Shown: positions 1-38,896 of the stretch, piece by piece
Layout: each line of letters opens with the position of its first letter
Numbering within the stretch: position 1 is the first letter of the stretch
IMG/VR virus record: IMGVR_UViG_3300000116_000060
Location: 1 to 38,896 of that record
Source of the DNA: a virus
Strand: one strand, 5' to 3'
DNA: 38,896 nt
Position numbers and translations under genes: made by a program
Notes under the pieces: model-generated
The model's database searches: none
What the model saw: the letters and a program-made list of their open reading frames with translations, nothing else
What the model was told of the DNA's origin: nothing

Positions 1-218
1 TCATATTCACCATCACTTTGAGTAACAGTAAAGTTTCTTTGAGCTATAGTCCATTGGTTTAAACCTCTGTTAGCCCAATCTGCAAATAATAAATTCATAG
101 ATCTTTTTGCAGTTTTTAAATCATAACCAGTTCTTGCATCTAAACCACAACGCTCAAAAGCTTCTTCTATATATTCAGAAACATCTAGTTCAAAATCTTT
201 TGAGTTTGATACAGTCAT
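1..218 (-). CDS. Virion connector/tail protein, 3' end beyond the window
   Basis: The first 72 codons of a protein whose C-terminus lies beyond the left edge. It starts MTVSNSKDFELDVSEYI and continues with a helical segment containing FADWANRGLNQWTI. I recognise this N-terminus from marine podovirus genomes, where the gene sits just after the capsid genes and is annotated as a hypothetical or head-tail connector/tail protein. ATG is at 218; the leader between it and the upstream gene (stop at 238) holds AAGGAATTTTAAATT. It is the last gene of the head block within the window. Exact role in the virion is inferred from position only. Confidence 0.7.
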   Translation of the reverse strand, partial: MTVSNSKDFELDVSEYIEEAFERCGLDARTGYDLKTAKRSMNLLFADWANRGLNQWTIAQRNFTVTQSDGEY

Positions 219-237
219 AATTTAAAATTCCTTTTGA

Positions 238-525
238 CTATCTGCATTTCCATCTTTTTCTAGCTTGACGAAGCCGACTGTTAGGATCTTTAGCCGCCTT
301 CGGAAACTGCTTCATCTGTCCAGCAGACCTAGCGCAATAAGACTTTCGTCTATTTGCATCCTTGCTACCTTTTTTAACTTTCCCTGTAACAGCGGTCTTT
401 AATTTACTTCCAGGGTTTTTTCTTCTATACGATGCAACACCTGCTTTTGTCATTCCCGCCCCAGACTTTGTGGGGCGGAAATTTTTCTTATTGCGCTTTG
501 GCATTTTATCAGGACGTTTAGCCAT
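238..525 (-). CDS. Small very basic conserved phage protein (DUF6321-like)
   Basis: A 95-aa lysine/arginine-rich protein. From residue about 25 it carries the pattern GVASYRRKNPGSKLKTAVTG, then KGSKDANRRKSYCARSAG and a C-terminal RLRQARKRWKC. This matches a small family seen next to structural genes in marine phages and cyanophages (DUF6321 as I recall). Function is unknown. The charge suggests binding of nucleic acid or packing inside the head, which is inference. It overlaps the preceding gene by 8 bases, so the two are translationally coupled. The single in-family cysteines might bind metal, but there is no clear CxxC pair. Confidence 0.75.
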   Translation of the reverse strand: MAKRPDKMPKRNKKNFRPTKSGAGMTKAGVASYRRKNPGSKLKTAVTGKVKKGSKDANRRKSYCARSAGQMKQFPKAAKDPNSRLRQARKRWKCR

Positions 526-922
526 AATCTTTTCGCATTGACATAATAATTGTATAAGTGTCTCCGCTAGTATGACCTACAGTAGTAAACGAAACATCTC
601 CTGTTTTTCCAGAGCCTGAATTATTTGTCAAACCTCCAAAATTAGTATAATCTTGATTACCACTTTGGTTTTCACCAAGCTCAATAGCCATTACATCGGT
701 AGTTGCATCAAATAAAATACGAACTTTCATTCCAATACACTGCCACCAAATTTTATCGATTGTAACACCAGTACATGCTTGACCGTTAGAATCAGAGGCT
801 AAACCACTAACATCTACCTTAACAACAGCACTTTCACCTGTTCCGTCAGAAATATTAGTAAATTTCTGAACAAGCATTTTTGCACCATCTTGAAGCGTTT
901 GAGTCGCTACAGCATCAGCCAT
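518..922 (-). CDS. Conserved beta-rich structural protein (134 aa)
   Basis: A 134-aa protein with alternating hydrophobic/polar segments, for example the stretch around IDKIWWQCIGMKVRILFDAT and the C-terminal DTYTIIMSMRK. It resembles a small beta-rich protein common in marine phage head regions with the pattern FDATTDVMAIEL and SGDTYTIIM. No formal family name is known to me. It lies in the structural run downstream of the capsid gene and overlaps the next gene by 8 bases. The start is at 922, with an AAGGAG ribosome site 6 bases ahead of the ATG. A head decoration or connector role is inferred from position. Confidence 0.65.
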   Translation of the reverse strand: MADAVATQTLQDGAKMLVQKFTNISDGTGESAVVKVDVSGLASDSNGQACTGVTIDKIWWQCIGMKVRILFDATTDVMAIELGENQSGNQDYTNFGGLTNNSGSGKTGDVSFTTVGHTSGDTYTIIMSMRKDYG

Positions 923-944
923 ATTAATTACTCCTTATTTTAGG

Positions 945-1562
945 TTAAGAAGCAATATCATAACCAGTGATTGTAATAATTAATCTACCCGCTGTATAAG
1001 TGGCATCTGTTGTTGCACCCGCAGTTAAATACAGATACTGATCTGCCGCGATATCGCCACCAGCGACTAAACTACCTGCCGCTAAGTCACCTGAGTTGAT
1101 AATTAAAGTCTCAGTTAAATCAGAAATAGGCGTATCTTCGACACCTGTAGCTTCTGTAGCAGAATGTAGATTAATGTCTGGATCTCCACCCGCAGGTGTT
1201 TCAAGACACATCATAGTGACACCAAAAACTGTACCTGAGTTAGCAGTAGTTACCTGACCAAGGTAGGCAACTCCATCACCGTCTTTACCAATAATATCTC
1301 CCGCCGCTGTTGAACGCAGTCCAGTTAGGTCGATCATTATTGTTGTTTTAACAATATTCACATTTGTAGTGGTATCACTCTTAAAACGCTCAACTTGTGT
1401 TACATAAACAGCCGCAGTGCCTTCTATTCCTGCACTTCCAGCGGCTTCAACAGCCATTTTATTACCACTGGTAATTGTAACAGTACCTGTTGTTGCATTT
1501 TTTGTTATGGTTTCAAAACCATTTTCTGAACGGACTGGGCCGTTAAATGTTGTATTAGCCAT
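945..1562 (-). CDS. Capsid-associated structural protein (205 aa)
   Basis: A 205-aa protein beginning MANTTFNGPVRSENGFETIT, a start I associate with marine podovirus structural proteins encoded just after the major capsid gene. The body is rich in T, G, A, V and I, with no predicted helix-rich core, which suits a beta-sandwich decoration or fibre protein. AAGGAG lies 7 bases before the ATG at 1562. The gene is separated from the upstream 54-aa gene by a 103-base leader with two hairpins, so it may be translated or transcribed independently of the capsid gene. Role is inferred. Confidence 0.65.
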   Translation of the reverse strand: MANTTFNGPVRSENGFETITKNATTGTVTITSGNKMAVEAAGSAGIEGTAAVYVTQVERFKSDTTTNVNIVKTTIMIDLTGLRSTAAGDIIGKDGDGVAYLGQVTTANSGTVFGVTMMCLETPAGGDPDINLHSATEATGVEDTPISDLTETLIINSGDLAAGSLVAGGDIAADQYLYLTAGATTDATYTAGRLIITITGYDIAS

Positions 1563-1585
1563 TTTAATCTCCTTGTCGTGGCAAA

Positions 1586-1662
1586 TGTCAGTCGCGGGAT
1601 GCGACTGTCAAGGTAGTTACAGGTTACACTACCTCTTTGTAAAAAGAAAGAGTGCAACCTTT
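1586..1662 (-). promoter_or_regulatory. Leader with two hairpins before the 205-aa structural gene
   Basis: Read on the minus strand, the gap between the 54-aa and 205-aa genes can form two stems. The first pairs AGGTTGCACT with AGTGTAACCT (one G-U), closing an inner CTCTTT/AAAGAG stem. The second is a perfect 7-bp hairpin, CAGTCGC/GCGACTG, with loop ATCCC at 1589-1607, which ends about 25 bases before the ATG. No U-run follows either, so these are not classical terminators. They could stabilise a processed mRNA end or tune translation. A TTGACA lies just before the second hairpin but has no good -10 partner. Confidence 0.4.
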
Positions 1663-1665
1663 AAT

Positions 1666-1830
1666 TTATTTTTTAGCCTCTTCAGAAAGAATTAAACCTA
1701 ATATAGCACAACCCAAGCCGACAAAAACCAACTCGCCAATTCCTGATATAGTTCCTACAGCAATTACACCAACGCCAATTGCTGCGTAACTTGATGGTTC
1801 AGATAGTCTTCCAGTAATCCATTTTATCAT
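1666..1830 (-). CDS. Small two-helix membrane protein, holin-like (54 aa)
   Basis: A 54-aa ORF starting MIKWITGRLSEPSSYAAIGV. It has two hydrophobic segments, about residues 17-30 and 33-48, separated by Gly-Glu, and a short charged tail SEEAKK. The start motif (hydrophobic Met-x-Lys-Trp, then GRL-x-EPS-x-YA) resembles small holin-like proteins I recall from marine phages. It lies immediately downstream of a strong terminator after the capsid gene and upstream of the 205-aa structural gene, with AAAAGGAATAG as ribosome site. It may be a second lysis protein or only a small membrane protein; the lysozyme is encoded 35 kb away at 36.7 kb. Confidence 0.55.
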   Translation of the reverse strand: MIKWITGRLSEPSSYAAIGVGVIAVGTISGIGELVFVGLGCAILGLILSEEAKK

Positions 1831-1855
1831 TTTACTATTCCTTTTTAAATTAATT

Positions 1856-1880
1856 AAAAAAAGGCGACCGAAGCCGCCTT
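1856..1880 (-). terminator. Rho-independent terminator after the capsid gene
   Basis: On the minus strand GGCGGC-TTCG-GTCGCC forms a 6-bp stem (one G-T pair) with a stable UUCG loop and is followed by seven T. It sits 27 bases after the major capsid protein stop. This is the usual place for a terminator that raises the capsid message relative to downstream genes. Confidence 0.85.
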
Positions 1881-1906
1881 TTCTATTACTTTAACAAGAG
1901 CATCTA

Positions 1907-2815
1907 TTAAGCTCCAGGTGATCCATATACGCAACGTGGGTCACTAAATCCGAAAGAATAACGCTCACGGGCTTTAAACCGCATGTTACCTGTATCGAAA
2001 TCAGCTTCCATGTTAGTACGCATTGGAGAACGCTCGAAGTGCTTAAAGCCATTAGGAGCATCTGTTTTTAGGAAGAACGCATCAGGATCTGTCAAGAAGT
2101 GATTGACTGTGTATCCTTCAGAAACCATTCCCATGTTTTTAACTGCGTTGATGTCGTTATCCGCAGTTGATGGGCGTAGTGTGGTTTCTAGCAAACGATC
2201 CGCAATAAACTGTAGCTGTGGTGGAATTACTAATTTCATACCACGAAGAGCAACAACCATGTTCCTCTCATCTACAAATGCTGCAACATCAATTAAAGCA
2301 TTTTCTAACGAAGTTTCGTTAAGATCTGCCGCAGTTGTTGGTTCGTTTGCAAACGTACCGCCACCATTCAAGGGATGCACGAGAGAGCAAAGCTCAACTC
2401 CATCACCACCAGTAAATGAGGCATTAAAAGCATTGTTTAGAACAGCCGCTGCTTTAACCTGCTTAGTGTGCGCCATAGATCGGGCTAATGCCTTAGTATA
2501 ACGTGCGCCAAGTCGGTCATAGAGGTTGTCCTCAATTGCTTCCTCAGTTAGTGCGAAAGCTAGAGCAACGGTTTCGTGTGAATAACGAGCAGTGTATGCT
2601 TCGTTAGCTGAGTCGAAACCAACTCCTGCACCTTCAGTTTTGGTCGGTGCGCTTCCAAAACCAGCCAACATAACTTCTTCTTCAAAAGCTCTGTCTGATG
2701 ATTCTGTATCAAAGATTTCTGCATGTTCGTTATCATAACGATCATACTCCATCCCGAACAAGGCGTTTAGACCAGGTTCTAGTTCTGCAACTAGTTGTGA
2801 ACGTGAAATTGCCAT
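1907..2815 (-). CDS. Major capsid protein
   Basis: A 302-aa protein beginning MAISRSQLVAELEPGLNALF, followed by EYDRYDNEHAEIF and the pattern YSHETVALAFALTEEAIEDN. These are hallmarks of a phage major head subunit family related to Mu gpT-like capsids and common in marine phages. An HK97-type fold is assumed from the family. It forms the icosahedral shell. The gene order scaffold, 157-aa protein, decoration-like protein, capsid, terminator is typical. AAGGAG lies 8 bases before the ATG at 2815. No large N-terminal delta domain is seen, in keeping with a separate scaffold gene. High confidence in role, moderate in subfamily. Confidence 0.85.
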   Translation of the reverse strand: MAISRSQLVAELEPGLNALFGMEYDRYDNEHAEIFDTESSDRAFEEEVMLAGFGSAPTKTEGAGVGFDSANEAYTARYSHETVALAFALTEEAIEDNLYDRLGARYTKALARSMAHTKQVKAAAVLNNAFNASFTGGDGVELCSLVHPLNGGGTFANEPTTAADLNETSLENALIDVAAFVDERNMVVALRGMKLVIPPQLQFIADRLLETTLRPSTADNDINAVKNMGMVSEGYTVNHFLTDPDAFFLKTDAPNGFKHFERSPMRTNMEADFDTGNMRFKARERYSFGFSDPRCVYGSPGA

Positions 2816-2830
2816 AACTTAGTCTCCTTC

Positions 2831-3415
2831 CTATGCTAATCCAGCGCCTTTAAGCCCGAATATATGATTTTCAATTACAACTTTGATATTGGCGTTAGCA
2901 GTAGCTACATCACTATTGTCAGGGTCTTGAGAAATATCAATTGCCTTTAACGGTAAACTAGTTGCTGTTCCACCAGTAGATACCTCTAATTCAGAACCTG
3001 AAACACCACTTTGTGTGCTTCCTGCTGTAGTATAGATAATATCAAAGTTACCGAATAGATCTGTGATTGGGAATACTGCATCCGATTGAATTTCATAAAC
3101 AACCATAGGGTCATCAATGATAAACGCAATAATATCATCAGCGTTCGTACTTGCTGGATAATAGTTACTAAATGTTACTTTACCAGTAGTAGGATCTGTG
3201 TACTCACAACCGTTAAATACACCAACTATTGGTACAGTTCCACCGTCAGCATGTATTGCTACAGTACCTCCAGTAACTTGAGCTACCATATCGCCTTGGA
3301 AAATTGCTGTTCCATAGTTAGCGGCGATTCGATAACGATTTTGGCCTCCTGTGAATGGGGTTCCCCCGATTCTTCCAATAGGACGTAGACCAAAAGGGGC
3401 ATCTTGATTTGCCAT
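2831..3415 (-). CDS. Putative head decoration/capsid-associated protein
   Basis: A 194-aa protein beginning MANQDAPFGLRPIGRIGGTP, followed by TGGQNRYRIAANYGTAIFQG. This N-terminus recurs in marine phage genomes directly upstream of the major capsid gene. The sequence is beta-rich and Gly/Thr-rich with the conserved core GDMVAQVTGGTV, consistent with a decoration or capsid-stabilising protein. A good ribosome site, AAAGGAGAG, precedes the ATG at 3415. It is separated from the capsid gene by only 15 bases and so is probably co-translated with it in high amount. A minor coat protein is an alternative. Confidence 0.65.
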   Translation of the reverse strand: MANQDAPFGLRPIGRIGGTPFTGGQNRYRIAANYGTAIFQGDMVAQVTGGTVAIHADGGTVPIVGVFNGCEYTDPTTGKVTFSNYYPASTNADDIIAFIIDDPMVVYEIQSDAVFPITDLFGNFDIIYTTAGSTQSGVSGSELEVSTGGTATSLPLKAIDISQDPDNSDVATANANIKVVIENHIFGLKGAGLA

Positions 3416-3417
3416 TT

Positions 3418-3891
3418 TTACTCTCCTTTAGAGTTTTCTGAGCCTCGTTTAGATCCGAAGCTTACAGATGATTGACGTTGAGGAGCCATTTTGGGCATGT
3501 TCGGATTGTTTTCACGCATCCAATCATTGTCCACGGCATCCATTTGATTCTTTGAAGCATTAAGATAATGCTCATTCCGCTGTTCGACCATTTCAATAGG
3601 GATACGAGCTAAAACTAATCCGCCTACGCCTATAACGCCTGCGTTCCTTCCCTCATCTACTGTTGGTCCAAAATAATCGGGATGCTCTTCAGCGCGAACG
3701 AGTTCCCAGCCTTCCTGCCGTTTCTTATGCACGTTTGTTTTGTCATCGTACTCTAATACAGACTCACGAATCCACCTATGTTTATAGCCTATTGGAGGCT
3801 CTGGAGCGTTTAAAGCAGAACCAGGTCGCCACTGTTGAGGTCTTTCTTGTACCTCCCGCGTTGTTGTATCGCGTGAAACTCTATCTGCCAT
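3418..3891 (-). CDS. Conserved marine-phage head-region protein (157 aa)
   Basis: I place the start at the ATG at 3891 (MADRVSRDTTTREVQERPQQ), which has GGAGAG 7 bases upstream. An earlier in-frame ATG at 3966 lies inside the scaffold gene and lacks a ribosome site. The 157-aa product is polar with HRWIRESVLEYDDKTNVHKK, a central hydrophobic GVGGLVLARIP, then EMVEQRNEHY and DWMRENNPNMP. This pattern is shared by proteins found between scaffold and capsid genes in related phages. Function is not known; a small virion or assembly factor is likely from position. It is tightly packed between its neighbours (gaps of 1 and 2 bases). Confidence 0.65.
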   Translation of the reverse strand: MADRVSRDTTTREVQERPQQWRPGSALNAPEPPIGYKHRWIRESVLEYDDKTNVHKKRQEGWELVRAEEHPDYFGPTVDEGRNAGVIGVGGLVLARIPIEMVEQRNEHYLNASKNQMDAVDNDWMRENNPNMPKMAPQRQSSVSFGSKRGSENSKGE

Positions 3892-3892
3892 T

Positions 3893-4849
3893 TTAATCTC
3901 TCCTACTTTCCAGTCTAACAACTTCAGCCGCATATTTATCCAGGGGTATTCGCATTTTATTAGCAAATGCCACCTGACCCTTAGTAAGTTCTACTGATTG
4001 TTTCCGTCCTTTTTTAATAGACCGTCCGTTTCCAGACGTAGGAGTGACAACTTGGACGTTTTTCTTGTCACTCTTAAATTTAGTTGGCATTTCAGATCTC
4101 ATTCTTTTATCAATTTCTGAATAATAATCAGTTGATATAGGATCAAATCCCTCATTAACCATATCTTTGTGAAGTTGTTCGGCGACAGCAGTCATAACTG
4201 TGTCTCCTCCATCCCCAAACCATTCGTTTTTGGATCTCCAATCATTCAAAAGTTTAGCATTTTCAGCGGCTCTTGCATCATTTACTCTAGGTTGAGGGTT
4301 TTGCGCTCTAGCCTGTTCTTGTTGCCTGTAATACTCTTGTTCTTTTGATTCACGAGCAGATCTAGCTTTTTGAACTCTAAGTCTTTCTTTTTCTATAGCA
4401 ATTTGAGAAATGGCTGATTGAGCTTCCGCAACTTTCCCATTGTCTCCTGCATCTAAAGCTTCAGTTAAAGCTCTTTTTACATCATTTTCTTGAGAACTAA
4501 CACGCCCTTCGTATTCAGATAAATATCCCTTATCTAATCGAGCTAACTTGTTTCTGAGATTCTCATTCTCTTCTTCTTTTTGTTTTGCATAATTTATAGC
4601 TGCTTCAGCTTCTTCAGAAGCTAATTTTTGTTTAGCAGTAAGCTTGTTAATTCTTTTCTTAACGCCTTCACTATAACTAGCTAACTCATCTTCTTTTGGC
4701 TCTGCCTTAACCTCTTCACGAACATTTGTTCGGGTTTCTTCAGAATCATTGGATTCTTCAGACTGAAGATCTATTTCTACAGACGTTGTTTCATTAGAAA
4801 CATCATCATCTTCAACAATTTCTTCTTTAATATTTTCAGCCATAGACAT
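3893..4849 (-). CDS. Capsid scaffolding protein
   Basis: A 318-aa, highly charged, mostly helical protein. It has an acidic N-terminal region (about residues 1-60, rich in E/D/S/T), a long coiled-coil-like middle (about 70-195: KRINKLTAKQKLASEEAE, then EKERLRVQKARSARESKEQE) and a basic C-terminus (KSDKKN, KKGRKQ). This organisation and its place between portal and capsid genes identify it as the internal scaffold around which the procapsid assembles, with the basic tail likely contacting coat protein. Two starts two codons apart are possible; the first has AGGAG 11 bases upstream. No protease domain is seen in it or nearby. Confidence 0.75.
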   Translation of the reverse strand: MSMAENIKEEIVEDDDVSNETTSVEIDLQSEESNDSEETRTNVREEVKAEPKEDELASYSEGVKKRINKLTAKQKLASEEAEAAINYAKQKEEENENLRNKLARLDKGYLSEYEGRVSSQENDVKRALTEALDAGDNGKVAEAQSAISQIAIEKERLRVQKARSARESKEQEYYRQQEQARAQNPQPRVNDARAAENAKLLNDWRSKNEWFGDGGDTVMTAVAEQLHKDMVNEGFDPISTDYYSEIDKRMRSEMPTKFKSDKKNVQVVTPTSGNGRSIKKGRKQSVELTKGQVAFANKMRIPLDKYAAEVVRLESRRD

Positions 4850-4869
4850 TTTTCCTGTTCTCCTTTGCT

Positions 4870-5367
4870 TTATACATATGAAATATCTTCGGGGTCAAGG
4901 ATAGTCGCAATAATATTGTCGTCATTTATAAGACGAACCTCTAAACCTTCCACTTTAAACCTATTTCCAGCATATCTTCCTATTAATACCCATTTCTTTT
5001 CAGATGCCCAAGCACCACTTGGGAATTTCTGGGTGTCTGTGTAAGCGTCAGGCCCAAGTTTAACAACGTAAGCCGCCACAGTTGCGAAGGATTCACGCTC
5101 TCTAACAGAGTCTGGAACTATTACTCCACCTTTAGTTTTGGAGCTAGGATAATATGGGATAATAAGAACTCTATAACCAGTTGGCTGGGGTAGGCGTTCT
5201 ATTACAGAACTTTCTAGATTAGAAGGATCATCTTCATTTTTACTCTTCTCTGGCTCTCTAGAAGCTCCTCCACCAAAGGCAGTTTTTAGTGCTTTTGGCA
5301 TTTCAGGTTCTTTTTTATTTGCTAAGGATCTTGCGACATGTTCAGGAACATATAATTTTTTAGTCAT
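4870..5367 (-). CDS. GroES-like co-chaperonin
   Basis: A 165-aa protein with a polar 58-residue N-terminal extension and then a Cpn10/GroES-like domain (about residues 61-160). PTGYRVLIIPYYP matches the first strand. KTKGGVIVPDSVRERE at about 78-92 corresponds to the mobile loop, with the hydrophobic VIV that in GroES docks into GroEL. FATVAAYVVKLGPDAY and KVEGLEVRLINDDNIIATI match the remaining barrel strands. Family knowledge: phage co-chaperonins such as T4 gp31 pair with host GroEL to fold capsid protein. Its location two genes upstream of the capsid gene fits that role. The N-terminal extension is unusual. The gene overlaps the 65-aa gene by 8 bases. Confidence 0.85.
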   Translation of the reverse strand: MTKKLYVPEHVARSLANKKEPEMPKALKTAFGGGASREPEKSKNEDDPSNLESSVIERLPQPTGYRVLIIPYYPSSKTKGGVIVPDSVRERESFATVAAYVVKLGPDAYTDTQKFPSGAWASEKKWVLIGRYAGNRFKVEGLEVRLINDDNIIATILDPEDISYV

Positions 5368-5557
5368 CTTCTAACATTACACCTTTCATCGCGGTTTTAA
5401 TTTCATCTTCAATAAAGGTCATTCCGCGTAGTTGACCTGCAAGATACCGATACTCATCAAATGAGTTAATCGAACCATCAGCAAGCGTGTCTTTAACTCT
5501 AGAGATACGCTCACGAATGTTTTTTAATAAGTAGTCTGCTAAATTTATTGCGTCCAT
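5360..5557 (-). CDS. Small conserved helical phage protein (65 aa)
   Basis: A 65-aa acidic, mostly helical protein: an N-terminal helix with LADYLLKNIRERISRVKDTL, then a loop DGSINSFDEYRYLAGQLRGM and a terminal helix. Similar small proteins occur beside structural genes of marine phages and often carry the YRYLAGQLRG-type motif. I do not know a function. It overlaps the start of the co-chaperonin gene by 8 bases, implying coupled translation. The upstream ribosome site is weak (AGGAAAGG lies further up). Confidence 0.6.
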   Translation of the reverse strand: MDAINLADYLLKNIRERISRVKDTLADGSINSFDEYRYLAGQLRGMTFIEDEIKTAMKGVMLEDD

Positions 5558-5606
5558 AATTTAGGACAATATACCATGATAAAGGAAAGGCAAGTACAAT
5601 TACCAT

Positions 5607-5840
5607 CTATTTCTTTTTAGTTGTTTTTTTAACTTTTAATTTAGCTTTAGCTTTAGGCTTTGCTTTAACTTCTGATTTTGGTTTCTCAACCCAAGCCTCA
5701 TTTTCTGGCGTTTTAGGATCGTCTTTTACAAAATGACCTTCTTCAGTCCTTGCTCTAACTTTTACTGTTTCAACAACTTCGACAATATTTTTTTTAGCTG
5801 CTCTTATTTGTTGAATAATTTTATCTCTTACAGAACCCAT
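5607..5840 (-). CDS. Small protein with lysine-rich histone-like tail (77 aa)
   Basis: A 77-aa protein. The N-terminal half has the conserved-looking segment VKVRARTEEGHFVKDDPKTP followed by ENEAW. The last 20 residues are almost entirely K, A, P and V (KAKPKAKAKLKVKKTTKKK), like a histone H1 tail. Such tails bind nucleic acid non-specifically; a role in DNA condensation in the head is a guess. The ribosome site AAAGGAGATT precedes the ATG at 5840, and the portal gene ends 12 bases upstream. The repeats of Lys-Ala make slippage-prone DNA (AAAGCTAAAGC type). Confidence 0.6.
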   Translation of the reverse strand: MGSVRDKIIQQIRAAKKNIVEVVETVKVRARTEEGHFVKDDPKTPENEAWVEKPKSEVKAKPKAKAKLKVKKTTKKK

Positions 5841-5852
5841 TATAATCTCCTT

Positions 5853-8294
5853 TTAATTTGCTTTCTGTCTGGCGTTAAGAGATGCTATATCTCTTTGAGT
5901 TTGGATACGATCTTCTGCTATTCTTGTTTTATCTCTTAAAGCTTCTTGAGAAACAGCAACACGTTGTTGATCTATCATATTATCATTAATCTCTTTTTCT
6001 CTATCAAACTCTTGTCTAGCTACAAATTCACTATCTTTTCTTTGTAAATCAGCGGCTTTTATTTCTAATTCTTTGTTTCTAATTTCTACAAGAGGATCAG
6101 TTTCTGGCGGAGTTTCCATAGATTGTGACAATTGCTCAACAGTATCTGCTATTATTTGAGCCGCAATTTTATCTATTTGTGGCTGTATTTGTTGCATCAT
6201 AGCTTGCATCTGTTGTTGATCTTGCTGAACTTCAGGAGGGATTCCTTGCATAATTTGTTGCTGTGCCTGTTCCTCAGACATTAATCCAATATGCTCCTGC
6301 ACATGCCCTTGTAGAGCCATAATAGCATTTGGGTTCATTTCTACTGCTGGAGTAGACATAATGGCTAAATGAGTCTCGATATGGGCCTGATGGTCTTGAC
6401 CTGGAAATGCCTGCAAAGGAACACCCAATAAAGAGTTTTGATTTTCTTTGGCTGCATTAACTGGTTGAGGCTGTGGAGGTGCAGGCAGTAAAGCATCAAT
6501 ATTGCTAACACCTAAAGCCTCGTACATCTTACGATAAGCTTGGTATAATCCTTGAGGGCCACCATGTATCTCTGGATTAGACTGAACTAACTGCAACTGT
6601 GTTTGAGCTAATGCAATCCTTTGAGACATAGAAAATATGTTTGGATCGCTGGTAGGAATAACATCAACTCTACCATCAAAGTCTTGCGCTTTAACTTCTG
6701 GACCAACTTCATTTGAAATAATATAGGGATATGGTTCTACGCTCTTAGAGAACACTTGAGCTAATAGCTTAAACTCTAATTTTTGAGAATAATGTAGCCT
6801 TTTATGGATAGCAGACATAACTTTTGTGCCACGCTCCATAATAGCCATAGTAGTCCCAACAGGAGTATCACCCCCCATTTCACCTACTTTTAGGTCTGCC
6901 ATAGACGCAAACCTACGCCCTGCGTCCACAAGATTACCTAAAAGGTTGTACAAAGTACCTGAAGGCTCTTTAAATGGTAATGGCATAAGCGCACCACGCA
7001 AATCGCCACTAACTACGTCTATATCTCTAAATTCTCCAGGCTGTAGTGGTTCGTCATCATTTTTGATCCTAGCACCACGAGCTTTAAATCCAGCAGGAAG
7101 ATTAGCTAAAGTACCCGCATCTATAAGCTGTCTTAAAATCGAAGTAGAAGCTTGAGCTAACCCTCCAATCATATGAGTTAGCCCCAACCCATAAAAACCA
7201 AGACCTGGAAGAAACTTGTAATGAACAAAGAAATGTTTTTGTTTCTTCATTGTGTCTTGCTCTTCGTAGTTCCTCCTAATAGATAATACTTCGCTAGTAT
7301 CCTCTAAAATTGTTACGATATAAGGCAACTGTAAACCAGTAGGCTCACCCATCTCGTCAATATCTTCAAATCCCTCTAAATCTAGATTTAAATGGACTTC
7401 ATATAAAGTTAACTCTTCTGAGTTATTAGTTGGATGAACGCCTTGAATATCATTAATAGATTCTTGAACTTCACCAGAATCATCGGTTCCAGAAGAAGGT
7501 AAATCTATGTCATCACTATAAAAACCTGCTAACTGAAGCTTCCTAACTTCATTAGAGTTCATGCTAATTCTATGCGTAACTCTAGGAGAGGAAGCTAGAT
7601 CTGATACTCCGTATGGAACAATTAAATCTTCTGCGTGAACAAAATCAGATACAGCTCTGTTTTTTAATGGGTTAAAATAAATCTTTTTAAATGTAGAACC
7701 AATAATAGGTAAGTAGAATAACATCTGATCTAACTCTGGATCATATTCTTCCATCTTACATGTAATCATATAGTTCATGTATTCTTGGACTCTTTCAGCT
7801 TGCTTAATAAGAGCCTCAGTCTCTTCTCCAAATACCTGCACCCTTACTGGCCCTTGGGCTGGTAACAGCTCCCTGTAGGCTTGCGATTGGAACTGGGTGA
7901 CAGACTCAGCCAAAAGAGGGTGAACAATGCCAGAGGAGCCTTCAAATGGCTCAGAACGCTTTTCGTTTTTCATGCCAAGAAATTCTATGCCTTTTTTATA
8001 GGTGTCTTCCCAATCTTTTCTTGAAGATAAATCATCATCAATCGAACCTATCAAATCAGATGCTATTGTACCTAACTCTCCAGAATCCATTGTATCTGCT
8101 AAATTACCATCAAAAGGAAGATCTATAGTAACAGTTTCCTCCTCAAATTCACCTACAATAGCAGAACCATCTTCCATTTCTAGGATTCCAGGTCCAATTT
8201 GCATTTCTTCTATTTCAACAATAGCTTCAGGATTTTCATCTAAAGGAAGAATTCCAGGCATACCACCTGCTCCCATATCTCTCTCAACAGCCAT
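5853..8294 (-). CDS. Portal protein (P22-like)
   Basis: An 813-aa protein. An acidic N-terminal extension (about 1-90) leads into the diagnostic portal segment DWEDTYKKGIEFLGMK, then EPFEGSSGIVHPLLAES and YRELLPAQGPVRVQV. Further conserved parts are GSTFKKIYFNP, GFYGLGLTHMIGG and the clip/wing region FKARGARIKNDDEPLQPGEF. The C-terminus (about 600-813) is Gln-rich and coiled-coil, as in the long P22 portal barrel. Twelve copies form the DNA entry ring that docks terminase and tail. AGGAGATCACA precedes the ATG at 8294. A structured leader lies upstream. The length fits P22-type rather than HK97-type portals. Confidence 0.88.
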   Translation of the reverse strand: MAVERDMGAGGMPGILPLDENPEAIVEIEEMQIGPGILEMEDGSAIVGEFEEETVTIDLPFDGNLADTMDSGELGTIASDLIGSIDDDLSSRKDWEDTYKKGIEFLGMKNEKRSEPFEGSSGIVHPLLAESVTQFQSQAYRELLPAQGPVRVQVFGEETEALIKQAERVQEYMNYMITCKMEEYDPELDQMLFYLPIIGSTFKKIYFNPLKNRAVSDFVHAEDLIVPYGVSDLASSPRVTHRISMNSNEVRKLQLAGFYSDDIDLPSSGTDDSGEVQESINDIQGVHPTNNSEELTLYEVHLNLDLEGFEDIDEMGEPTGLQLPYIVTILEDTSEVLSIRRNYEEQDTMKKQKHFFVHYKFLPGLGFYGLGLTHMIGGLAQASTSILRQLIDAGTLANLPAGFKARGARIKNDDEPLQPGEFRDIDVVSGDLRGALMPLPFKEPSGTLYNLLGNLVDAGRRFASMADLKVGEMGGDTPVGTTMAIMERGTKVMSAIHKRLHYSQKLEFKLLAQVFSKSVEPYPYIISNEVGPEVKAQDFDGRVDVIPTSDPNIFSMSQRIALAQTQLQLVQSNPEIHGGPQGLYQAYRKMYEALGVSNIDALLPAPPQPQPVNAAKENQNSLLGVPLQAFPGQDHQAHIETHLAIMSTPAVEMNPNAIMALQGHVQEHIGLMSEEQAQQQIMQGIPPEVQQDQQQMQAMMQQIQPQIDKIAAQIIADTVEQLSQSMETPPETDPLVEIRNKELEIKAADLQRKDSEFVARQEFDREKEINDNMIDQQRVAVSQEALRDKTRIAEDRIQTQRDIASLNARQKAN

Positions 8295-8316
8295 TGTGAT
8301 CTCCTATATATAAAGT

Positions 8317-8410
8317 GTTGGGGCAGAAATTGCTCATACCACTTTTCTCTCCAAAAATGGGAACAGACAACAGTTAGTGGGAGGACTCACCTGTTGCACT
8401 CTACCCCAAC
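8317..8410 (-). promoter_or_regulatory. Structured RNA leader of the portal gene
   Basis: On the minus strand the 125-base gap before the portal gene is bracketed by an 11-bp pairing, GTTGGGGTAGA with TCTGCCCCAAC (one U-G). Inside it is a strong hairpin at 8368-8396: CAACAG pairs with CTGTTG and AGT with ACT around loop CCTCCC, with one bulge and one mismatch. A weak CCA/TGG hairpin may add a third arm. The domain ends 23 bases before the portal ATG, just ahead of its ribosome site. Sixteen bases here (8392-8407) match the helicase leader pseudoknot at 27407-27422 at 14 positions. No U-run follows, so it is more likely a translational or processing element than a terminator. Confidence 0.5.
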
Positions 8411-8419
8411 CTCTTTGCG

Positions 8420-8608
8420 CTATCTAACGCCAATAAACTTAGTCCCTCTTAGTGCAGCTCCACCGCCTCTAGAGTTTCCTGCTCCTGTTCCGCCTGTCAT
8501 AGGAGCCTTTTTTAGATTGTTAAAAGACTCACTCATTACACCTGTAACTGCATTTTGATTGTTGCCGTCAGTAGGTGTTTTTATTGTTTTCTTTTTCTTC
8601 ATCTTCAT
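8420..8608 (-). CDS. Small basic Gly-rich phage protein (62 aa)
   Basis: A 62-aa basic protein starting MKMKKKKTIKTP and ending NSRGGGAALRGTKFIGVR. The terminal pattern RGGGAA-x-RGTKF is a recurring tail of tiny proteins near terminase and portal genes of marine phages. No catalytic or membrane feature is visible. It lies 12 bases downstream of the 137-aa gene, and its stop is directly followed by the structured portal leader. Function unknown. Confidence 0.55.
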   Translation of the reverse strand: MKMKKKKTIKTPTDGNNQNAVTGVMSESFNNLKKAPMTGGTGAGNSRGGGAALRGTKFIGVR

Positions 8609-8620
8609 TGCTCTAATCCT

Positions 8621-9034
8621 TTACTTGTTCATTGCTCGACTTTTTCCACGACCTGGCATTACGCAACCACCGCCCTTGTACTTCTTCACTGAACCACCGC
8701 CTTTGTATTTCTTAACCATACCGCCGCCCATCATGCCTTTTCTTTTACCCATCATGTTTTCTAAACGAGACCTATCCATATTACTCATGCCTCGTCCAGA
8801 TTCTTTAAGACCTCCTTTACTCAGCAGCATCATAAGTTTTTTAATCATACCTGCTTTTTCTGCATCCATGTCAGTAGTTGCATTTTGAGACTCCATATCA
8901 GACATACCGCGTTCAGCCATCATTCTTCTGTTGTTTGCTATGTCTTCGTCAGTAACAGCTTTACCTGCACCCGCTCCCGTCATACCCTTCATTATTTTTG
9001 CCATTCTGATACTGTCTGCCATAGAATCTGCCAT
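8621..9034 (-). CDS. Met/Gly/Lys-rich small phage protein (137 aa)
   Basis: A 137-aa protein that is helical and Met-rich in its first 80 residues (MADSMADSIRMAKIMKGMTG). It then becomes a disordered basic tail with a tandem duplication of VKKYKGGG and the terminal segment GCVMPGRGKSRAMNK. The VKKYKGGG-type tail also appears in other small phage proteins. AGGAGATAAAAA precedes the ATG at 9034, 10 bases after the terminase large subunit stop. The function is unknown; the location between terminase and portal suggests a packaging or virion-associated peptide. Confidence 0.6.
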   Translation of the reverse strand: MADSMADSIRMAKIMKGMTGAGAGKAVTDEDIANNRRMMAERGMSDMESQNATTDMDAEKAGMIKKLMMLLSKGGLKESGRGMSNMDRSRLENMMGKRKGMMGGGMVKKYKGGGSVKKYKGGGCVMPGRGKSRAMNK

Positions 9035-9044
9035 TTTTTATCTC

Positions 9045-10523
9045 CTAATAATACTCTCTTGAGCTTCTAAATTCGTAGTCATCTTCGTCATTATAGTCAG
9101 TTGGGGTAACAATAAAACCACCTTGCCTAAAACGGAGTATAGCCTGTGTCATGCTATCTGCCAAGTCATCATGTTCGCCATTAGGAAAAGAAGCACATTC
9201 TTCCATCACCTCATCCGCAAAATTAGTCTCAGGACACCACACCATGCCACTCTCAAATACAGGAGCGCAGGAGTGCATCCTCGTAAACTTATCAGCACCA
9301 CGGCTCGGAGTAAATGGTGTTACTGGAATCCCCATACGCCTTAATTCTTGCGTTAAAGGCATCCCTGAACCTTTTTGCTCTATGAGAACCATATCAGGGT
9401 CATACAATTTGTAAAGTTCATTTGCCTCTTCTTTTAGCTGTGGGAACTCCCAACGCCCCTTAACAGCGTCCAAAAGCATGATATGTTCCTCATTTGACTC
9501 AGATTCAGTGAATATTCCCCATGTTGTAACCGCAGAATAGTCGGCTCTATCACTCTTACTAAAGGCCGTATCATAGCTCTGAATGATGTAATTACACTCA
9601 GGAGGGTCCTCTTTTTCCCACTTTTGCCACCATTCTCGCTTGATTATCGCCCCTTCTTCGGCTGTGGGGTTCTGCATGTACTGTGCGTTCCACTTCCCCA
9701 CAGGAATAGACGCTTTTACCCCCTCTAACTCCTCTAATTTCCAATATTCAGGCCATAATGACTTGCCAGAGGGCATAATAGCGGGAAATTCTACTATATC
9801 CCACTTATCAGCTCCTTTTTCGCTCTGTTTAGACAAAACTTTTGCCGTTAAGTCCCTAATAGACCACCTCGTCATCACAATTATGATCGAACCACCAGGC
9901 TGTAGACGCTGTCGAGGACCAGAAGTGTACCATTCGTAGATAGTATCAAGCGCAGTAGCACTTAATGCGTCTTGCTCAGACACAGGATCATCAATAATAG
10001 CTAAATCAGCACCACGACCAGCTAACGCACCCCCAACTCCAACCGCATAATACTCTCCACCCGCATTTGTACTCCACCTGCCAGAGGCTTTAGCATCAAC
10101 AGCAAGCTTAACGTCAGGGAAAATGTCCTGAAAGTCCTCATTCTCAATTAAATTCTTTACTTTTCTACCAAAACCAACCGCCAGCTCCGCCGTGTGAGTC
10201 GCCTGAATGATTTTTTTAGTAGGATCACGTCCCATAAGCCACGTTGGGAACAAATAAGACGCAAATTCACTCTTTGTATGACGAGGAGGCATGTTAATAA
10301 TAAGTCTTTTGATCTTACCATCAGCCACAGCTTGCAATTTTTCAGCATAAATCTTATGATGCGCCCCCTCAATAAAATCAGGCCACACATACTTAACAAA
10401 AGACATGAAATCTTTTTGTTTCTCTTCTCTTTCATCTAATTTATTAAGCCGCTCCAACATAGGAGCAACTTTCATAAGCTCTTCGTCAGTTAGAAACTGC
10501 GAAAAGTCTTCTACACCATCCAT
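9045..10523 (-). CDS. terL: Terminase large subunit
   Basis: A 492-aa packaging motor. The ATPase domain (about 40-250) has a Walker A variant PPRHTKSE at 79-86, where the usual G before KS is T (seen in relatives), a Walker B LAIIDDP at 175-180 and the coupling motif MTRW at 217-220. The RNase H-fold nuclease domain has D318 in SYDTAF, E382 in VLIEQKG and the acidic cluster in HDDLADS at 451-457. It cuts concatemeric DNA and pumps it through the portal. It lies 4 bases after the 1242-aa gene. Its small subunit is not adjacent but at 18.4 kb, across the accessory island. Confidence 0.93.
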   Translation of the reverse strand: MDGVEDFSQFLTDEELMKVAPMLERLNKLDEREEKQKDFMSFVKYVWPDFIEGAHHKIYAEKLQAVADGKIKRLIINMPPRHTKSEFASYLFPTWLMGRDPTKKIIQATHTAELAVGFGRKVKNLIENEDFQDIFPDVKLAVDAKASGRWSTNAGGEYYAVGVGGALAGRGADLAIIDDPVSEQDALSATALDTIYEWYTSGPRQRLQPGGSIIIVMTRWSIRDLTAKVLSKQSEKGADKWDIVEFPAIMPSGKSLWPEYWKLEELEGVKASIPVGKWNAQYMQNPTAEEGAIIKREWWQKWEKEDPPECNYIIQSYDTAFSKSDRADYSAVTTWGIFTESESNEEHIMLLDAVKGRWEFPQLKEEANELYKLYDPDMVLIEQKGSGMPLTQELRRMGIPVTPFTPSRGADKFTRMHSCAPVFESGMVWCPETNFADEVMEECASFPNGEHDDLADSMTQAILRFRQGGFIVTPTDYNDEDDYEFRSSREYY

Positions 10524-10527
10524 AACC

Positions 10528-13500
10528 CTACCCCGTTAAGCTACTTAAAAACCTTTGTGTCGCTGAAGCTAAACTATCTGTTACAGCTCCACTTGTAAGA
10601 GGATCTACTCCCATTGCGCCACCTTTGTTCGCAAAAGTAATTGGATTGAATGTCTCAGTAGGTTCAGTAGGAACTCTAGAAGGCTGTTTAATTCTAGCAA
10701 TAATCTCGTCTAAAGTTTCTGTAGGTGTTTCATCTTCAGATGTGTCATCTGTATCATCCTCAGTTGTTTCATCATCTTCACCTACATTTTGAACTGGAAC
10801 ACAAACGCCACCACTTAATACATAACCCGCTGGACATGGATCATTAGGAGCAGGAGAATCATCATCATCAGGGCCAGGTTTGAATCCTTCTCCTAAAATG
10901 TAATCATAAAGAGGATCTTTGTTATCAAATTGATTGGGCATAACTGAATGACCTTTGTATTCAACTATGTTGCCTTTTGCGTCTTTGATAACAACACCAA
11001 CATACTTACCTTTATGTCTTCCTTTTTGTATTCTAACCGCTGTCGCTGTTTGACCATCTTTCAAGTAGCCTCTTTTATCTCCATCTAATAGGTCAGCCTG
11101 TTCCTTCATGTCTTTTTGAGTTAATTTTATCATAACCTTATCAAGCAGTGCCAAAATAGGATGCGCTTTAGAAATAAGACTAACACCATCTCTCACCCAA
11201 CCTTGGTTTCTTTCTCCAGCTCTTAGACGTTTTAAAAGCTCTTCTTTAGTTTCAAAAGCATAATTACCTTCACTTAGGCCGTCTAATTTGTTGTAGTAAA
11301 GATCGTTATTAAGGTCTTCTTTTACAGCTTTTATTGTGCCTGCGGTAACATCGCCATTTTGTCCGTTGCCAGCATTAGCAATAAGTTGTTCTAGTTTTAC
11401 AATTCCTTTGTTTTCAATCTCATTTTCATCAGGGAAACCTCCAGTAACAGCGTTTGAAATTGTTTCTTCTAAATCTAAACCTTCACCACCTTCTCCTTGA
11501 AACTCTGAATTAATATCATTGACAAGGGCTTCTTCCTCATAACCACCTGCTTGTTCAGAACCAAAATCATCAAAACTAACTGCTGGATCTCCAATGCCCA
11601 TTGGGTCTACAGGATCGCCTAAAGGCTGTATGGAACTGCCGCCTGTAGGAACATCGGCTCTTGTATCCGTAGCCATCGCATTTATACCTGCATCCTCCTG
11701 AAAAGGACCACCTGTAGGAATATCTGCCTTATAAACAATCTCAGCATCATCTGGAATCATGGGTCCTAAACCGTCAAACTCACCTTCAAAGGTATTATTA
11801 TCAAATGTAATTGGTTGGTCGTCTGGCCTTTTAGTGTCTGAAGGAAATTTTTCTATAGGATCTCCAATGCCCATCGAATCAATAGAATCAAACGCTAAAG
11901 GCTGTATAGAACTTCCACCCGTAGGTCTATCAGCCCTTGTATCCGTAGCAAATACATCAAAACCCGCATCTTCACTATCAAGTGGGCCACCCACAAGAGG
12001 ACTAGGAGTTGGGAAAATACGGGCATCATCTTTTGGTGGAGCCATAGATGTAGCTGGTCTAGTGCTAAAACCTTTTGAAGCCCTATCTCTCTCAAAGGCA
12101 TCAAGTTCTCTTGCATTTTGATCATCATTCCTAGCGCGTAATGCGTTAGAAGCTCCCTCATCACCATCTAAAGATAGTTGCTCTAATTCAGCCTCACTAA
12201 GGTCGCTATACATAACAGAAGAATCAAATCCCTCTCCATCCTCATCAAAACCAAACCCAGTAGGCGTAGGTGTTTGATTCGCTAAGTCCTCAGTTCCAAA
12301 CATATCATTAGACGGAATATTAGCTTTTTCTAACTCATTTTTACGCTTTTCAAACTCATTAATACTATTTTGTAATTCAGTTTTAAAACCTGACATGTCA
12401 TCTCTAACAAAGTCATCAGTTTCAGGATTGTAAGGCATATACCCCCTACTATCTTTCGTAGGAGCAAATGGATCTCCAGTCATTAAACCAGACGTTAATC
12501 CACTCGAACCACTCGACATAATATTTCCACTAGTATTCGGGTCAGAAGGATCAAAATCAAAAGGAGAAATAGACCTGTTCTTAAACTCCTGTGGAGCCGC
12601 AAATAACATGTCATCTGGTAAAGCACGATTATCACTTATACGATCACCCATAGAGTCTACATACGCACCAGAAGACGAAAGCGCATCCGTCCTCTCAGGA
12701 AAACCAAGCTTGCTTCTAGCAAGAGCAAGACCATCAAGACTTTCCATTCTTTTCGCTAAGTTGCTCCTAGCAGTCACAGGATCAGTATCTAGACCCCCCG
12801 TTTTAGAAGATCCACCAAGATACCCAACATCACTAGACTCTAAATTCCCGCCATCACCTGTAAAATTACTGGATGAAAATTTAGGAATAGATATACCACT
12901 TGTTCCAGCATTTACAGTGTTACCACCAAAAATGTTTGACATCCTATCCCTAACTCCGTCATCAAAGATAGAAGAAGTGCCGCCAGTATTAGCAAACGTA
13001 CCCTCAGCACTCTCAGCATTTAAAAAGTCAGACGCAGGATTACCTAAATTCGTCATAGGTCTGTTATCCCTGCTAAACGGTTGCTCTAAACCACCCCTGT
13101 TGGAAAATAACTGACCACCACCAAAACCTGCATAACTATCTCGACTCGCAGTAGGATACTGCGTAGGCTCCTTATCATAACCAGCCGTGTTCATTACCTC
13201 AATCTCATCCGCAGAAGGATACTGCGCCGCAATCCTCTGCTCAGTCGCAGCCCTCAAAGCCGCTTCCGCTGCCGCCCTGTCATCCGCATCATTCTGACGC
13301 TGTTCTTCCTCTTGCCTGTCTAACTCATCTCTAAAATCACGCGCCTCAGCACCAAAATTCTCAGAACCAGGGCCATCTCTACGAGCATACGCAGGAACTC
13401 CACCTGGACCAGGCTGACCAGAACCACCCATCTGCCGCAACATAGACTGCTCTTGAGGATCAATATACGCCAACATATGAGGCTGATCTTCAATCATAGT

Positions 13501-14256
13501 CTGTCGAGGTACAGCTCCGCCTTGGTTAAAATTAGCCGCATAGTTTCCACCACCTGTCGCAGTGTTGTTTTGATGAAACAGCACATCCTCGTTGCCTCTG
13601 CTCATCGGATTATATGGACCGTTAAGTGCGGGACTTTTATTCATAAAGGGCATTAGCCCACCACCATAACCTGACGGAAGTCGATTATTGTATGGAATTT
13701 GAGTAATCGCTGGTTGAGCAATAGCAGTCATACCACCAGACTGTAAACCAAAAGTCTCTTGAGCATTGCCAGCAACTTCGTCAATAAATGGACCTACCTC
13801 CTGACTAGCCTGCTGTTGTAACTGAGTAGTAATATAACTGCTAAGAGGCTGTAAAGCACCCTGAATACCACCACCTCCACCATAACCGCCAAACGAAGGC
13901 ATAACCGCAGGTCTAGCCGCAGATAAATTCATAGGAGGTAAGAATCGTTGTTGGTCTGCTATGGGCTGCTGAACAGAGCCACCATGACTCATCCTCACAG
14001 GGCCACCCCTGTTCATAGCTAACGGAGCAGTCGTGTTCATCTTCTGTAAATACTTGCTAAACTTATCACGACCAGAAGAACTACCACCATAACCCGCAAT
14101 ACCAGAATTACTGCTGTTTAACGGAATCGGCGATCCTACAGGAGGAACACCACCCATCGGAGGCTGTAATCCAGGTAACGTAGGTGTCGGAGCAACAGGT
14201 TGAGTACCCGCCATCGGACTCATGCCCGTACCAAAACGTGGTGGAAATCCTGCCAT
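10528..14256 (-). CDS. Very large disordered virion protein (1242 aa)
   Basis: A 1242-aa low-complexity protein rich in G, P, S, D and N with almost no cysteine. The N-terminus (MAGFPPRFGTGMSPMAG) contains MNRGGPVRMSHGGSV and later FNQGGAVPRQ, echoing Gly-rich turns. At about 255-290 is the segment QPHMLAYIDPQEQSMLRQMG followed by GSGQPGPGGVPAY, which I know from marine phage virion proteins. A helical, lysine-rich domain lies at about 970-1100. A CPAGYVLSGGVCVP motif with two cysteines lies near 1150, then an acidic D/E/T linker and a short C-terminus. A roughly 35-residue unit is duplicated (about 763-800 and 856-890). Probably an internal or tail-associated virion protein; that is inference. 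AGGAGAAGGCTT precedes the ATG. Confidence 0.65.
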   Translation of the reverse strand: MAGFPPRFGTGMSPMAGTQPVAPTPTLPGLQPPMGGVPPVGSPIPLNSSNSGIAGYGGSSSGRDKFSKYLQKMNTTAPLAMNRGGPVRMSHGGSVQQPIADQQRFLPPMNLSAARPAVMPSFGGYGGGGGIQGALQPLSSYITTQLQQQASQEVGPFIDEVAGNAQETFGLQSGGMTAIAQPAITQIPYNNRLPSGYGGGLMPFMNKSPALNGPYNPMSRGNEDVLFHQNNTATGGGNYAANFNQGGAVPRQTMIEDQPHMLAYIDPQEQSMLRQMGGSGQPGPGGVPAYARRDGPGSENFGAEARDFRDELDRQEEEQRQNDADDRAAAEAALRAATEQRIAAQYPSADEIEVMNTAGYDKEPTQYPTASRDSYAGFGGGQLFSNRGGLEQPFSRDNRPMTNLGNPASDFLNAESAEGTFANTGGTSSIFDDGVRDRMSNIFGGNTVNAGTSGISIPKFSSSNFTGDGGNLESSDVGYLGGSSKTGGLDTDPVTARSNLAKRMESLDGLALARSKLGFPERTDALSSSGAYVDSMGDRISDNRALPDDMLFAAPQEFKNRSISPFDFDPSDPNTSGNIMSSGSSGLTSGLMTGDPFAPTKDSRGYMPYNPETDDFVRDDMSGFKTELQNSINEFEKRKNELEKANIPSNDMFGTEDLANQTPTPTGFGFDEDGEGFDSSVMYSDLSEAELEQLSLDGDEGASNALRARNDDQNARELDAFERDRASKGFSTRPATSMAPPKDDARIFPTPSPLVGGPLDSEDAGFDVFATDTRADRPTGGSSIQPLAFDSIDSMGIGDPIEKFPSDTKRPDDQPITFDNNTFEGEFDGLGPMIPDDAEIVYKADIPTGGPFQEDAGINAMATDTRADVPTGGSSIQPLGDPVDPMGIGDPAVSFDDFGSEQAGGYEEEALVNDINSEFQGEGGEGLDLEETISNAVTGGFPDENEIENKGIVKLEQLIANAGNGQNGDVTAGTIKAVKEDLNNDLYYNKLDGLSEGNYAFETKEELLKRLRAGERNQGWVRDGVSLISKAHPILALLDKVMIKLTQKDMKEQADLLDGDKRGYLKDGQTATAVRIQKGRHKGKYVGVVIKDAKGNIVEYKGHSVMPNQFDNKDPLYDYILGEGFKPGPDDDDSPAPNDPCPAGYVLSGGVCVPVQNVGEDDETTEDDTDDTSEDETPTETLDEIIARIKQPSRVPTEPTETFNPITFANKGGAMGVDPLTSGAVTDSLASATQRFLSSLTG
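11590..11970 (-). repeat. Internal duplication in the 1242-aa virion protein
   Basis: Two diverged copies of a segment encoding ATDTRAD-x-PTGGSSIQPL followed by MGIGDP lie about 280 bases apart (roughly 11860-11970 and 11590-11690). The protein identity is obvious by eye, and the third positions have drifted. This is an old in-gene tandem duplication with about 55 residues of unique sequence between the copies. Confidence 0.75.
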
Positions 14257-14306
14257 AAGCCTTCTCCTAATAAATTATATAATACATACTAACAAAATAT
14301 TGAATT

Positions 14307-14543
14307 TTAATCAACATACTCTAATAAACCATTCTTTATCATACTATCCGCAAATAATTCCCTGCTACCATAATGATAATCACCACCATTCCACTCACAC
14401 ATCTCCATAGCCTTGCGCTTCATAAAAAGAACCTCCTGACTACTAGTCAGTATCGCCATATTAGATAAAATAGGAACAACTTCCTCTGGACTCTGCCCGT
14501 CAAATTCAACAACATCACCGTAACTCAAACGAAATGTAGGCAT
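14307..14543 (-). CDS. Small phage protein (78 aa)
   Basis: I choose the ATG at 14543 (MPTFRLSYGDVVEFDGQSPE), which has AAGGAAAAAG directly upstream. The longer frame to 14672 would run through the promoter region. The 78-aa product is acidic with an N-terminal beta-like segment, a central helix and a tail containing YGSRELFADSMIKNGLLEYV. I do not recognise a family. It is the first gene of the leftward virion block and is transcribed from a consensus promoter at 14587-14615. The 50-base gap to the next gene holds nothing obvious besides its ribosome site. Confidence 0.6.
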   Translation of the reverse strand: MPTFRLSYGDVVEFDGQSPEEVVPILSNMAILTSSQEVLFMKRKAMEMCEWNGGDYHYGSRELFADSMIKNGLLEYVD

Positions 14544-14586
14544 CTTTTTCCTTTTTTTAAAATTTTTTTTAGAGTAGTGTATTCGC

Positions 14587-14615
14587 AATAAAGATGAACA
14601 CACACAAATTGTCAA
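14587..14615 (-). promoter_or_regulatory. Sigma-70-type promoter for the leftward virion block
   Basis: On the minus strand TTGACA (14615-14610) is separated by exactly 17 bases from TTTATT (14592-14587, four of six matches to TATAAT). It lies 44 bases before the start of the 78-aa gene. The -35 box overlaps the ribosome site of the divergent plus-strand gene starting at 14626. Confidence 0.6.
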
Positions 14616-14625
14616 GGATCTAAAA

Positions 14626-14967
14626 GTGGGCTGTATAGAAATTCTACTCGCAATTTCACTGCACTTGGGCATGGACGGAGACTACAATGCAGTACACCCA
14701 CACGCCAGATGTAACATAGATGACTCAATATTCGGCGTATACTACAACTCACTCAACAATCTCAGCTTCTACGCCGCTAGAGAATTCAAATTCGGTTACT
14801 TCTGGGACCAAAGAATCGAACTAGGCTTCGTATCAGGCTACTCATCCAGCACAGTAACACCCATCATTCGATACAAGATCGAAAACTTTTTCATCTCACC
14901 CAGCTACGAGACACTCAATGGGGACAACAACTACGGCCTAGTCGTCGGGTTCGAGTTCAAACTTTAA
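14626..14967 (+). CDS. Small beta-barrel-like protein on the opposite strand (113 aa)
   Basis: A 113-aa protein. The start is a GTG at 14626 with AAGGA 7 bases upstream; no in-frame ATG precedes it. After a hydrophobic start (IEILLAISLHLGMDGDYN) the conserved-looking segment AVHPHARC is followed by about six amphipathic strands, for example IFGVYYNS, LSFYAAREFKFG, RIELGFVSGYS and YGLVVGFEFKL. It ends in an aromatic/hydrophobic strand as outer-membrane barrels do. I recall homologues in phages, sometimes annotated as PagP- or outer-membrane-like; function is not established. It is the only plus-strand gene in the first 19 kb, so it is probably a separately regulated accessory gene. Confidence 0.6.
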   Translation: MGCIEILLAISLHLGMDGDYNAVHPHARCNIDDSIFGVYYNSLNNLSFYAAREFKFGYFWDQRIELGFVSGYSSSTVTPIIRYKIENFFISPSYETLNGDNNYGLVVGFEFKL

Positions 14968-15089
14968 TTTTTTTTTATAAAATTTTTTTTTGGGGTAATC
15001 GTTTGAGAGAAACTGGGTGTAAAGGCCCTCCGCACTACCATAATCTATTTCGGGGGTTCGCATAAGTCAAAATCCGATCCGATGTAAAT

Positions 15090-15103
15090 CGAACAATTGT
15101 TCT
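15090..15103. repeat. Palindromic repeat, copy 1
   Basis: CGAACAATTGTTCT: the core of the dispersed palindrome with one mismatch in the right half. The outer arms are poorly kept. It sits just after a CCGATCCGAT motif that also accompanies copies near 16.7 and 18.2 kb. Confidence 0.75.
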
Positions 15104-15161
15104 AGGGTACCTACCACCATATCCCAGATAGTCCCTCACGCCCGATATTAGCGCCACCAAC

Positions 15162-15184
15162 AACCCGAACAATTGTTTTGGTTA
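15162..15184. repeat. Palindromic repeat, copy 2
   Basis: AACCCGAACAATT is followed by GTTTTGGTTA. The left half equals the family consensus. The right core is degraded to GTTTT, but the outer GGTTA arm still pairs with AACC. Confidence 0.8.
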
Positions 15185-15222
15185 GTATCCCTGCTTAGAA
15201 AACATAGCGCCAATGTGCGGGC

Positions 15223-15250
15223 AAAAAAAAGAGCGGGATAAAACCCGCTC
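15223..15250 (-). terminator. Rho-independent terminator after the amidoligase gene
   Basis: On the minus strand GAGCGGG-TTTTAT-CCCGCTC gives a perfect 7-bp stem followed by eight T. It lies 31 bases past the amidoligase stop codon and marks that gene as its own transcription unit. Confidence 0.92.
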
Positions 15251-15281
15251 AAATTTATTTATTGAGTTTTACTTGCGATCT

Positions 15282-16418
15282 TTATCTAGATCGCAAGTCG
15301 ATTATTCTATTCTGGAACCATTCGAAAACAGGGTCAGAAACACTTGCCCAAATTGACGCGCTACCAATTCTATTTTCTGGCATCAATCTTGGACCTGTGG
15401 GTTGGATTTCATACGACCTTACAATCTCGTATCCATTCAAGTGAGTGCCGTCCCCATAACGATTACCAAAGGTTGCTTGGTCGTATTGTATGACGGCTCG
15501 CGTCCTATCAAAATCCAATGTTTCTAACCTGTTTCTAATCTCTGTAATCTGTCTTCTAATATCGGCATCGGTTCCACCTGTGGCGTTCATAATTTCTTGC
15601 GTTGCCACACCACCACGTTGACGTGCCATCTCATACACAACACCAACCCTAGTTCCTCTTCTGAATGGTGCATTTTCTGGGGTAGTAATTGTAATTGGTT
15701 CACTTCCTATTTCAACTCTGTTATCCACAGTTTGTGCGACTAGGGTTAAAAGAAATTCTACCCAATGCGTGATCTTGTCTAGTTCTATTGTACCACTTGC
15801 TTGCCGAAATTCTATAGTGCCTTTTGAAGTCCAAGGTTGTAAGTTAATAACGCAATACTTTCCCATGGCATTGGCTATAAGCTCTTCTATAGTATCGCCA
15901 ACAATTGTTCTGGTTATGGGATTGGCCATATTGTGATTAGTTCTAGATGGTGGAAAAAAACCATTTATCGAAATTTGATTTAATTGATATCTTTCCATGA
16001 TATCTTTTACAGCAATTGCGTCCATTGGCTCTTCCAAACATTCTAATTTAAGAACGTCTATATTCCCATGCCTTTGCATACTTTGAATACATTGACCTGC
16101 AAATGTGACTAAATTAATATCATCTTTTATTTTGGCGTTACCTATATGAACATGCATACCGCAACTTCTATTTACTGTGGCACCTTTTCTTTGAGTTAGT
16201 TCTATTACGCTTTTGATGTAATCAATTGAGAACTGGTTATAAGGTAATGGTGGAAATGCAATTTCTAGATCTACACCTGTGGTGCCATCGGGTCCACAAG
16301 GTACGCCATTAATTCCTGCATCTATAAAAAACTGTGGAAAATCCTCCCAACTTAATCCTGTTCCTGTAAGTGAAAATTCTAGTTCTAATCCAAACAATCT
16401 GTTTTTAATATTTGTCAT
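15282..16418 (-). CDS. Amidoligase (COOH-NH2 ligase, glutamine-synthetase fold)
   Basis: A 378-aa enzyme of the Amidoligase_2 family. Visible motifs are FGLELEF at 9-15 (metal-binding glutamates E12 and E14), GVDLEIAFPPLP at 48-59, the signature CGMHVHIG at 86-93, and KYCVINLQ with GTIEFRQASGT at 187-210, whose R205 and E203 are expected to bind ATP/metal. Family knowledge: these ATP-dependent ligases join carboxyl and amino groups to make gamma-glutamyl or isopeptide links and often neighbour a gamma-glutamylcyclotransferase, as here at 16.8 kb. The substrate is unknown. The gene has its own promoter with an 18-bp palindrome, its own terminator and the leader GAGGAAACACAATG. The C-terminal 120 residues are helical and less familiar. 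Confidence 0.87.
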   Translation of the reverse strand: MTNIKNRLFGLELEFSLTGTGLSWEDFPQFFIDAGINGVPCGPDGTTGVDLEIAFPPLPYNQFSIDYIKSVIELTQRKGATVNRSCGMHVHIGNAKIKDDINLVTFAGQCIQSMQRHGNIDVLKLECLEEPMDAIAVKDIMERYQLNQISINGFFPPSRTNHNMANPITRTIVGDTIEELIANAMGKYCVINLQPWTSKGTIEFRQASGTIELDKITHWVEFLLTLVAQTVDNRVEIGSEPITITTPENAPFRRGTRVGVVYEMARQRGGVATQEIMNATGGTDADIRRQITEIRNRLETLDFDRTRAVIQYDQATFGNRYGDGTHLNGYEIVRSYEIQPTGPRLMPENRIGSASIWASVSDPVFEWFQNRIIDLRSR

Positions 16419-16461
16419 TGTGTTTCCTCATATATTTAGTGTTTTGCTAGGCGTTATTGCC

Positions 16462-16479
16462 TAACACCTTAAGGTGTTA
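16462..16479. promoter_or_regulatory. Perfect 18-bp palindrome, candidate operator of the amidoligase gene
   Basis: TAACACCTTAAGGTGTTA is a perfect palindrome 43-60 bases before the amidoligase ATG. It covers the -10 position expected 17 bases after a minus-strand TTGACT at 16502-16497. That layout fits a repressor site blocking RNA polymerase. The -10 itself (TAACAC) is weak, so activation is also possible. Confidence 0.5.
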
Positions 16480-16502
16480 CATGGGATTTAATGGGAAGTC
16501 AA
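16474..16502 (-). promoter_or_regulatory. Probable promoter of the amidoligase gene
   Basis: Minus-strand TTGACT (16502-16497) is followed after 17 bases by TAACAC (16479-16474), with five of six and three of six consensus matches. The transcript would begin inside or just after the 18-bp palindrome and give a leader of about 50 bases. Confidence 0.4.
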
Positions 16503-16601
16503 TAGATAAACACTATATTTCTATATTTATTTTACTTTTGTTTATTGGGTCAATAACGCTTACCTATTTGAGATCTCGCGTTTCCATTATAAGGAACGCG
16601 C

Positions 16602-16695
16602 ATATATATGTGTATGTATGTATATGTATATATGTATGTATATATGTATATATGTGTATTCCGATCCGATCCGATCCGATTCTCCGATCCGATCC
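16602..16695. repeat. TATATG microsatellite followed by CCGAT pentamer repeats
   Basis: About 58 bases of alternating TATATG/TATG units (16602-16659) are followed by four tandem CCGAT units (16661-16680), three other bases and two more CCGATC-type units, running straight into palindromic repeat copy 3. Simple repeats of this length are rare in phage DNA. The A/T tract would melt easily. Frames crossing it are low-complexity Ile/Tyr/Val runs and are not treated as coding. Confidence 0.85.
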
Positions 16696-16714
16696 CGAAC
16701 AATTGTTCGGCTTA
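16694..16714. repeat. Palindromic repeat, copy 3
   Basis: The core CGAACAATTGTTCG is perfect here, with arms CC on the left and GCTTA on the right. It lies between the CCGAT pentamers and the terminator of the cyclotransferase operon. Confidence 0.9.
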
Positions 16715-16722
16715 TTCTCCAG

Positions 16723-16751
16723 CAAAAAAAAGACCCAGCCGAAGCTGGGCC
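16723..16751 (-). terminator. Rho-independent terminator after the cyclotransferase gene
   Basis: On the minus strand GCCCAGC-TTCG-GCTGGGT is a 7-bp stem with a UUCG tetraloop, followed by C and eight T. It lies about 86 bases past the cyclotransferase stop, separating that operon from the amidoligase gene. Confidence 0.93.
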
Positions 16752-16836
16752 AGTTGAGGCGTTCTAGTGAAAAAAGATTAAAAGCATTATCGGAGTGGCG
16801 AACACACAAACCACCCCAATAATGTCAACGAGAAGT

Positions 16837-17250
16837 TTAAACTGATTGGACATATTTAAACCCCGCTTCTTCTGCCGCAAGTCTTAACGGTGTAGTATCA
16901 AGACCGAAATCCCTATATCCCTCGCCAATCATTCTATAATAACCGTGGCTCGGTGGTGATAGAGCTGTACTATCAACCATAAAATAACAAATCCATTTAT
17001 AGCTATTGATCTTCCTCCTGTTGTATAGGGTTGGGTAACCTTCGACCCGATCCAGTGAGCGCAAGCATTGCGTTGTAATTTTCCAGAGAACAACGGGAGC
17101 TACGCAGTCATCTTCAGGTACTAAGTCAGCAACCCCTCGGAAAACTAAGCGGTAGTTGGGGAGGTAAAACCCCCCCATCGGTTCAGCATCAGGGCAACGC
17201 GCCTTCATGGATTCTAAGTTCGTATTCATTCCATATGATAGATAATACAT
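16837..17250 (-). CDS. Gamma-glutamylcyclotransferase (AIG2/GGCT family)
   Basis: A 137-aa enzyme. I place the start at 17250, where ATG overlaps the upstream stop (TAATG) with GGGAGGG as ribosome site; a frame from 17265 would add five residues. Motifs: YLSYGMNTN at 3-11 (substrate-binding loop), RCPDAEPMG at 18-26, and LDRVEGYP at 66-73 with E70 as the expected catalytic glutamate, then LYNRR. GEGYRDFGL at 109-117 matches the C-terminal signature of phage members. Family knowledge: it releases 5-oxoproline from gamma-glutamyl amines. With the nearby amidoligase it suggests formation and cleavage of gamma-glutamyl links; the target is unknown. Confidence 0.88.
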   Translation of the reverse strand: MYYLSYGMNTNLESMKARCPDAEPMGGFYLPNYRLVFRGVADLVPEDDCVAPVVLWKITTQCLRSLDRVEGYPTLYNRRKINSYKWICYFMVDSTALSPPSHGYYRMIGEGYRDFGLDTTPLRLAAEEAGFKYVQSV

Positions 17251-17600
17251 TAACAGCCCTCCCAAAGTTCTTCCAAGACAGAATCTAAATCCATATAGTC
17301 ATGGTCGTAACTAGCAAATTGTGTTTCATTCCACCAATAACCCTCGACGGTTTTAGTTTTAGTATTGATCCAAATATTAGGGCCGCCAAAAGCAACGCAA
17401 ACCCTTGCACCTAGAAACTTTTTTTCACTTGAAACGATGTATTCAATGTCAAGCGCATCGGCTAGGTAATCGTACCCATCAACGTTCTCGCCATCATCGG
17501 ATGTATAGCCATTTTGTAAATCTTGTGCGATTGACTGAACATTATTTTGTAAGAAATTTGTTCTTACATTATTAGATGTTAATTTAACTGTATTTGTCAT
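17250..17600 (-). CDS. Conserved protein with GGPNIWI-type motif (116 aa)
   Basis: A 116-aa acidic protein. The C-terminal half contains FLGARVCVAFGGPNIWINTK, then TVEGYWWNET and a terminal LDSVLEELWEG. I recall a similar R-V-x-V-x-F-GGPN-[IV]-[YW]-I plus EGYWW pattern in small proteins of bacteria and phages but know no function. It is followed by the cyclotransferase through a TAATG stop-start overlap, so the two are co-translated. The leader AAGGAACACACACAATGACA resembles those of the amidoligase and 71-aa genes. A consensus promoter lies 34 bases upstream. Confidence 0.7.
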   Translation of the reverse strand: MTNTVKLTSNNVRTNFLQNNVQSIAQDLQNGYTSDDGENVDGYDYLADALDIEYIVSSEKKFLGARVCVAFGGPNIWINTKTKTVEGYWWNETQFASYDHDYMDLDSVLEELWEGC

Positions 17601-17633
17601 TGTGTGTGTTCCTTCTTATTTGTTTATAATCCT

Positions 17634-17662
17634 TTTATATCCCACCTTATCTATAGTGTCAA
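17634..17662 (-). promoter_or_regulatory. Strong sigma-70-type promoter for the 116-aa/cyclotransferase operon
   Basis: On the minus strand TTGACA (17662-17657) and TATAAA (17639-17634) are spaced by exactly 17 bases, the best promoter match in the window. It gives a short leader ending in AAGGAACACACACAATG. Confidence 0.82.
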
Positions 17663-17704
17663 GTATAAAAATGCAAAAAAACAAAAAAATATAAAAAGTT
17701 TCAT
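17651..17704 (-). CDS. Candidate 17-aa hydrophobic micropeptide
   Basis: A strong ribosome site, AAAGGAGGAGGCTT, immediately precedes an ATG at 17704 encoding MKLFIFFCFFAFLYLTL, ending at TAG 17651-17653. The peptide is a single membrane-spanning segment. The ORF overlaps the -35 box of the next promoter, so its transcription could interfere with or feed the cyclotransferase operon. A TATTAT box lies upstream. The poly-A composition of the plus strand may produce a Phe-rich frame by chance; the ribosome site is the main argument. Confidence 0.35.
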   Translation of the reverse strand: MKLFIFFCFFAFLYLTL

Positions 17705-17794
17705 AAGCCTCCTCCTTTATAATAGTCCCACAGTCTCCCACAAACAACGGACTGAGTCAACAGATAAAGTTCACCAGCAGCAACCGCAGCAGAC

Positions 17795-17825
17795 GATAAG
17801 AACACGCACAATTGTTCGGGTTATC
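17795..17825. repeat. Palindromic repeat, copy 4
   Basis: GATAA and TTATC flank the core CGCACAATTGTTCG, which has one substitution (A to C) in the left half. This extends the inverted repeat to the outer five bases. Confidence 0.8.
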
Positions 17826-17833
17826 TAGCAGCA

Positions 17834-17908
17834 GGTTACAATACAACAGGTTCGCAAAACGCAGCAGTCGGTTTCAATACAACAGGTTCACATAATACAG
17901 CAGTCGGC
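17834..17908 (+). pseudogene. Stranded fragment of tail-fibre-type repeats
   Basis: Two tandem 36-base units encode GYNTTGSQNAAV and GFNTTGSHNTAV, then G, in one plus-strand frame. This is the NTTG-x-x-NTA-x-G signature of the fibre repeats in the gene at the right edge (37989-38896, minus strand). Here the units are 12 residues, without the connecting residues of the intact fibre. The open frame starts after a stop at 17765-17767 and contains no ATG or ribosome site before the fragment; it is followed by palindromic DNA. It is best read as a relic or recombined piece of a fibre gene. Confidence 0.65.
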
Positions 17909-17919
17909 TGCTGCCAGGG

Positions 17920-17947
17920 AATAACACGAACAATTGTTCGACTTATT
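17920..17947. repeat. Palindromic repeat, copy 5
   Basis: A perfect core CGAACAATTGTTCG with AATAA on the left and TTATT on the right; only the two bases between core and arm (CA and AC) fail to pair. It starts immediately after the fibre-repeat fragment. Confidence 0.9.
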
Positions 17948-18016
17948 AAAACGCAGCCACGCAGCCGCCAGGGAAGAAATTTTTTTCCCCTGGGCTGCTG
18001 CGTTCCCCTGGGGGTT

Positions 18017-18038
18017 AACACGAACAATTGTTCGGCTT
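18017..18038. repeat. Palindromic repeat, copy 6
   Basis: A perfect core CGAACAATTGTTCG, left arm AACA, right arm GCTT. Confidence 0.9.
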
Positions 18039-18134
18039 GTGTCCCAGGCAGCCAGGCGCAGCCCGAATCCGATCCAGGCGCTGCTGGGTGCAGCCAGGCG
18101 TATATATGTATATATAGGGTATGCAGCCCGATAT

Positions 18135-18155
18135 CCCGAACAATTGTGGGGTTTA
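18135..18155. repeat. Palindromic repeat, copy 7
   Basis: CCCGAACAATTGT followed by GGGGTTTA: the left half and centre are intact, and the right half is altered but keeps a G-rich arm. Confidence 0.75.
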
Positions 18156-18189
18156 ATCCCGATTCCGATCCGATGCCCGATCCCGATGA

Positions 18190-18213
18190 TAACCCGAACA
18201 ATTCATCGGTTTA
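18190..18213. repeat. Palindromic repeat, copy 8
   Basis: TAACCCGAACAATT then CATCGGTTTA. The centre no longer reads as a palindrome, but AACCGA-type arms still pair, and a T-rich run follows on the plus strand, so this copy could also act as a weak terminator. Confidence 0.8.
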
Positions 18214-18261
18214 TTTTTTTGGCAGCCTGCTGCGCCCCGAATCTTCCCTGGCAGCGTCCCG

Positions 18262-18287
18262 ATAACCCGAACAATTTATCGGGTTAT
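18262..18287. repeat. Palindromic repeat, copy 9 (perfect 9-bp arms)
   Basis: ATAACCCGA and TCGGGTTAT are perfect inverted arms around ACAATTTA. The core palindrome is lost in the right half while the arms stay complementary, suggesting that hairpin formation matters. Confidence 0.88.
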
Positions 18288-18391
18288 GCCCAGGGGCTGC
18301 GGTTTTCCGAGCGGGAAAGTCCTCGTTAGAGGCACCCCCGACAGTTAAACTCCGATCCAGCAAGCTCTAGGATATAAATAGTTATAGGGAT

Positions 18392-18892
18392 TTATTGGAC
18401 TTTTGTGGTATTACCTGTTTTTTCGCTAGGTGTGATGTCGATCATTCTGTCTTTAGCACGATCCATGAACTCTTGGAGTTTAAGAGCTATGTCTTCTCGT
18501 GTCATAGCGTCGATATTCTCGTGCGTGACGTGGCTCCGATTGACCATAAGCCCCGTTACCTTCAAACGAAGCTCTTCAGCCTTTATAGCGGCAGAATAAT
18601 TACCCACATCCCAAGCCTCATCTCTGAGCCGTTGCATATCTCTGACGGATTTTGTGATGGTGACTCCGAATTTGCTTTCGAGTTCCATTCTCATTTCTTC
18701 GAGCCGTTCTTTTAATTTTGGCATATTGAGCAACTGGACTGCTGAGACATTTGCGTTCTTATACCCTGCCTCTCTTGCGGAGGCTGTTTGAGTTAGATCC
18801 TTGTGAACGTAGTTGTCCAGAAACTTTTGTTGCTGTGGTGTGATCCTACGTTCAGCTAATCCATTTTTTCTTGACTCACCAAATTTAGACAT
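18392..18892 (-). CDS. terS: Terminase small subunit
   Basis: A 166-aa protein from the ATG at 18892 (MSKFGESRKNGLAERRITPQ), which has AGGA upstream; a longer frame to 18955 has no ribosome site. ITPQQQKFLDNYVHKDLTQT, then ASAREAGYKN and the LLNMPKLKERLEEM segment, matches the Terminase_2-like helix-turn-helix domain that recognises the packaging site. A coiled helix region for oligomerisation follows (about 85-130). It lies 7.9 kb from the large subunit, next to the repeat cluster, so its recognition site may be in that cluster. It is the only minus-strand gene between the repeat cluster and the early operon. Confidence 0.82.
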   Translation of the reverse strand: MSKFGESRKNGLAERRITPQQQKFLDNYVHKDLTQTASAREAGYKNANVSAVQLLNMPKLKERLEEMRMELESKFGVTITKSVRDMQRLRDEAWDVGNYSAAIKAEELRLKVTGLMVNRSHVTHENIDAMTREDIALKLQEFMDRAKDRMIDITPSEKTGNTTKVQ

Positions 18893-19004
18893 TTTGTATC
18901 CTAAGCAATTTAATCCGACTGCCCCCACATCTATCATTCTGACAGCTATGGTCAATACTATTATGTCCCTCCTAATTCCTGCGGCTAATATTATAATTAC
19001 ATCA

Positions 19005-19040
19005 GGGGGGGTTGGGTATATACCCCCCCTTATAGGGGGG
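19005..19040. repeat. G7/C7/G6 hairpin element
   Basis: A run of seven G (19005-19011), the palindrome GGGTATATACCC (19014-19025) running into seven C (19023-19029), then six G (19035-19040). The C run can pair with either G run, giving two mutually exclusive hairpins. The G runs could also join a four-strand structure. It borders the TTGACGTA array. Confidence 0.8.
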
Positions 19041-19200
19041 TGACGTAGTTGACGTAAAATAAGTCATTGATTTTAAACGATTATTTACGTCAAATTGACT
19101 TTTTGACGTACTTGACGTAAATCGATAAGTCATTGATTTTGTTACATATTCTACGTTACGTCAACTACGTCAAGATTTGACGTGGTTTATTTTGACGTAA
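19041..19200. repeat. TTGACGTA array, candidate operator or iterons
   Basis: Eight or nine TTGACGTA-like octamers occur in both orientations in 160 bases. Paired forms are TGACGTAGTTGACGTAA at 19041-19057, TGACGTACTTGACGTAA at 19104-19120 and the exact reverse complement TTACGTCAACTACGTCA at 19156-19172. Single sites are at 19086-19093, 19177 and 19192. The first two pairs are each followed by ATAAGTCATTGATTTT, making a direct repeat of about 35 bases spaced by 63. The array lies in the divergent gap between the terminase small subunit and the early operon, so it is a good site for a phage regulator or initiator. Confidence 0.85.
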
Positions 19201-19206
19201 AATAAA

Positions 19207-19234
19207 TTGACACTAGGTATTGTGTTCCCATAAC
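19207..19234 (+). promoter_or_regulatory. Promoter candidate of the rightward early operon
   Basis: TTGACA (19207-19212) followed after 16 bases by CATAAC (four of six). It lies directly after the last TTGACGTA site; the -35 may share bases with that motif family. The transcript leader of about 70 bases ends in AGAGGTGTAAAATG. A TAGTAT box further down (about 19237) is an alternative -10. Confidence 0.5.
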
Positions 19235-19309
19235 GCATAGTATAGGATCGTCTTATTAGGGCAAAAAAAGGATACCTAAAACAATTAATTTTAACAGTAG
19301 AGGTGTAAA

Positions 19310-19534
19310 ATGCAATATCCAAAAGTGGTACAAAAAGATTTAGACAGGGCGGATGATATGGCCTCCCAAGTGTCAAGTAATAGCTTGGACTATTTCAATG
19401 GGGATATCTATCAAGATGCCTATCAAGATGCACTAATTAATATTGTGCAAGAAAAACACCATGAGTTTTATAGCTCTAAGGGTTTTGCATCGCAGAATGA
19501 TTATTATGTAAATATGTTAAATCAAGCTAAGTAA
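19310..19534 (+). CDS. Early-operon small protein (74 aa)
   Basis: A 74-aa acidic helical protein beginning MQYPKVVQKDLDRADDMASQ, with DIYQDAYQDALINIVQEKHH in the middle. AGAGGTG lies before the ATG. I recognise no family. It is the first gene of a nine-gene rightward operon of tiny ORFs, which in phages usually encodes early host-takeover or regulatory products; that role is inferred from position only. Confidence 0.65.
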   Translation: MQYPKVVQKDLDRADDMASQVSSNSLDYFNGDIYQDAYQDALINIVQEKHHEFYSSKGFASQNDYYVNMLNQAK

Positions 19535-19559
19535 TTTTAACAATGACAAAGGAAACACA

Positions 19560-19775
19560 ATGACACATAAAATTGACACTAATTTAGATCTACCAAGGCA
19601 CGGTTCTGCGGCTGATAGGGGTGCGGTTGATGCTTACTACGGTAGGGACATGGAGCCTCATTACTTCGAGGGTGGGACGTACTGTTCACCGAGGCGCACT
19701 GACTTAACTAATCAGGAGCTTATGGAGTATTTTGTTGGCTATAACGATTGTACAGATAGAAAGGATTGGGGATGA
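19560..19775 (+). CDS. Conserved phage protein with HGS...YYGR...GGTY pattern (71 aa)
   Basis: A 71-aa protein: LPRHGSAADRGAVDAYYGRD, then EPHYFEGGTYCSPRRTDLTN and ELMEYFVGYNDC. I recall a widespread family of small phage proteins with the order HGSPxDRGxADxYYGR, PH, G, a region of R and L, and Y-x-x-GY. Function unknown. The leader AAAGGAAACACAATGACA is nearly the same as that of the amidoligase gene on the other strand. Its stop overlaps the next start by four bases (ATGA). Confidence 0.75.
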   Translation: MTHKIDTNLDLPRHGSAADRGAVDAYYGRDMEPHYFEGGTYCSPRRTDLTNQELMEYFVGYNDCTDRKDWG

Positions 19776-20038
19776 GTATTAGTGTAGAAGATTGGCTAGG
19801 CAACCGTGGTCTCTTGGATGATAATTTTTACAAGGACAGCGCGATGAGCAAGCTTCGTCGGAACAAGATCCGAGGTGATTGGCTCTTTATTCAGTCTGAC
19901 GGTGGTTGGGGTGATGTAGAAGTCGAGGCTTATCAGTTAAGCAATATGTATGGGGAGTGCTACGATGCGTGGCCTTCCAAGGGTTTTAGTTGGTCAGCGG
20001 CTAACTTAGCAAAGAAAGTAGAGAGGTTAGAGGCATGA
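19772..20038 (+). CDS. Early-operon protein (88 aa)
   Basis: The start is taken at the ATG at 19772 (MSISVEDWLGNRGLLDDNFY), with AAGGATTGGGG just upstream; an in-frame TTG at 19766 is less likely. The protein has a basic patch KLRRNKIRGDW, a beta-like WLFIQSDGGWGDVEVEAY and a terminal helix AANLAKKVERLEA. No family recognised. It overlaps the previous stop (ATGA) and the next start (ATGA), so it is translationally coupled on both sides. Confidence 0.65.
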   Translation: MSISVEDWLGNRGLLDDNFYKDSAMSKLRRNKIRGDWLFIQSDGGWGDVEVEAYQLSNMYGECYDAWPSKGFSWSAANLAKKVERLEA

Positions 20039-20268
20039 ACGAAGTTAGATTAGTATTAAGTTCCGAGGACTATATTACGTTGTATTCTGAACTTGCAGAT
20101 CGAAGATTGAAAGCCTTAGATATTGTGTCGTTGGATGGTGTAATTTATGTTGAGGATGCTCAAGGAAACACTTCTTATTCCGATTGGGCGCAAGGTGAGT
20201 TTGATGACGAGTGCGTTATCATTGAGGATATTTTAGCAAACATGGGAATAGTACAGGAGAATGTGTAA
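20035..20268 (+). CDS. Early-operon acidic protein (77 aa)
   Basis: A 77-aa strongly acidic protein (MNEVRLVLSSEDYITLYSEL ... GVIYVEDAQGNTSYSDWAQG ... DECVIIEDILANMGI). The alternating beta/helix pattern suggests a compact alpha/beta domain; the negative surface is typical of phage proteins that mimic DNA or bind host proteins, but there is no direct evidence. It overlaps both neighbours (ATGA and TAATG). Confidence 0.6.
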   Translation: MNEVRLVLSSEDYITLYSELADRRLKALDIVSLDGVIYVEDAQGNTSYSDWAQGEFDDECVIIEDILANMGIVQENV

Positions 20269-20468
20269 TGCCTTTGTATTTAAAAAAATCGCACCACAGC
20301 CGTGGTTTTGATGTCTTTGGTTACAGGGACAAGGCTTGCCGTTATCCTAAGATGCACTGGCAATGGCATGAGGAAAACAAGCCCGATGATGACACTTATG
20401 AGATTGAAATGGACAGCAACGAAAAGAAAAAAAATGTTTGGCGAGTTATTTGGATGGCGGATGTGTAA
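20268..20468 (+). CDS. Early-operon protein rich in His, Trp and Lys (66 aa)
   Basis: A 66-aa protein starting MPLYLKKSHHSRGFDVFGYR, with CRYPKMHWQWHEENKPDDDT and ending NVWRVIWMADV. The His/Cys content could bind metal, but no regular motif is present. Start and stop overlap neighbours as TAATG at both ends. No family recognised. Confidence 0.58.
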   Translation: MPLYLKKSHHSRGFDVFGYRDKACRYPKMHWQWHEENKPDDDTYEIEMDSNEKKKNVWRVIWMADV

Positions 20469-20539
20469 TGGGTAAGTTTGTATTCTGGAATATGTTTTTC
20501 TTATTTTTAGTGGGGAGTTTAGTTTTATGGATTGCGTAA
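20468..20539 (+). CDS. Candidate 23-aa single-span membrane peptide
   Basis: An ATG overlapping the previous stop (TAATG), with GGATGTG upstream, opens a 23-codon ORF. It starts MGKFVFWNMFF and ends in a hydrophobic FLFLVGSLVLWIA segment, a single transmembrane helix. It overlaps the start of the zinc-ribbon gene by 13 bases. It fits the stop-start chain of this operon exactly, which is the main support. It may be a lysis-timing or membrane regulator; unknown. Confidence 0.5.
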   Translation: MGKFVFWNMFFLFLVGSLVLWIA

Positions 20540-20715
20540 CGTGTCCCGACTGCAATTCTGCTAAAGTTAGGGTAAAGGATAGCAGAAGTATTGAGTTGTT
20601 TGGCTTTAAGACCAAGCGCAGAAGGCGGCATTGCTTAGATTGCAACAACAGATATAATACTGTTGAGTTGCCTGAGATTTTTGTAAAAGATGTTTTTGGA
20701 GAAGATAATGACTAG
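20527..20715 (+). CDS. NrdR-like zinc-ribbon protein without ATP-cone (62 aa)
   Basis: A 62-aa protein with CPDC at about 6-9, VRVKDSR, then KRRRRHCLDCNNRYNTVELP. This closely follows the N-terminal zinc ribbon of NrdR, the repressor of ribonucleotide reductase genes (pattern CPxC, VxDSR, RRRRxC-x-x-C-x-x-R-[FY]-x-T-x-E). The ATP-cone domain that follows in NrdR is absent. It might bind NrdR-type boxes or other DNA without nucleotide control; this is inference. It overlaps the membrane peptide and the next gene. Confidence 0.72.
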   Translation: MDCVTCPDCNSAKVRVKDSRSIELFGFKTKRRRRHCLDCNNRYNTVELPEIFVKDVFGEDND

Positions 20716-20935
20716 AATGACGGAGATTGTAAACAAAATGAATTTAAAAACGTATTTCGACCATAAGAATGGTTTAGGAAATTTAGCAGAAGCGATGCGA
20801 GCAAAGTTCTTGCGTGAAGAGATCGAACTGTTGAAAAAAATGGCTGGTTCGACAGGAGACATAAGCACAACGATCTCTGTTCTTGAACATCAGTTATATG
20901 CCTTAGAAGGTAATGGGTTGCCCGATGATGGATGA
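20708..20935 (+). CDS. Early-operon helical protein (75 aa)
   Basis: The start is taken at the ATG at 20708 (MTRMTEIVNKMNLKTYFDHK), with GGAGAAG upstream and overlap with the zinc-ribbon stop; a frame from 20690 would add six residues without a ribosome site. The protein is helical: GLGNLAEAMRAKFLREEIEL then LLKKMAGSTGDISTTISVLE. The pattern resembles small helical phage proteins, but I name no family. Confidence 0.6.
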   Translation: MTRMTEIVNKMNLKTYFDHKNGLGNLAEAMRAKFLREEIELLKKMAGSTGDISTTISVLEHQLYALEGNGLPDDG

Positions 20936-21092
20936 TAGATTGTTAGATGTCGTGAGTAGAATAAAAGAGTTGACTAGCGAGGTTTCCGATGCTGAGTGGG
21001 ATCAAGATCCCAGGTTCGAGGCATTGGGAGCGGAGCTTAGAAAACTTAAAGCCTTACATAATAAGGGAATTAATTATGAGCCTAAGTTTTAA
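20925..21092 (+). CDS. Last early-operon protein (55 aa)
   Basis: A 55-aa ORF from tandem ATGs at 20925/20928 (MMDDRLLDVVSRIKELTSEV), with the body EWDQDPRFEALGAELRKLKA and the end YEPKF. It overlaps the end of the preceding gene by 11 bases in another frame. It is amphipathic helical and charged. It is the last gene before the terminator at 21137-21169. No family recognised. Confidence 0.6.
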   Translation: MMDDRLLDVVSRIKELTSEVSDAEWDQDPRFEALGAELRKLKALHNKGINYEPKF

Positions 21093-21100
21093 TAGGTAAT

Positions 21101-21124
21101 TAACCCGAACAATTCTTCGACTTA
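21101..21124. repeat. Palindromic repeat, copy 10 (outlying)
   Basis: TAACCCGAACAATT then CTTCGACTTA. The left half equals the consensus; the right half is partly degraded. It is the only copy outside 15.1-18.3 kb and lies between the end of the early operon and its terminator. Confidence 0.82.
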
Positions 21125-21136
21125 ACGCCAGCAGCC

Positions 21137-21169
21137 AAAAAAAAACTCCCGCTCTAACGGAAGTTTTTC
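21137..21169. terminator. Bidirectional terminator between the early and replication blocks
   Basis: AAACTCCCG-CTCTAA-CGGAAGTTT forms a stem of eight pairs with one mismatch. It is followed by TTTTCTTT on the plus strand and by nine T on the minus strand. It can end both the rightward operon (stop at 21092) and the leftward replication operon (stop at 21260). Confidence 0.85.
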
Positions 21170-21211
21170 TTTAAATGGCAGACCCAATGACAAGTCTATC
21201 AAATAATAAAG

Positions 21212-21243
21212 ATATTATGAGTATAAAAATTATATCATAATAT
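21212..21243. repeat. AT-rich two-step hairpin
   Basis: ATATTATGA pairs with TCATAATAT, enclosing TATAA/TTATA with a three-base loop and one bulged G. All pairs but two are A-T. It lies 17 bases past the 86-aa gene stop. It may protect the mRNA 3' end or be an operator; no T-run follows. Confidence 0.55.
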
Positions 21244-21259
21244 TTGTTTTAAGCAACAC

Positions 21260-21520
21260 TTATATTAAATTACCTTGATTTGGATCCTCTGTTAATGGTT
21301 TAAAAGTAATATCTGCAAGTTGATAATCTGCACCGCCAAACTTTGATTTATGAAATGCACCACTTGGCGTAATGCTGTTTAATTGCTCAACAGATAATAG
21401 CATTTTTTGCCCATCGTGCTGAAGTTCTAAGCCGCCTGACTTGATAGCTGTTGCCAATTCGTAATCACGAATAGAAACAAACTTACCAAGCCAAAGCTTA
21501 TTTACGGTCTTTTTTAACAT
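21260..21520 (-). CDS. Small phage protein (86 aa)
   Basis: The start is taken at the ATG at 21520 (MLKKTVNKLWLGKFVSIRDY), one base after the upstream stop; a longer frame overlaps the previous gene. The protein has basic then acidic halves: LATAIKSGGLELQHDGQKML, VEQLNSITPSG and DYQLADITFKPL. I recognise no family. It is the last gene of the leftward replication operon. The ribosome site is weak (ATGGGAT), as expected for stop-start coupling. Confidence 0.55.
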   Translation of the reverse strand: MLKKTVNKLWLGKFVSIRDYELATAIKSGGLELQHDGQKMLLSVEQLNSITPSGAFHKSKFGGADYQLADITFKPLTEDPNQGNLI

Positions 21521-21521
21521 T

Positions 21522-21755
21522 TTAATCCCATTTAGCATCACCTTTTAAGAAAATAGCGTTCCCGACGATGCCTGTTTTAGCTAAATCTGTAGCCTTATCG
21601 TTCCAAGGTAGGTCTAAGAGTAGACCTTCTTCGTTAACGAGCAACTGAGCATCAGGATCTGAAGGGCAATAGACTATTTGAACCATTCCCCCAACGTATT
21701 CTTGTGCTTCTTTTAAAGTAGGTCTTTCTTTTTTTGTATTATATACTGCGAACAT
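21522..21755 (-). CDS. DUF3846-like small protein (77 aa)
   Basis: A 77-aa protein with LKEAQEYVGGMVQIVYCP, then LLVNEEGLLLDLPWNDKAT and IVGNAIFLKGD. The order (Leu-x-x-[AM]-Q-x-x-VGG then VNEEG-x-x-x-x-LP-x-N and [IV]-x-GN) is that of DUF3846, small proteins common in phages and plasmids with no proven role. AAAGGAATAGAAA precedes the ATG. It sits after the primase-helicase gene with a 60-base gap that has a weak promoter-like TTTACT. Confidence 0.72.
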   Translation of the reverse strand: MFAVYNTKKERPTLKEAQEYVGGMVQIVYCPSDPDAQLLVNEEGLLLDLPWNDKATDLAKTGIVGNAIFLKGDAKWD

Positions 21756-21815
21756 TTTCTATTCCTTTCATATACTATTAATTACCATAAAGTACGGGAT
21801 AAGTAAAGAATTATT

Positions 21816-24008
21816 TTATAGATTACCTCTTGCAGTACGAGCTTCGTATACCTCATTTGCCATTGCACCATCCATAGTTCCGAGCCACTTTTTAGCTCCT
21901 CCCTGAGTAAGTCTATATACGTCAATTCTACCACTTTCTTGAAGTTGGGTAACGGTGTTTTTTATTGTAGTTTGTTCAAATGCTTTTAACGCTATTACGA
22001 AAGGTTCTGTTAATGTGGCAACACGAATAGATTCAAACACGCCATCATCTTTACCGCCTTTGGTGACTGCCTCGCCATTTCGCTCACACATTTCGATAAA
22101 CTGGTACATATGGTTTTGTCTTAAACGTATGGTTTCCGAGAGAGCTAAGTTACGAATATCTTGTGATCTGTCTTCAAGTAAACCTGTGTCTTGATTCCGA
22201 ATAAAGTGACGTATATCCCGATTAGCTGGACCGTTTGATTTAACTACACCACCATCGAATACGGTGTTTCTTGTATATGTTATATCCAGATCTTTACAGC
22301 GTTCACGACCGATCTTCTCGTCCACTTGCCAGACGGAGAACGCAGACCGCACACCGTCTACAATAGCTGATGTACCCCTGATAAGGTTACGCGCCTGTTC
22401 TGGAGTTTTGATAGGCTCATTCTCTCTAATCTTAGCCATGTGGTGATTAACCATGACTGTTGCACCTGTTTCTGTGGATAGCTGTGCGAGCATACCCATG
22501 AAGGCCGCCCCTGCCGCTGGATCAGCGTTTATGTCTGCATGGACAAAAGATGCCATTGGATCAGCAATAAACAGAGCTAAGTTATCAATTTCTAATATCT
22601 GTTCATAGAGCCTTTCGAACTCTGCTCCCATAACGTATGAATTATCTATCTTCTGCATCATGGGAAATACACCGCCCAAGTTAGGTAACGGAAGCACTCT
22701 CATATCGTGTTCGTAATCAAATCTTTTTCTCCTGGGATCTAGTCGCTCCACACGTCTGTGCAATTCGTCTTTATCATCCTCCGCTGTCATAATGACTACA
22801 TTACCATGCGTAGATACTAATCCCCCGAAGGAGCTTTGCATTGAGAACCCTGACGCTACTTTCATAGCGAGATCAAGTGTCATCATTCCTTTTCCCGAAT
22901 CACCAGCCGCTGCAAAAACGACAGGTACGCCCAGAGGTATTGTATCTGCGATCAGAAACTTCTGTTCTGGTGCTTTACCTACAAACATTTCCGATATGAG
23001 TAAGCTGTTATCTTTTAAAGAAATATTCTGTTTAGTTTTATGCTGTGGTTCATTTAAGAACTTATTGATGTCAAAACCTTCTGTGATTGCATCAGAAACG
23101 TCCCACTTCTCAGGCTTACCCCTTGGTGGCGACAGCATTGTTACAGACTTAGCCCCTGCTTTGGAGGCTAAATCTTGGACTAACTTTGCAATCTTTATTC
23201 CTGCACTATCATTATCAGGCCAGATAATAACCTGTTTACCCTGTAATGGAGAGAAGTCGTAACTTGGAGCTGACTTAACAGATAACATACCTGCACCCCC
23301 TAAGTTACAGGTTGCTGTGTAGCCCATAGCTTTTAGATCATCTGCACATTTCTCACCTTCAACCCAGATAACGCGCTCTGCTTCCAGAATGTCTGGAATG
23401 TTGTACAAGGGACGAGTGTCGGGCATTTTAGGATATGTGCTTTGACCTGAGAACTGTCTAAATTCTTTTTTGGCCTTGCCGTCCGATCCTCGCATAATCT
23501 CACCCGAATCATCTTTGGATATGTATCTACGGACAGAGCAAATGATCTCACCATCTTCTGATACATAGAAATGCTCACCATCAAAAGGAGTGTTAATATC
23601 TATCTGAACTTTAGCTTTAGCTGGAGCTGGCGCATCTAAATTAGGTTTTATCGGGTTTTCTGGTGGTCTGGTGTATTCTGGCCCATCTAAATAGTCACTA
23701 AAATATTCCGTAACATCTCTTAGGGTCATTCCTCGACCCTCCATCATAATCTTTGCGATACCTCCGATACCTTCACTGGTACTAAAATCCATACCCTGCA
23801 TAAAGTCAGCACGGTTAGAATCTACAGAAATTTTTAGAGATTTTCCGACCTCACCGCTTAACGATCCGATCTCAAATTGAGTGCCTCTGATAACACCGTT
23901 TGGGTATGTATCCACCAGTGCTTGCAACTGTATGCTACGAGGCACTTTGTCACTGATTTCTTCTGCTAAATTACTGGATTTAGTATTGCTAAGTCTTATT
24001 ACTACCAT
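21816..24008 (-). CDS. Primase-helicase (TOPRIM plus RepA-like ATPase)
   Basis: A 730-aa fusion. An N-terminal region (1-125) of unclear fold leads to a primase-like part with a TOPRIM core: WVEGEK at 215-220 (catalytic E), GGAGMLS at 237-243 and WPDNDSAG at 263-270. The helicase/ATPase part resembles AAA_25/RepA: Walker A GDSGKGM at 369-375, where the usual S/T after K is G (a variant I recall in related phage proteins), Walker B LALFIADP at 477-484 and NHH at 521-523, then RGTSAIVDGVRSAF. The C-terminal about 100 residues look like a winged helix. It would unwind and prime the phage origin. No separate CHC2 zinc domain is visible. Confidence 0.82.
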   Translation of the reverse strand: MVVIRLSNTKSSNLAEEISDKVPRSIQLQALVDTYPNGVIRGTQFEIGSLSGEVGKSLKISVDSNRADFMQGMDFSTSEGIGGIAKIMMEGRGMTLRDVTEYFSDYLDGPEYTRPPENPIKPNLDAPAPAKAKVQIDINTPFDGEHFYVSEDGEIICSVRRYISKDDSGEIMRGSDGKAKKEFRQFSGQSTYPKMPDTRPLYNIPDILEAERVIWVEGEKCADDLKAMGYTATCNLGGAGMLSVKSAPSYDFSPLQGKQVIIWPDNDSAGIKIAKLVQDLASKAGAKSVTMLSPPRGKPEKWDVSDAITEGFDINKFLNEPQHKTKQNISLKDNSLLISEMFVGKAPEQKFLIADTIPLGVPVVFAAAGDSGKGMMTLDLAMKVASGFSMQSSFGGLVSTHGNVVIMTAEDDKDELHRRVERLDPRRKRFDYEHDMRVLPLPNLGGVFPMMQKIDNSYVMGAEFERLYEQILEIDNLALFIADPMASFVHADINADPAAGAAFMGMLAQLSTETGATVMVNHHMAKIRENEPIKTPEQARNLIRGTSAIVDGVRSAFSVWQVDEKIGRERCKDLDITYTRNTVFDGGVVKSNGPANRDIRHFIRNQDTGLLEDRSQDIRNLALSETIRLRQNHMYQFIEMCERNGEAVTKGGKDDGVFESIRVATLTEPFVIALKAFEQTTIKNTVTQLQESGRIDVYRLTQGGAKKWLGTMDGAMANEVYEARTARGNL

Positions 24009-24045
24009 TATTCTGTACCCACCACATAAAGTTCGTTTTAATCTA

Positions 24046-24077
24046 GGAGGGTGATGTTTACCGACATTTCACCCTCC
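24046..24077 (-). promoter_or_regulatory. Strong hairpin between the nuclease and primase genes
   Basis: GGAGGGTGA and TCACCCTCC form a perfect 9-bp stem, extended by TGT/ACA past a two-base bulge. It lies 8 bases after the nuclease stop and 38 bases before the primase ATG. The T-run (ACTTTTTT) follows it only on the plus strand, where no gene would need it, so for the leftward mRNA it acts as a non-terminating hairpin. Confidence 0.6.
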
Positions 24078-24084
24078 ACTTTTT

Positions 24085-24876
24085 TCATTTCGGTTCTTCT
24101 CCCCAACACGAGTCTTGATACTCGCAGAATTTGCATAAAAAGAAATCTCTACTTTGTGCTATGCGAGGTAGAATGTCATTTGCTTTTATACTAGTCAAGA
24201 TGTCTACTGCTTTATCGCTTGCTTCTTGAGCAAGTTTTTTATCAAACGGAACTAACTCATAGTAAACTTCACTGGTATTTTTATTAACAACTGTGAATAA
24301 ACAATCGTTTTCCGTAAGATCCATGTAGGCTTGATAGAGTGCTATCTGAGTCGCATAAACCTTATTTGTTTTAGCAACACCGTGCTTTACAAACTCTTTA
24401 AACTTTCTATCATTCGCAGATTTGTTTTCCCATAAGGCAGGATACCCAATAGGTATTGGCCCCGACAATATAACACCATCTATGTGACCTTTTATTTGAT
24501 CCTCTGCTATAGCGAACCCAAATTGCTTTCCAAACTTATCTTCTGTTTTTAAATCAAACTCTGCATCACGCAACCATTTAGCCGCGTAATCCTCAATCTC
24601 ATGTCCGAACTGAAAAATACGCAATGTCTTTGCAGTAAATTCCCTTTCTGGATCAGAAGGATAGTTCATAAACCTATATTGTATTTTTCTGCTACATTCC
24701 TCACCAATTGACGAAGCGCCTATATAGTTGCGTTTCGGTATTTTTTTATTATTCTCAACGATCTTCTCGTCTACTGCGTCTGAGATTTGATTCTCTAAAT
24801 CTTTAGAACGGGATGATGGTGCTGTTTGTCGGCCAATTTCCTGTGATTCTAAAGTAGTTCTCTTCAAGTCTATCAA
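24085..24876 (-). CDS. Cas4-like Fe-S PD-(D/E)XK exonuclease
   Basis: A 263-aa nuclease. The start is a TTG at 24876 with AGGAGG 9 bases upstream, inside the preceding gene. RecB-type motifs: FGHEIED at 90-96, GHIDGVI at 130-136 with D133, LWENKS at 148-153 with E150 and K152, and the Q-x-x-x-Y helix at 177-181. Four cysteines (C61, C248, C251, C257) fit the C...CxxCx5C iron-sulphur pattern of Cas4/AddB. Family knowledge: such enzymes resect DNA ends from 5' or 3'. With Sak4 and the ssDNA-binding candidate nearby, a role in phage recombination is likely; no cas1 or CRISPR array is present. Confidence 0.85.
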   Translation of the reverse strand: MIDLKRTTLESQEIGRQTAPSSRSKDLENQISDAVDEKIVENNKKIPKRNYIGASSIGEECSRKIQYRFMNYPSDPEREFTAKTLRIFQFGHEIEDYAAKWLRDAEFDLKTEDKFGKQFGFAIAEDQIKGHIDGVILSGPIPIGYPALWENKSANDRKFKEFVKHGVAKTNKVYATQIALYQAYMDLTENDCLFTVVNKNTSEVYYELVPFDKKLAQEASDKAVDILTSIKANDILPRIAQSRDFFLCKFCEYQDSCWGEEPK

Positions 24877-25027
24877 TGGAAATTTCCTCCTCTATTGGTG
24901 TTGTTTGCTGTATTGCATAAATTAATACTTCTATTTGCTCTTGAGACATTTCACATAATTTAGTTTCCCAACCAAATTTCTTACACACATGTCCTATTTC
25001 TTTAAATGGACTTATTTTATCAGTCAT
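24803..25027 (-). CDS. Small phage protein overlapping the nuclease gene (74 aa)
   Basis: A 74-aa acidic protein (MTDKISPFKEIGHVCKKFGW, then QEQIEVLIYAIQQTTPIEEE). GGGGGATAC precedes the ATG. Its last 74 bases overlap the start of the Cas4-like gene in another frame, and its EEE codons are the AGGAGG ribosome site of that gene. I recognise no family; small proteins with GW-ET and L-x-x-I-Q helices are common in phage replication operons. Confidence 0.6.
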   Translation of the reverse strand: MTDKISPFKEIGHVCKKFGWETKLCEMSQEQIEVLIYAIQQTTPIEEEISIDRLEENYFRITGNWPTNSTIIPF

Positions 25028-25036
25028 GTATCCCCC

Positions 25037-25423
25037 TTAATGTAATTTTCGTTTGTTGTTAGTAAGCATTTCCTTTTTGGAAAATAATCTAAATTTTTTA
25101 ATATACTCAATTGGAGTGTATAATTTTATCATATGACGTAAATCTCTTTCTGTATACTTCTCGTCAAGTCCTTTGTCTTTAAAAGAAAAAATCTCCCAAT
25201 TGTAAGGTTTGTCATTTTTTTTAGCTGAATAAAAACAAGAGCCAAACAGAACATTATTTTTAGATTTTAATATATAATCGTTAGTTATTTCTCCAGCACG
25301 ATCAGCTACTTCCTGGTCGTCGTAACTATTCCTAACAAAACAAATCATTTTAAATTCATTCGTAAATATTTCTCCTTCAGTGTTTTCACTAATTAAAAAA
25401 ACATTCATCTTAAACCTTGGCAT
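25037..25423 (-). CDS. Unknown replication-block protein (128 aa)
   Basis: A 128-aa basic protein starting MPRFKMNVFLISENTEGEIF. It has beta-like strands (FKMICFVRNSYDDQ, NVLFGSCFYSAKK) and a basic C-terminus (KKFRLFSKKEMLTNNKRKLH). AAGGAAGAGCAAG precedes the ATG, which overlaps the DUF6378-like gene by 14 bases. I do not recognise it. It lacks the catalytic motifs of nucleases or ATPases. Confidence 0.55.
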   Translation of the reverse strand: MPRFKMNVFLISENTEGEIFTNEFKMICFVRNSYDDQEVADRAGEITNDYILKSKNNVLFGSCFYSAKKNDKPYNWEIFSFKDKGLDEKYTERDLRHMIKLYTPIEYIKKFRLFSKKEMLTNNKRKLH

Positions 25424-25703
25424 CTTGCTCTTCCTTTATCATAAATTCTCCACCTAGAGCTGAATAGCCAATTTTATCCTCCCAACTGTCCTGATGGTGC
25501 ATCGACTCTAGCAACCTAGATGTCTTTAACCAATCCATCATTAGAACCACATGGCCCTCATTAATGTCTCCATCAATAGAGTTTATGATGACGTTCCAAC
25601 CATCTGCAATTCTCTTGTGATTTAACTTTGCATCACCGTAGACATCAGCTCTATCAACATTAATCTTTGCTTTAGCCGCATCTAAAAGATTATTTCTTAT
25701 CAT
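25410..25703 (-). CDS. DUF6378-like phage protein (97 aa)
   Basis: A 97-aa protein carrying DRADVYGDAKLNHKRIADGW followed by VVLMMDWLKTSRLLES, DSWEDKIGYSALGGE. The order (DRA-x-x-YG-x-x-x-x-x-H-x-x-IA-x-x-W ... DSW-x-D-x-x-GY) is that of a small helical family found in phage replication operons (DUF6378 as I recall), resembling MazG/dUTPase-like all-alpha proteins in layout. No activity is proven. It overlaps the helicase gene by 14 bases. Confidence 0.75.
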   Translation of the reverse strand: MIRNNLLDAAKAKINVDRADVYGDAKLNHKRIADGWNVIINSIDGDINEGHVVLMMDWLKTSRLLESMHHQDSWEDKIGYSALGGEFMIKEEQDAKV

Positions 25704-27366
25704 AACCCATTTCCTTAACCATTTTATCTATTCCATCTTTATTCCAAAGATAATTCAACCAACAAGCGGCTTTATACTTTGTCCAGGAGAAATCCATAAA
25801 GTTGATTTCAACATTATTTTTCTTTAAAAGTTCCATTTGTTTTGGTGTAGCTCTATCATTTAACCACCTCTTGCTTTTGTTAGCTGCTTTACTGCTCTCA
25901 ATCTCTCTCAGGAAGTCGTCTGCGGCAGAAGTAGCCTGTACTTTGCTACCAATCGCAACAGCCTTTAAGCGTCCATTCTGAGACTTCACAAGACCTATTG
26001 AGTTCTCACCTATTGTAGCCACTATTCCGAATCCGTCAAATCCAGTTGCCATCATGCAATTGCCATTACCAAAGATGTCTATCCATCTAAATGGTGACAG
26101 TTGCATCAGATCAAATTCAGTTAACTCAAAGTCATGTAGCTCAGACTTATCTTGACCCTCGAACAGATGACCACAGTTAGGACAGACGCGAGAGTTTTGA
26201 GGAACAATCCAACCACAATTATAACATTCTTTAGTTGGAGCTACACCTTTATCACCATCGTTTTCGTTTCCTGCTAAGTTTACACCCTCATCTAAAGCAC
26301 CGTGAGTAATGATGCTTGTTCCAAAGTCTAAGACCAAACAGTCTTTTTTAATTGTATTAGGATAAAGCTCTGGATCAATAATCCTTAGACCTCGACCAAT
26401 CATCTGAACCATTGTAGATTTGTAAGAACATGGTCTTGTCAGCACGATGCACGACACTGGTGGAGCATCAAAACCTTCTGTTAAAACTGCTACGTTTACT
26501 ACCACTTGAACATCGCCATGTTCTAAATCGTGCAAAATCTGTGATCTATCTTTTTTAGGTGTTTCGCTTGTTACAACTTCTGCATTTATACCTTCAGCTA
26601 AAAACTCATCAAGCAGCGCATTGGCGTGATTGATAGTAGAACAGAATACAACAGTCTTTCTATCCCCTGCTCTATCAAGCCATTCTTCAACCACTCGCTG
26701 ATTAATAATAGTTCTATTCATTATGGCTTCGACTTGTTCCATGTCGAACTCGTTTGCCAGTTTACGAACTTCACTTAGTTTATCTTTAACTCCAACATCA
26801 ATTACAAACGCCCTTGGCGGAACTAAAAAACCTTCTCTAATGAGGGTGGTTAGCTCAATCTGATGTGAGCAATTATCGAATATACCTTTTAATGCTTTTC
26901 CATCGCCTCTGTTAGGCGTGGCAGTAAATCCTACAATCTCTGAATATTCATTATCATCTCTAACGGCATTGATTACTTTTTTATAAGTATCAGCGGCAAC
27001 GTGATGACTTTCATCTACTACTACCATGTCAAACTTAGGTCTTTTAGACAGATTGTTATCCCTTGATAACGTCTGAATCATTGAGAAAACTGCATCACCA
27101 TCCCAGTTTTTAACTGTACCATTGACAATACTAGTTTTCATAGATGGATTTATTTTACTAAACTTCATCATGTTTTGTTCTACAAGCTCGTTACGATGCT
27201 GTAGAACTAGGACACGATTACCTTTTTTGTATCTCTTACCAATTAAAGCAGAAAGCATAATCGTTTTTCCTGCACCTGTGGGTGCAACAACGATTGTATT
27301 CTTTCTATCATCTAAAGCTTTGGATGCGTCTGATACCGCTACATCTTGATATGGTCTTAGTATCAT
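25690..27366 (-). CDS. Superfamily 2 DNA helicase with zinc ribbon
   Basis: A 558-aa helicase. Motifs: APTGAGKT at 28-35 (I), VVDESHH at 116-122 (II, DESH), FTATP at 147-151 (III), VVFCSTINHA at 239-248 (IV), VLTEGFDAPP at 294-303 (V) and QMIGRGLR at 321-328 (VI). A C4 zinc ribbon with C381, C384, C395 and C398 follows. The C-terminal 150 residues are family-specific. It is related to the RadD/YejH-like and phage ResIII helicases. It unwinds DNA in replication or recombination. Its leader contains an H-type pseudoknot. AGAGGTT lies before the ATG at 27366. Confidence 0.88.
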   Translation of the reverse strand: MILRPYQDVAVSDASKALDDRKNTIVVAPTGAGKTIMLSALIGKRYKKGNRVLVLQHRNELVEQNMMKFSKINPSMKTSIVNGTVKNWDGDAVFSMIQTLSRDNNLSKRPKFDMVVVDESHHVAADTYKKVINAVRDDNEYSEIVGFTATPNRGDGKALKGIFDNCSHQIELTTLIREGFLVPPRAFVIDVGVKDKLSEVRKLANEFDMEQVEAIMNRTIINQRVVEEWLDRAGDRKTVVFCSTINHANALLDEFLAEGINAEVVTSETPKKDRSQILHDLEHGDVQVVVNVAVLTEGFDAPPVSCIVLTRPCSYKSTMVQMIGRGLRIIDPELYPNTIKKDCLVLDFGTSIITHGALDEGVNLAGNENDGDKGVAPTKECYNCGWIVPQNSRVCPNCGHLFEGQDKSELHDFELTEFDLMQLSPFRWIDIFGNGNCMMATGFDGFGIVATIGENSIGLVKSQNGRLKAVAIGSKVQATSAADDFLREIESSKAANKSKRWLNDRATPKQMELLKKNNVEINFMDFSWTKYKAACWLNYLWNKDGIDKMVKEMGYDKK

Positions 27367-27398
27367 AATTAACCTCTAGTTGGAATGGAGAGAATGGT

Positions 27399-27433
27399 GA
27401 GGGGTTTGTGGCACTCTGCCCCTCGTCAGAGTG
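27399..27433 (-). promoter_or_regulatory. H-type pseudoknot in the helicase leader
   Basis: On the minus strand the order is CACTCTG, AC, GAGGGG, CAGAGTG, CCACAAA, CCCCTC. Stem 1 is CACTCTG/CAGAGTG (7 bp, 27433-27427 with 27418-27412). Its loop holds GAGGGG, which pairs with CCCCTC after a 7-base A-rich linker (stem 2, 6 bp, 27424-27419 with 27404-27399). Loop 1 is 2 bases, and there is no base between the stems, which is ideal for coaxial stacking. It ends 32 bases before the helicase ATG in a 113-base gap. Likely a translational control or ligand/protein-binding element. Confidence 0.65.
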
Positions 27434-27479
27434 TGAATCGGCGTGGTCATAAACACCTTAGCCACTCACATTTAGCCTT

Positions 27480-28067
27480 TTATCTAGCCCAATCAGGAAC
27501 AGGACCACTTGCTGTGGACTGTGGTTGAGGAGCTTGGCTACTAATAGGAGCCGCACCACCAGAGATAAAATCTTTTGAGTTCGGAGTAAGAACCACTAAC
27601 ATTTTATTTTGATCTGCGTACCCATTTGTGCCTTTTTCGACCTTAATTTTAACACAGATTTCCATGCCATTCAACTGGTCAATACCTGAGATTTGCCGTT
27701 TAGATTGTGCCGCTTCGGACATATCCGTAGGATCAAGATTATTATGGCTTTCGATAATAGATCTAAGAGTTCTTAGACCAATCTCTTTAGCCACTGGGAT
27801 ACCGCTTTGGCCCATTTTAGAACCATCTACAAAGATATTGTCCCAAACTTTTCTACGATCATATGGTCCACCGAAGACAGTTAGTTCTAACTGAGTCCAC
27901 TTTGCTCCAGTATTCGACGATTGTTTAAACCAGTTACCTCTACCAAACTCAGGAACTTCCATGTCTCCAGGTTTTAATGAGAGAATTGCACGAACTACAG
28001 TTCCGTGTGGAATAAGTTCAAACTCTTTTGTTGATTCATCAACAGGTGTGTTATTTAAATTAAGCAT
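27480..28067 (-). CDS. DUF669-like ssDNA-binding candidate (195 aa)
   Basis: The start is at the ATG at 28067 (MLNLNNTPVDESTKEFELIP), which overlaps the Sak4-like stop by 8 bases and has AAGGGAAAA upstream. FELIPHGTVVRAILSLKPGD, KWTQLELTVFGGPYDRRKVW and MEICVKIKVEKGTNGYADQN follow the DUF669 layout of an OB-like beta domain. The last 30 residues are a disordered P/Q/S tail ending in PDWAR, reminiscent of the acidic or conserved tips of SSB proteins. DUF669 genes typically follow a Sak4-type ATPase, as here. ssDNA binding is the favoured role but is not proven. Confidence 0.75.
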   Translation of the reverse strand: MLNLNNTPVDESTKEFELIPHGTVVRAILSLKPGDMEVPEFGRGNWFKQSSNTGAKWTQLELTVFGGPYDRRKVWDNIFVDGSKMGQSGIPVAKEIGLRTLRSIIESHNNLDPTDMSEAAQSKRQISGIDQLNGMEICVKIKVEKGTNGYADQNKMLVVLTPNSKDFISGGAAPISSQAPQPQSTASGPVPDWAR

Positions 28068-28932
28068 CTTTAATTTTCCCTTCATTTGAATTTTGATTTT
28101 TAGGGTCAACAAATACCAAAGGTCTTTCAGACTGTGGTTTTCCACTACCCATTTTTGCAATTAATTTACCTAAGTGAGGCTCTTCGAGAGTTTCGAGCCT
28201 GCCAGACCTATCCTTCGCAGGATAGCCCCATTCATTTAATGGATCGCACACAAACGCACGATACTGTCCATTTTCTCCAGTTAGGATTGCCATCGTAATT
28301 ATCTCATCAACAATACCTGGCATTTCCCTTCCTGTTTTCGCACCCTCAATCTGAAGGTTATACTGCTTTCTGTTATAGTCATCTGTGTACTCATCTAAGA
28401 TACCCACGAAGATAACATTCTTCTCACGAATATGCTGTAGATGTGTAAGCCACGACATCATTTCACGACCGTGTAAACCGTAGGCGGCTCTGGTATCTAA
28501 CTTACCACTCTTGTCAGAATGACATTCGGGTTGCTGTAAGCACCATTGAAAGCACAAACGCCCTGCGACTGTAATACTATCAACAAACAAAGTATCATAC
28601 TTTGTCATCATAGCCTCACGATCACCATACTGAGCAGATACATATTCAAAATGCTTTTGACTATATGCAGACTCATCTGCCAAGGATGGATTTCCACCAC
28701 CCAAGAAACACGCTAGATCACGACACTCAGGCCAAGTTCTTGGACGAATAACATCAATAGGCAAGCCCTCAATAGCGGCATCTCCAGCCTCTAAATCCAT
28801 GAACAAAGTTTTATCTGAGTCCAGTGTTCGAGCAAGTGTAGTTTTACCTACACCGCTCTGACCACATACTACAATCTTGTGACCACGCTTTTCTTTCATG
28901 CGTTCGTCAGCAGAAATAATTTGTAATTTCAT
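28060..28932 (-). CDS. Sak4-like RecA-fold ATPase (AAA_24)
   Basis: A 290-aa ATPase with Walker A GQSGVGKT at 24-31 and Walker B DTLFVDS at 113-119, followed by the conserved helix GLHGREMMSWLTHLQHIREK and the strand NVIFVGILDEY. This is the AAA_24/Sak4 family, phage single-strand annealing or RecA-like recombinases that work with an SSB. It is directly followed (8-base overlap) by the DUF669-like gene and preceded by the 133-aa gene with TAAATG adjacency. The C-terminal tail is polar. Together with the helicase and Cas4-like nuclease it forms a recombination module. Confidence 0.85.
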   Translation of the reverse strand: MKLQIISADERMKEKRGHKIVVCGQSGVGKTTLARTLDSDKTLFMDLEAGDAAIEGLPIDVIRPRTWPECRDLACFLGGGNPSLADESAYSQKHFEYVSAQYGDREAMMTKYDTLFVDSITVAGRLCFQWCLQQPECHSDKSGKLDTRAAYGLHGREMMSWLTHLQHIREKNVIFVGILDEYTDDYNRKQYNLQIEGAKTGREMPGIVDEIITMAILTGENGQYRAFVCDPLNEWGYPAKDRSGRLETLEEPHLGKLIAKMGSGKPQSERPLVFVDPKNQNSNEGKIKDA

Positions 28933-29334
28933 TTAAGAATCCTCTCTATCAATTTTAAACTTACCCATTTCAGTAACTCTACAGGGTTCAAGAAGATCCC
29001 TGATTTCTTTGTGAGCCGCATTATAAACTCGCTCATCTACAGAAAATGTTACTTTTGCAAAGTGGTTAGCATCATCAGGATTCATTCCCTCAAACACTTC
29101 CTTTAACATGTCATTGTCCCATTTTACTTTTTTAGGAATGTTAATTTTAAACCTACTGTTGCCTTCTGCAATAGTAGCTGTGCCAAAGTCTTTACCCAGC
29201 GATCTCAAAGTATCACGAGACTTTTGTAAGAATAAATCTTCTAGCTTTTCATCAATTTCTTTTAGTTCTGCGCTTAGATCTTTTACGATATAACGTAATT
29301 CTTCGCGTCTTTCGAATAGCTCAACACCATCCAT
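28933..29334 (-). CDS. Replication-block protein of unknown function (133 aa)
   Basis: A 133-aa protein: an N-terminal coiled-coil helix (MDGVELFERREELRYIVKDL, SAELKEIDEKLEDLFLQK), then a beta-rich part with GTATIAEGNSRFKINIPKKV and a helical end. This layout recurs in phage operons just ahead of the Sak4-like ATPase. Function is unknown; a partner of the recombinase is plausible. It is the first gene after a promoter-like sequence, with AAGGAGGTCATAAA before the ATG. Confidence 0.68.
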   Translation of the reverse strand: MDGVELFERREELRYIVKDLSAELKEIDEKLEDLFLQKSRDTLRSLGKDFGTATIAEGNSRFKINIPKKVKWDNDMLKEVFEGMNPDDANHFAKVTFSVDERVYNAAHKEIRDLLEPCRVTEMGKFKIDREDS

Positions 29335-29378
29335 TTTATGACCTCCTTGATATTTGTTTCGTTCACGGGAACATTAAT

Positions 29379-29402
29379 CCCATAACGTAGCATATGTGTC
29401 AA
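29379..29402 (-). promoter_or_regulatory. Promoter candidate of the replication block
   Basis: Minus-strand TTGACA (29402-29397) is followed by ATTAAT at 18 bases (four of six) or by a TTATGG element at shorter spacing. The inverted repeat GTTCCCGTGAAC lies just downstream. The -35 overlaps the last codons of the DUF1064 gene. The spacing is not ideal, so confidence is moderate. Confidence 0.45.
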
Positions 29403-29773
29403 GAGGTTTTTTTACTTAAATATATTTCAATGCCAAGACAGGCTTTCATCAGCTTCTTTTTTAATTTGAACTCAGGTGTCTCAACGCCTTTAGCGTCTTC
29501 CACAATTTCTGTCCAAATTCCGTTCATATCTTGCTTTTTGTACCTGAAATCCGCAATATAAGTACAAATCTTTTGTCCGTTTACTTCTAATGCAAAACGT
29601 ACCTGTAATTCTAAATCTTTTACTGTTCCAGCTCTCTCTAAAGCCTTTATATATAGGTAACGCTCAGACTCCCATTTAGAATCAAACTTTATACCGTTTA
29701 TGGTTACCTTTTTATTATTGTATTTAGACCTTGACCCAAATCTTCTGGGATTATATGGTGCTTTTACTAACAT
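29399..29773 (-). CDS. DUF1064-type PD-(D/E)XK nuclease
   Basis: A 124-aa protein matching DUF1064: KYNNKKVTINGIKFDSKWES at about 17-36 (with E35), GTVKDLELQVRFALEV, YIADFRY at 72-78 (D75), and EIVEDAKGVETPEFKLKKK with the E/D-x-K pair at 92-95. The family is predicted to be a Holliday-junction or structure-specific endonuclease with a VSR/T7-endonuclease-I-like fold. It follows the ejection-protein gene on the same strand, but a plus-strand gene lies between them. Its ribosome site is one arm of a palindrome shared with that gene. Confidence 0.82.
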   Translation of the reverse strand: MLVKAPYNPRRFGSRSKYNNKKVTINGIKFDSKWESERYLYIKALERAGTVKDLELQVRFALEVNGQKICTYIADFRYKKQDMNGIWTEIVEDAKGVETPEFKLKKKLMKACLGIEIYLSKKTS

Positions 29774-29792
29774 TTTTTAAAGGAATCCTTAT
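29774..29792. promoter_or_regulatory. Palindromic ribosome site shared by two divergent genes
   Basis: The 19-base gap between the DUF1064 gene and the plus-strand 67-aa gene contains AAAGGAATCCTT, which reads AAGGATTCCTTT on the other strand. It therefore supplies a purine-rich ribosome site to both, 8 bases from the plus-strand ATG and 12 from the minus-strand ATG. There is no room for promoters between them, so each is transcribed through the other. Confidence 0.6.
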
Positions 29793-29996
29793 ATGCCAAA
29801 TCCACTTAAATATAAATCGGTGAGCCTTACTCTAAGTGCTTACGACAAACTTGTCCATGTTGCTGATGTAGAGGACAGATCAATAGGAAGACAACTTTCC
29901 AGGCTTGTAGACCAAGCTTATGAAAACGTCAGGCCAATGCAACCATTTCCAGAAACTAAAAATAGATATGGAATCGAGTCAGTACTCGAAGACTAA
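29793..29996 (+). CDS. Small ribbon-helix-helix-like protein (67 aa)
   Basis: A 67-aa protein: a short N-terminal strand KSVSLTLSAYDKL followed by two helices (VHVADVEDRSIGRQLSRLVDQ), the layout of Arc/CopG ribbon-helix-helix repressors, then a proline-rich tail. It is the only plus-strand gene in the right 17 kb and is antisense to the presumed read-through between the ejection-protein gene and the DUF1064 gene. Its stop overlaps the convergent gene by four bases. It may autoregulate or silence the neighbouring block; inferred from fold resemblance. Confidence 0.62.
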   Translation: MPNPLKYKSVSLTLSAYDKLVHVADVEDRSIGRQLSRLVDQAYENVRPMQPFPETKNRYGIESVLED

Positions 29997-32917
29997 GGAC
30001 GGTTTAATAAACTCGCACTGCCAAGACCGCCAAGTAATGTCGCCGCTATTGTTGGATCTCCCATCGCCCTTTGGCGTATAGAAGTTTTAGCACTTAGTGG
30101 GGATGGCGGAACTACTTTATAGGGTAAGTCTTCCAAAGCTCCTGGTTGAACACTTGGAACTGGAGTACTTGTTGCTGGTGTTTTTGGAACAGTATTATCT
30201 TTTACACTATTATTTATTAAATTTTTAACTCTATCTGCTTCTTTTGAAATACCTTGACTAGAAGCTTGTCCTGTAAATTGTGCTATTGAAGAAAATAATA
30301 AATCTGGAAGAAAGTCCATTGGTTTTTTGTTTTGACCTATTAATGCTTTGTAGTCTCTCATAAATCTTTTATAAAATGCGTCAGAAGAAAACATTCTTCC
30401 TATAAGACTAAACTTTGTTAATTTACCTAAATTTTGTAAAGGACTTGCTGCTATACTTGCCGCAACTAACTCACCGCCTTCAGCAGTTTTAGAATTAAAT
30501 TTTAAAATTTTACCAAATTGAGCCATATCTTTTGCCATATCATCACCAAAAATTTTTGCATGTTTAGCTTGATCTTTTGTTAATCTATCAGCAAACGCTC
30601 TAAATTGAGTTGGATCTGTTAAAAATTTTGCATCGAAATCTCCTATTAGATTATCCATATAGGAACCTCTAAGGACTTCTTTACTAGCGTCATCGCTAAA
30701 ATAAGCCATGATTTGATCTATATCAGAAGCTTTAGTGGAAGGATTATTAATATATGCCGCCGCTTCTACATCGTCTAAACTATTATTTTTTAATTTTTTA
30801 ACTAAACTATTTCTCTGAAACTCGTCCCATGACTTTCTTTTAGTTAGCACACCTTTTAATAAATCTATTCCATCATCAGCAAATACTTCTCCCTCTTTTA
30901 GAAGCCCTATTATTTTTTGATCTAAGCTTGACAAAGACAAGGAATCCATTTGTTCTGCTAATTTTTTTACTTGAGCTGCTTGAGAGCCAAATAATTCGTC
31001 GGCTGTTGTACCTAATTTTTTATATGCTGTAGAAAATTGTTTACCACTAAATTTAGTAGGATCAAGAATAGAAGTAGACTCATCAATAGTTCTTCTTAAC
31101 CATTCTCCAGCCATTCTAGACCTTAAGTTCTCGTACTCACTAACCACGCTTCTAGAGCCAGCTTTTCTACTAGCGTTCATTCTATCTGCTTGGTTATCTA
31201 AAACTTTTTTTAAGCTCCTAAGACGTTCAGGGGCATTGCTCTTTAGGATGCTAGACTCCATCTTTGAAGCATCTATAGGTTTGTTGTTTCTAACAGTATT
31301 AGCTATATTTTTTAGTATTGAAGAATGTTCTAAAGCATCAAATTGCCTCATACCTTCAGCGTAAAGTTTTCTTTGCTCTGCAACGGAGTCTGCGGCAGCG
31401 AGGAGTTTAGCTCTGCTACCTTTTCCACCTCCTCCTCTACTGGCTCTAAAAGTAACAGAATCTATACCTGATAAATTTTTTCTCGACAAAAGAGTATCTA
31501 TTTCATCTATAAATTTATTAGCCATATTATAAACGCCTTGCTCTGCGCCTTGAGTCATTTTTGTATCATTCAAAGATTTTCTAGCAGAATACAATTTTGC
31601 AAAAGAAGATTTTTCTCCTACGTTACCCATTGATACCAAAATAGCTTTTTCTAAATCTTGGCTTGTTCCTGCAACTATATCTTCATATTTTGCAGTTCCC
31701 CCAAGGTCATCCACCATAGCCTTTAAACTTCCAGATGGAATGATGTCAGCATTTCCTACAACAGATGAGTTTATTTCATCTATTTTCTTAAACCCTGCCG
31801 CTGATAAATCATCAAAGTGCTTAAAGGATTGGCTTAATGCTGTAAATAAATTAGCGTCTATTGTTAAATCTGCTACAGCAGCTCTACCAAGATCGTCGGC
31901 TACATTAGTCATATGAGCCATTACTTCTCTAGATAATTCTGCTTCTTCTTTTAAAAGTTTCTTATTTCCAGATTCTGCGGCTTCTTTTAATATTCTACCT
32001 AAATCATTAACATTTGAAGCCCCTGCGTCATTTCTAAATTTTTCTATTTTAGCGGTTATGGCTTCATGGTTCTTTTTTAAACGAGGAGAAGATTTAAAAA
32101 TTCTTTCTGCTAATGCTTGTTGTCTTGAAATTACACTAGGAGATCCCAATGCACTTAAACTAGGCTTAATTCCAGCCTCCAAAGACTCTCCTGCTAATTT
32201 TAAATCTTCTGGAGACAATCTTGAGCCACTTGGACTAAACAACTTAGATATACCTTTAAATACTATTTGCCCTGCACCCTCAAATAAACCTGAAAGCAAA
32301 GCTTCTTTACCAGTTTGTTTAGCTATTTCTCCTGGAGTTTGACGAGAAACACCTGCTAGATATTCCCCAAATTCTTCAATTAAATTTGCACCACCACCAC
32401 CAAACGCAGCTCCTAACGCAGCACCTAGAAAAGGAATAGGAATAAGAACTTGACCCACTAAAGCTCCACCTACAGCTCCCCCTATTTCTGGGGCAATACC
32501 AGCCAGATCGCTAATGTCATTCGCGCTCATTCCTTTTTCGTCTATAATTATATTTTGATCTGTTTCTATGCCAAATTTTTTAGCTCCAGAAGGCGTTAAG
32601 GCTAATTGGCCTCCTGAGTCTCTAGTGTAATCTTCTACAGTTAAACCGTTTCTTTGCAGTACAGCTTCTCGCTCTTCTGCATCGTCAACAATAGATAAAC
32701 CAGCTCTTAGACCTGCATCTTGAATACCAGTGGTTCTATCAAATTCTGGACCAGATGACTGCATTGATTCTTGTGTCGATTCTCCAGTTGATTGATTAAA
32801 TTGAGATGCGTTAGATATAATATCTCTAATTTTAAAATTCTCATTTGGAGTTGGAGTATCTCCCGCTATTTCAAAGTCCATAGGACCATAACTTGATTCT
32901 ACTGTAATAATAGCCAT
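29993..32917 (-). CDS. Large internal virion (ejection) protein (974 aa)
   Basis: A 974-aa protein, mostly helical and coiled-coil. A polar N-terminus (1-135) precedes a Gly/Ala-rich hydrophobic stretch at about 145-177 (PEIGGAVGGALVGQVLIPIP, FLGAALGAAFGGGGA), typical of ejection proteins that insert into host membranes. About 200-900 is charged helical, and the C-terminus is P/S/T-rich (VPKTPATSTPVPSVQP). Position after two other virion proteins and the size fit the core proteins released into the cell with DNA. No lytic transglycosylase motif (ES...) was recognised. AGGATTTTATA precedes the ATG. Confidence 0.7.
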   Translation of the reverse strand: MAIITVESSYGPMDFEIAGDTPTPNENFKIRDIISNASQFNQSTGESTQESMQSSGPEFDRTTGIQDAGLRAGLSIVDDAEEREAVLQRNGLTVEDYTRDSGGQLALTPSGAKKFGIETDQNIIIDEKGMSANDISDLAGIAPEIGGAVGGALVGQVLIPIPFLGAALGAAFGGGGANLIEEFGEYLAGVSRQTPGEIAKQTGKEALLSGLFEGAGQIVFKGISKLFSPSGSRLSPEDLKLAGESLEAGIKPSLSALGSPSVISRQQALAERIFKSSPRLKKNHEAITAKIEKFRNDAGASNVNDLGRILKEAAESGNKKLLKEEAELSREVMAHMTNVADDLGRAAVADLTIDANLFTALSQSFKHFDDLSAAGFKKIDEINSSVVGNADIIPSGSLKAMVDDLGGTAKYEDIVAGTSQDLEKAILVSMGNVGEKSSFAKLYSARKSLNDTKMTQGAEQGVYNMANKFIDEIDTLLSRKNLSGIDSVTFRASRGGGGKGSRAKLLAAADSVAEQRKLYAEGMRQFDALEHSSILKNIANTVRNNKPIDASKMESSILKSNAPERLRSLKKVLDNQADRMNASRKAGSRSVVSEYENLRSRMAGEWLRRTIDESTSILDPTKFSGKQFSTAYKKLGTTADELFGSQAAQVKKLAEQMDSLSLSSLDQKIIGLLKEGEVFADDGIDLLKGVLTKRKSWDEFQRNSLVKKLKNNSLDDVEAAAYINNPSTKASDIDQIMAYFSDDASKEVLRGSYMDNLIGDFDAKFLTDPTQFRAFADRLTKDQAKHAKIFGDDMAKDMAQFGKILKFNSKTAEGGELVAASIAASPLQNLGKLTKFSLIGRMFSSDAFYKRFMRDYKALIGQNKKPMDFLPDLLFSSIAQFTGQASSQGISKEADRVKNLINNSVKDNTVPKTPATSTPVPSVQPGALEDLPYKVVPPSPLSAKTSIRQRAMGDPTIAATLLGGLGSASLLNRP

Positions 32918-32932
32918 TATAAAATCCTATTT

Positions 32933-34723
32933 CTATCTAACATCAATTGCACTAGAGGAAGAGTTTTTTGTCGTGTAGTCTAAACTTGTAAGTGCTAAAG
33001 CATCTTCTTTATATTTTTCCCATTCCGCATCAGTCGCATACATATCTGGGTCTTGTAAATCTTTAGCAACCTTGCTCGTACTTTTTAACTTACTTAAAAA
33101 TAAATCTCTAATTTCATTAATGTTAGATTTTAATTTCATTGGATTGCTCCACATTTGTGGATTACCTAATAACTTTTCTAATCTTTCCACATCTTTATTA
33201 GAAATTCCATTTCCAGTTTCTTGAGTTATTAATTTTTTATATTGAGCTATAATTCCTGAACTTAAAGAATCTATTGCATCTTGATCTGACATTCCATCTT
33301 TAAACGCTGTGCTAGGATTAAGTCCAAAACTTACTGCACCAGTTTTAGCCCAATCTAAAATTACATTACCAGTAAGACCACCTACCTTACTATAATTATT
33401 TAATAATTGATCTATTTTATCGGTTTTACGAACAGCTTCGTCTAAGTTTCTCATAGCTGTACCAACTGTATTTAAAGCATTTTGAGGAATCGCAAAAACT
33501 GCACCTTTGTTATTTCTTCCATAATTAACTTTTAGACCGTTATATACTTCTATATTTTTAATATTTCCAACTTTTTGATCGGTTACTCTTTGTTTTGCTC
33601 TATCCGATTCCATTTCTAAAAGTTCAAGTCTAAATGCCTGATTGTAACCCCTCATTTCTTTTTGGTATGCGGCGGCGGCAGATTCCCCTGCTTGCACTCT
33701 TCCTAAAGCATATTTACCTGCGGCAACTGCTTCGGCTTTAGCAGTTTTCTTCGCTGCTTCTAATTTAGGCAATGCTTTTTCTCCAGCCTCTCCTACTGCA
33801 CTAAGCATCCTACCAACATTAAAACCTTTACCAGCTTTATTTTGCATTAAAGCAAGTCCCATAGCCATTAACGCAGAACTTTTGTCTGCTTTACCACTTG
33901 GATCTAAACCTGTAGCTTCGTAAAATTCTTTTTTATATTTTGCTAATAATTCTTCTTTTGTTTCAGGAGTTACTTCCTCACCTTTAGATTTAGCTATATC
34001 CTCAAGAGCAGAATTTTGTAATTTTTCGTATGCGTCTTCTCCGCCGTCTTCATATCCAGCTTCAGCTTCAGCTTTAGCGTCCATTTCTTTTTGTTCAAGT
34101 TCCATTTTTTCAAGTGTTGCTGAGTTTCCTATACTTAATTTAGGAAAAGTATCTAAATTTGATTTTTCTTCGTCTAAAACTTTTTGTTTAGCTTTAGATG
34201 CAATTTCTCTTTCTTTTATTTTTAGAAAAATATTATCAAACTCGTCATCTACACCAGGTACACGTTGTGAAAGCCCCCCATAATTCGTTCCGAATTCATT
34301 TGCAGCCGCACTTGGGTCATAATTTTCTGCATCTAATCTTTTTTTCGTTTCAGCATCTTTTAAATATGTTAAATACTCATTTTTTTCATTCATAGTTATA
34401 GGATCATATTCACCACTTTTTAATATAGATTTCGGTCCCTCTTTATATCCTTTCATAAAATTTTCGTAACCTCTTTGTCTTAACTCGTCGCCCAATAGAC
34501 TAAAATTAGTCGCATCGTCTGCAAGAGGCCCACCTAAAAACCCACTAAGACTACCAAGTGCCTTAGAACCTAAACCTAGAGCTTCTTGTCCAGTACCTTT
34601 AATAACCCCAAGGGTTCTATCCATAAGACTCTCACCAAATTGGCCTAATCCATAAGTATTTTTCTCTGCTTCTTTTCGTTGTCTCTCTTGTTTTTTCTTA
34701 AATTCAGCAAATGTTTCAGCCAT
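32933..34723 (-). CDS. Internal virion protein (596 aa)
   Basis: A 596-aa helical protein starting MAETFAEFKKKQERQRKEAE. A Gly/Leu-rich region LGSKALGSLSGFLGGPLA lies at about 48-65, long charged coiled coils at about 150-400 (for example KKTAKAEAVAAGKYALGRVQ), and a terminal domain with TQETGNGISNKDVERLEKLL and MYATDAEWEKYKEDA. It lies between the 336-aa and 974-aa virion genes with 10- and 15-base gaps. The pattern NGISNKDVE near residue 505-515 recurs in marine podovirus internal proteins. An ejection or core protein is likely; no enzyme motif is seen. Confidence 0.65.
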   Translation of the reverse strand: MAETFAEFKKKQERQRKEAEKNTYGLGQFGESLMDRTLGVIKGTGQEALGLGSKALGSLSGFLGGPLADDATNFSLLGDELRQRGYENFMKGYKEGPKSILKSGEYDPITMNEKNEYLTYLKDAETKKRLDAENYDPSAAANEFGTNYGGLSQRVPGVDDEFDNIFLKIKEREIASKAKQKVLDEEKSNLDTFPKLSIGNSATLEKMELEQKEMDAKAEAEAGYEDGGEDAYEKLQNSALEDIAKSKGEEVTPETKEELLAKYKKEFYEATGLDPSGKADKSSALMAMGLALMQNKAGKGFNVGRMLSAVGEAGEKALPKLEAAKKTAKAEAVAAGKYALGRVQAGESAAAAYQKEMRGYNQAFRLELLEMESDRAKQRVTDQKVGNIKNIEVYNGLKVNYGRNNKGAVFAIPQNALNTVGTAMRNLDEAVRKTDKIDQLLNNYSKVGGLTGNVILDWAKTGAVSFGLNPSTAFKDGMSDQDAIDSLSSGIIAQYKKLITQETGNGISNKDVERLEKLLGNPQMWSNPMKLKSNINEIRDLFLSKLKSTSKVAKDLQDPDMYATDAEWEKYKEDALALTSLDYTTKNSSSSAIDVR

Positions 34724-34733
34724 TTTCGTACCC

Positions 34734-35744
34734 CTATGCTTGGTTAATGCCTTGGATGGCTGTGTACGCCCCTATTCCACTTAAAAATGGATTAGCGGCA
34801 GGCTGTGGTCTATAAGTGTTATATATCCCTGCTGATGGCGTTCCCTTTAATGCGGCGTAGCCGTAGTCTAAAGGTCTAGTGGCCTCCTCAAGTGGCCTTT
34901 GAGCCTCTTTGCGGGCTATCTCTATTCCTTCGGCATCGTATGCTCTTTTCCCGCCGCCAAGGCCAGCCATAAGCCTTAAATCATTTGGACCCATAGATCC
35001 ATAAACTCTACCTACGTCAGCGGCAGTTCCACCAACATTACCCATGTTAGCTCCCACACCTGATAAAGAAGATCCTAATCCACCTGTCAATCTACCTGCT
35101 TCTAAGTTTCTTTTCTTTTCTTCTTCAAAAGAACCTAAAGATGTTTTTAAAGCGTCACCATAACCCTTGTCTAAAAGACCAGCTATAGTTTGGGATTTTT
35201 GAGCTAAAATATTTCTATCATTTTCAGCTCTTTGTATGCCTTCTCTAGAACCACCAAACGCTCCTGACTGTATGGCTTTAGCTGAAAGATTATTTTGTGC
35301 TATTTGCCCCTGCCTGTCTATTTGAGACATTGCTTCATCAATAACATTTTGCCTGTATGGATTCATAAATTTAGATGTCGCAGTAGCAGGATCAAAGGTT
35401 CCAGTACCCGCATCTACTGAAGCTCTTGCATCATCAAAGTATCCCGCACCCTTTTCCATAGTATCTAAGCCGCCACCTATGGCTTCAGTAGACTTATCAA
35501 AATATGGGGAATATCTGTTAATAAATCCTTCGCTACCCGCTAAATCAAGAGCTTTTTTTTCTAAAGGGTCAAGTCCAGGCTGTCTGTATTCAGGTACTCT
35601 GAACAGATCCTCCTCTTGCATCGTGCCGCCTTCGTATTCACCAGTTTCTTCGTTATATCTTCCAAATATCTGATCTAATAAAGCTTTTTCACGTTCTTCT
35701 ATATATTCTGGGCGACGATTAATGCTTTCTACAACTTCAGCCAT
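34734..35744 (-). CDS. Internal virion protein with Gly-rich core (336 aa)
   Basis: A 336-aa protein. The N-terminus has INRRPEYIEEREKALLDQIF, then MNPYRQNVIDEAMSQIDRQG, the signature-like QNNLSAKAIQSGAFGGSREG and a Gly-rich middle (LTGGLGSSLSGVGANMGNVG). I recognise the combination NPY-x-x-x-V-[ID] and SGAFGGSRE from internal proteins of marine podoviruses, probably a core or ejection protein. It begins a one-base overlap (TAATG) after the 307-aa gene. No signal peptide. Confidence 0.7.
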   Translation of the reverse strand: MAEVVESINRRPEYIEEREKALLDQIFGRYNEETGEYEGGTMQEEDLFRVPEYRQPGLDPLEKKALDLAGSEGFINRYSPYFDKSTEAIGGGLDTMEKGAGYFDDARASVDAGTGTFDPATATSKFMNPYRQNVIDEAMSQIDRQGQIAQNNLSAKAIQSGAFGGSREGIQRAENDRNILAQKSQTIAGLLDKGYGDALKTSLGSFEEEKKRNLEAGRLTGGLGSSLSGVGANMGNVGGTAADVGRVYGSMGPNDLRLMAGLGGGKRAYDAEGIEIARKEAQRPLEEATRPLDYGYAALKGTPSAGIYNTYRPQPAANPFLSGIGAYTAIQGINQA

Positions 35745-36667
35745 TATGCTTTTCCTTCAAGATTATTCATTAATTTATAACCGTTTTGTATACCTCGATC
35801 AAGATTACCGTTGCCAAGACCTTCTACAGCCTTTTTAGTAAGCACGAACTCACCAGCAGTAAGCATTGCAGGAACATCATCTTCAGTACCCGAACCCTCG
35901 CTTGGCATTATTCCACCATCTCTTCTTTGGTAAACTTGACCCCCATAATTATAGCCCCCTAAGATAGGTCTAAATTCAGTAGTTCCTCCAAAAGGTCTTC
36001 TACCAGGCTGTTCTTCTTCTTTTCCAAACATCTTATCTAGGAATGTTGAACCTAAACCAAATAGCAAAGCTTCTCCACCCTTACTATTTAATAAATTACT
36101 TAAAAAGTTATCTTTTCCTTTACCTGCTACTGCATCGCCAAGAAGACTACCTATCCCCATTGTGCCTTCTGCTTTTGCTCTCTTAGCAACAGGGGCTATG
36201 CTTTCTACGGGATTTGGTGCTTTATTAGCTACAGTTTTTATTTTAGGTTTTTGTTGGCCTCCTCCTTCACCAAAAAAACCTGAATCCCCACTTAATCCAC
36301 CTACTAATCCACTAGCTAAGGCTTGCCCTGCATTTACTTTACCACCCATCAACTTTTGCAAAGCTACATTTGTAATAATATCTTGCCCCGCTTTAGAGCC
36401 GAAAATAGATTTTCCTATAGAAAGTAATTCTTTCCAAAAGTATTCTGGATTTCCAGTATCAGGATTAATGCTGTTGCTCTGTGAACCAACTACATAACGC
36501 TCTGGGTTTCCCCCCATGTTTTCAATCGCAGTAGCAATTCCAGCACCAAGATTAGGGTTGTTTTCCAGAACTGGACGTGGGACCACGACTTCTCCAGGAC
36601 TAACGTGAGCCATTTCTGTATCGCCAAATCTACCCATATTAGCTGTGTTTTTTAACAAGGAAACCAC
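35744..36667 (-). CDS. Virion protein with GEVVVP and VPAMLTAGEFVL motifs (307 aa)
   Basis: A 307-aa protein with MAHVSPGEVVVPRPVLENNP near the N-terminus. Near the C-terminus is DVPAMLTAGEFVLTKKAVEG, a repeat-like motif shared by many marine phage virion proteins, then LGNGNLDRGIQNGYKLMNNL. The middle is Gly/Ala/Lys-rich and disordered. Start: the frame opens with GTG at 36667; a TTG at 36658 preceded by AAGGTGG is an attractive alternative, and an ATG at 36637 lacks a ribosome site. It follows the lysozyme gene with a 44-base gap. Confidence 0.65.
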   Translation of the reverse strand: MVSLLKNTANMGRFGDTEMAHVSPGEVVVPRPVLENNPNLGAGIATAIENMGGNPERYVVGSQSNSINPDTGNPEYFWKELLSIGKSIFGSKAGQDIITNVALQKLMGGKVNAGQALASGLVGGLSGDSGFFGEGGGQQKPKIKTVANKAPNPVESIAPVAKRAKAEGTMGIGSLLGDAVAGKGKDNFLSNLLNSKGGEALLFGLGSTFLDKMFGKEEEQPGRRPFGGTTEFRPILGGYNYGGQVYQRRDGGIMPSEGSGTEDDVPAMLTAGEFVLTKKAVEGLGNGNLDRGIQNGYKLMNNLEGKA

Positions 36668-36711
36668 CTTTCTGTATTAATTTAACAAAAAATAATTAGT
36701 TTTACTAGTGT

Positions 36712-37155
36712 TTATTGTATTTGTCTCATTCTTTCAACTAATCTTTCTGCTCTATTTGGAACTTGGTTGTACCATTTCGAATCTACCATTTCATTGGCGG
36801 CTGACTCCCAATCCCTTGCATCTACACCACGCTTCATACCTTTAAACGCTGATAAACGCCCTAAACCCATATTAAACATCATGTTGCAAATTATTTGTTT
36901 GGCTTCTTCTGGAAGCTCGTCAAAGTCAGGATAAAGCCTGTTACAGTCGGAAAGTACACTTTCTACATCTTCATTAAACAGTTCATTTATTCTTTCTCTG
37001 CTTACAGGATCGCCTACTTCCATGTCGTATTCGGGTTCACCTTGTCTACATAAATGCCCAATTCCCACCGTTTTTAAATTTAAGTGATCTAAATACACCT
37101 CTTGAATTTCACCTTCATCAATTTTTAACTGTTCTATTAATACTTCTAAATTCAT
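36712..37155 (-). CDS. T4-type lysozyme (glycoside hydrolase 24), endolysin
   Basis: A 147-aa muramidase. E14, D23 and T29 reproduce the T4 lysozyme catalytic spacing (E-9-D-6-T) in KIDEGEIQEVYLDHLNLKTV, followed by GIGHL. QIICNMMFNMGLGRLSAFKG near 90-107 and VPNRAERLVERM at the C-terminus complete the family pattern (NMxFNxG ... RAxRxxxxM). It cleaves peptidoglycan at the end of infection. No signal peptide or SAR anchor is present, so it needs a holin; the gene just upstream (4-base overlap) is the candidate. Confidence 0.92.
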   Translation of the reverse strand: MNLEVLIEQLKIDEGEIQEVYLDHLNLKTVGIGHLCRQGEPEYDMEVGDPVSRERINELFNEDVESVLSDCNRLYPDFDELPEEAKQIICNMMFNMGLGRLSAFKGMKRGVDARDWESAANEMVDSKWYNQVPNRAERLVERMRQIQ

Positions 37156-37550
37156 TTTCTACCTCCAAAGAATTTAGTTGCAGAACGAACGCCAAAACTA
37201 GCAGAGACAATAACGCCTAGAGTGTATTGATACCAATTTGGCATAACTTCAAGAGCTGAAAAACCTTGTGCCACTATGGTTCGTCCAAAATCCCCACAAA
37301 ATGCAAGACAAAGTGGAATACTGAATAAAATTGTTAACCACTCGTCCTTCCATGAGTCCTGGCTTCCTTTAGCCATTATTTTTTCCCATTCGGCTGTGCT
37401 TGTAGCGGCACTTACCATAACCTTGGCTTCAGCTTCTGCTTTAGCTTTGGCAATCGCTGTCTTTCCTCTTTGCGCTTCAGTTTTATTTTCCATATAACTT
37501 GACGCTAAGTTGCCAACTGGCCCTAAGATACTACTTAACATTCCAAACAT
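37152..37550 (-). CDS. Putative holin/spanin-like membrane protein (132 aa)
   Basis: A 132-aa protein with an N-terminal hydrophobic stretch (MFGMLSSILGPVGNLASSYM), a helical polar middle (KTAIAKAKAEAEAKVMVSAA) and then two probable membrane spans: EWLTILFSIPLCLAFCGDFG at about 75-94 and YTLGVIVSASFGVRSATKFF at about 108-127. It ends in GGRK. The order membrane protein then lysozyme, overlapping by 4 bases, indicates the lysis holin. A similar protein precedes lysozyme in many marine podoviruses. Its length is larger than most class II holins. Confidence 0.72.
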   Translation of the reverse strand: MFGMLSSILGPVGNLASSYMENKTEAQRGKTAIAKAKAEAEAKVMVSAATSTAEWEKIMAKGSQDSWKDEWLTILFSIPLCLAFCGDFGRTIVAQGFSALEVMPNWYQYTLGVIVSASFGVRSATKFFGGRK

Positions 37551-37551
37551 G

Positions 37552-37722
37552 TTATGCCTTCGCTTTCTTTTGCGCTGTCTTTGAAAGATCTTTGAAATGA
37601 ACTAATGTTTTGGAGGTCTTAGTGTGGGTCTTACCAGTGTGCAAAGAACCATCTGACATTTTATGCATACCTCCTTTATGTGGCGTACCATTTTTAAGAT
37701 AATGTTTTTGACCTTTTCCCAT
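37552..37722 (-). CDS. Small conserved basic phage protein (56 aa)
   Basis: A 56-aa ORF. MGKGQKHYLKNGTPHKGGMH is followed by KMSDGSLHTGKTHTKTSKTL, VHFKDLSKTAQKKAKA. The pattern KKHYxKxGxxHKGGxHKMxDGxLHxGxxHTxxSxxLxHFxDL is shared by small hypothetical proteins near the lysis and fibre genes of many marine phages and cyanophages. It is His/Lys-rich, so it may bind nucleic acid or metal. AGGAGGATAGA lies before the ATG at 37722. No function known. Confidence 0.75.
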   Translation of the reverse strand: MGKGQKHYLKNGTPHKGGMHKMSDGSLHTGKTHTKTSKTLVHFKDLSKTAQKKAKA

Positions 37723-37740
37723 TCTATCCTCCTAACTTGC

Positions 37741-37983
37741 TCATGATGCAGTGTAACCCTTACCAGCAGTTATTGCATTAGTAGTAGCTGTCATGGACTC
37801 ACTGCCCCAATCTGATTTAGCTTTCATTAGCTCAAGATGCTCAACATTTCTGTCTACACATCCTTGTCTATCTACTGCTGGTTCACCAGCCATACTGTCG
37901 CCAGCTATTACATCTGTGATGAGTGTTATTGAGTGACCCATTGCTGTGTAATCTTGTGCTTTTTCTTCTGTAGTTCTAGTCAT
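37741..37983 (-). CDS. Small phage protein downstream of the fibre gene (80 aa)
   Basis: An 80-aa protein: MTRTTEEKAQDYTAMGHSIT, then AGEPAVDRQGCVDRNVEHLE and a C-terminal segment DWGSESMTATTNAITAGKGY. Similar short proteins follow fibre genes in marine phages, but I know no function. It starts 5 bases after the fibre stop; an AAGGATAAAGAAA ribosome site overlaps the fibre gene end. Confidence 0.6.
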   Translation of the reverse strand: MTRTTEEKAQDYTAMGHSITLITDVIAGDSMAGEPAVDRQGCVDRNVEHLELMKAKSDWGSESMTATTNAITAGKGYTAS

Positions 37984-37988
37984 TTTCT

Positions 37989-38896
37989 TTATCCTTCTAG
38001 TTCTGCGATACGAGCTACTGCTGTATCTAGTTTGGTTGATAGTTCTTGTAGTGCTTTAACTAGGATTGGTATTAAATGAGAGTTAGTTATTTTTAAACTA
38101 TCCTCATTTTCATTATCAATAACGATTGGGTTATTGCCTTCTAAGGCTAATATGTCCTGTGCTTTAAATCCATACTTTGTTTTTCCGTGAGGTGTTGCGT
38201 TCTCTCTTGACTTCTTAAAATTAAATTTAACTGGTTGTAAATCGTTTACAAAAGATAATCCGTGAGGCACTTCAGAAAAGTTCATCTTATCTCTTTGGTC
38301 AGACGTTACTGTCCAATCAACTTTAACATAAGAGTGTGTTATGGAGTCATGACCAAAAACTCCTCTATTACTTTCAGTAGTGATATTTATCATATTACCT
38401 TGACCGCCAGAAGCCTGACCAATAGCTACATTACCGTCACCTGTAGTCAAACTTTGTAATGCGCTATCGCCAATAGCAGTATTATTATCACCAGTTGTTG
38501 CTATTAGACCAGCTTGGTAACCTACCGCTGTGTTACTAGTACCTGTAGTGTTTTGTCGTAAAGAAAACTTGCCAAAGGCTGTGTTGGTAGCACCTGTTGT
38601 GTTAGTCTTTAAAGAACCAGTACCTGAAGCAGTATTACCAGATGCTGTTGTGTTAAGTGTTAAGCAATCTTGCCCAATGGCAACATTCTCACTACCAGTT
38701 GTGTTTGATCCTAAAGCACCAAAACCAAATGCATTATTTTCAGATGCTGTTGTGTTTGCATCTAAAGCATTACCACCGAAAGCGTTATTTCTAGCACCTG
38801 TGGTGTTTAGATTTAAAGCTAGGTAACCCATTGCGGTGTTATTAGCACCTGTTGTAGTTTGTGACCCTGCCGCAACACCTACCGCAGTATTGCCAT
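37989..38896 (-). CDS. Tail fibre with NTTG repeats and S74 chaperone domain, 5' end beyond the window
   Basis: The N-terminus lies past the right edge; the readable 302 residues are open to the last base. The first part is a series of about nine units of the type NTTG-x-x-NTAxG-x-x-AL, each about 22 residues, as in trimeric beta-helix fibre or autotransporter-head repeats. The C-terminus carries a Peptidase_S74 intramolecular chaperone: TSDQRDK (the Ser-Asp pair that self-cleaves), GLSFVNDLQPVKFNFK, KYGFKAQDI, then LIPILVKALQELSTKLDTAV as a coiled-coil trimer helix. It is the receptor-binding fibre, whose trimer is assembled and then cut at the S74 domain. A fibre-like fragment also lies at 17.83 kb. 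Confidence 0.88.
   Translation of the reverse strand, partial: GNTAVGVAAGSQTTTGANNTAMGYLALNLNTTGARNNAFGGNALDANTTASENNAFGFGALGSNTTGSENVAIGQDCLTLNTTASGNTASGTGSLKTNTTGATNTAFGKFSLRQNTTGTSNTAVGYQAGLIATTGDNNTAIGDSALQSLTTGDGNVAIGQASGGQGNMINITTESNRGVFGHDSITHSYVKVDWTVTSDQRDKMNFSEVPHGLSFVNDLQPVKFNFKKSRENATPHGKTKYGFKAQDILALEGNNPIVIDNENEDSLKITNSHLIPILVKALQELSTKLDTAVARIAELEG

Follow-up and report, generated by a model that had tools for sequence, protein, structure and literature searches.

What is the function of a dense array of short repeats, bordered by a G/C-rich hairpin, that lies in a tailed-phage genome between the gene for the terminase small subunit (TerS, minus strand) and a run of small early open reading frames (ORFs) on the plus strand? 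The window, as we call the whole stretch of DNA analysed here, is a 38,896-base virus record that encodes an SU10-like portal and a large terminase, together with a primase-helicase, a Cas4-type exonuclease, a Sak4-like protein and a Holliday junction resolvase. From comparisons among related sequences we propose that 19005-19199 is probably a replication origin, with iterons that would be bound by the predicted winged-helix tail of the primase-helicase, the DNA being bent by IHF. The phage group that carries the array is uncultured and probably marine.

An octamer array beside a double hairpin

Nine octamers of the TTGACGTA type were located at 19040-19199 (160 bp), in agreement with the eight to nine sites in both orientations reported in an earlier, sequence-only reading of this DNA. 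Seven of them are exact (19049+, 19086-, 19103+, 19112+, 19157-, 19166- and 19192+), and two carry one mismatch (GTGACGTA at 19040+ and TTGACGTG at 19177+). As a control for chance, we generated 60 sequences of equal length under a first-order Markov model; these contained at most three clustered copies of one 8-mer, compared with seven in 200 bp here. The same reading had described a direct repeat of about 35 bases and an exact inverted copy; both are present, the direct repeat being interrupted (an 18-mer at 19041/19104, then a 16-mer at 19059/19125) and the inverted copy exact over 17 bp (19041-19057/19156-19172). The octamers begin directly after a G7/C7/G6 element (G7 at 19005-19011, C7 at 19023-19029 and G6 at 19035-19040), which sits upstream of both divergent transcription units; with this three-run layout C7 is able to pair with either G run, confirming the mutually exclusive hairpin as first described. 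In addition, two boxes at fixed places match the IHF consensus WATCAANNNNTTR, as given in PMC4585315, exactly (Table 1).

The early promoter that had been assigned to a -35 TTGACA at 19207 did not hold up, as a sigma-70 scan finds no promoter there; this TTGACA is absent from a close relative (L003), and the TTGACA box of more distant relatives lies further right. The flank at 19200-19309 is modestly AT-rich (69%, versus 60% for the window), and AT runs beside the array are stronger in relatives than in the window. GC skew along the window tracks gene orientation and the coding strand, and gives no origin signal.

Other features of the surroundings were recorded. A second repeat region lies past the 3' end of the TerS gene (17850-18270), with near-palindromes around CGAACAATTGTTCG and a ATATATGTATATATA stretch; in relatives this region holds 8-13 CCCGAA/TCGGG units (L024 10480-10960, L150 19540-19690 and L043 11600-11690). 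Amidoligase-like and gamma-glutamyl cyclotransferase genes are near each other in the window (15282-16418 and 16837-17265, both on the minus strand), and most relatives carry a member of the cyclotransferase family as an early gene on the plus strand.

Table 1. Coordinates of the proposed origin elements, the adjacent TerS gene and the proposed initiator gene in the window.
Feature	Position	Strand	Description and basis
TerS	18392..18955	-	PHROG terminase small, 8e-12; conserved left neighbour of the array, without octamer covariation
Double hairpin G7-N11-C7-N5-G6, mutually exclusive	19005..19040	.	Left edge of the proposed origin; sequence
Iterons 1 and 2, tandem, start-to-start 9 bp	19040..19056	+	Octamer positions in the window and in aligned arrays
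IHF-type box 1	19060..19072	-	Exact WATCAANNNNTTR on the minus strand; consensus match
Iteron 3, inverted	19086..19093	-	Octamer positions in the window and in aligned arrays
Iterons 4 and 5, tandem, 9 bp	19103..19119	+	Octamer positions in the window and in aligned arrays
IHF-type box 2	19126..19138	-	Exact WATCAANNNNTTR on the minus strand; consensus match
Iterons 6 and 7, tandem, inverted	19157..19173	-	Octamer positions in the window and in aligned arrays
Iterons 8 (TTGACGTG) and 9	19177..19199	+	Octamer positions in the window and in aligned arrays
Primase-helicase, 730 aa, proposed initiator	21816..24008	-	Toprim-type primase, RecA-like RepA-type hexameric helicase and C-terminal winged helix (predicted)
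Specificity region, residues ~540-730	21816..22391	-	Covariation; winged helix about residues 615-711, recognition helix 679-692 with Lys683 (predicted)

The array is conserved in one large group of phages

Several hundred related loci were collected in searches with TerS and with the primase-helicase. Among described phages, no match to the region was obtained with the DNA around the array or with TerS, and the closest primase is that of Wolbachia phage WO (about 35%). Pelagiphage HTVC027P and phage 023Pt_psg01 have the TerL in common, but no such array was found in the first 50 kb of each record.

In 71 distinct aligned arrays, the hairpin and the order and orientation of the sites (+ + - + + - - + +) are kept, and the distance between the outer sites is mostly 143 bp. 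The nine copies of a short site are thus held at conserved spacing, as in iteron origins, and array order, the loss of which in close relatives had been named in advance as grounds for abandoning the sequence-only reading, persists. IHF-type box 1 is exact in 57 of the 71 arrays and differs by one base in the remaining 14 (0.2% were exact in a shuffled control), and box 2 is exact in 62 and differs by one base in the remaining nine. A third, inverted IHF-like element (CGTTTAAAATCAATG) occurs just right of the last iteron in many relatives (for example, L035, L038 and L023) and is absent from the window. When loci were fetched by the array motif alone, the hairpin was present and a divergent TerS gene was adjacent in 80 of 80. 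Furthermore, the inner pairs of the hairpin beside the G/C runs covary (TA/TA, AT/AT, TTA/TAA and AAT/ATT), with a mean of 1.42 compared with 0.56 when the loops were shuffled, which would fit a single-stranded or cruciform element for loading or priming.

The octamer itself differs between phages, yet it is uniform or nearly so inside each genome. The classes observed were TTGACGTA, TTAACGTA, TTGAAGTA, TTGACCAA, C/TTGGAGTA, CTGGACTA, TTACCGTA/TTACTGTA, TTCCGGTA and TTCATGTA. All nine sites change sequence together, while their positions and orientations stay. Some genomes mix two neighbouring variants, as expected of intermediates, and certain classes have degenerate sequence at one or two of their nine sites. 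A search of viral contigs with a pattern written for TGGAGTA arrays gave no match, the pattern being too strict.

In the distant clade L106/L111, which has the same enzyme, no matching array was found near the TerS gene, indicating that the array belongs to one large group and does not accompany every relative of the enzyme. At 19900-20620 and in the region before it, L106 has a non-coding stretch with ATGTAGG-like repeats and another GC hairpin, possibly an origin of a different type. Primase-helicases at 54-58% identity are also encoded by two contigs (L306 and L307) binned as Rhodobacteraceae and Maricaulis genomes, a binning that hints at alphaproteobacterial hosts; the G/C/G hairpin array was not found in these two contigs.

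The octamer changes with the C-terminal part of the primase-helicase

Closely related phages with different octamers provided natural experiments: L032 (TTGACCAA) and L036 (TTGACGTA) share 96% identity across 4.1 kb, and L040 (TTGAAGTA) is ~90% identical to L035 (TTGACGTA), with L038 (TTGACGTA) compared likewise. The DNA-binding half of TerS is the same across these pairs (L040 versus L035/L038, and L032 versus L036), indicating that TerS is not the octamer reader; TerS identity despite an octamer change reaches 99% for L035/L040 and 98% for L030/L153, and L032/L036 are identical in the HTH region. Cas4 is likewise 93-100% identical across the octamer classes in this clade. The primase-helicases of L030 (CTGGAGTA) and L153 (TTGACGTA) show 92 differences, of which nearly all lie after residue 520, and the same pattern was observed between L040 and L158.

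This distribution was also evident in the 41 genomes with an array and a complete primase. Octamer distance was associated with distance in primase residues 520-730 once residues 1-500 had been corrected for (partial Mantel r=0.35, p=0.0005), the reverse test gave r=-0.11 (residues 1-500 corrected for 520-730), and TerS showed no association (r=0.05, p=0.33), although such tests lessen the effect of shared ancestry without fully removing it. A 60-residue sliding window along the primase was best at residues 571-630 (r=0.53), and a scan of 16 gene families against the octamer placed the primase first (TerS, -0.12; Cas4, -0.17; SF2 helicase, -0.20). In addition, L030, L071 and L037 (C/TTGGAGTA) share 97-99% of residues 1-520 with TTGACGTA phages but 58-60% of residues 540-730. 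The trees of the two halves of the enzyme disagree, the C-termini of these three phages joining the TGGAGTA clade with a support of 0.995; as read from the sequences, this is an exchange of the tail along with the array type. The repeats of relatives thus appear to change with the DNA-reading end of the primase-helicase, as though the 'password' for starting DNA copying had been switched, and the phage-encoded DNA-binding domain is matched to its site by covariation only.

Other candidate binders were rejected. The ~70-aa early ORFs that are replaced between L032 and L036 are not homologous across pairs, and the DUF3846 protein encoded beside the primase (21522-21755) has no association with the octamer. 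The zinc-ribbon and other early-operon proteins, which the sequence-only reading had suggested as binders, are missing from nearly all array-bearing relatives, and it is the C-terminus of the primase-helicase that tracks the octamer instead. The zinc ribbon of the window, an NrdR-like protein of 62 aa in the early operon (20527-20715, plus strand; PF22811, 3.6e-11), was found among array-bearing loci only in the window and L003.

These comparisons also bear on a packaging site of the cosB or pac type, in which TerS and IHF would bind the repeats and the G/C palindrome would be the cut site, as in lambda cos or P1 pac. The combination of repeats with IHF is indeed reminiscent of cosB of lambda and of P1 pac, the hairpin is rich in G/C, and TerS is the divergent neighbour at every locus found by the array motif. 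However, TerS is essentially unchanged when all the octamers change and shows no association with the motif, so that, as tested by covariation, the repeats do not appear to be recognised by the neighbouring TerS. Moreover, in a weak test, contig ends showed no preference for the hairpin: only about two of the motif-found loci had the array lying roughly 100 bp or less from the end of a contig, about as many as expected. We therefore dropped packaging as the main reading and keep it as an improbable rival, because TerS constantly neighbours the array.

A predicted winged helix and residue 683

The primase-helicase gene, which lies kilobases from the array, matches Pfam AAA_25 (PF13481, 1.3e-27) and a PHROG primase/helicase family (6e-30); a primase and a hexameric helicase are thus present in one chain, the Toprim match being weak. 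By profile, the helicase core matches RSF1010 RepA, and the whole chain is similar to T7 gp4, Twinkle and RepA. AlphaFold2 models of the whole protein and of residues 612-730 alone (pLDDT 84.9 and pTM 0.78 for the latter) both predicted a helix-helix-helix-strand-strand order, that is, a winged helix. Structural matches were nearly all winged helices (Fur/Nur, MepR, MecI/BlaI, DtxR and RPA32C), with middling Z scores of about 7; the E-values of a Foldseek search with the winged-helix model were not significant, and a sequence profile compared with the PDB gave no significant match to a winged-helix family. From the predicted fold and the covariation, the C-terminal domain may be specific for the iterons.

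Within the third helix of this domain, residue 683 is Lys in 32 of the 41 genomes, and position 5 of the octamer is C in 31 of these and a C/T mixture in one. All nine genomes without C at position 5 have Asn, Ile, Gly, Leu or Glu instead, and Asn683 is shared by both TTGAAGTA phages (L040 and L225), which come from distant, unrelated clades. Of the 20 residue-octamer pairs ranked strongest by branch-wise parsimony, 18 fall beyond residue 540. The association of residue 683 with position 5 (p=5.5e-4 before multiple testing) is, like all single residue-octamer pairs, significant only nominally, and other C-terminal residues score better.

Operator and base-pairing explanations

If the array were a multi-site operator without origin function, the protein bound there, either the primase-helicase or a small regulator, would control the divergent promoters of the early and late genes. 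The array does lie between divergent transcription units, where control sites are often found in small phage genomes. However, the domain that covaries is part of a primase-helicase, the small early proteins are not retained alongside the array, and nine spaced sites with IHF boxes, spread over 160 bp, are more than an operator usually has. Nor do the promoter boxes follow the motif: TTGACA remains the same while all octamers change (L030, L037 and L012), which argues against the earlier suggestion that one operator protein also covers the -35 element. We consider it unlikely that the array is such an operator. TCCCAAA...TCCCA-like elements flank the array at both divergent promoters of many relatives (L040, L035, L042, L012 and others), and are perhaps the real operator for both divergent units.

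That the repeats form a single-stranded RNA or DNA structure, with plus and minus octamers paired and their concerted change being base-pair compensation, is scarcely credible despite the long exact inverted repeats (17-18 bp) and the covarying G/C hairpin next to them, because six sites have one orientation and three the other, all nine change, including those without a partner, and the co-varying partner is a protein domain.

Discussion

The retention of the array and hairpin, the concerted change of the motif, its covariation with the C-terminus of the primase-helicase, the winged-helix prediction and the residue that tracks position 5 all argue for the origin reading, and the proposal that the octamers are iterons of a phage origin is now well supported. 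For a helicase whose tail would read a repeated site with IHF boxes beside it, the best explanation is an initiator acting at its own origin. We propose that the C-terminal winged helix of the single-chain primase-helicase would bind the nine iterons, which are arranged in tandem pairs and in both orientations, and that the two host IHF-type boxes between them would bend the DNA and thereby bring the bound copies together. The hexameric helicase would then load next to, or into, the G/C hairpin, which in single-stranded form may act as a loading or priming element. Binding to the octamers, binding of IHF to its boxes, helicase loading, the role of the hairpin and the start of replication at the array are all inferred from these comparisons.

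More tentatively, and with less confidence than we place in the origin itself, origin specificity might behave like an immunity type, the iterons and the winged-helix tail having been switched together repeatedly, both by tail exchange and by stepwise change under a residue-to-base rule (Lys683-C5, Asn-A5 and Glu-G5). Such switching could be driven by escape from origin parasites or origin-directed nucleases, or by replication interference from co-infecting phages. For this widespread group of uncultured phages, natural swap experiments allowed the likely origin and the likely initiator to be located from sequence alone, and about 120 residues and 160 bp would provide a compact, testable system for studying how initiator specificity changes.

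Among known systems, the alpha protein of phage satellite P4 appears nearest in layout. P4 alpha combines a primase, an SF3-type helicase and a C-terminal origin-binding domain in one polypeptide, and reads the iterons of ori and crr. The single chain and the C-terminal domain reading short iterons in both orientations (here predicted) are common to both, whereas the helicase of the present enzyme is RecA-like (RepA/T7 gp4 type), as its matches to PF13481 and RSF1010 RepA indicate, and its origin contains IHF boxes and a G/C double hairpin and is far from the gene. Therefore, we propose that the enzyme works like P4 alpha without filing it in the P4 alpha family. In the oriV of RSF1010 (IncQ), iterons and hairpins lie near the origin, and RepA, RepB' and RepC are separate. 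The RepA-type helicase, the iterons and the nearby hairpins are thus shared with that plasmid, whereas the primase, helicase and proposed iteron reader, three separate proteins there, are fused here.

In SaPI Rep and SCCmec Cch2, a C-terminal domain of the initiator helicase reads the origin iterons (PMC7581432), as predicted here. Those proteins belong to other helicase families, with a separate primase and an origin directly downstream of the gene, whereas the present origin is kilobases from the gene and beside TerS. In the PLE satellites of Vibrio cholerae phages, RepA has a DNA-binding domain that covaries with the origin, and replication requires that the two be cognate (PMC8263062). As in PLE, the DNA-binding domain and origin seem to be swapped as a module while the remaining protein is conserved; PLE differs in being a satellite with a RepA_N initiator and ~30-bp semi-palindromic iterons (PMC8263062), compared with octamers and a predicted winged helix carried by a phage primase-helicase, and cognate pairing was shown experimentally in PLE, whereas it is represented here by covariation only. 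Modular origin switching, known from satellites such as those with PLE RepA, would thus be extended to phages and to a primase-helicase fusion, which raises the question of what selects for it.
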